This document shows positions 1 through 64,000 of a stretch of 64,000 nt of DNA, piece after piece (position 1 is the stretch's first letter; each line of letters opens with the position of its first letter). The notes below the pieces were generated by a model, which saw only the letters and a list, made by a program, of their open reading frames with translations, was not told the origin of the DNA and searched no databases. Position numbers and translations under genes: made by a program. The DNA lies in NCBI GenBank assembly GCA_012960035.1, contig DUBZ01000037.1, forward strand, positions 1 to 64,000, in the 5' to 3' direction. The stretch comes from Myxococcales bacterium (GTDB taxonomy: Bacteria; Myxococcota_A; UBA9160; UBA4427).

Positions 1-1574
1 GAATGAACCGCGACCAAGCCGCCCGTCACAAAATATGCCGAGGCCCGTTCGATTTCGAAAAGTTGCAGCGGACTCTGACCACTCGACACGAAGGGAACGG
101 ACTCGCTCACACGCTCGTCTTCGTCGTCCGACGAACCGAACATGAAGTTCCCGCGCAGCTCTGCGCCTTCCGACGCACCCCGCCCATCGGTCATTTCACC
201 GCGCGCGACTTCTTTGTAACCCGTTCCAGGTCGGGCACTGTGAATGTCACTCGACCCCAAAAAGCCGAACTTGAATCGCTTTGGGTTCAATGCGTCGCTG
301 AAGTCGCGGATCGCAAGCATGTACTGCACCGACGAGCGCGGTCGGAAGTTGAACGCCGGCTGAAACGCGTCACGCATCTGGCCCGCATCGAGCCAGTCCG
401 TCGCGACAAACCCCGGCAACGTCTTCCAACCGGCCTGGTAGGCGTTTACGTAATTCTGCCGCGCGTCGACGGCACGTCGTCCGCACTCGTCTTCATCGAC
501 TCCCGCGTCGAGACAGCTTTCGTTGAGCAATTGCCCCGCCCGCCAACAACTGGGCAAGTAGTCGTCCGTCGGTTCGGGGCACGACAGCGCTCCCTTGCGA
601 CCGACAATGACTTCTCGCCAATCGGGAAGTTGTTCGGAGTTTCCGTGGCCGGAATAGATCTCAACAAGGCTTTGCCACTTGGGGTTGTGACCGGCCAACT
701 GTTTGCGCCAGTCCGAACCTGCGGGTGTGTACATCCCCCATGCGGTGCCGTGCGGAATCACCATCGCAGGCACATTCCACTCGTCGAGCTTGGCGAACAA
801 GGTTTCGGGGGTTTCGACGCTTTCGCGACAGTCCGTGGGCAGGTCGCGCACTGGAATGTTGTCTGGGCACGTCGGGACACTCAGCATCTCGCTGATCATG
901 CGGTTGAAATCCAACCCCCGTTGACCGTTCAGTGTTGCAAGACCGAGCCGCTGTAGAGTCGACGGGCCAATAACATCCCGCGTCGCCGTGCTACGCGACG
1001 CAATGGGCCGCGCGGGGATTTCGTCGTCGTCCGTTCCCAACAGCACCACGTTTTTATGTCCGTAGTGATTGCGCGGGGTATTGCCAATATGACTCCATTC
1101 CCATCCGAGGTACGTCACCAAGTCGGGGTTCGAAGGATCGCCCGCAACGGCGTTGCACTGCCTCACACTCTCGACCGTCTCTTCCCACAATTCCGGCGTC
1201 AGCCCTTCGGCGTGATCGTTGATGGACCAAAAATCGAGAGCCGAGCAGTAGCGCGCAAAGTCACACGCGTCCGACGGGGGATAGGCTCCGGCGCCACCTG
1301 CCATCGGAAGGTTCATCATGAATGCGTCAAAGCTGAACGTCGTATGAACGTGGAAGTCGCCAAACAAGACTTGCTTGGCTTCGGACGCTCCGACCAACTC
1401 GCGAAGCGCAGCCTGGTCAGCCTCGATCTCCGCAACGACAGCTTCAGGCCTCGCGATTTCCGTGACGCTCCCCGCTTCTTCCTGACTGCCGAGCCAACCC
1501 CGGCTCGTCACTTGAACGAATACTGTGCCGAGCAGCAGAATGATCACGAAGACGATTGCGATGGTCTTGGCCAT
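1..1574 (-). CDS. DUF3604 domain protein (PHP-like), 3' end beyond window
   Basis: Reverse-strand translation from ATG at 1574: MAKTIAIVFVIILLLGTVFVQV... then FGDFHVHTTFSFDAF...; same family as the 40.7 kb gene. Absent from the ORF track because it runs off the left edge. Confidence 0.85.
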   Translation of the reverse strand, partial: MAKTIAIVFVIILLLGTVFVQVTSRGWLGSQEEAGSVTEIARPEAVVAEIEADQAALRELVGASEAKQVLFGDFHVHTTFSFDAFMMNLPMAGGAGAYPPSDACDFARYCSALDFWSINDHAEGLTPELWEETVESVRQCNAVAGDPSNPDLVTYLGWEWSHIGNTPRNHYGHKNVVLLGTDDDEIPARPIASRSTATRDVIGPSTLQRLGLATLNGQRGLDFNRMISEMLSVPTCPDNIPVRDLPTDCRESVETPETLFAKLDEWNVPAMVIPHGTAWGMYTPAGSDWRKQLAGHNPKWQSLVEIYSGHGNSEQLPDWREVIVGRKGALSCPEPTDDYLPSCWRAGQLLNESCLDAGVDEDECGRRAVDARQNYVNAYQAGWKTLPGFVATDWLDAGQMRDAFQPAFNFRPRSSVQYMLAIRDFSDALNPKRFKFGFLGSSDIHSARPGTGYKEVARGEMTDGRGASEGAELRGNFMFGSSDDEDERVSESVPFVSSGQSPLQLFEIERASAYFVTGGLVAVH

Positions 1575-1679
1575 GGAGGTGAGTCCTTTTCACGTTTGGC
1601 GTGGAGTCTGCCATAAGGCAGTTGTGTTGGGCTGGACGGTGTTGTTCGATGATGCGGTGTGAGTGAACGAGCGAGCCAA

Positions 1680-3851
1680 TCAATCCGTGAGCCAGCGCGC
1701 ATGCAAACAAAACGAGCTGTCGGCCAACCAGCGAACGACGTGGTCTAGAGCCGAGGGGTCGCGAGTCGCGCGCAAAATGACCCAGGCTTGGATCGCCTGG
1801 GCTTCTTCTTCAGTGATCAAGTCGGCAAAGCTCCCCATCCCATTCTTTGCGCGGGTGCCGCCGAGCACGATGTCATTCCACGAATTGTGCACCTCGACAC
1901 TGGCAAACCGTAGGTCTGGAATCAGCCCGGTGGAAACAGCCCCAGGCCCGTGGCAGCGCAAGCAATTCGCTCCGTAAACCTCCCTGCCCTTCTTGAGCAC
2001 GGCCTCGCTCGTGTCGATCGACTTTACCGAAACCACGCCTTTGGGGCGTTTCGGGTTCGACGGGACCCCAGCTTTTCCGTCGAGCTTGAACGCAAAGACC
2101 TGTCCTGCATTCATTGTTTTGACTTCGGAAAAGAACAAGCCAACCGCCCCGCCTTTGCCAGCGAGTACCGCCACGTATTGTTCGCCGTCGACGCGATACG
2201 CAATCGGGGCCGCCATGATGGCGACGCCCGTGGGCGATGACCAAAGCCGCTCCCCCGTGTCGGCGTGATATGCCGAAAACGAACCGGACGCATCGCCCTG
2301 GAAAACGAGACCTCCCGCTGTGGACAGAACCCCAGCAGCGGTGACCCCGTCTTGAATAACTTCCCACTTCTTTGTCTGGTTGTCTACGTCCCAGGCGACG
2401 AGTCGACTGGCATCGCAGGTCGCCTCACGCAACGGCTCGCCGATCGCGGACAACTCCGAGTACTCTGCCCAATCTTCCCCGGTGTTGAAGGCACCCCGCT
2501 TGAAGACGAACTTTGGATCCGGGATATACAGGTTCGCGAGTTCGAACGTGGGCAGGTAGACCGCGCCGCGCTTCGCGTCAAAACTCATCGGGTGCCAACT
2601 GTGGGCGCCCATCGGATGGGGCGCGACCAGCTTGGCTTCGTGGGTCCAGTCTGCTTCGGCGCGTTCCACTGGACGTCCGGTCGCCATGTCGACGTGGGTT
2701 GCCCAGCTGATGTTGGCAAACTTCTCGGCCGACAGGAGTTCGCCGGTTTCTCGGTCGAGGACATAGAAGAAGCCGTTCTTGGGAGCCTGCATGATCAATT
2801 TGCGCGGCTTTCCCTTCCACACGCGATCGATGAGAATCATCTGTTGGGTCGCGGTGTAGTCCCACTGTTCGCCCGGTGTGGTCTGGTAGTGCCAGATGAG
2901 TTCTCCGGTGTCGGGCCGGAGTGCGAGAATCGACGCGAGATAGAGATTGTCTCCCCCGCCAGGACTGCGGTACTCGCGGTGATAGACAGAGCTATTGCCC
3001 GTTCCAACGTAAAGCAAATCGAGCACCGGGTCGTACGCCATCGAATCCCACACGGTGCCACCGAGCCCTGACTCCCACAGTGAGTTCGCGGGCCAGGTCT
3101 TTGCCGCAGCGATGAGCTCTTTGTGCTCGTGAGGTCCAGTCTTGCTCGCGGGCACAGTGTAGAACCGCCAGCGCTGTTCCCCCGTCGCCGCATCGTAAGC
3201 GGTGAAGTAGCCGCGGGCACCGAAATCGGCGCCGCCATTGCCGATGATGACGAGGTCTTTCACAACCCGCGGTGCGCCAGTGATCGTGTACTGCTTGGTG
3301 ATGTCTGTGGTTTGAACTTGCCAGACCAACGCTCCGGTTGCGGCGTCCAGAGCGATCAAGCGGCCGTCGAGGGCACCAACGTAAACGCGCCCCTTCCACA
3401 CCGCCACACCGCGATTCACGACGTCACAACAAGCGTCGCGCGCCTTCCAACCAGGAACCTTTGGATCGTATCGCCAAAGCTCTCGCCCGGTTTTCGCGTC
3501 GAGGGCAAAGACGATGCTCCAGCTCGCGGACGCATACATCACGCCATCGACGACGATCGGCGTCGCTTCGAGACCGCGCTTCGTCCCCGTGGCGTAATTC
3601 CAGGCGAGCCCGAGCCGGTCGATATTCGAAGCGTTGATGTCAGTGAGCGGGCTGTGTCGGTCTTCCGCGTAGGTCCGACCGTGGACGAGCCAGTTATCTG
3701 CTGCTTCCGTCGAAGTGCCAGCGCGGCTGGCGTCGACCCAGCCCGGACCACGAGACAGCGCTGCGTTTTCAGCCGCCGCACCCTCAGGCGAACCGAGGAG
3801 CATGGCCAAGATCGCCAAGACGCTGGGAAGCGACACGGAGCGAGGGATCAT
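1680..3851 (-). CDS. PQQ-dependent (quinohemoprotein-type) alcohol dehydrogenase with C-terminal cytochrome c domain
   Basis: ORF 1680..3962; PQQ beta-propeller repeats, vicinal Cys pair (ARDACCDVV), C-terminal heme motif CLRCH; signal peptide favours a start near 3851 (start uncertain). Confidence 0.9.
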   Translation of the reverse strand: MIPRSVSLPSVLAILAMLLGSPEGAAAENAALSRGPGWVDASRAGTSTEAADNWLVHGRTYAEDRHSPLTDINASNIDRLGLAWNYATGTKRGLEATPIVVDGVMYASASWSIVFALDAKTGRELWRYDPKVPGWKARDACCDVVNRGVAVWKGRVYVGALDGRLIALDAATGALVWQVQTTDITKQYTITGAPRVVKDLVIIGNGGADFGARGYFTAYDAATGEQRWRFYTVPASKTGPHEHKELIAAAKTWPANSLWESGLGGTVWDSMAYDPVLDLLYVGTGNSSVYHREYRSPGGGDNLYLASILALRPDTGELIWHYQTTPGEQWDYTATQQMILIDRVWKGKPRKLIMQAPKNGFFYVLDRETGELLSAEKFANISWATHVDMATGRPVERAEADWTHEAKLVAPHPMGAHSWHPMSFDAKRGAVYLPTFELANLYIPDPKFVFKRGAFNTGEDWAEYSELSAIGEPLREATCDASRLVAWDVDNQTKKWEVIQDGVTAAGVLSTAGGLVFQGDASGSFSAYHADTGERLWSSPTGVAIMAAPIAYRVDGEQYVAVLAGKGGAVGLFFSEVKTMNAGQVFAFKLDGKAGVPSNPKRPKGVVSVKSIDTSEAVLKKGREVYGANCLRCHGPGAVSTGLIPDLRFASVEVHNSWNDIVLGGTRAKNGMGSFADLITEEEAQAIQAWVILRATRDPSALDHVVRWLADSSFCLHARWLTD

Positions 3852-3903
3852 CGACTCGAACCACGAAGTGGATTCGACGTCGCTGCATGCGGGAGTCGAC
3901 CGA

Positions 3904-4302
3904 TCAAGATTCAGCTTGTGCACCCGCCGCTTCATCGGCGCGCGATCGCGCAGCGCCGACAAGGATCAGCGTCATCACGACCTCGGGCACGATAAATTCG
4001 GTCCCGAATGGCGCGTGGCCGGCCACGAATGCCGCGGTGCGCATCACCGCAGCGGCGCCCAAGAGGAGTGCCCCCACGTAGAACCAATGCGCTTGGCCCG
4101 GTCGTTGCGCGAGGGCCGTCGCAACCGAAGTGGTCAAGAAAAACGCACTGATGTCTCCGATTTGCGTGCTCGCCCCCATTCCGGTCAGGAGATCCATGCG
4201 GAGGCTTGCCGCGGCAGCGGTGGGATCAATCATCCAATTCGCCGCAGTGCCGAACATCATGACGGCGATTAGGATCGTAAGAACTCGAAATACCAAGATC
4301 AT
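3904..4302 (-). CDS. Small membrane protein, DUF4345-like
   Basis: ORF 3904..4335, likely start MILVFRVL; four hydrophobic segments. Confidence 0.6.
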   Translation of the reverse strand: MILVFRVLTILIAVMMFGTAANWMIDPTAAAASLRMDLLTGMGASTQIGDISAFFLTTSVATALAQRPGQAHWFYVGALLLGAAAVMRTAAFVAGHAPFGTEFIVPEVVMTLILVGAARSRADEAAGAQAES

Positions 4303-4359
4303 TCTGTGCCTTTTCCCTATCTCTAAGTAAGTCATTGCGTTTAAAGTTTGAACGAGCGC

Positions 4360-5400
4360 TTAGCCCTCGGGTGCGAGCTCGATTGCACGACCCAATACAT
4401 CGAGCTGCTCCTTGGGCTCTTTCGCCATTGGATGCAGCATCACGTCATTAATCCCCGCCGCCTTATACTTCGCCAGTCGCTCGCGAACGTGGGCTTCGTC
4501 TCCGATGATCGACGACTGCATTACCAATTCGTCAGGCACTGCGGCAATCGCTTCGCCACGCTTCTTTTCGAGCCAAAGATTGCGAACTTCGGTGCAGGCA
4601 TCCTGAAAGCCAGCCCGCGCGTAAGCGTCGTTATAGAAGTTCATCGTCGGCGAACCCATGGCCGAAAGTTGGAAAGCCAGCTGCATTTTGATCTGCGGGA
4701 ACAGCGACTCCGGATCGGAGGTGAACCCAACGGCCGCGTCAACACATAGGTTGATGTCATCAAGGCTGCGCCCCGCCGCTTCCGCGCCTTTGCGCAGGTG
4801 CGCGAGGTGAGCTTCGGGTTGCTCGGGGGTGAAACAGGTGCCAAGCCAACCGTCCGCTATCGCGCCGGTCATTTCCAGAGACCTCGGCGCAAGGGTTGCG
4901 AGATAGATCGGTATGTCCGCCGGTGGCTGTGCGAGGGCGAGAGCCTTGCCCTTCCCTCCCGGCCGGGGCAACGGAAACGCCTCGCCGTCGTACTGGAGCT
5001 TTTCTCCCCGAAGCGCCATGCGGATAATTTCCACCGTTTCGCGCATGCGCGTCGCAGGACGATCAAAGGTCTGACCGTGCAAGCCTTCGACGACCTGGGG
5101 CCCAGAGTTGCCAAGGCCGAGCAAGAAGCGCCCATTGCTCGCCGTGTCCATCGCGAGTGCGGTCATCGCTGTAGAGGCCGGAGTTCGCGCGCACACCTGC
5201 ATGATTCCCGTGCCGAGCTTCAGTGTTTCGGTACGCGCCGCGAGATAGGCCAGCGGCACCACGGCATCCATCCCCCATGCCTCGGCGCTCCATGCCTGGT
5301 CGACGCCCAGCTTTTCGGCTTCGGTCGCCAACGTAAGCATCGAATCGAAGTGCTTCCTGCCGCCACTGGTTGGGCCCCCGACTCGAATTGCGATCTTCAT
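4360..5400 (-). CDS. LLM class (F420-type) flavin-dependent oxidoreductase
   Basis: 346 aa; MKIAIRVGG..., KLGTGIMQVCARTPASTAM, luciferase-like TIM barrel motifs. Confidence 0.88.
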   Translation of the reverse strand: MKIAIRVGGPTSGGRKHFDSMLTLATEAEKLGVDQAWSAEAWGMDAVVPLAYLAARTETLKLGTGIMQVCARTPASTAMTALAMDTASNGRFLLGLGNSGPQVVEGLHGQTFDRPATRMRETVEIIRMALRGEKLQYDGEAFPLPRPGGKGKALALAQPPADIPIYLATLAPRSLEMTGAIADGWLGTCFTPEQPEAHLAHLRKGAEAAGRSLDDINLCVDAAVGFTSDPESLFPQIKMQLAFQLSAMGSPTMNFYNDAYARAGFQDACTEVRNLWLEKKRGEAIAAVPDELVMQSSIIGDEAHVRERLAKYKAAGINDVMLHPMAKEPKEQLDVLGRAIELAPEG

Positions 5401-5416
5401 GGTTGCGTTCCTCTCG

Positions 5417-6130
5417 TTAGATTTTTGCCAGCCCGAGCCGCGGACGGCTAACCGCTAGCGGGGGACTCGCGAGCGCACGAGTCAAGTCTTTTTCCATGTC
5501 GGGTAGTTCGGACAGAATGTCGTTGCGGGTCTTCGCCGTGCCTGCTGCCATCAACAGAAGGGCGCACGAATGAATCGCTGCGGCCCGGGCTTGGCGATCG
5601 TCGAGTACCCCATGAGCCCAAAGCAGGATGTTGTGTTGATGGGCGGCGTACATTTGATGAGACAAAGTTTCGGGGGACACATGCTGAGTCAGAACGCGAC
5701 CACGAACCGCCTCCTCGAGCGCTTTGCGAAACGCCGCAAGGGAACGCTCGTCGCCTTCGCGAAATGCCTCCATGCGTCGTGACTGGGCCCGCAGCACCGG
5801 GCGATAGACCACCTGTTCTTCAATCAAGCGGTCAATCGAAACCTGTACGATGGCCTTGCAGCGGGCAATCGGATCGTCGAGCACGAGTCCATTGATGGTG
5901 AGATCAAGTTCCGCAAGAAGCTCCGCAACCAACGCGTCCAGGATGTCGTCTTTGTTGCCAAACAGGTTGTAGAGCGTGCGGACGCTCACGTGAGCGTCTT
6001 CGGCTAGACCTCGCATCGCGAGCGACGAAACACCGCCGCTGACGATTCGCGCTCGCGCGGCGTCGAGAATGCGACGCTTGCGCTTTACCTTGCCGAGGAG
6101 TCTGCGGTCCATGACTTCACAAAGTTGCAC
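5417..6130 (-). CDS. TetR/AcrR family transcriptional regulator
   Basis: N-terminal HTH: RILDAARARIVSGGVSSLAMRGLAEDAHVSVRTLYNLFGNKDDIL. Confidence 0.88.
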   Translation of the reverse strand: MQLCEVMDRRLLGKVKRKRRILDAARARIVSGGVSSLAMRGLAEDAHVSVRTLYNLFGNKDDILDALVAELLAELDLTINGLVLDDPIARCKAIVQVSIDRLIEEQVVYRPVLRAQSRRMEAFREGDERSLAAFRKALEEAVRGRVLTQHVSPETLSHQMYAAHQHNILLWAHGVLDDRQARAAAIHSCALLLMAAGTAKTRNDILSELPDMEKDLTRALASPPLAVSRPRLGLAKI

Positions 6131-6200
6131 GCTGTGTTAATTAAGTCAACGCGCTCGAATCGAGCCTCCCGTCCTATAAAAACGCAAAGGAACGATCCAC

Positions 6201-6986
6201 ATGACCATCACGAGCTCACTTTTCGACCTAAGCGGAAAAGTCGCCATCATCACGGGCTCTTCAAAGGGAATCGGGAAGTCCATCGCGACTGAGCTGGCCG
6301 GACACGGGGCCAAAGTTGTGATCTCGAGTCGAAAGCCAGGGCCCTGCAATGACGTCGCCGCCGAGATCAATGCAGCTTGCGCGGATGGCACCGGTTGTGC
6401 GATTGCCATCCCCGCGAACATCGGACAAAAAGACGAGCTGCAATCCCTCGTCGACCAGACCCGGGAACGCTGGGGACAGATCGACATCGCGGTCTGCAAC
6501 GCGGCGATCAATCCGTACTACGGGCCCTCGAAGGACATCCCCGACGCGGCCTTTGACAAGATCATGTCTTCGAACATCAAGTCGAACCATTGGTTTTGCA
6601 ACATGGTGCTCCCCGAAATGGTTGAGCGCCGGGATGGCTCTATCATCATTGTGTCGAGCGTTGGAGGCTTCCGAGCGAGCACCGTGATCGGCGCTTACGG
6701 GATTTCAAAAGCCGCAGACCTTCAACTGGCCCGCAACCTCGCCGCCGAGTACGGCCCGATGAATGTGCGCGTCAACGCGATCGCCCCCGGTTTAATTCGA
6801 ACCGACTTTGCGAAGGCGTTGTGGGAAAACCCAAAGACCCTTGCTTCAGTCACCAAAGGCAACCCTTTGCGCCGAATCGGAGAACCTGAAGAGCTTGCCG
6901 GTGCCGCTGTCTTTCTCGCGTCGAAGGCAGGAACCTATGTTACGGGGCAAACGATCGTGGTCGACGGCGGGATGACCATCGTTTAG
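6201..6986 (+). CDS. SDR family oxidoreductase
   Basis: TGSSKGIGKSIA, NAAINPY, SxxxYxxxK-type motif (YGISKAA), C-terminal TGQTIVVDGGM. Confidence 0.93.
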   Translation: MTITSSLFDLSGKVAIITGSSKGIGKSIATELAGHGAKVVISSRKPGPCNDVAAEINAACADGTGCAIAIPANIGQKDELQSLVDQTRERWGQIDIAVCNAAINPYYGPSKDIPDAAFDKIMSSNIKSNHWFCNMVLPEMVERRDGSIIIVSSVGGFRASTVIGAYGISKAADLQLARNLAAEYGPMNVRVNAIAPGLIRTDFAKALWENPKTLASVTKGNPLRRIGEPEELAGAAVFLASKAGTYVTGQTIVVDGGMTIV

Positions 6987-7005
6987 GCGACGGAGCGTTT
7001 GCGGG

Positions 7006-8838
7006 TTAGCGCCCGCTTCCGAGCTGCGCGCGTGCGTCGAGCAAAGCGTTGCGCGCAGGCTCAAAGCTCGGAACGAGCACCAGTGTTTCTTCGAAACGCA
7101 CGATTGCGTCTCGCGCGCGCCCAGCGGACAACAACGTCTTTCCCAATTCGAAAAGAATGCGCGGCTCGTTGGGCATCGCGGTCAGCGCGTCTTCATAACG
7201 CGCGATCGCATCCTCGTTTCGCCCTTGCATGCGCAGAACCGCGCCAAGATTCACGCGGTGATCCACGGTCGAGGGTTCAAGTTCGATCGCCCTGGACATC
7301 AGCGACGTCCCTTCTGCGAAGCTGCCCTGCATCGCAATGACCCCGGCCAAATTCACGATCGCATCGACGTAGTCAGGGGCATACAGCCTTGCCTTGCGAT
7401 AATGCGCGACAGCCGTTTCGGTGTCGCCAAGTTCTTGGAGCGCTCGTCCCAGGTTGTTGTGGGTGCGCGCATTCGACGGGGCGCGATCAAGGGAAAGTCG
7501 ATACCGACGCGCGGCTTCGTCGTGATTCCCGAGCCGCTGCAACACCACGCCGTACTGAGCCTCGACGACTGGATGGTCGGACGTGACCTCCGCAGCCCGG
7601 CCAAGAAGCGACATCGAGTCGCGCCAATAGAAGGCCTGTTGTCGTGCACCGGCGATCAGCGCAATGAATCCGACGCAAGCGATCAGCATGACCGCTGTCG
7701 TTGCCACCTTTGCCCAGCGGCCGTCGAACCGCGAAACGTGGGTGTCGACCGCAAACACCACCATGACAAAGAGGCCGATGAGAGGCAGATACGTATAGCG
7801 ATCGGCCATCGCTTGAGCGCCGACTTGTACAACCCCAATGACCGGCACGAGCATACCGAGAAACCAAAGCCAACCGACCATTAGATACCGCTGCTCTCGA
7901 AGTCGGATGCAAAAAAACGTGATCGTGAGGAGCACGGCTGCGGAGGCCAAGAGCTCGACGGCACTAAGCGGCATCCCACCCGGGGCATAAGGGTGGGCGT
8001 AAAGCAGCGCAAGGTCGTCGGGAATGAACATCTTCCCGATATAGGTCGCGTAGCTTACGAGCGCGTTCGCGAGCCGAAGATGAAGCGGGATCTCAATGCC
8101 AAGATCCATCGCACCCCAACTGCGTTGCACCATCATCGTGATGCCCGATGCCACAACTGACAAACCAATAAGCGGCAGCTTTTCGATCACGAGCGACTTG
8201 GGCGTCTCGCCTGTCGCCTGCCGTTGTCGCGAGAGCGGCCAGTAGTCGAGCAACAACAAGACGAACGGGAGAGTCACGAGCATTGGCTTCGACATCAGCC
8301 CCAATGCGAGAAAACTCACGGTGAGCGCGAAGTCGCGCGCCTTCCTCCCGGCGGTATATGAAACGTATGCGTGCATGCATAACAGCCCGAAGAACGCCGA
8401 AAGCATGTCTTTGCGCTCGGCCACCCACGCGACGGACTCGACGTGTAGGGGGTGCACCGCAAATAGAAGCGCAACGGCAGCACTCGCCACTTCACGTTTG
8501 GTCATACGAACAAAGAGCGCGAAGAGCAAGAACGTATTGCCGAGATGGAACAGAAGATTCACCAAATGGTGTCGCCCTGCATCCAACCCGAACAGCTGCA
8601 CATCGATCATGTGGGACAGCCAGGTTACCGGCTGCCAATTGGCCGCGTAGCCGGTCGTGAGCGCCCAAGTCACCCCGGCTTTCGTGAGCCCGGCCCGAAC
8701 CGAAGGGTTGTTTACGATGTGAATATCGTCGTCAAAGTCAACGAACTCAAAAGCGATGACTTGCGAGTAGACGGCGAGCGTCCCGCAGAGCAGGACGATC
8801 GAGAGAGCAAGTCGGCGCGCGATCAAAATCTCACTCAT
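7006..8838 (-). CDS. Multi-pass membrane protein with C-terminal TPR repeats (TMTC / GT39-like)
   Basis: ORF 7006..8886; hydrophobic N-terminal two thirds with FDDDIHI motif, then TPR units (NARTHNNLGRALQELGDTETAVAHYRKA). Start MSEILIARR at 8838. Confidence 0.85.
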   Translation of the reverse strand: MSEILIARRLALSIVLLCGTLAVYSQVIAFEFVDFDDDIHIVNNPSVRAGLTKAGVTWALTTGYAANWQPVTWLSHMIDVQLFGLDAGRHHLVNLLFHLGNTFLLFALFVRMTKREVASAAVALLFAVHPLHVESVAWVAERKDMLSAFFGLLCMHAYVSYTAGRKARDFALTVSFLALGLMSKPMLVTLPFVLLLLDYWPLSRQRQATGETPKSLVIEKLPLIGLSVVASGITMMVQRSWGAMDLGIEIPLHLRLANALVSYATYIGKMFIPDDLALLYAHPYAPGGMPLSAVELLASAAVLLTITFFCIRLREQRYLMVGWLWFLGMLVPVIGVVQVGAQAMADRYTYLPLIGLFVMVVFAVDTHVSRFDGRWAKVATTAVMLIACVGFIALIAGARQQAFYWRDSMSLLGRAAEVTSDHPVVEAQYGVVLQRLGNHDEAARRYRLSLDRAPSNARTHNNLGRALQELGDTETAVAHYRKARLYAPDYVDAIVNLAGVIAMQGSFAEGTSLMSRAIELEPSTVDHRVNLGAVLRMQGRNEDAIARYEDALTAMPNEPRILFELGKTLLSAGRARDAIVRFEETLVLVPSFEPARNALLDARAQLGSGR

Positions 8839-10465
8839 CTTCGTCCTGGATGTACCCCAGCGCCCGAAGTCCAGCGCGCGCTTCATCGCTGACTTCTACT
8901 TTCTCGTGGGTCTCGCCGGCGGCGAGGCGTTTTTGGAGAGCGAGGCTTCGCTGATGTTGATTGCCCATCCTCTGAATCAGCCCGGCAACGACCAACGGTT
9001 CTGCGACGGCACGGTTATGACGTTGAGCGGGGTCGCTGCTCACATCATAGAGTTCCTGGGTCGGCTTTCCGTCGAGGGCGTTGAACGACGGATGCAGAAT
9101 CAAGACATAGGGACCTTTGCGTATCAGACTCCCACCTTGGTTGTCATCCACCGCCAATACACCAAAGTCCAAGGTCTCATTCCATTGGGTGAGTACGTCC
9201 ACGAGACTCTTGCCTTGGGCACCTTCGAGGGGCCGCGAGCCGATCAGCGCGAGCAACGTTGGCGCAATGTCCGACTGCCGCACTACCCCGGAAGCACGTT
9301 TGCCTTCCAACGCGCCCGGTACTCGAATGATCATCGGGATCCGCGTAATCTCTTCGTGAAGCGTCGTGTGAAGAGGACGCTCGTGTTCGAAGAAGGCTTC
9401 GCCATGATCTGACGTCACCACAATGATCGTGTTGTCGTAAAGCCCCCGGGCCTTGAGGCCAGTGAAGAGACGGCCCAGTTCGCTGTCCATGAACGCGACG
9501 CCGCCATCATATAGACATCGCGCAATTTCAATTTCTTCTTTCCCGAGCGCTGACTTTCGGCCCCGAGCGATTTCGAGCAAGCGATCACTTGCGCACAAGG
9601 CGCCTTCACAAAAGTCGAAGTCGTCGAGTGCACCTTCGCAGAAGACGTCACGGAAGGGTTCGGGGGCTTCGTATGGAAGGATTGCCGACTTTGAATGCAC
9701 ATCATAGAAATGCACGAATGCAAAAAATGGATCGGTACGGCCCACGTCGAGCCACCGAAGCACCTCGCCTACCTGAGCGTGCGCATTCCCAACGCCGCGA
9801 TATAAATACTCGAGTAGCAGCGCATCGATGTTCCGAGCAAGGATCCCCGACCAAAAGCGATTGGGATGCGGGTAGTGGTGGAATCGCGTGAACCCCGAGG
9901 CGAAACCGTAGTCCGCGCCAACAAAGCCCCAACGCTTCGTCCCCACCCACGCAACTGTCTCATAGCCCTCTTCGTTAAGCCGCTCGGCAAGCGTCTCGTG
10001 GTAGCCTTGGAGCCGGTCTTCCCGAGTCAAGACACCGTGCGCAAGTGGGTTCAAACCCGTAAGAATCGACGCGTGAGCGGGTAGCGTCCAAGTCGAATGC
10101 GAATAGGCTTCTTGAAAGAGCACGCCCTCCCGGGCGAGTCTTTGAAGCACGGGGCTCGTATCGCGGCTGTAACCGTAGGCCGACAAATGGTCGGGGCGGA
10201 GTGTATCGATCGAGATCAACAGAATATTGGGTTGGGACGACCTTCCTTCGCCGTGTTCGCCGTCCGACGCACCAACAACATCGGCCGCCATCGCAAAGGC
10301 CGCGGCATCCACGACGAGCGAGACAGCCAAGATTCCGGCGCGGTCGATCATCGCGCCAGCAGATCGGATCGCGAGAACACCGTCCAAAGCGCCGCAACTC
10401 AGTCCAATCGACAAACCAAATTTGAGGGCGTCACTCGGGCGCAAAGGTTTGGCAAAATCTGGCAT
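8831..10465 (-). CDS. Sulfatase-like (alkaline phosphatase superfamily) hydrolase/transferase
   Basis: NILLISIDTLRPDHLSAYGYSRDTSPVLQRLAREGVLFQEAYSHSTWTLPAHASILTG...TSDHGEAFFEH; overlaps next gene by 8 bp (ATGAGTGA). Confidence 0.9.
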   Translation of the reverse strand: MPDFAKPLRPSDALKFGLSIGLSCGALDGVLAIRSAGAMIDRAGILAVSLVVDAAAFAMAADVVGASDGEHGEGRSSQPNILLISIDTLRPDHLSAYGYSRDTSPVLQRLAREGVLFQEAYSHSTWTLPAHASILTGLNPLAHGVLTREDRLQGYHETLAERLNEEGYETVAWVGTKRWGFVGADYGFASGFTRFHHYPHPNRFWSGILARNIDALLLEYLYRGVGNAHAQVGEVLRWLDVGRTDPFFAFVHFYDVHSKSAILPYEAPEPFRDVFCEGALDDFDFCEGALCASDRLLEIARGRKSALGKEEIEIARCLYDGGVAFMDSELGRLFTGLKARGLYDNTIIVVTSDHGEAFFEHERPLHTTLHEEITRIPMIIRVPGALEGKRASGVVRQSDIAPTLLALIGSRPLEGAQGKSLVDVLTQWNETLDFGVLAVDDNQGGSLIRKGPYVLILHPSFNALDGKPTQELYDVSSDPAQRHNRAVAEPLVVAGLIQRMGNQHQRSLALQKRLAAGETHEKVEVSDEARAGLRALGYIQDEDE

Positions 10466-10550
10466 GGCGAAAGGATGTCAGGAGTAAGCGTTCAAAGCAA
10501 CGCCCCGCAAAGCGCACGCAGGTCCGACCCAATAACGATCCAGCGGTGAT

Positions 10551-11234
10551 TCAAGTCTGAAGCGACTTACGCGCGCGCTCGGCAAATTTTTCGGCGGCCT
10601 CTTTGTCCTGGGTAATCGAGGGCGACTTCATTGGCACTTCGCATCCCTTGCGGCATGCAGGACGCTCCTTCATGACGTCGAGCCAACGTCGCAGATTCGG
10701 AAGTCCTTCGATGTTCACCCCTGACCACTTATACGTTCGCACCCAACACCAGTTTGCGATGTCCGCAATCGAATAGTCATCCCCAAGCCATTCGCTCTCG
10801 CCGAGCCGGCGATCGAGCACTTCGAACAACCTGCGTGATTCGTTTTGATAGCGATCGATGGCAGGTTGAATTTTTTCGGGGAAGTAACGAAAGAAAACAT
10901 TCGCCTGCCCCATCATGGGACCTACGCCTCCCATCTGGAACATCAGCCATTCGATCACCCGCGCGCGGGGAGCGGCGGCGGCGGGAAGCAGGCGCCCTGT
11001 CTTCTCTGCCAGATAAATCATGATCGCGCCGGTTTCGAATACCGCGAGGTTGTCGCAGTCGCGATCCACGATCACGGGAATACGTCCGTTCGGGTTAAGC
11101 GCGAGGAACCACTCTTCCTTCTGGACGTTTTTCGAGAGATCAATGGCGGTCGCTTCATACGGCAGTTCGAGTTCTTCGAGGGTAACGGATGCCTTCCAAC
11201 CGTTGGGCGTAGGCGACGTATATAGATCGATCAT
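10551..11234 (-). CDS. Glutathione S-transferase family protein
   Basis: [28 protein letters not shown]...GRIPVIVD...; ORF track start is upstream. Confidence 0.9.
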
Positions 11235-11344
11235 CTGGGGTTCTCCATGAATAGGCGACGGTCGAAGTCGCTCGGAAACCTTGGCATACTCAGCAGCCAT
11301 CGACAGTGCCGGTGTCATTTTTATTGGAATACGGAGACGACTAC

Positions 11345-12121
11345 ATGGAAATCAAAGACAAGATCATCGTTGTGACAGGCGCCGCAAGTGGCATCGGCCG
11401 TGCGCTCGCGAACCGCTTCAATGCAGAGGGAGCGAAGCAAGTTGTCTGCGTAGATCTGAACATTGAGGGTGCTACGGAAACCGCGAACGGGTTTTCCGGT
11501 GTTGCGATGCAAGCGGATGTGTCGCGAGAAGAAGACATCGTGCGGGTCATCGATACCACCGAGAGCGAGGTCGGCCCGATCGACTTATTCTGTTCGAACG
11601 CAGGTGTCGGACTGGGAATGGATCTCGACTCGCCGAACAGCGAATGGCAGGCGAGCTGGGACATCAACGTGATGTCCCATGTCTACGCTGCGCGAAACCT
11701 GGTTCCGCGCATGATCGAACGAGGCGGCGGCTATCTCATGAACACTTCGTCGGCGGCCGGCCTGCTCAACCAGATCGGCGGGGCCGCGTATGGCGTCACC
11801 AAGCATGCCGCGGTTGGATTTGGAGAATGGCTCGCACTCAGTCATGCCCATCAAGGCATCAAAGTGTCGATGCTATGCCCCCAGGCCGTACGAACCGCAA
11901 TGACAGCGACGGACAATGTCAGCACCCAAGCCGCTGCGAACGACGGCATGATGGAACCCGAAGAACTCGCTGAGGTCGTCATTGTGGGGCTTCGGAACGA
12001 ATCCTTCCTGATTCTCCCGCACCCGGAAGTCAAAGAATACATGCGACGGAAGACGGCCGACTACGACCGCTGGATTTCTGGAATGAATCGTTTGCACCTT
12101 CGATTGGTGGGTGTCGCCTGA
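11345..12121 (+). CDS. SDR family oxidoreductase
   Basis: [36 protein letters not shown]. Confidence 0.92.
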
Positions 12122-12214
12122 TCGGCGGCGCCTCAAATAGCCCTGGCCGATTGGGCGACGCTGGTATCCTCGCGCCTATGAAACGCGAAGCCCTGAACGT
12201 TCCAGAAGTGAATC

Positions 12215-13894
12215 GTGAGTAGCCCGGTGTCGGGATGGCGCGTTGGCATGGGTAACGCATGGGTTTCAGCGGCGTTGTTCGCCGCGGCTGCGAGTGCGTG
12301 TGATTCTCCCGGCCCCGCATCGACGGACATGGCGCCTCAGGCTTCGCAACAACTTTCGAGTTCGACGACAGAGACACCCGCTCCGATTGTCGCGCCGAGT
12401 TTTTCGCAGCCTGACTCGAAACCTCCCAACGTTGTCCTGATCCTGGGGGATGATGTCGGCGTCGACCTCGTCAGCGCTTACGCGGGTTTTTTCCCGCCAA
12501 CCCCTGCGCCGAACACTCCGGACACGCCAGTGCTCGACGCACTCGCGAAGGACGGGATTCTGTTTCGCAATGCATGGACGAACCCCGGGTGCAGCCCTTC
12601 CCGCGCTCAGATTCTTACGGGACGCCACGCGCGACGAACTGGGATCGGTGGTCTCGTCAAACACAGGGTACCGAGTGGCAAGCCGCTGCCTCCCGGACTT
12701 TCTCACGACATTCAGTTGCTTCCGCAAGCACTCAAAAGCGGAGCCGCCCCGTACGACACCGCGGCCGTTGGCAAGTGGCACCTCGCCTCGCCAGGTCAAG
12801 GCGCACTCCACGCGCTCGGCCCGGACGGCGCTTGGTTCGACCGGTGGGCAGGGTCAGCCTACAACCTCAATGGCACCGGAGTGGGCTACCGAAGCTGGCC
12901 AAAAACTTTCGCCACCCAGATTCGCGACGACGAATGCAGTGGAACCTACCCGTGTGAGCGAACACTCCGCGAAGCGGATGCGTGCGAAAACTACGCAACC
13001 GTCGACACCACCCAAGACGCGCTTCATCTCATCAACACGCTGCAAGAACCCTTCTTTCTATACGTCTCGTACAACGCACCCCATACCCCGCTTGAACTTC
13101 CGGCGTGCGCGCTCCCGGCGAGTTGCTCCGCCGCAGAACTTTCATACAGCGAAGCGCCCCCCACCGAAGCGGAACTGACCCGCGCAATGGTGCGCACCAT
13201 GGATCATGAAATCGGCCGCCTCCTTTGCGCGATCGATGAGGATGACACGGTCGTAATCTTCATTGGGGACAACGGCACCGCGGGAGACGACGCGAGTGGT
13301 CAACCCCACGGCATCACCGCACCCTTCCCCGGGTCTCATGGCAAGGCGACGGTTTATAACGCTGGCGTCAATGTGCCGCTCATCGTTCGCGGGCCCGGCC
13401 TCACTCACGGCGTGAGCGAGGCACTCGTAAACTCGACCGACCTATTCGCAACCATCGTTGATCTCGCGGGACGATCGAGTGAAACCGCCATTCCCCGAGA
13501 TTCTGTATCCATCACACCCTATCTTCATGCGCAACCGCACCCGACGCCGCGAGAAACCATCCTCGCCGAACGCTTTACGCCGGCCTTCACTCCGACCAAC
13601 TTTGAAACCGGGGCACCGCCCGCCGGCTACCACGCACGGCTCGACCTGCGGTCCGTTCGCAACGCACGCTTCAAGCTCATTGAGCACAATCGCAAGGGCA
13701 ATATCGAGAGCGAGGAATTTTACGATCTCGTTTCTGGTGGCCGACTCCGCGCTGATGGCAAACCCGGCCGCGACGACTTCGAGCAGCACGATCTGATGCA
13801 ACGTCGCAGCTCGTGGTCGCCCGGAGGCGAGATCGAGCGCAACTATATGGCGCTCAAGCAGACACTCGCTTCGGAACTGCCCCCGCTCCCCTAG
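12215..13894 (+). CDS. Sulfatase (type I, Cys formylglycine type), probable lipoprotein
   Basis: NVVLILGDDVG, CSPSRAQILTG signature, GDNGT; N-terminal ASAC lipobox-like sequence (start may be 12248). Confidence 0.88.
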   Translation: MSSPVSGWRVGMGNAWVSAALFAAAASACDSPGPASTDMAPQASQQLSSSTTETPAPIVAPSFSQPDSKPPNVVLILGDDVGVDLVSAYAGFFPPTPAPNTPDTPVLDALAKDGILFRNAWTNPGCSPSRAQILTGRHARRTGIGGLVKHRVPSGKPLPPGLSHDIQLLPQALKSGAAPYDTAAVGKWHLASPGQGALHALGPDGAWFDRWAGSAYNLNGTGVGYRSWPKTFATQIRDDECSGTYPCERTLREADACENYATVDTTQDALHLINTLQEPFFLYVSYNAPHTPLELPACALPASCSAAELSYSEAPPTEAELTRAMVRTMDHEIGRLLCAIDEDDTVVIFIGDNGTAGDDASGQPHGITAPFPGSHGKATVYNAGVNVPLIVRGPGLTHGVSEALVNSTDLFATIVDLAGRSSETAIPRDSVSITPYLHAQPHPTPRETILAERFTPAFTPTNFETGAPPAGYHARLDLRSVRNARFKLIEHNRKGNIESEEFYDLVSGGRLRADGKPGRDDFEQHDLMQRRSSWSPGGEIERNYMALKQTLASELPPLP

Positions 13895-13965
13895 CGACTG
13901 CTACGTCCCGCCGTGTGCGGGCGTACGTCGGCATTCCCCCGCCAATCCGTGCAGTCGCTTGCTCC

Positions 13966-15186
13966 TCAGCCTTCTCGCAGAATCTGGTGCATCGTCATCC
14001 GCGCGAGTTGCGACATATGCACTTCGTCGGGACCGTCGGCGATGCGGCAAAAGCGCGCCTGGTGAAAGATGTCGGCCAGCGGAGTGTCTTGCGACACGCC
14101 CATGCCGCCGTGAATTTGGATCGCCCGGTCGGCTACGTCCTGGCACATCTTCGGCGCCACGATCTTGAGCATCGAAATCAGATCGCGCGATTGCTTTGCA
14201 CCGTGCTTGTCCATCTTGTCGGCAGCGGCGAGCACGAGCAACCGAAGCTGTTCGATTTCGCAGCGCGATTTTGCGATGTCTTGCCGCACGCTGCTTTGTT
14301 CTGAAATCTTCTGACCAAACGCGACGCGTTCCTCGGCACGCTTGCACATTAGTTCAAGGCAACGCTGAGCGAGCCCAACGAAGCTCATCGCATACTGAAA
14401 GCGTCCAGGGCCTAGACGTCCTTGGGCGATTTCAAAACCACGCCCTTCTCCCAAGATCAAATTCTCTGTCGGCACGCGGCAGTCGGTAAAACGAATTTCG
14501 CCCTCGCCGCCCGGCGAATGCCAACCTCCAAACACCGAAAGCCTTCGTACGATCTCGAACCCCTGGGTGTCGGTGGGAACGAGGATCATGGAATGCCGTG
14601 CGTGTCGGTCGGCGTCCGGGTTCGTGAGCCCCATCACGATCATCACTTCATTGTCGGGGTGATAGATCTGGGTGGTCCACCACTTGCGACCGTTCAAGAC
14701 ATAATCGTCCCCGTCCCTTCTAACTTCGCATTCCATATTGGTGGCATCCGACGACGCGACTTGCGGTTCAGTCATCGCAAACGACGATCGAATCTCACCG
14801 GCGAGCAACGGACGCAACCAACGATCTTGCTGTTCCTTAGAACCGAACTTCGCAAGCACTTCCATGTTCCCACGGTCCGGAGCGTTGCAGTTAAAAATCA
14901 CCGACGACCAGGGGACGCGTCCCATTACTTCTGCGAGCGGGGCATATTCGAGATTACTGAGCCCCGGGCTCCATTCGCCGTATTCCTTCGGCAAGAACCA
15001 GTTCCAGATCCCCGCCGCCTTGGCTTTCTCTTTGAGCGGTGCGAAGCACGGGGGAACCTTCCACAAGTTATCTGGGTCGCGGACAAAGTCGTGTACGTCC
15101 CCTTCGCGTGGATAGATCTCAGCATCCATAAATTCTTGCAACTTTTCGCGGTATTGAAGGACCTTGTCGCTGTAGTCGAAATCCAT
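13966..15186 (-). CDS. Acyl-CoA dehydrogenase family protein
   Basis: SSFAMTEPQVASSDATNM, QIHGGMGVSQDTPLADIF. Confidence 0.92.
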   Translation of the reverse strand: MDFDYSDKVLQYREKLQEFMDAEIYPREGDVHDFVRDPDNLWKVPPCFAPLKEKAKAAGIWNWFLPKEYGEWSPGLSNLEYAPLAEVMGRVPWSSVIFNCNAPDRGNMEVLAKFGSKEQQDRWLRPLLAGEIRSSFAMTEPQVASSDATNMECEVRRDGDDYVLNGRKWWTTQIYHPDNEVMIVMGLTNPDADRHARHSMILVPTDTQGFEIVRRLSVFGGWHSPGGEGEIRFTDCRVPTENLILGEGRGFEIAQGRLGPGRFQYAMSFVGLAQRCLELMCKRAEERVAFGQKISEQSSVRQDIAKSRCEIEQLRLLVLAAADKMDKHGAKQSRDLISMLKIVAPKMCQDVADRAIQIHGGMGVSQDTPLADIFHQARFCRIADGPDEVHMSQLARMTMHQILREG

Positions 15187-15263
15187 TTGCTTTTCCTATT
15201 GGCCCCGGCGATATCGCCGTACATCACGACCGGTGAAGTCCGTATTGTGACACTCTGCATGTC

Positions 15264-15292
15264 ATTATACGCACGCGATCAGCAACCCCCAA
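15264..15292 (-). promoter_or_regulatory. Sigma70-like promoter for the acyl-CoA dehydrogenase at 13966..15186
   Basis: Minus strand TTGGGG-17 nt-TATAAT. Confidence 0.4.
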
Positions 15293-15373
15293 CACGCACG
15301 TTGAGGTGTAGAATTGCGCGCAGCATGACAAGGGCCTCGCACGCCTGCGTCAACAACCCGAGCAGGGAGTGAC

Positions 15374-16624
15374 TTGATGAGTCAAATGGACCGAGAGTTC
15401 GACGTCATTGTATTTGGTGCCACAGGATTCACTGGGTACTTGACCGCCGAGTACCTCCTCAACCAATACGGACTCGGTGACAATCCGCGCTGGGCGATCG
15501 CGGGACGCAGTCCGGAAAAACTCGACAAAGCGCGAGCCCGGCTGCAAGCGGACACGGGTGTAGATACCACGTCGCTCTCAACCCTGGTCGCCGACGCTTC
15601 GGACCTCGAACTCATGCGCGACCTCGCGTCGCGCACACATGTGGTCTGCACCACCGTCGGTCCCTATGCGCTGTACGGCTCACAACTCGTTGAAGCCTGT
15701 GCGCTCACGGGCACCCACTACTGCGACCTTACAGGCGAAGTGCATTGGATTCGCCGCATGATCGACCAACACCACGAAACCGCGGCTTCGAACAATGCAC
15801 GTATCGTTTTCACTTGTGGCTTTGACTGCATCCCCGCAGATCTCGGAACGTTCTTCCTACAAAACGAAGTACGCTCACGCTTCGGCAAACCATCCCCGAA
15901 GATCAAATTTCGCGTCAAGGGATTCAAAGGCGGCGCCAGTGGCGGCACCATCGCGAGCATGGTCAACATGATGGAAGAAGCGAGCGCTGACCCCGAAGTC
16001 CTTCGCACCATGAACCACCCCTACTCGCTCAACCCCAAGGCCGAGCGCAGCGGGCCCGACGGAGCAGAGCCCACCCGTCCGGCTTACGACGACGACTTCG
16101 ACCAATGGACGGCACCGTTTGTGATGGGCACGATCGACACCAAGGTTGTGCGTCGAAGTAACGCGATGCTTGGCTACGCGTACGGCAAAGATTTTCGTTA
16201 CGACGAAGCCATGCTTAGCGGCAAAGGCCCAGCGGGCTTTGCCAAGGCGGCGGGAACTGCAGCTTCTTCAATGGCGGCCATGGGCGCGATGGCGATCGGC
16301 CCTCTTCGCCGCTTGATCGCGCCGCGTTTGCCGGCCCCGGGAGAAGGGCCCACGCCCGAGGACCGCAAAGCTGGATACTTTGACATTCGCTTTCTCGCAG
16401 AATCCCCAAACGACCCGAGCGTAAAAGTCGGAGCCCAGGTCACCGGCGATCGCGACCCCGGTTATGGATCGACGTCAAAGATGCTCGCCGAGAGCGCGGT
16501 GTGTTTGGCGCTCGATGAACTCACGGGTCCTGTTGGCATGCTCACCCCTGCGTCCGCGATGGGTGAAGCGCTTTTGATTCGCCTTCAGCAACATGCAGGG
16601 CTCACGTTTTCTATTGAACGATAA
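15374..16624 (+). CDS. Saccharopine dehydrogenase-like / trans-acting enoyl reductase family protein
   Basis: FDVIVFGATGFTGYLTAEYLL, CALTGTHYCDLTGEVHWIRRMID. Confidence 0.85.
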   Translation: MMSQMDREFDVIVFGATGFTGYLTAEYLLNQYGLGDNPRWAIAGRSPEKLDKARARLQADTGVDTTSLSTLVADASDLELMRDLASRTHVVCTTVGPYALYGSQLVEACALTGTHYCDLTGEVHWIRRMIDQHHETAASNNARIVFTCGFDCIPADLGTFFLQNEVRSRFGKPSPKIKFRVKGFKGGASGGTIASMVNMMEEASADPEVLRTMNHPYSLNPKAERSGPDGAEPTRPAYDDDFDQWTAPFVMGTIDTKVVRRSNAMLGYAYGKDFRYDEAMLSGKGPAGFAKAAGTAASSMAAMGAMAIGPLRRLIAPRLPAPGEGPTPEDRKAGYFDIRFLAESPNDPSVKVGAQVTGDRDPGYGSTSKMLAESAVCLALDELTGPVGMLTPASAMGEALLIRLQQHAGLTFSIER

Positions 16625-16700
16625 ATACTACCTAGGATTCGAACCCGTATTGCATTCTCCGCCCTAGGCTGAACCAACTTCGGCGCTAGAGTCTTGGGCC

Positions 16701-18005
16701 GTGAGTCCCCCCGCAAACGCCGACACCACCACTGCACCCGTGATCGCAAAGCGACCGAAGTGGTTGCTTCCTATTCTTGGGCCCGTCCCTCCGCTCGAAG
16801 AGAAACACTACTCCCTGCTCCTCGGGATTTCGCTCGCGCTGATGTTCGAAGAGTACGACCTTGCGATGTTGACCGCGGCCCTGCCTCAGATCGCAGAGAC
16901 CCTGTCGATGGCCGAGGTCGACTTCGGTTTCTACCTCGGCATGATTCGCCTCGGTGCGATTCCCGCGCTGGCACTGATCCCTTATGCCGATCGCATCGGT
17001 CGCCGTCGCATGTTTTTGATTTCGCTGATTGGGACCGCCATCGCAACCACCCTCACCGCCTTTGCACAGACACCGACTCAGTTCGTGACGTGTCAGATGG
17101 TGACCCGCACTTTCTTTGTTACCGGCTCGTCGATCGCGTTTGTATTCATCGCCGAAGAATTCCCCGCTCCACATCGCGGTTGGGGAATCGGAATGCTCGG
17201 CGCCCTTGGCAGCACGGGACACGGCACCGCGATGGGGATCTTTTCTCAGATCGAACACCTCCCGTACGGATGGCGCTCTCTGTACATGATCGGCGTTGTC
17301 CCGATCTTGCTGTTCCCGTTCTTTCGAAGGCGGATCCCGGAGACCGAACGTTTCGAGCGGCATCAGTCCTCCGACGCAAAAACCGCAACGACCTACTCGA
17401 TCGGCCCTCTGTTCGACATGTTTCGAACCGCACCTGACCGCGCGATAGGCGTCGCCATCGCAGGCTTCCTTCCGTCCGTGGGCGTCGTCGGCGCATTTCA
17501 GTTCACCGGATACTTCGCGCAAACCGTTCACGGCTGGAGTCCTGGCCAGTACGCCGCGATGGTGTTCTTCGGTGGCGCCCTTGGGATCGCGGGGAACGTG
17601 GTCGCCGGCCACCTCGCAGATCGCTTCGGTCGGCGTATTGTCGGGATTGTGCTGCTCTGCTCGGTTCCGTTCTCAGTGGCCCTGTTCTACCTAGGGCCCG
17701 GATGGGCAATCACCTTCGGCTGGATCGGCTTCTTATTCGGATCCGGAGGTGGACGCGTGATCTTGCGAGCCATGTCGGCCGAAGTCTTTCCCACCGAACA
17801 TCGTGCATCAGCAATGGGGCTCTGGACGATCCTCGATGCGCTAGGCGGTGCGACCGGTCTGTTTCTTCTTTACTTCGCACGCCCCGAGCCGGGAGATTTT
17901 GCAATGATCACGTCAGCACTCTCGATTGCGACCGCCGCTGGCGGTTTCGTACTCGTCTTTTTCCCCGAGACATCCCAACGCGAACTAGAAGCCATCACAC
18001 ACTAG
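16701..18005 (+). CDS. MFS transporter
   Basis: 12-TM-like ORF with PYADRIGRRRMFLISLIGTAIATTLTA and GHLADRFGRRIVGI. Confidence 0.9.
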   Translation: MSPPANADTTTAPVIAKRPKWLLPILGPVPPLEEKHYSLLLGISLALMFEEYDLAMLTAALPQIAETLSMAEVDFGFYLGMIRLGAIPALALIPYADRIGRRRMFLISLIGTAIATTLTAFAQTPTQFVTCQMVTRTFFVTGSSIAFVFIAEEFPAPHRGWGIGMLGALGSTGHGTAMGIFSQIEHLPYGWRSLYMIGVVPILLFPFFRRRIPETERFERHQSSDAKTATTYSIGPLFDMFRTAPDRAIGVAIAGFLPSVGVVGAFQFTGYFAQTVHGWSPGQYAAMVFFGGALGIAGNVVAGHLADRFGRRIVGIVLLCSVPFSVALFYLGPGWAITFGWIGFLFGSGGGRVILRAMSAEVFPTEHRASAMGLWTILDALGGATGLFLLYFARPEPGDFAMITSALSIATAAGGFVLVFFPETSQRELEAITH

Positions 18006-18015
18006 GACGCGCGCA

Positions 18016-19314
18016 CTACAGGTTCGCAACTTCCTGTTCGAGCAACTCGGCATAGCGTTCGCGAGCCGCTGCACGACGGGTCGGGATGTGGGCGCTCGGG
18101 AACAACCCATCGACAGGCTTGTAGTCCCTCAACACTTGCTTCGCGATCGTCACTTTGTGGACTTCGGTCGGGCCGTCCGCAATCGCCATCACCTGCGCGC
18201 CCACCATCATGCGCGAAAATGGCATCTCGTTTGAGATCCCAAGGGCGCCGTGCACCTGCATCGCTCGCTGGGCCACGTCGTGATAGACCTTCGGCATCGC
18301 GACCTTGATCGCGGCGATGTCTTTGCGGGTCTTTCGGTAGTCGTTGTACTTGTCGATCAACCACGCGGTCCGGAGCACGAGCAACTTAAACTGCTCGATT
18401 TCGATGTAGCTGTCGGCAATCTTGTCCTGCACAAGTTGGTAGTCCGCAAGCCGACCGTCGCGCGTTTCACGAGAGAGCGCTCGCTCGCACATCATGTCGA
18501 AACATCGCTTGAGTTGGCCGACCGTGCGCATCGCGTGATGAATACGGCCACCCCCCAGGCGGGTTTGCGCGATCACGAACGCCGAACCCGGTGCACCCAA
18601 CATGTGGTCGCCCGAGACGCGAACGTTTTCGTATTTGATATACGCATGGCTCGCGTGCTCTTCGCTCTCGGTTCCAACACCCACGTTGCGCACGATGTTC
18701 ACGCCGGGCGTGTCCGTCGGAACGATCAGCATGCTCATGCCTTCGTACGGGCTCACGTCCGGGTCAGTCACCGCCATCACAATCAAGAACGACGCGTAAC
18801 GGGCATTCGACGAAAACCACTTTTCGCCATTGATCACCCAGTCATCGCCTTCCTTTACCGCGCGGGTTGTGAACAGTGTGGGATCGGCGCCCGCGTGGGG
18901 CTCGGTCATCGAATAGCAAGACGAGATTTCGCCCTCGAGCAGCGGGTGCAAGTACTTCTTCTTTTGTTCGTCGCTGCCGTAGTGGGCGAGGATTTCCGCG
19001 TTGCCTGAGTCGGGCGCCTGGCAACCAAACACCGAAGGTGCCCAGCCCGACCGACCCAAGATTTCGTTCATCAAGCCCAGCTTGAGCTGGCCGAAGCCGG
19101 GGCCACCGAGATCTGCGCCGAGGTGACAGGCCCAGAGACCGCGCTCTTTTACCTGCGCTTGCAGAGGCTTCAGGATCTTCATCGCGAGTTCGTCGCTCTT
19201 GTCGTACGGGTCACTCAGCACGTAGTCGAGAGGCTCGACTTCGTCGCGGACGAATGCGTCCATCCAGTTGAGCTCTCGCTGAAATTCGTCTTCGGTTTCG
19301 AAATCCCACGCCAT
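18016..19314 (-). CDS. Acyl-CoA dehydrogenase family protein
   Basis: CYSMTEPHAGADPT, QVHGALGISNEMPFSRMM. Confidence 0.92.
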   Translation of the reverse strand: MAWDFETEDEFQRELNWMDAFVRDEVEPLDYVLSDPYDKSDELAMKILKPLQAQVKERGLWACHLGADLGGPGFGQLKLGLMNEILGRSGWAPSVFGCQAPDSGNAEILAHYGSDEQKKKYLHPLLEGEISSCYSMTEPHAGADPTLFTTRAVKEGDDWVINGEKWFSSNARYASFLIVMAVTDPDVSPYEGMSMLIVPTDTPGVNIVRNVGVGTESEEHASHAYIKYENVRVSGDHMLGAPGSAFVIAQTRLGGGRIHHAMRTVGQLKRCFDMMCERALSRETRDGRLADYQLVQDKIADSYIEIEQFKLLVLRTAWLIDKYNDYRKTRKDIAAIKVAMPKVYHDVAQRAMQVHGALGISNEMPFSRMMVGAQVMAIADGPTEVHKVTIAKQVLRDYKPVDGLFPSAHIPTRRAAARERYAELLEQEVANL

Positions 19315-19413
19315 GCTGGTTTCCTCCGGTAATCGTCGAGCGGTGGTGGCAGACGAAGCAACATAGCGGCTCGCAGTCTGGGTGCGGTGCTCGCTTCCCG
19401 CGTCGCCTCGCCC

Positions 19414-19452
19414 AAAACGAAACGAGCGCTCCAGCCAGGGCTGGAGCGCTCG
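19414..19452 (-). terminator. Rho-independent terminator downstream of hppA
   Basis: Perfect 14-bp inverted repeat CGAGCGCTCCAGCC-AG-GGCTGGAGCGCTCG (19423-19452); on the minus strand followed by TTTCGTTTT. Confidence 0.85.
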
Positions 19453-19506
19453 AATATCGTACGAACTCGTTGAGAGTTCGGCTGCTACGGGGCGTTTGCC
19501 GAGTCG

Positions 19507-21606
19507 CTAGAGCGTCGCGATCAGAGGCGCGATGAGCAGACTCACAACGCTCATCACCTTGATCAGAATGGCGACGCCGGGGCCTGACGTGTCCTTGAAG
19601 GGATCGCCGACCGTGTCACCAATGACTGCTGCCTTGTGGGCTTCGGAACCCTTCGGGTGTCCTTCCAAGCCGCCGGCCTCGATGTACTTCTTGGCGTTGT
19701 CCCAAGCACCACCCGCGTTCGCCATGAAGAGCGAAAGCGATGCGCCAACGGCAACCGAACCGGCGAGCATGCCGGCGAGAGACGCGGGGCCAAGCAAGAA
19801 GCCGACTGCAACCGGAGCCACGATGGCCACCGAACCGGGCAACACCATCTCGCTGAGTGCTGCCTTCGTTGCGATGTCGACGATCGTGATGCTCTCGGGC
19901 TCAGCCTTCCCTTCACGCAAACCCGGGATCTCATCGAACTGCCGCTTGATCTCTTCGATGATCGCTTGGGCGGCTTTGCCGACTGCGATCATCGTGCTCG
20001 CGCCAACCGCGTACGGGAGACACGCGCCAATCAAGAGACCAACCAGGATGGGAGCATCGTCGAGCCTCAAGACCAAGCTTGACATTCCCGCGGCTTCGCG
20101 CACGTGGTTGATTTCGAGGATGAACGCGGAGAACAAACTCAACACCGTGAGCGTCGCCGAACCGATTGCAAAGCCCTTGCCGATGGCCGCAGTCGTGTTG
20201 CCGACCGAGTCAAGTTCGTCCGTGATGGCACGAACCTCAGGGCCGAGCTTGCTCATCTCACTGATGCCACCAGCGTTGTCTGAAATCGGACCGTACGCAT
20301 CAACCGTCATCACGATTGCTGTGCCCGCGAGCATGCCAACGGCGCCCATCGCGATGCCATAGAGGCCCATGCCTTCGGGCATCACTGCGTTCGCGATAAA
20401 GCCAACGACCGCGACGATGAAGAGCGATACCACGGTGCTCTGCATGCCAACTGCGAGACCGTAGATCACGCCGGTACCCGCGCCCGTCTTGGACGCTTCC
20501 GCAACGCGCTCTATCGGAGCCCATGCGGTGTAGTACTCGGTGATCAAACCGATCAGCGCGCCACCGATGGCACCTGCCGCCAAGGCGTAGGTCACAGACT
20601 GGCTGACACCGAGCATCGGCATCAGGATGTAGCCAACGATGCAGATAATGATCGACGGCACGATCAGCGCAGCGCGCAGCACCATGGCAGGGCTGTTCTG
20701 GCGAAGCATTCGAGCGATAAAGATGCACACGATGCTAACCGCGAGACCGACACCTGAGAGAAAGATCGGCAAGGTCACCGCAAGGAACTTCGCTTCTTCG
20801 CCGACTTGCCCATCGGTGAAGAGAGAGTCGACGTATTCCGACTTTGCCGTGAGCGCGATCGCCATGGCGGCGACAATGGCCGCAACCAAGGACTCGTAGA
20901 TGTCTGCGCCCATGCCCGCGACGTCGCCAACGTTGTCACCCACGTTGTCCGCGATACCACCGGGGTTGCGCGGATCGTCTTCCGGGATGCCTTCGATCAC
21001 CTTGCCCGCGATGTCCGAACCGACGTCAGCGGCCTTGGTGTAAATGCCGCCGCCGATGCGGGAGAACAGTGCGATCGACGAGGCGCCTACCGCGAAGCTG
21101 TGAAGCACGGTGGAGAGACGCGGATCGTCAACGTAGATGAGGTAGAGCCCGCCAAGGCCGAGAAGTGCGGTGGCCGCAACGAAGAGGCCCATGACTGCGC
21201 CGCCGTCGAGGGCGGTGAGAAGTGCGTCGGGCTTGCTTCCCGTGCGCGCTGCCTGGGTCGTTCGAACGTTCGCGAACGTTGCAGCCTTCATTCCAACGAA
21301 ACCGGAGAGCAACGAAAGGAAAGCGCCGATCAAGAAGCAAGTGCCGGCGAGCAGACCAGTCCCGTGTCCTTGGAACGCGAAGAAGAGCAGGCCAAACACC
21401 ACGACCGAGTAGACCGCGAGCACTTTGTACTCGCGCATCAAGAAGGCCATCGAACCTTCGCGGATGTAGCGCGCGATCAAGTTCATCGTGTCCGTGCCTT
21501 CCGGGAGTGCCTTCACCCGGAAATAGAAGAAGCACGCAACGGCGATGCCTACGACGCTCGCTACGAGCGGCATCAACGTCAGTTGTTGGATCAATTCGCT
21601 GTTCAT
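19507..21606 (-). CDS. hppA: Membrane-bound ion-translocating pyrophosphatase
   Basis: 699 aa; [84 protein letters not shown]. Confidence 0.96.
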
Positions 21607-22235
21607 CTGGAGTCCATCCTGTATCGGTCAATTGCTAGTCCGAGGAACCCTTCCCTCGGTTGCTGTTGGACCCATTTTGATGGGTCCAGTCGGGTAAATT
21701 GAGTCGTGCGTTAAGGAGCTGCGCGCCGCGAGGATGCTGACCTGTCCCCCGCCGATCCGGCACTCCATCTGATTTCGTTCGTTCGGGTGTCCTTGGGTTG
21801 GGCAACGAAGTCTGCCCTGCGCTCTTCTGCGATATCAGCGACCTGAGCGTTCTTGGATTCGAGCGATCGTTTGCCGGGCGCCGCCATCGCAAGGAGCACC
21901 GAATACTCGGCGGCTCAAACTGCGCGGGACGCAACTTGTCTCGGGCACCTGATTAGCCATTCCGCGCAGGGCCAGCAAGCAATTTGTCCTGTTTTTTCGC
22001 ACCGTTGCCGCGTCACCGCGACGGAAACAACCCGCTCGGCGATGCCTTTCAGCCGACTTTCAGCAGACCAAACCACTCCAATTTCAGGGCCGTCGCGGTA
22101 AGTCCGCGATATCGGTCCGAGATGTGCCGCATGCTGCGGCGTAAAGGGTGGGTATGCTGGAGCGCCGAGCTGTCACGGGCCCAGCCATACGCCTACGCCA
22201 GCCCTCAGACGCCAGCCCATTCTGACGGAGTTCTC

Positions 22236-22928
22236 ATGGAAAAGATCGTCTATCTGACCTTCCCGGCCTCGGGATTTGACCCGAATGCGTATCGGGACCA
22301 CCTCCTCCGCGATGTCGCCCCCGAGCTGCTCGCCGCCGGCGTTCGAGGACTGAATATCAGCCCGAACGACCTGCAAACGGAAATTCCGAAGCCGATGCTG
22401 CTCATCGGCGACGGCGCGAGCTTGGGTGCAGCGGTCTCTGTCTGGGTAGACTCCCTCGACGCGCGCAAGCCGATCGAGGCGGCTTTGTCCCGCCAAGTCG
22501 AGCGATTGGACGGCTACCTCGTCACCGAATCCATCCCCCAGCCGTGCACCGACCGCTCTTGGGTCGACGGCGAACGCAGCCCCGGACTCACGCACTTCAC
22601 TTGGTTCGACAAAGCAGAGAACTGTTCGGACGAAGACTTCTACTACAACTGGTTCGAAGTCCACACGCCCTTCTCCTTTGACTTGCATCCTCTGCGCTGG
22701 GAGTACGTGCGCAACGCAGTCGCGCGCCCCATCACGAATGGCGCGCCAACTGTGCGCGCGATCGTCGGCGAACGTTTTCGAGAGGTTCGCGACTACACCG
22801 ACCCCGAACGGCTCTTTGGCAACAAAGAAGTCTTGATGCAAAGCGCCAAAGAAGCGGGCGACTACAGCAACCCCGACACCATGCACTCGCTGCCACTTTC
22901 GGAGTACATCATCAAGTCCGTTGGATAA
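22236..22928 (+). CDS. EthD-like / dimeric alpha-beta barrel domain protein
   Basis: MEKIVYLTFPASGFDPNAYRDHLLRDVAPELLAAGVRGLNI...; ORF track start (21984) is too far upstream. Confidence 0.6.
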   Translation: MEKIVYLTFPASGFDPNAYRDHLLRDVAPELLAAGVRGLNISPNDLQTEIPKPMLLIGDGASLGAAVSVWVDSLDARKPIEAALSRQVERLDGYLVTESIPQPCTDRSWVDGERSPGLTHFTWFDKAENCSDEDFYYNWFEVHTPFSFDLHPLRWEYVRNAVARPITNGAPTVRAIVGERFREVRDYTDPERLFGNKEVLMQSAKEAGDYSNPDTMHSLPLSEYIIKSVG

Positions 22929-22941
22929 GGGATCGGCCCGA

Positions 22942-23985
22942 TCAATCGCGCAGGCCGACCAGCTCCGCCATCATTTCGAACGCTTCGTCCTGTTCGCTGC
23001 GCACCGTAAGACCGGTGTACGGCAGCGGCTCGTAGTTGGCGCGCCACTGTTTCTTGATGCGATCGGGCGTTCCGTAGAGACCACTCTCGTCGATGTACTC
23101 GTCGGGGACCGCTGCGATCGCTTCATCGCGCTTGCCGGCGGAGAACAATTCGTGAATGCGTTCGGCGGCGTCGCCCCAGCCTTCGCGAATCATTCGCTTC
23201 TTGTGAAAGTTGAGTTTGGGATGGCCCATGCCGCCGACGTAGAGTGCGACGAACGGCTTCGCCGCCTGAAATGCAGTTTTGATGTCTTCGGTAACGAGTA
23301 CAGGCAATGTGCCCTGGATTTCAAAACTGTCGTACCCCTTGCCGTTGCCCGCTCGCCTGAAGCCTTCTTCGAGCCAAGACTTGAACAAGTCGACATTGTG
23401 GCGACGCATCCCAAAGGGGAGCCAACCGTCGGTCAATTCGCCAGTCATGATCACGGAATTCCGTGCGCCCGTTCCCAAGTAGATTTTCGGCCTCTCTGGA
23501 AAGTGAAGAATCGATTTGAGAGGTTTGCCCATCCCCGCAGATCCGTGGCCATCAAAGGGCAATCGGATCTCTTTTCCGTCGTGCACCACAGGCCCGTCCC
23601 GGGCGAATATCTTTTTCATGATGGAGACGTAGTCGCGCATGCGTTCAAGCGGGTCGCCCCACGGTGCGCCGTACCAGCCTTCTACGATTTGCGGCCCCGA
23701 AACGCCGAGCCCCCCGATCACGCGCCCGCCACCCGCAAGCGCATCCAAGGTGCCCAACTGCATGGCCGTCATGGCGGGTGTGCGCGCCGCAAGTTGAATG
23801 ACGCCGGTCCCGAGGCGAATGCGTTTCGTGTGTGCGGCAATGAAGGCGAGTGGGGTGATGGCGTCAGAGCCGTAGGCTTCAGCCGTCCAGACCGAGTCGT
23901 ACCCGATTTCTTCACAGCGCTTAATGCGCTCCATTGGAAGATCCACACCGCGCGCCGCGTATTCCACTGCAAGTCCGAGCTTCAT
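22942..23985 (-). CDS. LLM class (F420-type) flavin-dependent oxidoreductase
   Basis: [51 protein letters not shown]. Confidence 0.9.
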   Translation of the reverse strand: [347 protein letters not shown]

Positions 23986-24089
23986 TGTTTCTCCGATTGA
24001 AAACGCGCATCAGCGCCTACGCGTTCAAGCATAAACCGATCATCGGGGTTGCGATACCCTGACTCCCTTCCCTCTGACTAGGAGCCACC

Positions 24090-24914
24090 ATGGATTACGA
24101 AGCGATTCGAGTTGAAACGAGCGACGACGGGATCGCGACTTTGATGCTCAACCGACCCGAAGCAATGAACGCGTGGAACGGCGCGATGTCTTCGGAGTTC
24201 GAGCAAGCTATCCAGGCCCTCGACATGAACGACTCGGTTCGGGTGGTAGTCTTAACGGGCGCGGGCCGTGCGTTTTGTGCAGGCGCAGACCTGAGCGCGG
24301 GAGCCGACTCGTTCAAACCTGCGGACGGGAACGCGACGGACGAGCGTGCTCAAAAGAAAAACTACGCCGATTCGTTCTGGCCCTTCATGATGCGCAAGCC
24401 CGTGATCGCCGCGATCAACGGCCACGCGGTCGGCGTGGGCATCACACTTCCGATGACCTGCGACGTTCGCTTCGTCGCCGAAAAGGCGAAGATTCAATTC
24501 GCATTTACACGCCGAGGTATGCTGCCCGAACTAGGCACCCATGCCATCGTTCCCCGAATACTCGGGATGTCGAACGCCGCAGACTTGATGTTGTCCGGGC
24601 GCATGATTAGCGGCATTGAAGCGGTCGAGTTGGGGCTCGCGACGCGCGCCCTGCCCGCCGAAGAAGTCCTACCGGCTGCACTCGAATACGCGAAAGAATA
24701 TTTGCTCGCCGCGCCTGCGTCGGTTGCGATCGCGAAGCGACTGCTGTGGGAATCGATCAGCCCATCCATCGCAGACATGATGAAGCGCGAGTCGAAGCTC
24801 TTCGACTGGACCACAACGCAGCCGGACTCCACGGAGGGCGTCATGTCGTTCGTCGAGAAGCGCGCACCCAAGTGGAGCCTGCGACCAAGCCAGGATCTTC
24901 CCGAAGAGCTTTAG
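24090..24914 (+). CDS. Enoyl-CoA hydratase/isomerase family protein
   Basis: DGIATLMLNRPEAMNAWN, GAGRAFCAGADLS, KPVIAAINGHAVGVGITLPMTCDVRF. Confidence 0.93.
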   Translation: MDYEAIRVETSDDGIATLMLNRPEAMNAWNGAMSSEFEQAIQALDMNDSVRVVVLTGAGRAFCAGADLSAGADSFKPADGNATDERAQKKNYADSFWPFMMRKPVIAAINGHAVGVGITLPMTCDVRFVAEKAKIQFAFTRRGMLPELGTHAIVPRILGMSNAADLMLSGRMISGIEAVELGLATRALPAEEVLPAALEYAKEYLLAAPASVAIAKRLLWESISPSIADMMKRESKLFDWTTTQPDSTEGVMSFVEKRAPKWSLRPSQDLPEEL

Positions 24915-24946
24915 GGCACGAACGGGCTGTGCGACAGACTCCTAGG

Positions 24947-25918
24947 TCAGACGTTTTCGGGATACTTGAGGATCCAATTCGAGGTGCGGATCGCCGTCTC
25001 GTTTACAAAGAGATGACGAATTTTCCAAACTGGCGAATGGCAGTCTTCCGCTGAAATCTTGCCGTCCAACAAATCCGTCATCGCTTCGGCCGCCTTGCCG
25101 CCCAAGATGTCGAGAAAAGCCTCACCCAACTCAGGCGACGCTTTGCCAGGTTGCCCGCTGTATGTCTCTTCGACGAAGTAGTGAAGGCCGGCTTTAAAGC
25201 TCTTCAACATTTGAGGGAGTGCGGCGAGCCCCGCACCAGGCTTGTCGGGTTTCGTTTCGCCCTTTTCGGCAAGCCAACGATCGACGTCGCGCCGCGGAAG
25301 GTCTTTGTAGTCAGGATCGATGAGCTCGGGATGCAATGCCAACAGTTGGCTCGTTTCTACGAGCCCGCCATGTGTGTCGCCGACAAAGTCTTCCGGCGTG
25401 ACGCCCGGCACGTGGCCAAGAACATGCCCAAGTTCTGAGCCCTCGACTTCAAGCCGGGTGAGCATCAACGAGAATAAACCCACCATGTTGATCCCACACG
25501 CTTTCGACACTTTGTCGCACGCCGCCTCGATGGCGACGAAGTGTCGCGGGCTGCCGTGAAAGTTGGAAACGACCACGTTTTTGAACCCCTGCGCGGCGAG
25601 GGATCGGCCCAGGTCTTCAAGCACTGCGATGATCGTGGACACGCGAAAGCGCAACGAGCCTGGCTGAGGCACCGGGTCGCTTGCCGCGTAGATGAAGGGC
25701 AACTTCAAGAAGGTGCGATCGCGATGGGCTTCGGGCAAATGCGCGACCATTCGTTCGGAAAGCCCTTCACCTTCCAACAGGTCCGCCCCGAGTGGTAGAT
25801 GAGGGCCGTGGACTTCGAGAGGCGAGCATGTCACGAGTACGATCGCCCGCGCGCGGTCGATCTCATCGAAGCGCTTCTTGGTGATCGTTTCCCAACGCAG
25901 GATCTCAGGGCTCGTCAT
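24947..25918 (-). CDS. Creatininase family protein
   Basis: MTSPEILRWETITKKRFDEIDRARAIVLVTCSPLEVHGPHLPLGADLLEGEGLSERM, NFHGSPRHFVAIEAA; ORF track start (26323) lies in the divergent gene. Confidence 0.85.
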   Translation of the reverse strand: MTSPEILRWETITKKRFDEIDRARAIVLVTCSPLEVHGPHLPLGADLLEGEGLSERMVAHLPEAHRDRTFLKLPFIYAASDPVPQPGSLRFRVSTIIAVLEDLGRSLAAQGFKNVVVSNFHGSPRHFVAIEAACDKVSKACGINMVGLFSLMLTRLEVEGSELGHVLGHVPGVTPEDFVGDTHGGLVETSQLLALHPELIDPDYKDLPRRDVDRWLAEKGETKPDKPGAGLAALPQMLKSFKAGLHYFVEETYSGQPGKASPELGEAFLDILGGKAAEAMTDLLDGKISAEDCHSPVWKIRHLFVNETAIRTSNWILKYPENV

Positions 25919-26057
25919 GGATTTCTCCTTAATCCCGTGCAAACCATACCGCTTCGCGAGACGAGAAGCTGACCCGCGAAATCTGTGCAGCACGGTGCCG
26001 TGCAGCGAGATACCTTTTGGCGACACGAGCACGAGCCCCCGCACCGCGAGGTTGAAG

Positions 26058-26927
26058 ATGACCCAAATGCTTTCGATCGAACCCAACCAAGGCGCAACCC
26101 TTGGCGCGCGGGTCACCGGTGTCACTCTTGCACAGCTCGACGACGCGACGTTCAAACAGATCGAAGACGCGTGGCACATCCATGGCGTGTTGATCTTTCC
26201 CGAACAATTCCTGAGCGACGAAGAACAGGTCGCGTTCTCTCGTCGTTTCGGGGGGCTCGAAAAGCTGATCACCAAAATAGCGGCAGACCCGAACATTGGC
26301 GTTCTGAGCAATGTCCGTCCCAACGGCCAATTGATCGAACCCGAGGGAAGCTACGCGCTCTTTTTGCTCGGCAACACGTTCTGGCACACCGACAGCTCGT
26401 TCAAGCGCGTACCGAGTAAGGCTTCACTTCTTTCCGCGCGACAAGTTTCAAGCGAAGGTGGCGAAACAGAATGGGCCGACATGCGCGCGGCCTACGACGC
26501 ACTCGACGACGCAACCAAAGTCGACCTCCAAGAAGCATCGGCCATTCATAGCTACCGCTATTCCCAAGGTCTAGTTGGCGGTGTCGACGTCCTCAGCGAA
26601 GAAGAATGGAAGGCATTGCCGCCGGTTGAACACCCGATCATCCGCACTCACCCGGCAACCGGACGAAAGAACCTCTACCTCGGACGACACGCTTCCCATA
26701 TCAGCGGGCGCGACGTTGAAGAAAGCCGCGCACTGTTGAACCGACTCACCGATGAAGCGAGCAAACCACCGCGGGTCTTCAGTCACACCTGGTCGGAGGG
26801 CGATATCGTGATCTGGGACAACCGCTGCGTGCTTCATCGCGGTAGAACCTGGCCCGCGGAGCAAGCTCGGACGATGGCGCGTACAACGATCGCAGGCGAT
26901 GACGACACGAACGAATGGACCCTGTAG
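26058..26927 (+). CDS. TauD/TfdA family Fe(II)/2OG dioxygenase
   Basis: TLGARVTGVTLAQLDDATFKQIEDAWHIHGVLIFPEQ, FWHTDSSFK, GDIVIWDNRCVLHRG. Confidence 0.93.
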   Translation: MTQMLSIEPNQGATLGARVTGVTLAQLDDATFKQIEDAWHIHGVLIFPEQFLSDEEQVAFSRRFGGLEKLITKIAADPNIGVLSNVRPNGQLIEPEGSYALFLLGNTFWHTDSSFKRVPSKASLLSARQVSSEGGETEWADMRAAYDALDDATKVDLQEASAIHSYRYSQGLVGGVDVLSEEEWKALPPVEHPIIRTHPATGRKNLYLGRHASHISGRDVEESRALLNRLTDEASKPPRVFSHTWSEGDIVIWDNRCVLHRGRTWPAEQARTMARTTIAGDDDTNEWTL

Positions 26928-27029
26928 TCGTAGCTTCAAGCGGCTAGCGACAGCTAGCTTTCGCAACCCAGGCAGCGGCATTAGATCCGCGTTTGGGCGC
27001 GTGCGCCTTCTGTCACGCAGACACCTAGG

Positions 27030-28550
27030 TCACGATCCCGAACGATCGACTGCCACAATCGCTTTGCCGGGCGCGGCCCCTTCCACAAGCTCGCCATCGC
27101 GCACCACGAGCATCCCATCGACGAGCACGTAGTTGATGCCTTCGGAGTAGCGCAGTGAGTCGTCGAAGGTTGCGCGGTCGGTCACCTTCATGATGTCGAA
27201 GACGGTGATGTCAGCATCGGCCCCGACGCGAAGCCTGCCTTTGTTCGCCATCGCGGGGACAAACGCCTCGAGTCGCTGTGCGGGCATGAAGCTCAGCTTC
27301 CTGATCGCATCCATCAATGTCACTGCACCCTTTTCGCGCACATAGAGCCCGAGCACGCGTGCGTGGGTGCCGGCGCCGCGGGGGTGCGTGCCCTCGATCA
27401 TCGGCATACCGTCCGAAGCGATCATCACGAGCGGGTGTGCGATCGCCCGATCGATCCATTCGGGCTTCATCATGTGAATGATGACCGGGCCACCCTGGGC
27501 CCGATACTTGCCAAACGTCTCTTCGGTCAGGCGCTCCCCCGTGGCTACCCATTGCAAGTCGCCGTAGTCGATGCCGCGTCGTTCCCGAAAGCCCTCATCG
27601 AATAGCGCCGACTCGATCATCGTTGAGCCCGCGGTGTAGGGATACGCTTCGGTGGTGACGTCGAGCCCCGTCGCCCTCGCCTCCTCGACCAACGCGAGAT
27701 ACTTGTCGATCGACGAACGCGAAGAACTGTTGATGTGCACGATATGCAGGGCCGCGTCGGCGTCACGTGCGTACGTGATTAACCTCACGATGGGCCCCAT
27801 GTCTCCTACACCCTTTTGTTCTTCCATGTGGACGAAGCATGGAACGCCGCGAGAAGAAGCGAATTCGAAGATGGATCGAATTTCGTCGGGTCCGGCGCCC
27901 GGCGTATACGCGAGTCCCATTCCCACACCGATCGCGCCCGCGTCGAGTTCGTCGCGCAAAGACCGAACCACTTCGATGATCTCTTCGCTGTCCGCCTCCT
28001 CGTGCATCCACGCGGTCGGCTTGAACCAACGCTGCACTATTTTCATGAACCAACCGAACGCGCCCCCATCGATCGAGCCCGTCATGACGTGCCCGGTCGA
28101 AAATCCGTGTTTCACGTAGATGCGGCTTCCGATGTGACCCGCAGCAGCCCCGTAGTGAATTCGCGCCTTGCCGCTGCGTTCTGCGAGAAAATCTTCGATC
28201 CCCTTTACCCCAGCTTCAAGATCGAGGGCGGTCGTGACGCCGTCGCGCGCCATGTAGTCGTACCCGACGTCATGCTGACCATGCACATGAAGGTCGATGA
28301 AGCCCGGCGCAACAACAAGGCCTGCGGCATCGATCGTCTCGTCGCCAACCAACGCTGTCCGCGAAATTTCGACAACTTTCCCATCGCGGATCCCCAAGGA
28401 CCGAATCGCGTCGAGTCCCGATTCCGGATCCATCACCCGGCCGCCATTTACGACGACGTCGTATGCCTCATCGCTGGCGAGCCCCGGGAGCGCGAATCCC
28501 CCGACAAGTAGAACCGTGATCAAAGAAGTTCGAATCGTCATTCTCTTCAC
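27030..28550 (-). CDS. Exported amidohydrolase, N-acyl-D-amino-acid deacylase family
   Basis: Signal peptide then VVAPGFIDLHVHGQHD, VGADADITVFD. Confidence 0.88.
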   Translation of the reverse strand: MKRMTIRTSLITVLLVGGFALPGLASDEAYDVVVNGGRVMDPESGLDAIRSLGIRDGKVVEISRTALVGDETIDAAGLVVAPGFIDLHVHGQHDVGYDYMARDGVTTALDLEAGVKGIEDFLAERSGKARIHYGAAAGHIGSRIYVKHGFSTGHVMTGSIDGGAFGWFMKIVQRWFKPTAWMHEEADSEEIIEVVRSLRDELDAGAIGVGMGLAYTPGAGPDEIRSIFEFASSRGVPCFVHMEEQKGVGDMGPIVRLITYARDADAALHIVHINSSSRSSIDKYLALVEEARATGLDVTTEAYPYTAGSTMIESALFDEGFRERRGIDYGDLQWVATGERLTEETFGKYRAQGGPVIIHMMKPEWIDRAIAHPLVMIASDGMPMIEGTHPRGAGTHARVLGLYVREKGAVTLMDAIRKLSFMPAQRLEAFVPAMANKGRLRVGADADITVFDIMKVTDRATFDDSLRYSEGINYVLVDGMLVVRDGELVEGAAPGKAIVAVDRSGS

Positions 28551-28610
28551 CCCGTCATCCCGAAGCGTTCGTTCATCAAAGTCATGCTCACAACGCGGTT
28601 AAAGAAGGCG

Positions 28611-28745
28611 TCAAACCGTTGGGCCGTCATCGGAGACCCACTTGCCTCGGGAGTCCGGCCCACGATGGTGCAGGCTCTCGAGCGCACGATCGAGCCGCTT
28701 GTCACCCAAGCTCTTGCGCAGCGTACCAGCGACGAATCCACACAT
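28611..28745 (-). pseudogene. Asparagine synthase (glutamine-hydrolysing) N-terminal remnant
   Basis: 44-aa ORF MCGFVAGTLRKSLGDKRLDRALESLHHRGPDSRGKWVSDDGPTV*; MCG(I/F) nucleophile start and HRGPD motif typical of class II GATase; preceded by AGGAGA. Confidence 0.65.
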
Positions 28746-28923
28746 ACAGGTCTCCTCTTGGAACAGGCAGCCGAGTGTACGGTGCTCCAAGCAAGCGGGA
28801 AACCAGGCACATCGAAACGCGAGGTGCGCGACGTGACCCACCACGCGCATCGTTACGATGCTCGGGTATTGTCCGGGTCTCTTGGGCGGCCAAAGAAATG
28901 GACGCAGACCGAAGGAGCCAGCT

Positions 28924-29592
28924 GTGAATCTTTCGAACGACGAACTCCTCACGACAACGCGTGCGGTGCGCAAACGACTCGACTTCGAAAAGCCTGTCAC
29001 GCGAGACGTGATCGAGCGTTGCTTAGAACTCGCCGTCCAAGCGCCGAACGGCGGCAACATGAATAGTTGGCGCTGGATCGTCATCGACGACCCTGACATC
29101 GTCGCCAAAGCGGCAGACATCTATCGCGGTGGGATGGCGGACTTCATCGCGAGCTTTGATGACGACGGCTACGTGGGCAAAAACGTGCCTGGCGCCGATC
29201 GCATCGAAACCTCGACCACGCACCTGCTCGAAAACTTTCACCGAAGCCCCGCCCTGCTGCTTCCGCTCATCCCGGGCCGCACCGATCCGCCCGGGCCGCA
29301 GACGCATGTCTTTTGGCAAGCGTGCCAATGGGGCTCGATCGTCCAAGCGGTATGGAGCTTCATGCTTGCCCTGCGTGCCCGCGGCCTCGGCAGCGCCTGG
29401 ACAACCGCACATTTGTGGCGCGAACAAGACATGGCTGACCTCCTCGGCATCCCCCATAACATCTACATGCAGGTTGGTCTCTTCCCCATCGCGTACACCT
29501 TGGGAACCGACTTCAAGCCAGCCCATCGGGAGCCTCTTTCGACCGTCCTCGGATGGAACGGCTTCCCCACACCCGGGTCGACTGGAGCGTAA
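28924..29592 (+). CDS. Nitroreductase family protein
   Basis: GTG start; LTTTRAVRKRLDFEKPVTRDVIERCLELAVQAPNGGNMNSWRWIVIDD. Confidence 0.9.
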   Translation: MNLSNDELLTTTRAVRKRLDFEKPVTRDVIERCLELAVQAPNGGNMNSWRWIVIDDPDIVAKAADIYRGGMADFIASFDDDGYVGKNVPGADRIETSTTHLLENFHRSPALLLPLIPGRTDPPGPQTHVFWQACQWGSIVQAVWSFMLALRARGLGSAWTTAHLWREQDMADLLGIPHNIYMQVGLFPIAYTLGTDFKPAHREPLSTVLGWNGFPTPGSTGA

Positions 29593-29596
29593 ACGG

Positions 29597-30010
29597 ATGA
29601 ATCACAAAAAAACGGTGCGTACCGTCTTCGAAAACCTCTGGACGAATCCGGAGCTTGCCCGGGCCGCCTGCACCGACGACGTCACTTGGGTGACGACGCG
29701 TTCGATGCCGATCCCCGGCAACGAGGGTTCGATCGAACACGTCGGCTGGGAGGCCTTCAAGAACGTGGCCGACAGCGGAAAAGATTCTGACACCGGCTAC
29801 ATCCCCGAAACCCTCGAGTACGACCATCAGCGCTACTTCGAAGCCGAGGATGACCACGTCATCTACCAATTCACGATGAAGTGCACGACGAAACTCGGGC
29901 GCAGTTACATCAATGACTATCTGTTCTTAGTGAAACTTCGCGACGGCAAAGTCTGTCGCATGCAGGAATACTGGGACTCAAAGCAAGCGTTTGACTTGCT
30001 CTACGGTTAA
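29597..30010 (+). CDS. Nuclear transport factor 2 / SnoaL-like protein
   Basis: MNHKKTVRTVFENLWTNPELARAACTDDVTWVTT...NDYLFLVKLRDGKVCRMQEYWD. Confidence 0.85.
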   Translation: MNHKKTVRTVFENLWTNPELARAACTDDVTWVTTRSMPIPGNEGSIEHVGWEAFKNVADSGKDSDTGYIPETLEYDHQRYFEAEDDHVIYQFTMKCTTKLGRSYINDYLFLVKLRDGKVCRMQEYWDSKQAFDLLYG

Positions 30011-30066
30011 CGCTCGCGCCAACGAATCAGCACGCCTCCCCCAACCGCAGCACAGGACACTCCACT

Positions 30067-30477
30067 ATGTCGATCGAAGACCAACTTCCGCGCAACAATC
30101 TCGTTGTATGGATCGCACGCATCTGTTTTACATTGATCTTCTTCGCGTCAGGCGTCACCCACTTCACCGACATGGCGGGCTACGTGCGGCTCATGCACGA
30201 AGCGATTCCATTCCGTGATTTTTGGGTTGTCATCTCCGGCATTGTCGAACTCGCCGGTGCCCTGATGATTCTGTTTGACCGACATGCACGGTTGGGTGCG
30301 TGGTTAATCGTGCTGTTCCTTGTTCCGGTCACGATCACCGTCCACGGCTACGAAATGGTGACGCACAAAGATCCCATGATGCGGGCGGTGCAGCTCTCGT
30401 TCTTTCTTAAAGGTATCGCGATGACGGGTGGTGCCCTGCTCATCACCCAATACGGCGTAAAGCGACACCAAGATTGA
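30067..30477 (+). CDS. DoxX-like membrane protein
   Basis: Four-TM small protein; IARICFTLIFFASGVTHFTDMAGY. Confidence 0.75.
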   Translation: MSIEDQLPRNNLVVWIARICFTLIFFASGVTHFTDMAGYVRLMHEAIPFRDFWVVISGIVELAGALMILFDRHARLGAWLIVLFLVPVTITVHGYEMVTHKDPMMRAVQLSFFLKGIAMTGGALLITQYGVKRHQD

Positions 30478-31346
30478 GCGATGGAACCCAGGGCAGAACC
30501 GGTCACGTCTACGAGCGAGACGGCAACGTTTACAATCCAACCGATTGGGCGGGTAGCCCGTGGTCGATCGGTCATCAACATGGCGGTCCGGTCAACGCAC
30601 TTTTTGCGACAGCCGCCGAAGAAGCTGCCGCACAAGCCGACCTCCGAGTCGTGCGATTGACGGTGGATCTATTTCGATCAGTACCGCGCGTCCCCCTCGC
30701 ACTCAATTGGCGCTTCGTTCGCGAAGGCCGACGCATTGCGGTGATCGAAGCTGAACTCACGTTGCCCGAGAACGGCCAACTCATCAGTCGCGCTTCTTCG
30801 GTCATGCTCGCCCCCACCGAAGGTTCTCCGCGATCGTGGACCCATGCTCCGGTTCCGCCACTTGCTTTGGAAAATGCCGAGGAAGTCGAGTTCATGGGGG
30901 AAAATGCGAAGGGACTCTACCCACCCGGCTTTCACTGGAGCTTCGAAATCAAAATGGGCTCCGACGAACACGGACCCGCGGCATGGATCACAACACCGCT
31001 CGACTTCTTGCCGGGCGTCCCCATGTCTCCGATGCAGCGCTCCGCCGCGGTAGCCGACCTGACCTTCGGTCTGTCCGGTCAGTCCCTACTGCGCCAAAAG
31101 ATCGTTGACGTCGATGCGTGGCGGGTCCCGATGATCAACATCGACACGACCATTTATTGGGAGCGCCCACCCGTGGGCCAGTGGTTTGGTTTTCGTCACG
31201 CGCTACTCACGGACCATGAAGGCATTGGCTTGGCAGAAGTGGATCTCGCCGACGCCAGCGGCCGACTGGGTCGATCGCTACAAGCCATGCTCGCCAACAA
31301 GCCACCCTCAGTCCGCAAAGCAGAGACAGAGGCTTCAGACGGTTAA
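30474..31346 (+). CDS. Thioesterase family protein (double hotdog)
   Basis: GSPWSIGHQHGGPVNALFATAAEEAA, RLTVDLFRSVPRVPL; ATGA overlap with upstream gene. Confidence 0.85.
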   Translation: MSDGTQGRTGHVYERDGNVYNPTDWAGSPWSIGHQHGGPVNALFATAAEEAAAQADLRVVRLTVDLFRSVPRVPLALNWRFVREGRRIAVIEAELTLPENGQLISRASSVMLAPTEGSPRSWTHAPVPPLALENAEEVEFMGENAKGLYPPGFHWSFEIKMGSDEHGPAAWITTPLDFLPGVPMSPMQRSAAVADLTFGLSGQSLLRQKIVDVDAWRVPMINIDTTIYWERPPVGQWFGFRHALLTDHEGIGLAEVDLADASGRLGRSLQAMLANKPPSVRKAETEASDG

Positions 31347-31456
31347 GGCTAAATCAAACGATCAGCCCCGACTTCGAACCGCAGGGCGGATCAATGGACT
31401 AGCTTACGACCGCAACCGACCCGGGCGTGCACGCCGCCCTTTCTGGAGAACGATTC

Positions 31457-32647
31457 ATGGCAGGCCCGCTCAGCGGTTTTCGTGTGATCGACATCAGCGA
31501 AGTGATCTCAGGCCCTCTGGCCGCGATGATCCTCGCGGACCAAGGCGCAGACGTCATCAAAGTCGAACCCCCCGGCCACGGCGAAGAAAGCCGACAGCTT
31601 GCGAACTACCGCAATGGCATGGCTGCGCTCTACGCCAACTGCAATCACGGCAAGCGATCGATCGGCATCGACCTGAAGCACGAAGACGGGCTCGCGCTTT
31701 TGTATCAGCTTGTAAAAGACGCCGACGTTGTCGTTCAGAACTGGCGACCCGGAGCGGCGGAACGACTCAAGGTCGGCGAAACAGATCTTCGCAAGATCAA
31801 CCCCAACATCATCTACGCCTCCATCACGGGTTATGGCGACGACGGACCCTACGCGGATCGACGCGGTTACGATCCGATCTTCCAATCGCTTACGGGCTAC
31901 GTCGCATCGCAGACGAACCCTGAGATCCCTGTGCCAGACCTCGTGCGCAATTCTCTCGTCGACAAAGCGACATCCATCACCTTGGCCCAAGGCATTACCG
32001 CAGCACTACTTGCCCGGGAGCGTGGCGCGGGCGGCCAGCACGTTCGCATCGCAATGCTCGACGCCGGTCTTGCGTTCTTTTGGCCCGACGGAATGTTGCG
32101 CCACTCGCTTGTCGGCGACGACGTCGAAAATTACGTCGTCCCCGGTGAGCGATATCAGCTCATGGCGACCAAAGACGGACAGCTCGTCATGTGGATGGGG
32201 ACTGCGGACCAAATGCGAGCGGGGTTGCGCGCGGTCGGTCGCGACGACATTGCAGACGACCCCAAGCAACGTGGCAGGTCGATGCTTGAAGAAGCCAATG
32301 AACTGGCGCGTGCAGTGGCCATACAAGAGGGCATGGCGAAGCTCACCAGCGCCGAGGCATACGCCCGATTGATCGAACATGAAGTTCCCGCCGCACCGGT
32401 ACTCACTCACGAAGAAGTGATGCGCGACCCGCAGATCGTTCACAACGGAAGCATCCTCGAAGGAAGCCACCCGGTGTACGGCGACTTTCGGCGCGCGCGA
32501 CCGGCAGTGCGTTTTTCGCAAACACCTACTGAACCAACTGACGCGCCCGCGCTCTACGGCGAGAACTCAACAGCGATCCTCGACGAACTTGGGCTCTCGA
32601 AAGAAGCCCAGACTGCCCTGCGAGAGTCCGGCGCGGTGACGCGCTAG
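31457..32647 (+). CDS. CaiB/BaiF family CoA transferase
   Basis: MAGPLSGFRVIDISEVISGPLAAMILADQGADVIKVEPPGHG, GKRSIGIDLKHEDG. Confidence 0.95.
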   Translation: MAGPLSGFRVIDISEVISGPLAAMILADQGADVIKVEPPGHGEESRQLANYRNGMAALYANCNHGKRSIGIDLKHEDGLALLYQLVKDADVVVQNWRPGAAERLKVGETDLRKINPNIIYASITGYGDDGPYADRRGYDPIFQSLTGYVASQTNPEIPVPDLVRNSLVDKATSITLAQGITAALLARERGAGGQHVRIAMLDAGLAFFWPDGMLRHSLVGDDVENYVVPGERYQLMATKDGQLVMWMGTADQMRAGLRAVGRDDIADDPKQRGRSMLEEANELARAVAIQEGMAKLTSAEAYARLIEHEVPAAPVLTHEEVMRDPQIVHNGSILEGSHPVYGDFRRARPAVRFSQTPTEPTDAPALYGENSTAILDELGLSKEAQTALRESGAVTR

Positions 32648-32686
32648 CGCTATTTTCACGATCCTCAATCAAAGAGGCGCCCCCCT

Positions 32687-34207
32687 ATGAGCATGACACG
32701 ACGACGTTTTATCGCGACGAGTGCACTCGTCGCCGGCGGATCCTCGCTTGCGGGATGCGCGTCAATCGCCGCTGCGCCCGGGCAAAGCGACTACGCCAAC
32801 TTCGACGCCACTGAACTTGCAAGCTTAATTCGCTCCAAGCAGATCAGTCCCTCCCAAGCACTCGAATGGGCGATCGCGCGCAGCGAAGTCGTGAACCCAC
32901 AACTCAACGCGATCGTTGTGGAACACTTTGATCGCGCACGCCGATTGGCGGCGGGAACGATCCCAGACGGACCCCTTCAGGGCGTGCCCTTTCTATTGAA
33001 AGACCTGTGGACGCAACTCGCCGGAACCGTGACGACCCACGGTTCGCGATTCTTCTCCGATCAGGTCGTCAAGCAGAACAATACGCTCGCCAACCGATAC
33101 GAGGCCGCGGGCCTTGTGATCTTCGGCAAAACCGCGAGCCCGGAGTTCGGCTCCAACTCCTCAACCGAGTCGCTGCTCTGGGGAGACACCCGCAATCCTT
33201 GGGACCCAACACTGAGTTCGGGCGGTTCATCAGGGGGCTCCGCTGTTGCAGTCGCGACGGGCATCGTACCCGCTGCCCATGCAAGTGATGGCGGGGGCTC
33301 GATTCGTATTCCGGCCTCGTGTTGTGGGATCTTCGGGCTGAAGCCTTCTCGCGGTCGCACCCCTGGAGGCCCGGGCGCGTTTGACAAGGCCGCCGGTCTC
33401 GGCGTCAGCCATGTCGTGTCGCGAAGCGTTCGTGACAGCGCGTTGTTGCTCGACCTGACTGGGCACCCAGAAGTAGGCGACCCGTACGTCACGCCTCCAC
33501 CCTCGCGTTCGTACTTGGCCGCGACGGGGATGGCGCCGGGACGCCTGCGAATCGGCATCCAGCGCAGATCTACATTTCCGATCGAGACCCATCCCGATTG
33601 TATGGAAGCCCTCGAACACACCGCCAGCCTGTGTGAATCCCTTGGCCATGAACTCGGAGAGATCGAGCCTCCCCCACTCCCGGGTGAAGGCTTATGGCGA
33701 TCGTTCGGCGTGCTGCGCGGAACCTCGATCGCGATGGCGATCAAGAAGCGCGAGGCCGAAGTCGGGCGGGAAGCAACCGCGGACGACATCGAACCAAACA
33801 ATTGGCAGTCGTACGTCGATTCCAAAGACTTCAGCGCAGTCGATTTCGAACGAGAGCGTCAGTTCGTCTATTCACTCGCCCGGGACATCATCGAGCACCA
33901 GAGCGCGTTCGACGTTGTCTTGTCTCCGACTCTCGTTGGACCGCCACCGAAGCTCGGTATTTTGAACCCCAACAGTCCAACCCAAGAATTCGCGAACGCG
34001 GCCATGTCGATGGCGGGCTTCACCATCGCGTACAACGTGTCGGGGCAACCCGCGATGACGGTCCCGCTCCATTGGAACGCGAGCTCCATTCCGATCGGCA
34101 CCATGTTCGCCGGGCGACCTGGCGCAGAAGGGACGCTGTACCGGCTAGCCGCGCAGCTCGAACAAGCTCAACCCTGGGCGGACCGACGTCCGCCAGAGTT
34201 CGCTTGA
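32687..34207 (+). CDS. Amidase (amidase signature family), Tat-exported with lipobox
   Basis: MTRRRFIATSALVAGGSSLAGC; GKTASPEFG, SSGGSSGGSAVAVATG, DGGGSIRIPASCCGIFGLKPS. Confidence 0.92.
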   Translation: MSMTRRRFIATSALVAGGSSLAGCASIAAAPGQSDYANFDATELASLIRSKQISPSQALEWAIARSEVVNPQLNAIVVEHFDRARRLAAGTIPDGPLQGVPFLLKDLWTQLAGTVTTHGSRFFSDQVVKQNNTLANRYEAAGLVIFGKTASPEFGSNSSTESLLWGDTRNPWDPTLSSGGSSGGSAVAVATGIVPAAHASDGGGSIRIPASCCGIFGLKPSRGRTPGGPGAFDKAAGLGVSHVVSRSVRDSALLLDLTGHPEVGDPYVTPPPSRSYLAATGMAPGRLRIGIQRRSTFPIETHPDCMEALEHTASLCESLGHELGEIEPPPLPGEGLWRSFGVLRGTSIAMAIKKREAEVGREATADDIEPNNWQSYVDSKDFSAVDFERERQFVYSLARDIIEHQSAFDVVLSPTLVGPPPKLGILNPNSPTQEFANAAMSMAGFTIAYNVSGQPAMTVPLHWNASSIPIGTMFAGRPGAEGTLYRLAAQLEQAQPWADRRPPEFA

Positions 34208-34238
34208 ATCGAGTCGACCTAAACTGACACGCTTGGCG

Positions 34239-35480
34239 CTATGCCTTCGCGACGTCCGCCATCGGAACAAGCTTGGTCGTAAGCGGTGCGATCTCCCCTT
34301 CCGGCAGCATGAAGCGCCAGAACATCATGCCGAAGGGGCGCCCTTCTGTGTCGAGCCAGTTGGGCACGCCGGGGTCTGAACCCGCGACTACAATTTTGAA
34401 ACTTCCGTCGCTTTCGAGTTTGACTTGCTTGCGATTTAGAGACGAAGTGCGGTTCGCGTAGTCAAGCGTCTGCAGGTAGCGGTTCCAAAGAACGACATTG
34501 GAGAACCGGCACTTGGGGAAGCGACCGCGAATCACGAGTGCTTCCCCGGGCTTCACGACAAACGGCGCCATCGAATAGACATTGTCGACGGCCGCGTAAC
34601 CTGTGTTTGCATTGTCGTCCGCGCCGATCGTCGGCTGCGGCAACTGGTTGGGCACCTTGGATACGTACTTGGGCAAGTTGGGTCGCGCGCCGAACGGTTC
34701 GATCGACGTGATGAGAAATTTGGTGACGCGTCGAAGGCCCGCAGCCAAGTCCGCGTCCGTCGCGCGTGGCGGCGGCGGTAGTTCCGTGAGCGGCTCAATC
34801 ATGAGCGGGATGTGGTGAAGCCGATCGGAGGCGATCCCGACCTCTCGCTCGTAGTAGTGACGCGTGCTCAAACTACCTGAGCCCTTGGGAAGCGCGAGCC
34901 AGTTTCCGGGCTGCTTCGTAGCACTTGCGATGATCTCGTAGTTGCCGTCTTTGTCGACGTCGAACTGCGTGTCGTTCAGGGTTCCACCAACGCCGACCGA
35001 ATTGCCCCCGTCGAGGGTTCCCAATTCAACGGTGAAGGACGTGTAGGTCGCGCCCGCGATATTGCCGCGAATGCGATAGCTGTGATGCTCGTCCACGACG
35101 GCGTGGTAATAGACGGCGTCAGGGTTGTCGCCGAGGAGTTTCTTTTCGGGTGTCACGAAGCGTTTGAAGTTGGGACGTGCCGAGTCGGCTTCCAAATAAA
35201 CTTCGAGGCCATGTTGCAGAGAATGGAACAGGCTGTTGCGCGCGTCCGCGAGATCTTCTTCGGTGCGAATGCGCCACGCGGGGTCGCGAAAGCTCGCGTC
35301 GATCTTGGCCAGCGCCTCTCGGAGTTCTTCGGCCGCGGCGGCAGATTCAGAAGCGAGCCCGTCCCCCGCTTCATGGTGCGCAGCGTTCGCCACGCCCGCA
35401 AACAGGCCAGCCGATGCCACCGCACCCAGGCTGGTTCCAACTGCGGTCGTCTTCAGAAAGTCTCGTCGATCCATGCTCAT
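34239..35480 (-). CDS. Tat-signal DUF1214-type protein
   Basis: MSMDRRDFLKTTAVG...ANA; FVVKPGEALVIRGRFPKCRFSNVVLWNRY C-terminal region. Confidence 0.75.
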   Translation of the reverse strand: MSMDRRDFLKTTAVGTSLGAVASAGLFAGVANAAHHEAGDGLASESAAAAEELREALAKIDASFRDPAWRIRTEEDLADARNSLFHSLQHGLEVYLEADSARPNFKRFVTPEKKLLGDNPDAVYYHAVVDEHHSYRIRGNIAGATYTSFTVELGTLDGGNSVGVGGTLNDTQFDVDKDGNYEIIASATKQPGNWLALPKGSGSLSTRHYYEREVGIASDRLHHIPLMIEPLTELPPPPRATDADLAAGLRRVTKFLITSIEPFGARPNLPKYVSKVPNQLPQPTIGADDNANTGYAAVDNVYSMAPFVVKPGEALVIRGRFPKCRFSNVVLWNRYLQTLDYANRTSSLNRKQVKLESDGSFKIVVAGSDPGVPNWLDTEGRPFGMMFWRFMLPEGEIAPLTTKLVPMADVAKA

Positions 35481-35603
35481 GACTTCATCTCCTTAGGTGC
35501 GGCGTTTGCAATGCTGCGGAAACCAACAGGCCATGCAGGTTACTTCTGGATTTGAGCTTACAAGTGGGCTTCTTAAGAACGCGAGCGAAGAGTCTGGCTA
35601 TCG

Positions 35604-36179
35604 TTACGCGACGTCTTCTGCGCTGACGACATAGATTTGATCGGGTGCGATCGCGCGCTCTGCGATGCCATCGAACTTTTCGCCAGGCCCAGCGTAGCTG
35701 TCTTCACACAACACGAGGCCTTCGTCATCGAACTCCCACACGATTAACAAACGCGAGCTGTAGAGATAAAGCGCGTCTTTGTCCGCAACTTCGACCCCGA
35801 TCATCCCGAGCACGTTGCCGGGATAGGCCATTTTGAGAACACCCTCGGTCGTAATGACGTCTTGCCCGACCGACATGCGTTCAATGTCGTGTTCGATGCG
35901 GTGGCAACCCGAGCCGACGATGCCCTGGTAGTAGGCCGCAACGCCGTCTTTGCCTTTGGGGCTCTGGGCTTCGTTCATCGCGACGTCGTCGGTCGCGTAG
36001 CTGTGATAGTGCGCGTTCGGAGAAACCGTGGCCATGAGGGCGTCGAAGTCGGCGACGCATTCAGACTTCGAATGGGCGATCAACGTTTTCAGGATGATCT
36101 GTCGACGTGGGTCAGCCTCGCTTGCGAGCAGCTGTTCGGACATCGCCCAGTTTTTGCGCGGGTCGATCACGTAGCCCAT
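35604..36179 (-). CDS. Nuclear transport factor 2 / SnoaL-like protein
   Basis: LMATVSPNAHYHSYATDDVAMNEAQSPKGKDGVAAYYQGIV. Confidence 0.75.
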   Translation of the reverse strand: MGYVIDPRKNWAMSEQLLASEADPRRQIILKTLIAHSKSECVADFDALMATVSPNAHYHSYATDDVAMNEAQSPKGKDGVAAYYQGIVGSGCHRIEHDIERMSVGQDVITTEGVLKMAYPGNVLGMIGVEVADKDALYLYSSRLLIVWEFDDEGLVLCEDSYAGPGEKFDGIAERAIAPDQIYVVSAEDVA

Positions 36180-36202
36180 GGAGGTCTCCTGTTTTCCGTT
36201 TG

Positions 36203-36213
36203 GAGTGATTCGA
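36203..36213 (-). promoter_or_regulatory. Repeated leader motif TCGAATCACTC, copy C
   Basis: Minus strand TCGAATCACTC-CAAACGGAAAACAGGAGACCTCC-ATG upstream of the 35604..36179 gene. Confidence 0.5.
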
Positions 36214-36306
36214 GAAACGACGTTGTTCCAGCAATGTTGCGCGAGCCACTGTTTTTTGCTCGCATTCAGTCGCGACTTCGTGAATCAGACTGCAGGCCAG
36301 CTCAAT

Positions 36307-36317
36307 TCGAATCACTC
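36307..36317 (+). promoter_or_regulatory. Repeated leader motif TCGAATCACTC, copy A
   Basis: TCGAATCACTC-GAAAGGAAACCC-ATG upstream of the 36330 gene. Confidence 0.5.
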
Positions 36318-36329
36318 GAAAGGAAACCC

Positions 36330-37064
36330 ATGCGAGATCAAAAGCCAAAACGCCGATCCCTTGAACTCGACGACTACAGCGGCCCCTTTCAGCCCGACCT
36401 CCACCTTTCTGATTTTTCGAAGGAAGGGCTGATGAAGCTCGTCGAAATCGGCGGGTCGATCTACGGCAACGTAAACCGGCAGTGGTACCGCGCGGCGATC
36501 AAACGCTTCGGCCAGGAAGTCGCCGACGAAATGCATCACGAAGTCTGGTTCGCCGACGGCGGGTCCGGCGATCACGAGAACTACACCATTTCGAAACTCA
36601 TGGGCTTCGAAGACGCCGACGACGAAACAGCCGCGATGAAGGTTTGGCAATGTCTGCCCGCGATGTCGACCCGCATGACCCTCGAGTTTGAATCCCGCGG
36701 CGACCATGAATGGGAAATGCACACGCCCCAGTGCGATGTGCCGGAAACCGGCGAACGCGAAGGCCCCGAAGTCATGGCCTACATGTGCGACAAGATCTGC
36801 GGTCACCTCGAACTATTTGGTTTCCGGCACGGGGCTGCACGTTGGAACGCCAACATTCGCATCGACCCCGAAAAACTTCCACCGCGTGCGAGCGACGAAG
36901 AACATCACTGCAGATGGCGCATTAAACTCACCGACCAGCGCACCGACTACGAAGCAGAACCGGGCCCATATGTCGAGAAACACGGGTTGCAGCGCGACAC
37001 CGACGCCGAGATTGTGAACCACGAAGCGGGGAAGTACAGCCAGAAGAAACCGTCAACGCGTTAG
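36330..37064 (+). CDS. Conserved hypothetical protein (possibly DUF6125-like)
   Basis: Start MRDQKPKRRSLELDDYSGPFQPDLHLSDFSKEGLMKLVEIGGSIYGNVNRQWYRAAIKRFG; RBS AAAGGA. ORF track start (35862) overlaps the divergent gene. Confidence 0.7.
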   Translation: MRDQKPKRRSLELDDYSGPFQPDLHLSDFSKEGLMKLVEIGGSIYGNVNRQWYRAAIKRFGQEVADEMHHEVWFADGGSGDHENYTISKLMGFEDADDETAAMKVWQCLPAMSTRMTLEFESRGDHEWEMHTPQCDVPETGEREGPEVMAYMCDKICGHLELFGFRHGAARWNANIRIDPEKLPPRASDEEHHCRWRIKLTDQRTDYEAEPGPYVEKHGLQRDTDAEIVNHEAGKYSQKKPSTR

Positions 37065-37075
37065 CGAGCCGGCAG

Positions 37076-37780
37076 TCAATCGGTTTTGAATTCGGCGGTC
37101 AGCTCGGGCCAAGCTTCGGGTCGCAACGCGCCGTACAAGAACAAGCGCTTGAGCTCAGCGGCGAAGCGTTCGGTTTCATTGCGCGCGACTTCCGGGTCGT
37201 CACTGCGTTGCCTCGCCATCAGCGACCATACCAGTGCCGACGTCATGCCGATCACGCCGAGCATTTCGGCATCGATGCCGTCTTGGCTCTTCGAACTGCC
37301 GGCCAAACGTTCGAGGGAGTCGACATAGCCAAGCCAACCATTCGGCTGAACCTGCTTTTGGGCCAGCAGGTCGAACACCCATAGGCGAGCGATGTCGGGG
37401 CGCTCGTGGAAGTAATGAACGAAGAAATCGATCTGTTCGCCGATCGCCCGTGGCTCGCGCAAGACTTCTTGTGTCTCTCGCGCAAAGGCCGCGCCCACCG
37501 CCATCAACAGCTCGTCTCTATTTTTGAAATGTTGATACGTCGTGCTTCGGTTGAGGCCCGCCCGCTTTGCCACCGCGGCAACCGTCAGCGCTTCGGGACC
37601 GCGCTCAGCAAACAGTTCGCGCGCCGCGGTGAGCAACGTCTTTCGACTTTGCTTGGCATCGCTGCGCAGCGCCCGAGCCCGGCCTGGCGGAGAATCCACG
37701 GCCGTTTTCCTCGCCGGCGGGGTCACGAGCGAGTCTCCCGTTTTGTTCGGCGTCGCTTTAACACGTTGCTCCTTTTGCAA
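37076..37780 (-). CDS. TetR/AcrR family transcriptional regulator
   Basis: KTLLTAARELFAERGPEALTVAAVAKRAGLNRSTTYQHFKNRDELLMAVG. Confidence 0.9.
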   Translation of the reverse strand: MQKEQRVKATPNKTGDSLVTPPARKTAVDSPPGRARALRSDAKQSRKTLLTAARELFAERGPEALTVAAVAKRAGLNRSTTYQHFKNRDELLMAVGAAFARETQEVLREPRAIGEQIDFFVHYFHERPDIARLWVFDLLAQKQVQPNGWLGYVDSLERLAGSSKSQDGIDAEMLGVIGMTSALVWSLMARQRSDDPEVARNETERFAAELKRLFLYGALRPEAWPELTAEFKTD

Positions 37781-37848
37781 TTTTCACGGACGTCGGTTTC
37801 AGCCCCGCACCACCCTCTCCGTCGGCTCAGGACCTTGCGGCTATTAAG

Positions 37849-37866
37849 TCCAACAACTATGTTGGA
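37849..37866. promoter_or_regulatory. Candidate TetR operator, perfect palindrome
   Basis: TCCAACA-ACTA-TGTTGGA (7-4-7) in the divergent TetR / enoyl-CoA hydratase intergenic region. Confidence 0.65.
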
Positions 37867-37934
37867 TCTAGCTTAACGGCTGCCGCGGAGATCACAAGCG
37901 ACAGTCGCCCACCCCAACGACTCGACCCAACATT

Positions 37935-38762
37935 TTGAGGATCCGAAGCTTGTCCGATTTAGACATCGACTCGGAAGTGATTTCCGTTGTGCGCGAAAAT
38001 GGTGTTGTCCTCATCACGTTGAATCGCCCCAACGTAAACAACGCGTTGGCCCCTCAACACTTTGCGTTGCTCGGGGAGACCCTCGAAGAAATCGCGCAGA
38101 CCCCCTCGGATCGCGTCGTTGTTATCACCGGCGCGGGCGGTGGCTTTTGTGCCGGCGCAGACCTCGCGAGTTCGGGCGGCGCCGCCGAGCGACTGGGCCA
38201 AGGTCCCATTGCGCGGGAACAGTGGGTTCGCGAACTCACGGCACCGGCCGTTGCACTTCATCGCTTACCCAAGCCAACCATCGCGGCGGTCAACGGTGTG
38301 GCGGCGGGAGGTGGCTGCAATCTCGCATTGGGATGCGACATCGTTTTCGCTGGCGAACGCGCACGCTTTACCGAGGTGTTCGTCAATCGCGCACTCTCCC
38401 TCGACTACGGCGGTAGCTGGCTGTTGCCCAAGTTGATCGGCTTGCAACGCGCAAAGGATCTCGCGTTTCGCGGTGACGTGATCGACGCCAATAAAGCACT
38501 CGAACTTGGCCTCGTGCTCGACATCATTCCGAACGAAACACTGCTCTCCCACGCGCTCGACTACGCGGGGATGTTGGCCGCAAAACCCCCGATCGCCCTT
38601 TCGCTCATCAAGACTGGCATGAACCGGCTAGCGAGTGCGTCGTTCGAAGAAGCGATTGAATGGGAAGCGACGGCACAGTCGACTTGTCTCGGCAGCGAAG
38701 ATTTTCGCGAAGCCATGCGCGCTTGGGCAACCAAGAGCGAGGGCAATTACTCTGGCAAGTAG
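37935..38762 (+). CDS. Enoyl-CoA hydratase/isomerase family protein
   Basis: NGVVLITLNRPNVNNALAPQH, GAGGGFCAGADLASSG, KPTIAAVNGVAAGGGCNLALGCDIVFAGE. Confidence 0.93.
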   Translation: MRIRSLSDLDIDSEVISVVRENGVVLITLNRPNVNNALAPQHFALLGETLEEIAQTPSDRVVVITGAGGGFCAGADLASSGGAAERLGQGPIAREQWVRELTAPAVALHRLPKPTIAAVNGVAAGGGCNLALGCDIVFAGERARFTEVFVNRALSLDYGGSWLLPKLIGLQRAKDLAFRGDVIDANKALELGLVLDIIPNETLLSHALDYAGMLAAKPPIALSLIKTGMNRLASASFEEAIEWEATAQSTCLGSEDFREAMRAWATKSEGNYSGK

Positions 38763-38770
38763 CGCCAGTT

Positions 38771-38781
38771 TCGAATCACTC
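38771..38781 (+). promoter_or_regulatory. Repeated leader motif TCGAATCACTC, copy B
   Basis: TCGAATCACTC-AAAAAGGGAAACACCAC-ATG upstream of the 38799 gene. Confidence 0.5.
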
Positions 38782-38798
38782 AAAAAGGGAAACACCAC

Positions 38799-39644
38799 AT
38801 GGACGATGTTCGCAGTTGGGTCGAAGAGTCTCCGTACAGCCGCTATCTCGGCGTTGAGCTTGTCGAAATTGATGAAAGCAGCGCGCGCCTACGCCTCCCC
38901 TACCAGGACGCGAACTCGAACCCGGGCCAAGTCCTTCACGGCGGCTGCGCAGCATCGCTCGGTTCGATTGCAGGCCAAGCAATCGCTCGAAATGTCCTCG
39001 GCCCGGATTCAGGTCCCTGGCACACGGCACAAATGCAGGTCAACTACCTCGCGGCAGCCATCAACGAAGACATCGTCGTCGATGCCAAGCTCCTCCGCAA
39101 AGGACGCGAGCTCTGTTTCGTCGGTGTCGACGTCGCCACGACGGCAGGCAAACCCATCGCGAACATCACGACGGCCATTCGCGGCCGCATGGGAAAACCC
39201 GAGAACGACGCATACGTTTCGAGCGGTGATGCAGGCGAAGCCGACCCGGGAAAGATGGGACCCCACATTGGGCAGATTCCATTCATTGGAAACCGTGGCA
39301 TCCGCGTTGAGCACATGATGGACGGCACGTCGCGGCTTGTGATGCCGTACATCGAAGACAATTCAGACCAAGCCGGTGGTGTCCATGAAGGAGCCGTGCT
39401 CGCGTTGCTCGACACCACGGGTGCGATGGCATCCTGGGCCGAAGCGACCCCCGGTCCATACAAAGCCTCGACCGCGTCGATGCAACTTCAAAACCTCGGT
39501 CCCGCACCCAAGGGCGACCTCGTCGCATATGGACGATGCATTGAAAACGACGACGAGATCTATTGGTCGGACGTTGAAGTCGCCTCGGCGAGCGACGGCC
39601 GGGTGACGGCGCGCGGATGCGTGCTTTACCGGATCGTAAAGTAG
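38799..39644 (+). CDS. PaaI-type (double hotdog) thioesterase
   Basis: NPGQVLHGGCAASLGSIAG and second repeat QAGGVHEGAVLALLDTTGAMAS. Confidence 0.88.
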   Translation: MDDVRSWVEESPYSRYLGVELVEIDESSARLRLPYQDANSNPGQVLHGGCAASLGSIAGQAIARNVLGPDSGPWHTAQMQVNYLAAAINEDIVVDAKLLRKGRELCFVGVDVATTAGKPIANITTAIRGRMGKPENDAYVSSGDAGEADPGKMGPHIGQIPFIGNRGIRVEHMMDGTSRLVMPYIEDNSDQAGGVHEGAVLALLDTTGAMASWAEATPGPYKASTASMQLQNLGPAPKGDLVAYGRCIENDDEIYWSDVEVASASDGRVTARGCVLYRIVK

Positions 39645-39740
39645 AGTTTCGCTCCTCGTAGATTTACCCGCTCAATCATCCACAACTGAACACCCCACTA
39701 CTTAACCAAGCATTCAACACGAACAAGGAGAGCATTCCCC

Positions 39741-40577
39741 ATGCCCATCAAACCCGAAGCGACTGGTCTCAAAGGTGAGCCCAAGCGACGATCCTGGTCT
39801 TCAACCGACGCCCTGCTCTATGCGATCGGCGTTGGCGCAAGCACCGACGAATTGGCCTTCACCACCGAAAACACAAAAGACACTCCCCAGCAGGTCCTGC
39901 CCACGATGGCGGTCATTCTTGGTGGCGGTGGTGTCCCGTTCGATAAAATCGGCACGTTCAATGCGGCTCTGATGTTGCATGGCGCGCAGAAGATCGAGTT
40001 GTTCGACACCATCCCGACAGACGGCGAAATCGAAAGCACCGGCGAGATCGGCGCGATCCTCGACAAGGGAAAGGGCGCCTCGGTCGAGCTGATTTCCGAC
40101 TCGGTCAACGTCGCAACGGGCAAGCCGCTATTTCGCAACACCATGACGGCCTTCTTCCGCGGTGAAGGTGGCTTCGGCGGCGACCGGGGTCCAGCCTCGG
40201 AATTTGTGCTTCCGGATCGCAAGGCCGACCACGAGGTTCGCTACGAAACCCGCGTCGATCAAACGTTGACGTATCGCCTATCGGGCGACCGCAACCCGCT
40301 CCACTCAGACCCGTCGTTCGCACAGATGGGCGGTTTCGATCGACCGATTCTCCATGGCCTCTGCACCTACGGCTTCACCGGCCGCGCCTTGCTCCACACG
40401 ATTTGCGGCGGCGACCCCGCACGATTCAAGTCAATGGAAGGTCGTTTTTCGAAGCCCGTCATGCCCGGGGACGACCTCGTCGTCTCGATGTGGTCCGACG
40501 GCGACCGCACGCTCTTCCAGACCAAGAACCAGGACGACGTCGTCGTCTTCGATCAGGGCATCCTCGTTTCAGCCTGA
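39741..40577 (+). CDS. MaoC-type (R)-specific enoyl-CoA hydratase 2
   Basis: YRLSGDRNPLHSDPSFAQMGGFDRPILHGLCTYGFTGRALL hydratase-2 motif. Confidence 0.93.
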   Translation: MPIKPEATGLKGEPKRRSWSSTDALLYAIGVGASTDELAFTTENTKDTPQQVLPTMAVILGGGGVPFDKIGTFNAALMLHGAQKIELFDTIPTDGEIESTGEIGAILDKGKGASVELISDSVNVATGKPLFRNTMTAFFRGEGGFGGDRGPASEFVLPDRKADHEVRYETRVDQTLTYRLSGDRNPLHSDPSFAQMGGFDRPILHGLCTYGFTGRALLHTICGGDPARFKSMEGRFSKPVMPGDDLVVSMWSDGDRTLFQTKNQDDVVVFDQGILVSA

Positions 40578-40691
40578 TCGCTAGCTTGATGTGACTCGTG
40601 CCGCGGCGGTGCAACGCCGTGGCACGGGCTGCCCCGGCTCGCTTGTCAAACGCTATTGTCCGGCCTCCCTGATCCATCCCCGAGGTTAGAC

Positions 40692-42569
40692 ATGACCCTG
40701 AAACTCACGAGTAAGTTGGCAATGCGACTCATCGCGACCGCGTTACTCGTCTCTTTCTGCGCAACCGCTGCATCTGCTGAATCCAAGCAGCTACTCTGGG
40801 GCGACACCCACCTCCACACCAACAACTCCTTCGATGCGTACTTGAACCGAAACATGTCCGCGAGCCCCGACGTCGCGTACCGATACGCGAAGGGCCTGCC
40901 CGTCATCCACCCGTTTCATCGGGCGCGGGTGCAGATCGAAACGCCCCTCGACTTCCTTGTCGTTGCGGACCACGCAGAATACTTGGGCGCCATTCGGACC
41001 ATCAATGAGTCAGGCATCCCCAAGGATGACCTCGACCTCATCGACCTGGCAAAGGCCATGTACGTCGACTATTGGATTCAAGGCGTGGTCGAAAACGACG
41101 ACGGATTCGCGGCCTTCGCATCGCTCCTGCCCAAGCAGTCGAGCGTCGAAGAGGCCGCGGCGCGAGGATTGGATTCATCGATCCCCGGCGCCAAGCTGAT
41201 GGCGCGCAACGTGTGGAACGAAGCGATTCAAACTGCCGACCAACACAACGACCCCGGCAACTTTACGACGCTCATCGGCTGGGAATGGAGTTCGATCCCA
41301 GGCGGCGCGAACCTTCATCGTGTTGTGTTCACAAGTGCAGACGCGGAACTTGCAGCGAAGTTCGAGCCCTTTAGTTCAGCAACGAGCCAATACCCAGAAG
41401 ACCTTTGGGCTTGGCTGGAAACCACGTCGAAAGAGATTGGCGCCGAGTTCGTCGCGATCCCGCACAACTCGAACATCTCAAAGGGCTACATGTTCGACGA
41501 CAAGAGCTTACGCGGTGTGCCCTTTACGCCGGAGTCCGCAGCACTTCGCGCAAAGTGGGAACCCGTCGCGGAAGCCACACAGATCAAGGGCGACTCGGAA
41601 ACGCATCCCGCAGTTTCTCCGAACGACCCGTTCGCCGACTTCGAGACGTATTCGCACTACATCCAACAAGATCCGCCGCCGTACGACCCCAAGGCCGGCG
41701 ACTACATTCGCTCGGCCCTGCTCCGAGGATTGGCCATCGAAGAACGCATCGGCTTCAACCCCTACCGCTTTGGGCTGATTGGCTCGACAGATTCCCACAC
41801 GGGGCTCGCCTCCGCGGAAGAACCGAATTTCTGGGGCAAGTTCCCGCGTGACTCGATCCCGGAGAACAAGCGCGGCATCAGCATCAGCGAAAACGGCCCG
41901 AATGGGTGGTCGATGTCCGCGTCTGGCTTGGCTGCGGTCTGGGCCGAAGACAACAGCCGCGATGCGATCCTCGCAGCATTCAAGCGACGCGAGGTCTACG
42001 CGACGACCGGACCGCGCATTGGCGTGCGCGTCTATGCGGGTTGGGACTTGACCGAAGCGGACCTGGCTCCGGGGAGCATCGACGAAGTCGCGGGCGATCG
42101 CGGCGTTCCGGTGGGTGGCGAACTGCCTGCCGCTCCTGAAGGCGGCGCCCCGCGCTTCTTGATCCAAGTCACCAAGGATCCAAAGAGCGGCAACCTTGAC
42201 CGCGTCCAAGTCGTAAAGGGCTGGATCGACGCGAGCGGCAAGACCCATGAGCGGATCTTCGATGTCGCGGCGGAAGATGGCCGCGGACGCGACGCCAACG
42301 GGGCTTTCATCGCCGTCGGAAACACCGTCGATCCCGACCGGTTTACTTACACGAACACCATCGGAAGCCGCGCGCTGTCGACAGTGTTCGAAGACCCGGA
42401 CTTCGACGCCACCCGCAACGCGTTCTACTACATCCGCGTCCTCGAGATTCCCACGCCCCGCCATTCCGTCGGTGACGCGTTGGCACTCGGCGAAGACCCG
42501 AAGACGATCAAGCGCGGTTGGTTCATCCAAGAGCGCGCCTACACATCGCCGATCTGGTATCGCCCATAA
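40692..42569 (+). CDS. Exported DUF3604 domain protein
   Basis: Signal peptide; LLWGDTHLHTNNSFDAYLNRN, GLIGSTDSHTGLA, AAFKRREVYATTGPRIGVRVYAGWDL. Confidence 0.93.
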   Translation: MTLKLTSKLAMRLIATALLVSFCATAASAESKQLLWGDTHLHTNNSFDAYLNRNMSASPDVAYRYAKGLPVIHPFHRARVQIETPLDFLVVADHAEYLGAIRTINESGIPKDDLDLIDLAKAMYVDYWIQGVVENDDGFAAFASLLPKQSSVEEAAARGLDSSIPGAKLMARNVWNEAIQTADQHNDPGNFTTLIGWEWSSIPGGANLHRVVFTSADAELAAKFEPFSSATSQYPEDLWAWLETTSKEIGAEFVAIPHNSNISKGYMFDDKSLRGVPFTPESAALRAKWEPVAEATQIKGDSETHPAVSPNDPFADFETYSHYIQQDPPPYDPKAGDYIRSALLRGLAIEERIGFNPYRFGLIGSTDSHTGLASAEEPNFWGKFPRDSIPENKRGISISENGPNGWSMSASGLAAVWAEDNSRDAILAAFKRREVYATTGPRIGVRVYAGWDLTEADLAPGSIDEVAGDRGVPVGGELPAAPEGGAPRFLIQVTKDPKSGNLDRVQVVKGWIDASGKTHERIFDVAAEDGRGRDANGAFIAVGNTVDPDRFTYTNTIGSRALSTVFEDPDFDATRNAFYYIRVLEIPTPRHSVGDALALGEDPKTIKRGWFIQERAYTSPIWYRP

Positions 42570-42588
42570 CCTCGCACGGGGCGTGGAT

Positions 42589-43728
42589 TTAGATCGGTTG
42601 GCTCGCGAGTTTGCGCAGTGCGCCGGCGGCGGCGCGCTCGGGCGTGATGCTCATGACTGCGTTGCGCATGAAGCAACCGAACGCGCCTTCAAGCTGACCG
42701 ATCTTTCCAATGCGTCGAGATTGATTTTGCACCCAGCGCACGCGTAACGCCCGACGCCCGACCCAACCTTCAAGTCGCTCTTCAAGTGAACCAGGCTGGG
42801 TAAGGCTTTCGACGAGTACCGCCGAATCTTCGAGGGCCATCGCCGCGCCCTGCCCCATGTTGGGTGTCATCGCATGTGCGGCGTCACCCAGCAACGCGAC
42901 GCGCCCCTCAAACCACGGACTCTTGGGAATTTCTTCGAGGTCCGCGTGAAGCAATTCTTCGGGATGCGTGAGGGCTGCGAGCACGTCGGGGACCTGACCG
43001 CCAAAGCTCGCAAAGCGTTTTCGAAAACGGTCAAGTCGGCCTTCGAGCGGATCGGCCTCACCGCGCGGCGCGTTGGCGACGGCAAAGCAGTAGAGCTGGT
43101 TGTTGCCGACCGGTGCAAGACCGAAGCGCAGCCCCCGGCCCCACATTTCGCGCATCGCGACATCGTCGCTGGGACATTCGACGATCATGCGCCAGCACGT
43201 ATACCCCGAGTAGTCGATTGGAATTTCGCCGAATGTGAGTTTCCGAACTTGCGAATGAAGACCGTCCGCGCCGAGCACGAGATCGAACTCTTCCTGGCGT
43301 CCATCGGTGAGTTCGACTTCGACGTGTTCCGGCTGTTGAACAAGACTTTCGATGCTGGTCGAGAGGGAAACTGGAACGTCGCCAGCCGCATCGAGGAGCG
43401 CCGCGTGAAGCGCGGCACGATGGATTGCGATGGTGGGCCCGAATTCTGACCGCAGGCTCCCGAAGTCTATGCTGCTCAACTCATTGCCGTCGGCGTCGGT
43501 GATGGCGCCGCGCCCAAGCTCGATACCGGAGTCGGCGGCCCGCTCTCCGACCCCAATTCGGCGCAAAACACTCATGGCGTTTACGCTCATGACGATCCCG
43601 GCACCGACCGGAGCCCACTGGGTGGCGCGCTCAACGATCTCGCAGGAAATGCCAGCCTTACGCAGACCCGCCGCAGTAGCCAAACCCGCAATGCCGCCGC
43701 CCACGATCAGGACTCGACGCACTGTCAT
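42589..43728 (-). CDS. FAD-dependent monooxygenase
   Basis: MTVRRVLIVGGGIAGLATAAGLRKAGISCEIVERA, VLGADGLHSQVRK, VALLGDAAHAMTPNMGQGAAMALEDS. Confidence 0.94.
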   Translation of the reverse strand: MTVRRVLIVGGGIAGLATAAGLRKAGISCEIVERATQWAPVGAGIVMSVNAMSVLRRIGVGERAADSGIELGRGAITDADGNELSSIDFGSLRSEFGPTIAIHRAALHAALLDAAGDVPVSLSTSIESLVQQPEHVEVELTDGRQEEFDLVLGADGLHSQVRKLTFGEIPIDYSGYTCWRMIVECPSDDVAMREMWGRGLRFGLAPVGNNQLYCFAVANAPRGEADPLEGRLDRFRKRFASFGGQVPDVLAALTHPEELLHADLEEIPKSPWFEGRVALLGDAAHAMTPNMGQGAAMALEDSAVLVESLTQPGSLEERLEGWVGRRALRVRWVQNQSRRIGKIGQLEGAFGCFMRNAVMSITPERAAAGALRKLASQPI

Positions 43729-43815
43729 GCACTCGCTTCTAAATGGGAGCATTGGGTTGTCATGTGGCTGACGGTACAGCCGACGGGCACAGCCGACAAA
43801 TCTCTGCGCTTTCAC

Positions 43816-44457
43816 TCAGTTCGAAGCGGGCCTTTCGAAGACAACGCCAAAGTCGTTGCTGAACCAAGCGTCGGGGTCCCACTCGTCGATGGTTTCCACG
43901 TGCTTAAAACCCGCTCCTTCGAGTTCTTCGACGACGAGTGCAGGGACGATGCCGTGGCCGCCACGGTTTGGGGGGATCCCCTCCGGCGGAAACAATGAAA
44001 GGAACCATGCCGGCGGAAAGTCGACGATCAAGAGCCGACCGCCGGGACGAATTGTTTCGAACAAGTTTTTCACGAACGGTTCCGGCGCGGTGATGTGGTG
44101 GTACACGCGCCGCAAGTAGATGCCGTCGACACTGGCCGCTGGAAGACCCGTCCCTTCGAACTCTGCCTTTCGGACTTGAACGTTCGAAGCGCCCGCCTCG
44201 TCTGCACTGGCTTGGATGTCGTTGCGATCTTCTTCTTCAAGCTCAGTCGCGAATACCGTTCCTGATAAACCCACGATCTTGGACATCGCGATGGCGTACT
44301 GGCCATCACCCGCACCAATGTCTGCCACGGTGGCACCCGCGGTTGCGCCGAGATTTTCCGCAACCTGCGCCGCAAACCGATCTGCGGAAGATTCCGCAGC
44401 AGCAGAGCCAGCCCAACACAACAGCACCAACCCAATCTGTCCCGCACGGAAATTCAT
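43816..44457 (-). CDS. Class I SAM-dependent methyltransferase with N-terminal signal peptide
   Basis: MNFRAGQIGLVLLCWAGSAAAESS... then ATVADIGAGDGQYAIAMSKIVG. Confidence 0.85.
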   Translation of the reverse strand: MNFRAGQIGLVLLCWAGSAAAESSADRFAAQVAENLGATAGATVADIGAGDGQYAIAMSKIVGLSGTVFATELEEEDRNDIQASADEAGASNVQVRKAEFEGTGLPAASVDGIYLRRVYHHITAPEPFVKNLFETIRPGGRLLIVDFPPAWFLSLFPPEGIPPNRGGHGIVPALVVEELEGAGFKHVETIDEWDPDAWFSNDFGVVFERPASN

Positions 44458-44560
44458 CTTCAAATACCTTGTTAGTTTGCGCACGGCCCGATTGTCTATA
44501 GAAATGCTTCCCTTTGCAATGCGTGCGAAACCTTGCACGCAGTGATTGCGTTGAAGTTTT

Positions 44561-46417
44561 TCAATCGACGGGAAGCATTGTCGTCAGCTCAATCAGCCTT
44601 GGATACCCGGCGATCCAGTAGATGTTGCGCAAGGGAGGCGTTGTGTCCTGGTGTAGTCCGAATTCGCGACGCGTTGCCTCCACGAGAGCAGGGTCGCCGT
44701 CGAGGAGTGCGGTCAGCAGAATTTCAATTCCGACAACCTTTGTTTCTTCGTCGTCGAGTTTTGGATGACGGCGAAGAAATTCTCGGGCATAGAGCGCGCG
44801 GTAAGGCTCGGTTGGCGTTGTAGACCGGAGCAAGTGAATCGTGCCTTGCTCGCGTGCGATCGACGCAAAGTGCTTGTGATTCGGAAATTGCCGCAGAATC
44901 TCCCCGGTGCCTTCATCGTTCAAGATCAAGATCTCTGCGTTCGCGACGACGGCCTCCCTCGACAATGTCGATTGGTAGCCATGCCAGCCGCAGCGCCGGT
45001 TGTAGGAGTTGATCCCGGCGAGAAAGAACAGATCTTCGAAGCGCTCGTAGGGGACGTCGTCGAAGTGGCCGACGGGATCGTCGAAGGTGTCGAGATCAAA
45101 AACGACTCCCGGGAATCCTTGCCATACGAGTGACAGCGCTTCGTTTGATGCGAACCCCGCAATTGCGACATTCTGATTGAAGTTCCAGTGCTGCGCGTGG
45201 ACCGGCTCCGGTGACGGATCGTAGAGACGACGCGTGTCAGTCGTGAGCATTTGGCCGCGGAGTTCTTTGTAGTGAAGCGAGCGATCAAGAAAGTACGGGG
45301 CCTCGATAATCCCTTGTGTCACGGCGAGGTACTGCATGCCAGCAAGCACGACCGCACACGCTAACGCCGCACGCTTCACACGTGGGTTCGAGATGCCCTC
45401 GATCCCGGCGACGACCAACAGAACAGCGGGCACGATACTCGCCGCAACGTGCCGCGGTTCTTTGAGGGGGTGAAGGATCAAGATCAACACTGGACTCAAC
45501 AGCCACAGCCAGATCGCGGCCCGTGGGCTCGCGAGTTGGCCCAGGTCGAAGCGCCGAACTGCGGGCCCCGCAAACCAGGCGGCAAGGCCAAGGAACGGCG
45601 TCAGCAGGAAAAGGAACGTCTCGCCAATTTCACGAAAATAGTAGGTCGCGGACGTCCAGGAGAACCAGTCGACCGGTCCCATGAGGAACATAAACGGAAG
45701 CGACGTGCTCGCGACGGTGAAGTAGTAGCCGAGGGACGGCGCGAAGATCACAACGTGGATCGCGGTCGCGATTACGATTGGAATGCCGGCGGCAGCCAAT
45801 AGGTTGGCAGCACTTCGAGGCGCCTTCATCGCCAAGTGGCCAATGGCGGCTCCCGCAACGGGAAGGATCATGAACACGGGAAGCGTGAGCTTCGTCATGA
45901 ACGCGATCACGAACGCGACCCCAAACACCACCGCGGATCGTATGTCCATCCGTTTTAGAAACTGCAGCCAAAAGGCGAACGCCAACGCGAACAACGCCGA
46001 CAGCACAAACTCGACGTAAAGGCTTCGTGACAGCCCCACGAGCATCGGCGACGAAAGCACCAGAAGCCCAATCACCGAGCTTGGGGTTTCGAACTCGAGT
46101 TCTCGCGCAAGACGGTGCAGCGCATAGAATAAGATCGGCACCGCAAGGACGTTGATCCACAACGCCGCGGGCACCGTCGCCCCACCGCTAAGCAGGGGCA
46201 TCACGAAGAACGGGTAGATCGAAGGGATCTCGAAGCGATCGAATACTTCGTTCCCTTCCATGACACCACGTGCAAAATCGAAGTACTGGTACGGATCCAT
46301 CCACGAGAAGAGGTCTCGCTCGCGAACGTCGAAGTAGAAGTCGACGGCGAAAAGCGCGAGCAACACGGTACAGCCCAGCACCGCACGCACCTGCCCGGGT
46401 GATTCGCTCTCCTTCAT
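44561..46417 (-). CDS. Multi-pass membrane protein, GT39/PMT-like
   Basis: MKESESPGQVRAVLGCTVLLALFAVDFYFDVRERDLFSWMDPYQYF; multiple TM segments. Confidence 0.7.
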   Translation of the reverse strand: MKESESPGQVRAVLGCTVLLALFAVDFYFDVRERDLFSWMDPYQYFDFARGVMEGNEVFDRFEIPSIYPFFVMPLLSGGATVPAALWINVLAVPILFYALHRLARELEFETPSSVIGLLVLSSPMLVGLSRSLYVEFVLSALFALAFAFWLQFLKRMDIRSAVVFGVAFVIAFMTKLTLPVFMILPVAGAAIGHLAMKAPRSAANLLAAAGIPIVIATAIHVVIFAPSLGYYFTVASTSLPFMFLMGPVDWFSWTSATYYFREIGETFLFLLTPFLGLAAWFAGPAVRRFDLGQLASPRAAIWLWLLSPVLILILHPLKEPRHVAASIVPAVLLVVAGIEGISNPRVKRAALACAVVLAGMQYLAVTQGIIEAPYFLDRSLHYKELRGQMLTTDTRRLYDPSPEPVHAQHWNFNQNVAIAGFASNEALSLVWQGFPGVVFDLDTFDDPVGHFDDVPYERFEDLFFLAGINSYNRRCGWHGYQSTLSREAVVANAEILILNDEGTGEILRQFPNHKHFASIAREQGTIHLLRSTTPTEPYRALYAREFLRRHPKLDDEETKVVGIEILLTALLDGDPALVEATRREFGLHQDTTPPLRNIYWIAGYPRLIELTTMLPVD

Positions 46418-46670
46418 TGCGGCGCTTGGTCCCCCGATGCAGTTGCGACGTGCACGATCGCCCGGCTGCCGACGAAGTACTAGACCGGTGCCGGCGCACC
46501 GACAATCAATTGAATTAACGAACTTGGCGTTATTTAACCATATTGATAGCGATATTCCGAAACGAATCGCGGCCCAAAATCTGGAGAGGCACAATGACAT
46601 AAGATACTGGTCTTTCTCGCATTTCACCCATGTTGATCTAGCCCGATGCAGGCGCGGCGATCGTCGCCCC

Positions 46671-46820
46671 ATCTTCATCACGCAGTGGTTTGGCTATTTC
46701 GCTTCGGACCCAGCACCCGTTTACTTCCCCGGTGCACCGTTCTTTGCAGCTGGCGTTCTCGTACTTCTCGCAATTCTTATTTTTCAGCGCGTCGTGACCA
46801 TCGTCGCGTCGACCGCCTGA
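46671..46820 (+). pseudogene. C-terminal remnant of a TCR/Tet-type MFS transporter
   Basis: IFITQWFGYFASDPAPVYFPGAPFFAAGVLVLLAILIFQRVVTIVAST* matches the TetA-like C-terminal pattern (TQxFxxF...PVYFPGAPF); upstream frame broken by shifts and stops. Confidence 0.65.
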
Positions 46821-46990
46821 CCCTTCCCTCGTTTCAACGCTCGGGGAAAAGCTGATTCAAGCACGCGATTTCGTCGAATCATCTTGCTGCGCCACGAATG
46901 CGAGTCTGACCACAGGGGCCACACCCGCCTTCTATCCCCTAGTCTCCCATCCGACGATTTTGACTCGGCAACAAGCGAAGGAGCAGACGG

Positions 46991-48124
46991 ATGGCGGAGA
47001 TTCACGGCAAGTGTGCAGCAGGTTTTGAAGGCGTCCGCGACGCGTTCGCGGCCAACTTTGATCGAGGACTCGACGTCGGTGCGAGTGTCGCGGTCACGCA
47101 CAACGGCGAACCCGTCGTCGACCTTTGGGGCGGGGACTGCGATGCCAACGGCACGTCCTGGAAGGAAGACACGATCGTCAACGTGTATTCCACGACCAAA
47201 ACCATGGCGGCGACCTGCATCTTGATGTTGGCCGACCGCGGTCTCGTCGACCTCTACGCCCCCGTGGCGAAGTATTGGCCCGAGTTTGCACAGAACGGAA
47301 AAGAGCACGTACTCGTCGCGCACGTGATGGGGCACACCGCTGGACTATCGGGTTTTGACGAACCCACGCCGAAAGATCTTTACGACTGGAACGACATCGT
47401 TGGCCGCCTCGCCGCGCAAGCGCCGTGGTGGGAGCCGGGAACAAAATCGGGCTACCACGCGGTGACGCAAGGTTTCTTACAGGGCGAAATCGTTCGCCGT
47501 GTCACGGGGAAGACGATTGGAAACTTCTTTCGCGAAGAAGTCGCCGAGCCGCTCGGGGCCGACTTTCACATCGGGCTCGACCCCAAGCACGACGCTCGCG
47601 TTGCAGACTTAATTCCTCCGCCGAACATGAAACTTGGCGGCGGCGGCCTCAAGAAGGGATCGATGGTCGCGCGGACGTTCGCCGGACCTCCCCTCACTGG
47701 CAACGAGCCGAAGACACGTGAATGGCGTGCTGCTGAAATCCCCGCCGCGGGTGGGATCGGAAACGCGCGCTCAGTTGCACGCGTTCATTCGGCGCTCGCG
47801 TGCGGTGGCACTGTCGATGGCGTCACCCTGATGAGCGAAGCCGGTGTCGAACGCGCCCTTGAAGAGCAGAGTCGTGGCAAGGACCAAGTGCTGAACGCAA
47901 ACTTCGTGTTCGGGATGGGGTTCGGTCTGACCGACGCCACTTTCCCGATTAGCCCGAATAAGCGCGCCTTCTTCTGGGGCGGTTGGGGCGGCTCACTTGC
48001 GGTTATCGATCTAGACGCACGGGTATCGATTGCATACGTGATGAACCGCATGGAACCGAACCTCATCGGCGATCCCCGGGGCGCCGGTATCGTCAAGGCA
48101 GCCTTCGAATCGCTCGGCGCGTAG
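46991..48124 (+). CDS. Serine hydrolase, beta-lactamase/esterase (class C-like) family
   Basis: NVYSTTKTMAATCILMLADRGLVDLYAPVAKYWPEF (SxxK), GYHAVTQGFL. Confidence 0.9.
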   Translation: MAEIHGKCAAGFEGVRDAFAANFDRGLDVGASVAVTHNGEPVVDLWGGDCDANGTSWKEDTIVNVYSTTKTMAATCILMLADRGLVDLYAPVAKYWPEFAQNGKEHVLVAHVMGHTAGLSGFDEPTPKDLYDWNDIVGRLAAQAPWWEPGTKSGYHAVTQGFLQGEIVRRVTGKTIGNFFREEVAEPLGADFHIGLDPKHDARVADLIPPPNMKLGGGGLKKGSMVARTFAGPPLTGNEPKTREWRAAEIPAAGGIGNARSVARVHSALACGGTVDGVTLMSEAGVERALEEQSRGKDQVLNANFVFGMGFGLTDATFPISPNKRAFFWGGWGGSLAVIDLDARVSIAYVMNRMEPNLIGDPRGAGIVKAAFESLGA

Positions 48125-48210
48125 CGCGAGCGAAGTTTCGCGATGAACAGCGAATCGAAAAACCGGGCAATGGGCGGCGGGAGTGCACACGTTCGCAGTC
48201 TGCAATTGCG

Positions 48211-48813
48211 TTAACCGCGCCGAAGCGCCGCTTCCACCAGTGGCATGCGGTCATTGCCGAAGTACATGTCCTCACCGTCGACAAACATCGTCGGAGAGCC
48301 GAAGCCGTCTCGTTCGATTAACTCTTCCGTGTTCGCGCGAAGCCACGCCTTGGTTTCGGACTTTGCGATGTGTTCGAAGAACGCGGTCCCATCAAGTCCC
48401 ACGCGATCCACCACATGCCCGAGGACATCATCTTGTGAAATGTCTTGGAGCTCTCCCCAATACGCTTCAAAGACAGCTCGCGCATAGGCAGGCAGACAAC
48501 CCGCCTGCTCGGCGAACAAGCACCCCCGCATCGCCTTCACACTGTTCACAGGAAATACCGGCGGGCTCCCAATTGCGATGCCCTCGAAGTTCGCCCAGTC
48601 GCGTAGGTCTTTGGCGTAGTGGCGCAGCTTCATGGGGTCGGGGTTCGCGCGCTGTTGGTAGATGCTTTGGTTCACAGTGTTGAAGACACCGCCCACAAGG
48701 ATGGGTCGGTAGACGAGTTCTGCGTCTGCAGCCGAACACACGCCTTCAATGCGGTGAAACGCGAGGTAGGTCCACGGACTGGAACAATCGAAGAAGAATT
48801 CGAGCCTTGCCAT
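48211..48813 (-). CDS. DsbA family / 2-hydroxychromene-2-carboxylate isomerase
   Basis: MARLEFFFDCSSPWTYLAFHRIEGV, GSPTMFVDGEDMYFGNDRMPLVE. Confidence 0.9.
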   Translation of the reverse strand: MARLEFFFDCSSPWTYLAFHRIEGVCSAADAELVYRPILVGGVFNTVNQSIYQQRANPDPMKLRHYAKDLRDWANFEGIAIGSPPVFPVNSVKAMRGCLFAEQAGCLPAYARAVFEAYWGELQDISQDDVLGHVVDRVGLDGTAFFEHIAKSETKAWLRANTEELIERDGFGSPTMFVDGEDMYFGNDRMPLVEAALRRG

Positions 48814-49019
48814 CACGTTGTCTCCGGGTTCGGCTCGTATCGGGATCTGTCGTGCAATACGAAGCCACACATCCTAGATGATCCGGCGTGTGCCTCGCGG
48901 AAAAAACTCGCGTCTACACCCACGGCGAAGTTTCGACCGGCGTACGAGGCGCGGAGTTCGGGCCTAGTTGGCTATGGTTGAGCGGCCTGTCCCCCCCCCC
49001 ACACGTCTGAGGTTCCCCC

Positions 49020-50228
49020 TTGCCCAAGCCCGTCGCCACCGGCCTTCAACTCACGGCTCTCGATCCTGCTTTTCGCGAGAACCCGTACCCAATCCTGAAG
49101 GACCTACGCGAGCGTGAACCCGTCCATAACGACACCGAACTCAATCGCTGGGTATATACGCGACATCAGGACGTCAATGAGATCCTGCGAAATCCAGATC
49201 TCCTGAGTGACCCGCGCAAGGCACGGCCGGGCACCTTCTCAAGAGAATTTCTATCCGATGACGACCGCGAACCCTCGATGTTGATGATGGACGATCCCGG
49301 CCATCGTCGTTTGCGTGAGCTGGTCCGGCATCCATTCAAGCCACATGCCGTCGAGGCGTGGCGGCCGCGCGTGCGAGCCGTCGCAGAGCATGTCATCAGT
49401 CAAATCGATGAGCCCGAGTTTGATGTCATTGCCCACGTCGCAAACCCCATCCCCACGGTCGTCATCGCCGAACTCTTGGGCCTCGATGCATCGTGCCATG
49501 ACCAGTTCAAGCAATGGTCCGAAGACATGATCAGCGTCGCGTTCAACCCGGTTAACTCCGAAGAACAGTTGCAGACCGCCGAGAGAGCCGGTCAGGCGCT
49601 CGACGCGTTTTTTCGAAATGAAATCCAGAACAGGCGCGACCAACCCCGCGCAGATCTCATCAGTGAAATGTTGCAAGCGGATGTAAGCGGGGATCGTCTC
49701 ACAGAGGACGAGATCGTCTCTCAGTGCAACTTGCTACTGCTCGCCGGCAACCTCACAACGAGCGACTTGATCGGCAACGGCATCATGGCGCTACTCCAAC
49801 ACCCGGCTGAACTTGCGAAGCTGCGCGCCAACCCGGAACTCATGACTAACGCGGTCGAAGAAGTGTTGCGGTACGAATCACCGGTCGTAAACAGCGGGCG
49901 CGTGGCACACATGGACATGGAGATCGCGGGACACAAGGTGCTTGCCGGCGACTCCCTCAGCGTTTCATTGGCCGCGGCGAACCGGGACCCCGCGGTTCAT
50001 CCTGATCCCGACCGCTTCAACATCGAACGAAAGAACATCCAGCTCCAATCTTTCGGCGGTGGCCGACACTTTTGCTTGGGCGCGCATCTTTCGCGACTCG
50101 AAGCCGCCGAGACCTTTTCGGTCTTGCTTGAGCGGTTTCCCGACCTTGCCATTTCGGGCAAGGGCCACCGCTACGCCGCCAACCCGAGCTTTCGTGGTTT
50201 CGCAGAACTTTGGGTCTCTGCTCGCTAA
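49020..50228 (+). CDS. Cytochrome P450
   Basis: TTG start; SQCNLLLLAGNLTTSDLIGNG, EEVLRYESPV, FGGGRHFCLGAHLSRLEA. Confidence 0.96.
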   Translation: MPKPVATGLQLTALDPAFRENPYPILKDLREREPVHNDTELNRWVYTRHQDVNEILRNPDLLSDPRKARPGTFSREFLSDDDREPSMLMMDDPGHRRLRELVRHPFKPHAVEAWRPRVRAVAEHVISQIDEPEFDVIAHVANPIPTVVIAELLGLDASCHDQFKQWSEDMISVAFNPVNSEEQLQTAERAGQALDAFFRNEIQNRRDQPRADLISEMLQADVSGDRLTEDEIVSQCNLLLLAGNLTTSDLIGNGIMALLQHPAELAKLRANPELMTNAVEEVLRYESPVVNSGRVAHMDMEIAGHKVLAGDSLSVSLAAANRDPAVHPDPDRFNIERKNIQLQSFGGGRHFCLGAHLSRLEAAETFSVLLERFPDLAISGKGHRYAANPSFRGFAELWVSAR

Positions 50229-50273
50229 AGATCGACGATCGCCCCCTCACCTCAACCACACCACCGGAGCCCC

Positions 50274-51533
50274 ATGCGATTCGGCGTCTTCTACGAACAC
50301 CAACTCCCTCGGCCGTGGAAGGACGGCGACGAACATCGCATGTTCAGCGATGCGCTTGACCAAGTTTCCCTCGCCGACCGGTTGGGCATCGACTACGCGT
50401 GGGAAGTCGAGCATCACTTTCTCGAAGAGTATTCCCACTCATCGGCGCCCGAAGTCTTTCTCGCCGCGGCGGCTGGGCGAACCCAGAACATTCGCCTCGC
50501 GCACGGCATCCGTCAGGTGATCGCGAACTACAACCACCCGGCCCGCACCGCCGAAACCATCGCAACCCTCGACCTGGTTTCAAACGGTCGCGTGGACTTT
50601 GGCATCGGCGAAGGCGCAACCCGCCTCGAGCTTGGCGGCTTCAACATCCCCGCCAAGAAGAAGCGCGCGATGTCTCTCGAAGCCGCGGAACAGATCGCGA
50701 ACATGATGGTGATGGAGCCCTACCCCGGGTACGAAGGCGATTCGTTTTCGATGCCGTGTCGCAACGTACTGCCGAAGCCGCTTCAAAAGCCGCATCCACC
50801 CATGTGGATGGCGTGCACCAATCGCGACACGATCCGCGTCGCCGCGCGAAACGGATTGGGTGCCCTCGCCTTTTCCTTCATCGACCCCGAAGAAGCAAAC
50901 GCCTGGAGCGAGATCTACTACGACATCATCAAGAGTGAAGAGTGTGTGCCCCTAGGACACTCGGTCAACGCGAACCTTGCCGTGGTTTCCGCGTTTTCGA
51001 TCCACGCCGACCGCGCGGAAGCGATTCGCCGGGGACAGCAAGGCTTCGAGTTCTTTGGTTTCGCTTTGCAGTCGCTCGTCGCTCGGGACAGCGTGCCAGG
51101 CTATTCGCAGATCTGGGAGAATTTTCAAAACGAACGAAAGAAGGACGACGAAGAGTTGATCCGCCTCGCCTCAAGCGACGACCCCAGCCAGTTCGCTCAC
51201 GCCCCGGGAATCGGGACACCGGACGATCTCACCAAGCACCTGCTCGCGCTTCAGGCTTCGGGCATGGACCAAGTAATCTTGATGCAACAAGCGGGTCGCA
51301 ACAAACACGAGCATATCTGCGAAGCGCTTGAGCTCTTTGCAAAGGACGTCATGCCCAAACTCATGAAGGGGCGAGACGAACGCGAAGCAAACAAGGCCAA
51401 AGAGCTCGCGCCCTACATCGAAGCCGCGCTCGCCCGTAAGCAACGCATGGCACCGCTCAATCAGGACGAAGTGCCCGTCGTGCGCGCGTCAGTTGCGCGT
51501 GCCCAAGTCAACCAGGGCAGCGCGGATTCCTGA
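50274..51533 (+). CDS. LLM class flavin-dependent oxidoreductase
   Basis: MRFGVFYEHQLPRPW, AWEVEHHFLEEYSHSSAPEVFLAAAAGRTQNIRLAHGI. Confidence 0.92.
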   Translation: MRFGVFYEHQLPRPWKDGDEHRMFSDALDQVSLADRLGIDYAWEVEHHFLEEYSHSSAPEVFLAAAAGRTQNIRLAHGIRQVIANYNHPARTAETIATLDLVSNGRVDFGIGEGATRLELGGFNIPAKKKRAMSLEAAEQIANMMVMEPYPGYEGDSFSMPCRNVLPKPLQKPHPPMWMACTNRDTIRVAARNGLGALAFSFIDPEEANAWSEIYYDIIKSEECVPLGHSVNANLAVVSAFSIHADRAEAIRRGQQGFEFFGFALQSLVARDSVPGYSQIWENFQNERKKDDEELIRLASSDDPSQFAHAPGIGTPDDLTKHLLALQASGMDQVILMQQAGRNKHEHICEALELFAKDVMPKLMKGRDEREANKAKELAPYIEAALARKQRMAPLNQDEVPVVRASVARAQVNQGSADS

Positions 51534-51547
51534 CGCCTGTCTCGCCG

Positions 51548-52738
51548 CTAAACCGGTCGGCGTTCGTTCAGCCCAACCGCGTTTTCGCGCATGATCTTGC
51601 GCACTTCTTCGGGAGAAAATTTTTCGAGGTCGCCGAGGTAGTCGAGTGGCTCCGGCATCCCTTCGATGTGGGGCCAGTCCGAACCAAAGATCACGTGATC
51701 GGTTCCCATCATTTTGGCCACTTCGTTGACGTCGTCTTCCCAGAACGGGTTGACCCAGACGTGCTCGCGAAAGAGATCCGCCGGGTGGTCCTTGTAGTAG
51801 CCAGCCTGTCCAAGTCGGGCAGCCGACTGATTGAGCTTGCGGAACAAGTCGGGCAGGAACTCGGCGCCGTTCTCAATCGAGGCAATACGCAGATTCGGAA
51901 ATCGCTCGAAGAGGCGTTCGTACGCGATCGTGATCAAGAAGTCGTACGCGGCGCGTTCGATGTTGAAGTGCTTTACGTTCGGTGTGAATGCGCCGCCGAA
52001 GTCGGACGAAAAGCCGTCGCGTACATAACCGTGGGTCGTATAGCCGGAGTCCGACGCGTGAACAGCCACCGTGATGCCAGCTTCATTCACCCGAGCCCAG
52101 AAGGGGTCGAACATCGGATCGGAGGGTGAGCGCACGCCGTCGTTAAGGGTCCAAACGGCGGCCGGTCGTATCACGATCGTGCGAGCATCTTGCGCGATCG
52201 CCCATTCGAGTTCGCGGCACGCCCATTCGACGTCGACCAACGAGATGTAGGGCGACGCAAAGATTTTGCCCTTGTGGTTGCAACCCCAGTCTTCTTCGAG
52301 CCAGCGATTAAAGGCTCCGAACAAAGTCGTAACCGCTTCGGGATCGTGCTTCAGAAGTTCTTCGTACAAAACGCCGAGGGTCGGAAACACCCAGACCCCT
52401 TCGAGGCCCTGTTTCTCGATCACGTCGACGCGGGTGTCGCTCTTGATGTAGTAGTCGGGAAGCGGTTCGCGATCGGCGAGCAAGTTCGTGCTTTCCTTGC
52501 CCAACGGGTTGCCGCGGAGGTAGTCGCTGATTGCCCCCGGCTTGGCGATCGGGTTCCACGTTGGATTCTTTACCGCGTGGGCGAGCTTGCCGCCGACGAG
52601 GTGATGCTTGCGGCCCTCAATTTCGGCCCACTGAACACAGCGCCCTTGCATGGCCTTCGGGACGTGGCGCGTGAAGGCGTCGGGGCCTTCGTAGTAGTGG
52701 TTGTCGGCGTCGAATGCCGTGTAGTCAATTTCGATCAT
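51548..52738 (-). CDS. Amidohydrolase family (amidohydrolase 2) TIM-barrel protein
   Basis: MIEIDYTAFDADNHYYEGPDAFTRHVPKAMQGRCVQW, IFGSDWPHIEGMPEP. Confidence 0.92.
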   Translation of the reverse strand: MIEIDYTAFDADNHYYEGPDAFTRHVPKAMQGRCVQWAEIEGRKHHLVGGKLAHAVKNPTWNPIAKPGAISDYLRGNPLGKESTNLLADREPLPDYYIKSDTRVDVIEKQGLEGVWVFPTLGVLYEELLKHDPEAVTTLFGAFNRWLEEDWGCNHKGKIFASPYISLVDVEWACRELEWAIAQDARTIVIRPAAVWTLNDGVRSPSDPMFDPFWARVNEAGITVAVHASDSGYTTHGYVRDGFSSDFGGAFTPNVKHFNIERAAYDFLITIAYERLFERFPNLRIASIENGAEFLPDLFRKLNQSAARLGQAGYYKDHPADLFREHVWVNPFWEDDVNEVAKMMGTDHVIFGSDWPHIEGMPEPLDYLGDLEKFSPEEVRKIMRENAVGLNERRPV

Positions 52739-52925
52739 GGCGGTCTTGTCTCCTGGCATTTCGTGTTTGCGAGCAGAGGTATAGCTCGCCTCCGACAACT
52801 TCGTGTGATGAAGGCCATCCATGCGCAAAAACGCGAGCAGCCCGCCTGCCTTCTGGCTGCGCTTGCGGCGGCAAGCCGAGCAGAACAGACTAGTCTGCAC
52901 ATCGTCTCACCCGCTAGGAGTGCGC

Positions 52926-53369
52926 ATGTCCAGTGCCGACGACCGCTTTGCCATCATCGCTGCCCTCGATCGTTATGCCGAGTGCCTAGACACCCGCGAC
53001 TGGAAGGGTCTCGCCGACGTGTTTTCGCAAGACGTCGAAATCGATTTTGGTGTGTGGCGCGCAACCGACCTCGATGGCGTGCGAAAGAACATCAGCCAGT
53101 TTCTCGACTCGTGTGGGCCAAGCCAACACTTGCTGGGCAACTACCGCATCACCCTCGATGGCGACCGCGCAGCAAGCCGGTGCTACTGCCGTGTGATGCA
53201 CTTCGGCAAAGATGAGCACGCGGGCAAGACCTATGAGACCTGGCTCGAATATTCAGACCAATGGGTACGCGGCACTGCTGGGTGGCGCAGTGTTTCGCGT
53301 GTCGCAAAGGCCATGATGCAACAAGGGGATCCGACGCTCTTAGGCATCCCGCCGGATTTAAAGTTCTAG
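52926..53369 (+). CDS. SnoaL/NTF2-like protein
   Basis: MSSADDRFAIIAALDRYAECLDTRDWKGLADVFSQDVEIDFGVW. Confidence 0.88.
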   Translation: MSSADDRFAIIAALDRYAECLDTRDWKGLADVFSQDVEIDFGVWRATDLDGVRKNISQFLDSCGPSQHLLGNYRITLDGDRAASRCYCRVMHFGKDEHAGKTYETWLEYSDQWVRGTAGWRSVSRVAKAMMQQGDPTLLGIPPDLKF

Positions 53370-53893
53370 ACGAGTCCCGGGGTTCGATCGTCTGCGGGCC
53401 GCGGCACAAGTCGAAACGCCCAGACGAGATTCGAAAGGTCCTGATCGTCGGGTCCCGTCGAACCGTACTTCTTGCCGACAAGATCCAGAACCGCTCCAAG
53501 GTGACCTGGGTCTTCGGTTTTCACGAGGTTGACGGCGTAGCGTTTTCCGTCGATGCGAATTATCGCTCGCCCGTCGGCCAGGGCTTCATGGGGCCACTGC
53601 TTCCACAACGTAAAGTTCGGCAGCGCACACGGAATAAAGAGACTGTTGTCGTGATAGACAATCCAAACCGTGCGCGATCGCGGGGGTGCGAGGAGTTGGA
53701 ACTCGATGGTGTCGACGTCGGCAGCGAAGGACCAATCGAGCCCAGCGGTTTCTACCCAGTCGCCGCTCGTGAGCGCACCCCCTGCAACCGCTCCGACAGG
53801 TCCGTCTTGAAAGCGCGCAAAGGTTGAAACCGCGATACCCACCACGACCAAAGCAAGCAACACGTAGCCCGCACCACGCAGAATCGACTTCAC
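53366..53893 (-). CDS. Exported or membrane-anchored hypothetical protein
   Basis: GTG start; VKSILRGAGYVLLALVVVGIAVSTFARFQ N-terminal hydrophobic segment; shares a CTAG stop with the convergent gene. Confidence 0.65.
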   Translation of the reverse strand: MKSILRGAGYVLLALVVVGIAVSTFARFQDGPVGAVAGGALTSGDWVETAGLDWSFAADVDTIEFQLLAPPRSRTVWIVYHDNSLFIPCALPNFTLWKQWPHEALADGRAIIRIDGKRYAVNLVKTEDPGHLGAVLDLVGKKYGSTGPDDQDLSNLVWAFRLVPRPADDRTPGLV

Positions 53894-54049
53894 GACGCAC
53901 CTCCGAGGTCGCTTGAATTGCGACGGTGGAAGTATCGCATGCTCGTGGTCGTTGTGGGAGCATGCGAGTCGACACATCAATCTGACCTCGGTATAGAGAT
54001 TGGCCAGCGGTAAGATGCCAACCCTCCTCCAGAGAAACGAGGCACGAAC

Positions 54050-55042
54050 GTGACCCTCAGCGCGGCACTGCGAATCAACATGACTGGCCTGTGCGATGAC
54101 CCGGCCGACGAAGCCCTGCGCTACCGCGCCGCCCTCGACATGGCGGTCTACGCCGAAGAGCAAGGCTTCATGGCGGTCAACTTCGAAGAACACCATTGCG
54201 CAGACAACGGTTGGCTCCCCGCGCCGCTCACCACCGCAGCGATGGTTGTCGCGCGCACGGAGCGAATTCGCGTGAGCGTCGCCGCCCTCCTCGTGACGCT
54301 CTACGACCCCATTCGACTTGCGGAAGACGTCGCGGTCCTCGACCTCGTAAGCGGCGGGCGCTTCAGTTTTGTTGCGGGCCTCGGCTACCGGCCGATCGAA
54401 TACCACGCGACCGGCAAACGCTGGGAAGATCGCGGGAAGTTGATGGACGAATGCCTTGACACCCTGCTCAAGGCGTGGACCGGGAAACCATTCGAGTACC
54501 GCGGCAAGACGATTCGCGTCACGCCGGTCCCCGTATCGCGTCCGCATCCGCTGTTTTTTGTCGGCGGCATGAGCGCAATCGCGGCCAAACGCGCAGCGCG
54601 GTTTTGCCTGCCCTTCTATCCGCCCATGGATCGTCCGGACCTAAAAGTGATTTACGAAGCCGAACTTGAGCGCCTCGGGCACCAGGGCTTCTACTACAGT
54701 CCCGGAGAAGGCAACACGATGCTCGTCGTCGACGAAGACCCCGATGCCGCTTGGGAGGAGCTCGGACCGTATTTTTTACGAGAGCTGTCGGAGTACAGCA
54801 GCTGGAAGCAAGACGGCGTACCTCGCCCGAGCGAAGAAGACGTGAACTCGGTCGACGACTTGAAGCAACAAGGGCGCTTCGAAATCTTGACGCCAGCGCA
54901 AGCGCGTGAACAACTCTCTGGCGCAAAGGCCGAAGTCGCAGTCCTCCATCCGCTTGCCGGTGGCGTTCCGCTTGATCGCGCGTGGTATCGGTTGCGGTTG
55001 TTCTGCGACGAAGTTCTGACGCCTCTACGACAAAAATCTTAG
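54050..55042 (+). CDS. LLM class flavin-dependent oxidoreductase
   Basis: GFMAVNFEEHHCADNGWLPAPLTTAAMVVARTERIRVSVAALLVTLYDPIRLAEDVAVLDLVSGGR. Confidence 0.92.
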   Translation: MTLSAALRINMTGLCDDPADEALRYRAALDMAVYAEEQGFMAVNFEEHHCADNGWLPAPLTTAAMVVARTERIRVSVAALLVTLYDPIRLAEDVAVLDLVSGGRFSFVAGLGYRPIEYHATGKRWEDRGKLMDECLDTLLKAWTGKPFEYRGKTIRVTPVPVSRPHPLFFVGGMSAIAAKRAARFCLPFYPPMDRPDLKVIYEAELERLGHQGFYYSPGEGNTMLVVDEDPDAAWEELGPYFLRELSEYSSWKQDGVPRPSEEDVNSVDDLKQQGRFEILTPAQAREQLSGAKAEVAVLHPLAGGVPLDRAWYRLRLFCDEVLTPLRQKS

Positions 55043-55119
55043 GCTACGACAAGAAGCCCGAGCCACAAACGGCTCGCGTTTTCCAAATCCCCACTCTGAC
55101 AGCAAAGGTTCCCCAAACC

Positions 55120-56010
55120 ATGAGCTACGAATACATCGCCTATGAAGTCGCGGATGGCCGAGCGCGCATCACGTTGAACCGACCCGAAAAACGCAACGCC
55201 CTCGCAAACCCACTGCTCGAAGAACTCGAGCACGCGCTCTGGGAAGCAGACGACGACAAACGCGTGCACTGTGTGATCTTGCGCGGCGCGGGCAAAGACT
55301 TTTGCGCGGGTTACGACCTCGCGGGGACCGGTGCCGCACCGCCGGACGACGGCGTGCCGCGACGCACCGGACGAACGATCGACGACGACATCTGGCAGCT
55401 CGAACGAAACAATCGCCGCATCCGAGCGCTATGGGAAATGCACAAACCTTCAATCGCGCAGATCCACGGCAACTGTCTTGCCGGAGGGACGGACCTCGCG
55501 CTCAACTGCGACATGATCATCGCAGCCGATAACGCTCGCATCGGTTTTCCACCCGCCCGCAACCTCGGCGCGCTGCCGAACAATATGTGGATTTATCACT
55601 GTGGCCCGCAATGGGCCAAGCGCCTCCAACTCACAGGGGACACGGTGACGGGCGAAGACGCTGCGAAGATCGGTTTGGTTTTGAAGTCCGTCCCCGCCGA
55701 CCTGCTCGAAGCCGAGGTTGAAGGTCTGGCGGACCGCATGGCGTTCATCGACCCCGACTTACTGTCCGCGAACAAGCGCATCATCAATATGTCGATGGAA
55801 CTCATGGGCGCGCAAGTACTGCAACGCCTCGCCGCCGAAAACGACGCACGCGGCCACCGCGCGCCAGCGACGAAGGAATATTTCGCGGCGGTGCGAGAGA
55901 AGGGACTCGCGGGCGCCTTCAAGGAACGAGACGAAAAGTTCGGAGACGGGCGCGCCCGGGTCGACGGTCCCGAGATTCGCGACGCGAATGGACACTTGGT
56001 CGAAGACTGA
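55120..56010 (+). CDS. Enoyl-CoA hydratase/isomerase family protein
   Basis: MSYEYIAYEVADGRARITLNRPEKRNALANPLLEEL, GAGKDFCAGYDLAG. Confidence 0.93.
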   Translation: MSYEYIAYEVADGRARITLNRPEKRNALANPLLEELEHALWEADDDKRVHCVILRGAGKDFCAGYDLAGTGAAPPDDGVPRRTGRTIDDDIWQLERNNRRIRALWEMHKPSIAQIHGNCLAGGTDLALNCDMIIAADNARIGFPPARNLGALPNNMWIYHCGPQWAKRLQLTGDTVTGEDAAKIGLVLKSVPADLLEAEVEGLADRMAFIDPDLLSANKRIINMSMELMGAQVLQRLAAENDARGHRAPATKEYFAAVREKGLAGAFKERDEKFGDGRARVDGPEIRDANGHLVED

Positions 56011-56040
56011 AGGACAACTCGCCGCGGGGCTCACCTCTAT

Positions 56041-56688
56041 TTATCCGCGGGGCTCGCCCCAATGTTCCCAGTACGTGACTTCCGCGGACGGCTTGCGCTT
56101 CGCGCGCTTGAGCACCGCGTCTTTCATGTATCCAACCGGGAGCAGCACGGTCTGGGATACGTCGTCGGGGATCCCGAGCGACTCGGCGACCTCTTGTTCG
56201 TGAAGCACAAGCAGCGACGTCCAGGTTGACCCGAGCCCGCGCGCTCGAAGCGCGAGCATCAGTGACCACGCTGCGGGCAGCACCGAACCATAGAAGCCGA
56301 CATTCATCGCGGCCGATCCGCCGGGCGGTCGTCCTTCCGCGCAGACGAGAATCAACGCCGGCATCTCGTGTAACCGGTCGGCCAGCGCGCGTTGGGTCGG
56401 TTTGAGTGATGCGCCCCGCGCCTCACTCAACACGTCGTAGGCTCGGCGGTATAAATCCGCGACAACCGCTTTCTTTTCTGGTGACGTGATGACTAAGAAG
56501 CGCCAGTTCTCTGCGTTGATTCCAGTGGGGGATTGCGTGGCGATCTCGATGCATCGCTCTATGACTTCGGGTTCGATGGGTCGCTCGAAGTCAATGCGCC
56601 TGCGAACGGAACGCGTGGTTTCGAGGACATGATCGATAGAGGCAAGATCGAGCGAGTCTTCATTCATCGCATCACGATCGCACGCCAC
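56041..56688 (-). CDS. Nitroreductase family protein
   Basis: VLETTRSVRRRIDFERPIEPEVIERCIEIATQSPTGINAENWRFLVIT. Confidence 0.9.
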   Translation of the reverse strand: MACDRDAMNEDSLDLASIDHVLETTRSVRRRIDFERPIEPEVIERCIEIATQSPTGINAENWRFLVITSPEKKAVVADLYRRAYDVLSEARGASLKPTQRALADRLHEMPALILVCAEGRPPGGSAAMNVGFYGSVLPAAWSLMLALRARGLGSTWTSLLVLHEQEVAESLGIPDDVSQTVLLPVGYMKDAVLKRAKRKPSAEVTYWEHWGEPRG

Positions 56689-56719
56689 AGTCGCCGTGCA
56701 CAGAGGAACGCAAACTTGA

Positions 56720-58348
56720 CTAAAGCGTCATCACGCATCCGTCTGCTCGTGGGTCCGTGCCTCCCCAAAGGACGCCATCCGGTTCGCGGCGAATCACCTG
56801 ACCGCGTCCATAGAGCACCTGTGCGAGACCCGCGCTCCGGGATATCGGATGTCCCATGTCCGCCAGTGCCGACAGGGTGGCTTCAGGTACACCGGGCTCA
56901 ACGTTGACGCCGCCCCCCGCAGTCCCGTCGACAATATTGAACCGCGCGCGATCGAGTGCAGCTTGCGGGTCGAGGCCATCGTCCGCGAGGGCGACCACAA
57001 CTTGCATATGACCCTGGGGTTGCATGTAGCCCCCCATCACCCCGAACGGCCCCCACAACGACCCGTCCGAATCGTGAGTCAACATGCCGGGGATGATGGT
57101 GTGATATGGCCGCTTGCCGGGTTCGAGCGCGTTGGGATGACTCGGGTCAAGACTAAAACCGAAACCACGATTTTGAAGCGAGAAGCCGGTGCCTTCAGCC
57201 ACGATCCCCGTTCCAAAGGCTTGATAGTTACTATTGATGAACGAACAAGCGTTGCCCGCAGCGTCGACACAACAAAAGTAAACTGTGTCCGAACTCGCAA
57301 GTGGGCTTCCATGTTCAATGTCGAGGCTTGCGCGACTCGGGTCGAGCTCGCGCAAGCGTGTTGCGGCGTAACTTGACGATAGAAGCTCAGCGATCGGAAC
57401 GCGCTGCCTCGCAGGGTCGGCGACGTGAAAGCGCGCGTCGGCAAACGCCAGGCGCATCGCTTCGATCATGAGATGAAAACGATCTGGCCCCATGGGGTCT
57501 TGCCCCTTGAGGTCGAGCTCCCGTAGCAAGTTGAGTGCGAGCAAGCTCGCAATGCCCTGTCCATTCGGCGGACATTCCCACACGCGCAGGCCGCGGTACT
57601 CGACTGAAATAGGTTCGTCCCAGGTGCTGGTGTGGCTCGCCAGATCATCCATCGCAAGTGCACCACCGTGCTCCTGCACTGCCGCGACGATCTTTTCGCC
57701 GATGGCTCCGCGATAAAACGCATCGCGACCGCCGCCCGCAATCATGCGCAACGAGTCCGCCATGGTGGGGTTTCGAAATCGCTCGCCCGCACGCGGCGCC
57801 CGACCCTCGATCATCAATTCCTTCCCGCCTCGCGAACGACCGAGTTGCCCCCGCACCCCGATGTCCCAAAGCCGGCTGTTGAAGGGCGCGACCGGAAAGC
57901 CTTCATCTGCGAGACGTACGGCGGGGGCGAGCAACGCGCTCATCTCCATTGAACCGTGACGCTCTCGCATGTCGAACCAACCCGCGCACGCACCGGGCAC
58001 GGTGACGGTGTGGGCATGATCGGAGGTCCAGCCGTCGCCGAGCCCATCTTCTTTGAGCCGATTGATCGAGAGCGCCGCTGGACTTCGCCCCGAACCGTTA
58101 AGCGCAGTGATCTCTTTAGTCGCTGCATCGAAATAGAGTGCAAAGCAATCGCCGCCGAGCCCGGTGTTGTTAGGTTCGACCACAGCCAGAGCGGCTGTGG
58201 TTGCAATCGCGGCGTCCGCGGCATTGCCACCTGCCCGAAGAATCTCAATGCCCGCTGAAGTCGCCAGAGGTTCCGTCGTCGCGACCATGCCGCGCGTCCC
58301 GCACATCGGGTGTCGAACCTGAGTGAGGTCGTGACTTAGATTCGCCAT
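56720..58348 (-). CDS. Gamma-glutamyltransferase family protein
   Basis: MVATTEPLATSAGIEILRAGGNAADAAIATTAALAVVEPNNTGLGGDCFALYFD; SSDTVYFCCVDAAGNACSFINSNY. Confidence 0.94.
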   Translation of the reverse strand: MANLSHDLTQVRHPMCGTRGMVATTEPLATSAGIEILRAGGNAADAAIATTAALAVVEPNNTGLGGDCFALYFDAATKEITALNGSGRSPAALSINRLKEDGLGDGWTSDHAHTVTVPGACAGWFDMRERHGSMEMSALLAPAVRLADEGFPVAPFNSRLWDIGVRGQLGRSRGGKELMIEGRAPRAGERFRNPTMADSLRMIAGGGRDAFYRGAIGEKIVAAVQEHGGALAMDDLASHTSTWDEPISVEYRGLRVWECPPNGQGIASLLALNLLRELDLKGQDPMGPDRFHLMIEAMRLAFADARFHVADPARQRVPIAELLSSSYAATRLRELDPSRASLDIEHGSPLASSDTVYFCCVDAAGNACSFINSNYQAFGTGIVAEGTGFSLQNRGFGFSLDPSHPNALEPGKRPYHTIIPGMLTHDSDGSLWGPFGVMGGYMQPQGHMQVVVALADDGLDPQAALDRARFNIVDGTAGGGVNVEPGVPEATLSALADMGHPISRSAGLAQVLYGRGQVIRREPDGVLWGGTDPRADGCVMTL

Positions 58349-58474
58349 CAAAACTCCAACGGTGGGTGTGCGGCAAAGAGGTCGCGGCGCGACCGGTATC
58401 GTACCACCTGAGCGTGTGCGATGATGCGGCCGCGCGTACAAGGCCCACCCCCTACCCGGATTCCACATCAAACA

Positions 58475-59245
58475 ATGACCGACTTCGATCTCAGTCTCGG
58501 CTACGTCGCGCTCTTGATCGGCACCGGGTTTGTCGCGGGCATCATCAACACGCTCGCGGGCGGTGGCACGAACCTCACGCTCCCGGCTTTGATGGTCATG
58601 GGAATTCCCGCCGAGTTTGCGAACGCGACCAACCGCGTAGGCGTGTTGCTTCAAAGTATCGTCGCGTTGTTTAGGTTTCGAAAGCTCGACCGCTTGCCCG
58701 CAGACGATGTCGGACCCATCTTACTTCCGACGATTGTGGGCGGGGTATTCGGTGCGATCGCGGCAGCCTACGCACCCTCAGTACTTCTCAAGCCCCTCCT
58801 GCTCGGCGCGATGCTCAGCATGACGACGATCATCCTGGTGAAGCCTGACGTGATCGCACCACCGCCTGACACGGTTCCGTTCCGAGTTCGTGACCGGCCT
58901 GCCTCGTGGTTCTGGCTCTGGCTCGCAGGGTTCTATGGCGGCTTCGTTCAGGCAGGCGTCGGCTTCATTCTCATCACCGCGATCGCCGGAAGCCTGCGTT
59001 ACGACCTGGTCAGAACCAACGCACTCAAGATGGTTTGTGTTTGCGCGTTTACCGCCATGGCGCTGGCGGTCTTCATCGCCCAAGGACTCGTGCTCTGGGT
59101 TCCGGGGCTCGTCTTGGCCGTGGGGACGATGGCCGGCGCAGATGCCGCGGTGCGCTTCGCGATCACCGCGAAGCCCTCAACCCTCAAATGGTTCTTGTTT
59201 GCAATGACGTTGTGCGGAACGGTTGCCGCCCTGCTCTCCGACTAA
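58475..59245 (+). CDS. TauE/SafE family sulfite exporter-like membrane protein
   Basis: GTGFVAGIINTLAGGGTNLTLPALMVMGIPAEFANATNRVGV, GGVFGAIAAAY. Confidence 0.9.
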   Translation: MTDFDLSLGYVALLIGTGFVAGIINTLAGGGTNLTLPALMVMGIPAEFANATNRVGVLLQSIVALFRFRKLDRLPADDVGPILLPTIVGGVFGAIAAAYAPSVLLKPLLLGAMLSMTTIILVKPDVIAPPPDTVPFRVRDRPASWFWLWLAGFYGGFVQAGVGFILITAIAGSLRYDLVRTNALKMVCVCAFTAMALAVFIAQGLVLWVPGLVLAVGTMAGADAAVRFAITAKPSTLKWFLFAMTLCGTVAALLSD

Positions 59246-59254
59246 CCCTGGCGT

Positions 59255-59893
59255 TTAGTCCCACTGCTCGTCTTTGGTTCCGAGTTCTTCCAGGCGTTCC
59301 TTCACCGAAAGCGGCGGGTATCCGGATCGCTCGCCCCGGCGAAGCGCCGCAACGTGCTCGCCTTCTTCGTCCCAGATGTGACAAGTATTCGCATTCGCAC
59401 CGATACGGCGTTCGCGTTCGGGTTGAGTCGCTGCGCCCAGAGGCGCATCGGCCGAACGCGCCTTGCGAATCGAAACGGACCACGTCGATTGCACGACGGC
59501 CGGCGCGATCGCCTGAAGCAGCGCGTTGGTGTGCGTGCAGCCCCGAGGTCCGCCGAAGAGATCACGGATCTTATGGTTGAAGCCGCGTGCAATCGAAAGG
59601 CCTACAAGTCTGGTGTAGTCGTCGGCGATGCGCGGACACGACGAATGCGGATGAGTTTCGAATAGAACCTGGGCGGCGGTGATCGTGAGCTTCGGCAGCC
59701 CCACACGGAGTTCGATCTGCATCTGATGCATTTCAAGCGGCGCAGCGTCGTCCTTCACGTACAAGCCGGGAGGCTTCAGATCGGATACGGCACCGCGCAC
59801 CAGCAGCTCGTCGTCCGAGTGTTGGTAGACGCGAACTTCGTAGTTGCGGGTGTGGAGCAGATCGAGGTCTTCGTCGGGAGGCAATAATGACAT
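59255..59893 (-). CDS. DUF2889 domain protein
   Basis: RNYEVRVYQHSDDELLVRGAVSDLKPPGLY, DLFGGPRGCTHTNALLQAIAP. Confidence 0.82.
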   Translation of the reverse strand: MSLLPPDEDLDLLHTRNYEVRVYQHSDDELLVRGAVSDLKPPGLYVKDDAAPLEMHQMQIELRVGLPKLTITAAQVLFETHPHSSCPRIADDYTRLVGLSIARGFNHKIRDLFGGPRGCTHTNALLQAIAPAVVQSTWSVSIRKARSADAPLGAATQPERERRIGANANTCHIWDEEGEHVAALRRGERSGYPPLSVKERLEELGTKDEQWD

Positions 59894-60047
59894 GCGGTGT
59901 TGTTAGCACGCGTCGTCCGAGATCCCTCTGCGGAGATGTATCGGCTCAATACGCAACGTCACAACGCGACCAGACGCGGCGCGCTCAGTTCCATATGCTC
60001 CTTCACGCGCAGCCGCCCGCGACCGACAACACCGATGAGGAAATTAG

Positions 60048-60500
60048 ATGCCCCTAGCTCAGCATCCAGTCTCGGAAATTAGGGACGCGTGGCACGCGTT
60101 CAAGGCGATTGAAACCCACACCGCCGCGGACGTCGAACGTCAGCTCGCTCTATTGTCTGACGACGTGGTCATGCAAAACCCAATGATGCGCGCGACCGGA
60201 AAAGACGAAGTTCGTGCGTTCCTCCTGCAAGACATTTACTGGAGCAAGCCTGTTTTCTCGTGGGAGTGCTTCAGCGAGGACCGCGTTGCGATGCGTTGGT
60301 CGCAGTTCCCGCTGCGCACAAAGCAACGCGAACCCGCCCTGCTGCATTCGTGTTCGACCTGGAAATACGCGGGCGGCGGGAAGCTCTCCCACTACTTTGC
60401 AACGTGGTGTCGTGTCGAGGCGCTCGGCGTTATGCAAGACGCTGGGATGCGAGTCGATCCGACGACGTTTCTGGGAGATATTGTCTCCCCAGCCAAGTAG
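60048..60500 (+). CDS. SnoaL/NTF2-like protein
   Basis: WHAFKAIETHTAADVERQLALLSDDVVMQNPMMRATGKDEVRAFL. Confidence 0.8.
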   Translation: MPLAQHPVSEIRDAWHAFKAIETHTAADVERQLALLSDDVVMQNPMMRATGKDEVRAFLLQDIYWSKPVFSWECFSEDRVAMRWSQFPLRTKQREPALLHSCSTWKYAGGGKLSHYFATWCRVEALGVMQDAGMRVDPTTFLGDIVSPAK

Positions 60501-60511
60501 GGAGACCAGAC

Positions 60512-61558
60512 ATGACGCTTCGTGTGGTGCAATGGACGACGGGCAATGTGGGACGACGATCGATCCGAGCGATCGCGGCGAACCCAACGCTCGACTTGGT
60601 GGGGTGTTACGTCTTTAGCGAAGACAAGGACGGAAAAGACGCGGGCGAACTCGCTGGAATCGACCCAGTGGGCATCAAGGCAACCCGCGATGCATCCGCC
60701 CTGTTGTCTCTTTCTCCAGACTGCGTGAACTACAACCCGATGTGGCCCGACGTCGATGAACTCGTTCGTATCCTCGAAGCGGGAATCAACGTGACCACCA
60801 CTGCGGCGTTTATCACAGGCCATGCGTTTGGAAATGAGGATCGCGCGCGCATCGAAGACGCCTGCAAGCGCGGCAGCAGTTCGATCATCGGCTCCGGGAT
60901 GAACCCTGGCTTCGCAAACTTGCTCGGTCTTGTGTCGGCAGGAATTTGCGACCGCGTCGACTCGATCAGCATCCTCGAAAGCGTGGACTCCACGGGATAC
61001 AACTCTCCCGAAACCGAACTCCCGATCGGCTTCACCCGACCGCCCAACGACCCTGCACTGCCCGAGATGGTGCGCAGCGGAACTGCGGTCTTCGGCGACG
61101 CGGTCTACATGATGGCCGATGCGTTGAAGGTCGATATTGACGACGTCGTCTGCGAATCGAACTTCGCGGTAGCCACTGAAAAACTTGAACTCGGCTACAT
61201 GACGATCGAAGAAGGTTGCGTCGCAGGCATCGAAGCGAGTTGGCAAGGACGCAAGCAGGGGCGCACGGTGATCGATCTGCGAGTTCGCTGGCGCAAGGGC
61301 CAAGCCCTTGAGCCTGACTGGCCGCTTGAACACGGATACCTGGTCGAAGTCGAGGGCCAACCTTGCGTGAAAACGCGCCTTGAGATCCGCCCGCCCAAAG
61401 ACTTCAAGGCCACGAGCTTCGAAGACTACATGCAACTCGGAATGATCATCACGTCGCTACCCGCCGTCAACGCGATCCCTGCCATATGCGATGCGGCGCC
61501 GGGCATCCGGACCTATGCCGACATCCCGATCGTGACGGGTGCGGGCTTCGTCAAGTAA
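60512..61558 (+). CDS. Dihydrodipicolinate reductase-like NAD(P)-binding protein
   Basis: MTLRVVQWTTGNVGRRSIRAIAANPTLDLVGCYVFSEDKDGKDAGELAGIDPVGIKAT. Confidence 0.88.
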   Translation: MTLRVVQWTTGNVGRRSIRAIAANPTLDLVGCYVFSEDKDGKDAGELAGIDPVGIKATRDASALLSLSPDCVNYNPMWPDVDELVRILEAGINVTTTAAFITGHAFGNEDRARIEDACKRGSSSIIGSGMNPGFANLLGLVSAGICDRVDSISILESVDSTGYNSPETELPIGFTRPPNDPALPEMVRSGTAVFGDAVYMMADALKVDIDDVVCESNFAVATEKLELGYMTIEEGCVAGIEASWQGRKQGRTVIDLRVRWRKGQALEPDWPLEHGYLVEVEGQPCVKTRLEIRPPKDFKATSFEDYMQLGMIITSLPAVNAIPAICDAAPGIRTYADIPIVTGAGFVK

Positions 61559-61583
61559 GTCTTCGCGCACGATCTCCGCGCCG

Positions 61584-62762
61584 CTACGCGACGAGAGACA
61601 ACCCGTTGTCGCGCATCACCTGCTGCACTTCGGCCGGTGAAAACTCTTCCAACTCTTGCAGGTATTCAAGCGGCTCGGTGAGCCCCTCTGCGTGGGGGAA
61701 GTCCGAGCCGAAGAGCATGCGCTCGACGCCGATCAAATCGCGCAAGCTTGCGACGTCGTCTTCGTAATACGGGGCGACGTAGCAGTGCTCACGCAATTGC
61801 TCGACCGGGTCGCGCTGAAACTCCATGGGCATCTGTCCGTATGCCTTCTTGAGTTTACGGATGAGAGACTCGACCCAATCGCTTCCACATTCGATCGCCG
61901 CAACCCGTACCCCTGGATGCCGCTCGAACACGCCGTGACAGACCAGCGCAGCAAACGTGTCATGGATCGCTTCGGCGCTCAAACAACCTTGAAGTGGGTT
62001 GAACGCAAAAGCCCGAAACTCCCGGTCGCCACTCCACAATTCAGTAATCGCGCGATAGCCCGCGTCGCCGTTGTGAAAAGCAACGGGGATGCCGGCTTCG
62101 GCGATTCGTCCCCAAAAACCGTCGAAGCGTTTGTCGCCTGGAGAGATGCCGCTATCCGCGGTCGGGACCGGCCCTGGGACCATGCACACCAACTTCGCGC
62201 CCGCTTCGATGACACGCTTCGCCTCCGCTTCGGCGCGTATGGGGTCGACCAATGTGATCATCGGCGCGGCAAAGAGCCGGCCCATATAGGCGTAACCCCA
62301 GTCGTCTTCGAGCCAACGGTTGAAACCTTCGAACGCTGCGCACGCGGCCTCCGGGTCGGCGCGCAGACTTTCCTGCATGCCGACGCCGAGCGTTGGAAAC
62401 AAGAAGGCGCCTTCGATGCCCTGGGTGTCGAGCAATTTGATCCGTGCGTCGCGGTTGCGATACGCGGGATTGATCGGCTCAAGCGAACCAAAGAGCTCGC
62501 CAATGTTCTTGCCTTCTGGGTTCCGGCCTCGAAAGAATTCGTCGAGGCAACCGGGCTTCGCAACGGGATCGAAGGTGGCGTTCGGAATAAAGCGATTCAC
62601 TTTGCCGGCCACCAGCAAACGCTTTCGCCCGTTGACTTCGGCCCATTGCATACAGCGCCCCTGCATGCCGCGATGCACGTGCCGCGTAAAGGCATCTTCC
62701 GCTTCGTAGTAGTGATGGTCGGAGTCGAAGGCTTGGTACGGAAGTTCGAGAGGGCCTGACAT
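61584..62762 (-). CDS. Amidohydrolase family (amidohydrolase 2) TIM-barrel protein
   Basis: YQAFDSDHHYYEAEDAFTRHVHRGMQGRCMQWAEVNGRKRLLVAGK; LFGSDFPHAEGLTEP. Confidence 0.92.
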   Translation of the reverse strand: MSGPLELPYQAFDSDHHYYEAEDAFTRHVHRGMQGRCMQWAEVNGRKRLLVAGKVNRFIPNATFDPVAKPGCLDEFFRGRNPEGKNIGELFGSLEPINPAYRNRDARIKLLDTQGIEGAFLFPTLGVGMQESLRADPEAACAAFEGFNRWLEDDWGYAYMGRLFAAPMITLVDPIRAEAEAKRVIEAGAKLVCMVPGPVPTADSGISPGDKRFDGFWGRIAEAGIPVAFHNGDAGYRAITELWSGDREFRAFAFNPLQGCLSAEAIHDTFAALVCHGVFERHPGVRVAAIECGSDWVESLIRKLKKAYGQMPMEFQRDPVEQLREHCYVAPYYEDDVASLRDLIGVERMLFGSDFPHAEGLTEPLEYLQELEEFSPAEVQQVMRDNGLSLVA

Positions 62763-62937
62763 AGCTTTTGCTCCTGCAACCTTGAGTAAGGCTTTGCTCT
62801 AAATGAACGCGAGTCGAAATAGAACCACCTTATGGACTAAATTCAAGCTTCTTGTCAGTACGTGAGCCCAGAACCCGAGTTCATTGCGCGTCAGCCGAGC
62901 GGTGCTCCCCTCTGCGCCTCTCGAAGGAGAACACTCG

Positions 62938-63810
62938 ATGGGTATGCCCACCGACGTCCCGATCATCGACCTGATGCTGGGCATCCCGAGCGAAGAAGCC
63001 AAGCGCTCCTATGACTTCATGCGCCCGCTATTTCGAGACGCCGAAAGCCTGAAGAGCTTCGACTTCCCCGTCGAGTACATGTTCAAGGATGTTCCGGTCT
63101 TTTCGGCTCTAGATGACCGCATCAAGTACACCCTCGACGAGATGGACAAGTATCGAATTGAACGCGCATTGATCGGCGTGTCTGCAACCGACGACGTAGC
63201 CCAACAAGCTTTGCGCGATCACCCCGACCGCTTTATCGCTTCTGCCAACGCCGACCCGAATGCGGGCATGGAAGGCATCCGCGAACTCGTGCGGCTCCAC
63301 GAGGCTTACGACATCCGCGCGGTGTCGTCGTTTCCGGCGGGCTGTGTTCCCCAGGTGCCGATCGACGACAAACGCTTCTACCCCGTGTATGCGAAGTGCG
63401 TCGAACTCGATGTCCCGATCTTCACCTGCGTAGGTGTTCCCGGGCCGCGCCTTCCGATGGCGTCCCAAAAAGTCGAACTCATCGACGAAGTCATGTGGTT
63501 CTTCCCCGACCTGAAGTTCGTGATGCGCCACGGTGCCGAGCCCTGGGAAGATCTCGCGGTCAAGTTGATGCTCAAATGGCCCAACCTCTACTACTCGACG
63601 TCCGCGTTCGCTCCGCGTTATTATCCGAAGGCGATCGTCGACTACGCGAATACCCGAGGCGCGGACAAGATCATGTACGCGGGCTACTTCCCGATGGGGC
63701 TATCCCTCGAACGGATCTTCGCCGACATGCCCTCCGTACCCTTTCGAGACCATGTCTGGCCCAAGTTCCTCCGCGAGAACGCGGCCAAGCTCTTGAAGTT
63801 GATCAACTGA
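62938..63810 (+). CDS. Amidohydrolase family TIM-barrel protein
   Basis: MGMPTDVPIIDLMLGIPSEEAKRSYDFMRPLFRD, PDLKFVMRHGAEPWEDLAVKLMLKWPNLYYSTSAFAPRYYPKAIVDY. Confidence 0.88.
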   Translation: MGMPTDVPIIDLMLGIPSEEAKRSYDFMRPLFRDAESLKSFDFPVEYMFKDVPVFSALDDRIKYTLDEMDKYRIERALIGVSATDDVAQQALRDHPDRFIASANADPNAGMEGIRELVRLHEAYDIRAVSSFPAGCVPQVPIDDKRFYPVYAKCVELDVPIFTCVGVPGPRLPMASQKVELIDEVMWFFPDLKFVMRHGAEPWEDLAVKLMLKWPNLYYSTSAFAPRYYPKAIVDYANTRGADKIMYAGYFPMGLSLERIFADMPSVPFRDHVWPKFLRENAAKLLKLIN

Positions 63811-63860
63811 AGCGCGTGACAGCGTCGTCGCCTCGCTTCTCACGCGAAGAGGAAGCATCT

Positions 63861-64000
63861 ATGCCGAACGTTAAGCCGCTTGAAATCAGCGAGGCCTACT
63901 TGGCCGACCCGTTTCCGAAGCTCGCCGAAATGCGCGAGCACGACCCCGTGCATTGGAGCCCTACCCTCGACACTTGGATCGTCACGCGGTTCGAAGACGT
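63861..64000 (+). CDS. Cytochrome P450, N-terminal part (runs off window)
   Basis: MPNVKPLEISEAYLADPFPKLAEMREHDPVHWSPTLDTWIVTRFEDV: P450 N-terminus pattern. Confidence 0.8.
   Translation, partial: MPNVKPLEISEAYLADPFPKLAEMREHDPVHWSPTLDTWIVTRFED

Follow-up and report, generated by a model that had tools for sequence, protein, structure and literature searches.

Three neighbouring genes, encoding a SnoaL-like protein, the orphan P0001 and a hotdog-fold thioesterase, are each preceded by the same 11-nt sequence, TCGAATCACTC, and this raises the question of what the sequence does there and how it came to stand before all three. In the initial annotation a shared operator, a leader RNA element or a small regulon had been suggested. 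Three exact copies were found in the window (the whole 64-kb stretch of DNA analysed), at 36203-36213 on the minus strand and at 36307-36317 and 38771-38781 on the plus strand. The distances from the 11-mer to the ATG, 23 nt for SnoaL, 12 nt for P0001 and 17 nt for the thioesterase, are those annotated. A fourth exact copy is absent from the window, in agreement with the remark that no other gene there is preceded by the 11-mer. The 11-bp inverted repeat described between the divergent SnoaL and P0001 genes is also present, and is an automatic consequence of two divergent genes each having the leader in sense orientation. The genes and other features concerned are listed in Table 1.

Table 1. 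Genes, leader copies and TetR palindrome of the locus (window positions)
Feature	Position	Strand	Remarks
SnoaL-like protein, 191 aa	35604..36179	-	Pfam SnoaL_2, E 1.8e-5, slightly under the curated cut-off
P0001, 244 aa	36330..37064	+	Distant ATC_hydrolase likeness (PF14196, E 2.4e-4, below cut-off)
TetR-family regulator	37076..37636	-	TetR_N, E 4.2e-16; start uncertain, ORF open to 37780
Enoyl-CoA hydratase (ECH)	37953..38762	+	ECH_1, E 1.1e-49; start uncertain, ORF open to 37935
Hotdog-fold thioesterase, 281 aa	38799..39644	+	4HBT, E 4.5e-11; TIGR00369, E 5.3e-26
Leader copy 1, TCGAATCACTCCAAACGGAAAACA (24 nt)	36190..36213	-	Before SnoaL-like gene; probable SD AGGAG downstream of the copy
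Leader copy 2, TTCGAATCACTCGAAAGGAAACC	36306..36328	+	Before P0001; contains probable SD AAAGGA
Leader copy 3, TCGAATCACTCAAAAAGGGAAACA	38771..38794	+	Within the 36-nt ECH-thioesterase gap
Perfect palindrome TCCAACA-ACTA-TGTTGGA	37849..37866		Upstream of TetR, between TetR and ECH

A 24-nt block shared by three leaders

The A/G-rich stretch that had been noted behind each 11-mer is there, but its extent was understated, as the block shared by the three leaders is 24 nt long. In an ungapped 24-nt alignment the leaders of SnoaL and the thioesterase (copies 1 and 3) are identical at 21 positions, and the P0001 leader can be aligned to this stretch with a gap of 1-2 nt. The consensus reads TCGAATCACTC-N-AAA-N(0-2)-GG-(R)-AAAC, in which the 11-mer is identical in all three copies and the following 13 nt are variable. 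No similarity was found in the flanks or the coding starts of the three leaders, the likeness being confined to the leader. Each of the three ATGs has a Shine-Dalgarno (SD)-like sequence at a suitable distance before it (AAAGGA, AAGGG and AGGAG), and the shared block ends at or near it in each case. In the SnoaL leader the similarity runs through GGAAAACA, with the probable SD, AGGAG, farther downstream. Copy 3 starts 8 nt past the ECH stop codon, inside a probable operon, a location which suits an element acting at the level of the mRNA.

The reading frame of P0001 is open for 468 nt upstream of its start, giving a 400-aa ORF (35862-37064, plus strand) that spans the intergenic region and runs antisense to SnoaL; the P0001 orthologues start at the ATG at 36330 despite the longer open frame. 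Orthologues with 77-82% identity are found in three genomes of the family, and remote tandem-domain relatives occur in many other genomes, with a SnoaL-like gene as a repeated neighbour.

Regulatory sites at the locus and the TetR palindrome

It is possible, if somewhat unlikely, that the element is a locus-specific site through which the three genes are co-regulated, either as an operator or as an RNA element to which a small RNA or a protein binds. Three sites at one locus are typical of local regulators, and the 11-mer is invariant and has the same place and the sense orientation in the three leaders. SnoaL-like and P0001-like genes also adjoin elsewhere, convergently in G001 and, more remotely, divergently in G005, a recurrent adjacency which suggests that the pair may belong together functionally. 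Against such a site stand the lack of a palindrome in copies 1 and 3, where no dyad was found (copy 2 alone reads TTCGA-N5-TCGAA), and the lack of conservation in orthologues. The 11-mer is absent from the leaders of the P0001 orthologues in G037 (82%), G001 (78%) and G015 (77%), from those of the thioesterase orthologues in G001-G003 and G006 (72-74%) and of the thioesterase paralogue on contig C61 of the same genome (76%), and from those of the SnoaL orthologues in G031 and G033 (67%). The closest relatives have only about 72-82% protein identity, which limits this test of conservation. An RNA element is not supported by folding of the three leaders, which gave no significant structure (z -0.25, 0.43 and 0.79), or by an Rfam search of them, which gave no match.

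The TetR regulator encoded between the copies was considered as the protein binding the 11-mer, and this was rejected, since TetR has a distinct, probable operator of its own. Recognisable versions of the palindrome in Table 1 precede eight TetR orthologues in genomes of the order (G001, G002, G003, G006, G007, G014, G024 and G030); examples, read by eye, are TCCAACACCGGTGTTGTA, CCCGACATGTATGTTGGA and ATCAACAACGTTGTTGAT. Judged from these sites, TCCAACA-N4-TGTTGGA is probably the site through which this regulator controls its own gene and a good candidate for that role throughout the TetR subfamily, and the TetR of the locus is predicted to bind TCCAACAACTATGTTGGA and not the 11-mer leaders. 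Upstream of the TetR gene the 11-mer is absent and the palindrome is found instead. Local TetR operators resemble the present case in being few and clustered around the TetR gene and its neighbours, but differ from it in that the 11-mer element is non-palindromic and missing before TetR's own gene. On present evidence TetR is not the reader of the 11-mer element.

A narrower version, in which a new leader element, read on the mRNA or the DNA and acquired after the genes were joined, would co-regulate the SnoaL-like protein, the ATC-hydrolase-like orphan and the thioesterase, is considered doubtful.

Chance, promoters and the genome-wide search

The resemblance could also be a coincidence, in which unrelated leaders are alike through the A/G-rich ribosome-binding region, with an 11-mer shared by chance. 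In the sampled 1.5 Mb of the genome there are 188 11-mers that occur three times inside a 3-kb stretch, SD words of the AAAGGAAA type are frequent in the leaders of this genome, and the case was chosen after the fact. About 0.06 exact copies of the 11-mer are expected per 64-kb window (Markov orders 1-5). For a comparison restricted to leaders, 1,169 leaders of 60 nt each were taken from 1.5 of the 5.5 Mb (27%) of the same genome, with genes predicted by a simple hexamer-based caller. All were aligned against all, a neighbouring triple was defined as one within 10 kb, and leaders were shuffled among genes in the permutations. Among the 1,169 leaders, mutual alignment scores of at least 24 are reached by a single neighbouring triple, that of SnoaL, P0001 and the thioesterase, with observed pairwise scores of 31, 34 and 36. 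Such a triple arose in 58 of 1,000 permutations at a score of at least 24, in 1 of 1,000 at 26 or more and in none of 1,000 at 28 or more; with exact 11-mers alone it arose in 1 of 300. These figures are somewhat generous, the test having followed the observation and drawn on no more than 27% of the genome. In the SnoaL leader, moreover, some of the shared block lies outside the SD, which speaks against a likeness due to the ribosome-binding region. A shared element in the three leaders is thus statistically supported, and coincidence, which we consider unlikely, is not the favoured reading.

It is very improbable that the 11-mer forms part of a promoter core (a -10 region or start site) for all three genes. 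The 11-mers do lie no more than 34 nt from the start codons and a CTG occurs 17-19 nt upstream of each copy, but by our own estimate chance alone would give this agreement in the CTG in about one of six such cases, a sigma-70-like promoter scan of the locus found nothing, and a general promoter element would show an enrichment in leaders throughout the genome, which was not seen.

Such an enrichment was looked for in the draft genome (5.5 Mb, 162 contigs; 96.65% complete, 6% contamination), in which gene starts are predictions. The 11-mer occurs 11 times in exact form against about 5 expected (Markov); the reversed word occurs 0 times, but it lacks CG and is hence not a composition-matched control. 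Outside the locus there are eight exact copies, of which predicted genes contain five and unassigned sequence two, while the remaining one precedes a start. This last copy (C68:4702-4712) is 20 nt upstream of the gene for a predicted membrane protein resembling a CDP-alcohol phosphatidyltransferase, and the AAA/GGAAA part is missing from it. A small RNA complementary to the 11-mer was also considered and rejected: two exact copies lie in no predicted gene, of which that on C70 reads as the SD and ATG of an opposite-strand gene, and that on C115 shows no sign of an RNA gene. In the 1,169 leaders, near-matches with up to two mismatches number 19 in sense and 15 in antisense orientation, and no clear enrichment is seen for sub-words of the 11-mer, whereas SD words are enriched. 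In 30 relatives the frequency of the 11-mer is 0-10 per genome. In six of them (G001, G002, G003, G004, G011 and G012) the surroundings of 40 exact copies were read, and not one precedes a start, defined as an ATG at 3-40 nt that has an SD and opens a frame of 60 codons. A literature search gave a single paper containing the 11-mer, on an unrelated subject (PMC4518504).

The annotation's suggestion of an operator, leader element or small regulon is therefore supported in part, as regards a shared element at this locus that may regulate the three genes, and fails with respect to a regulon beyond it and to conservation. A genome- or lineage-wide regulon or leader family, for which the 11 exact copies and the one ahead of the C68 gene might have spoken, is refuted at the sensitivity used, given the near-equal sense and antisense matches, the location of most other exact copies within genes, and the copies in relatives.

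Gene order of the locus and copying of the leader

The reading that we tentatively prefer is that the three copies represent one 24-nt ribosome-binding leader, which would have been copied within the locus while the gene cluster was being assembled; a locus-specific site and coincidence rank close behind it. The gene order in the window is DUF1214 (-), SnoaL (-), P0001 (+), TetR (-), ECH (+), thioesterase (+), MaoC (+), DUF3604 (+), and differs from that of relatives. In G002, DUF1214 is followed by thioesterase-MaoC-DUF3604 and the SnoaL, P0001, TetR and ECH genes are absent between them. TetR-ECH-ADH-thioesterase blocks occur on contig C61 and in G006, and the order in G003 is TetR-ADH-thioesterase-MaoC; in the window locus ECH and the thioesterase have no ADH gene between them. 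From these gene orders the locus looks recently assembled out of two ancestral blocks together with SnoaL and P0001. In the block on C61 (G000:C61:86644-90730) the MaoC gene is truncated or decayed. The 3' end of the ADH gene encodes ESIHSC as TCGATTCACTC, with one mismatch to the 11-mer; an origin of the 11-mer as a remnant of a lost ADH gene was considered and is unlikely, as the counterpart on C61 lies ~70 nt from the thioesterase start.

During assembly, genes that are apart in relatives would have been brought together into one cluster, and the leader may have spread by short-range copying, through recombination or template switching. The element would then be a transcribed segment of the 5'-UTR, directly 5' of the SD or overlapping it, and would support initiation of translation. 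The apparently recent assembly of the locus and the non-random neighbouring triple are consistent with such copying, as is a likeness extending over 24 nt and not just the 11-mer, which in SnoaL covers GGAAAACA though the SD is farther downstream. The leader is common only to the SnoaL, P0001 and thioesterase genes of this locus: when the 24-mer was searched with up to three mismatches, the trio was found in this genome and three scattered matches in 30 relatives, none evidently in a leader. Exact 11-mers elsewhere are near background level and outside leaders, and the closest orthologues have unrelated leaders. The thioesterase leader of G003 (TCACTACCCGAAAGGAAATCA; TAGCCCAGGATCTGTAGTCACTACCCGAAAGGAAATCAAGA) weakly resembles each of the window leaders (background fractions 0.013, 0.014 and 0.064), so that the thioesterase leader is conceivable as the source, but this resemblance alone is not significant. 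Other observations fit the copying of a leader less well. Random copying should carry flanks too, yet the similarity stops at the leader edges; the 11-mer is invariant next to 13 variable nucleotides, which could mean a constraint on the 11-mer; and the genomes compared are distant relatives with no intermediate among them.

Compared with known arrangements, the window leaders are like SD leaders of Gram-negative bacteria in having an A/G-rich stretch immediately upstream of the start codon (GGAAA, AGGG or AAAGGA), a signal that dominates the leaders of this genome, but they add an invariant, pyrimidine-containing 11-mer 5' of the SD, at this locus only. They are also like upstream sequences duplicated locally in rearranged clusters, where a similar short stretch stands before several adjacent genes in one genome; here, in contrast, the likeness is confined to the leader, and it is from the sequence that we infer the copying.

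Whether the element is a copied leader or a binding site, its effect would be local and would not reveal a regulon. As a binding site, it would link acyl-CoA metabolism with the orphan family P0001 and the SnoaL-like protein. Under the copying model, the locus would be a small, concrete case in which genes gain a common ribosome-binding leader as a metabolic cluster comes together, and would bear on how coordinated expression begins.
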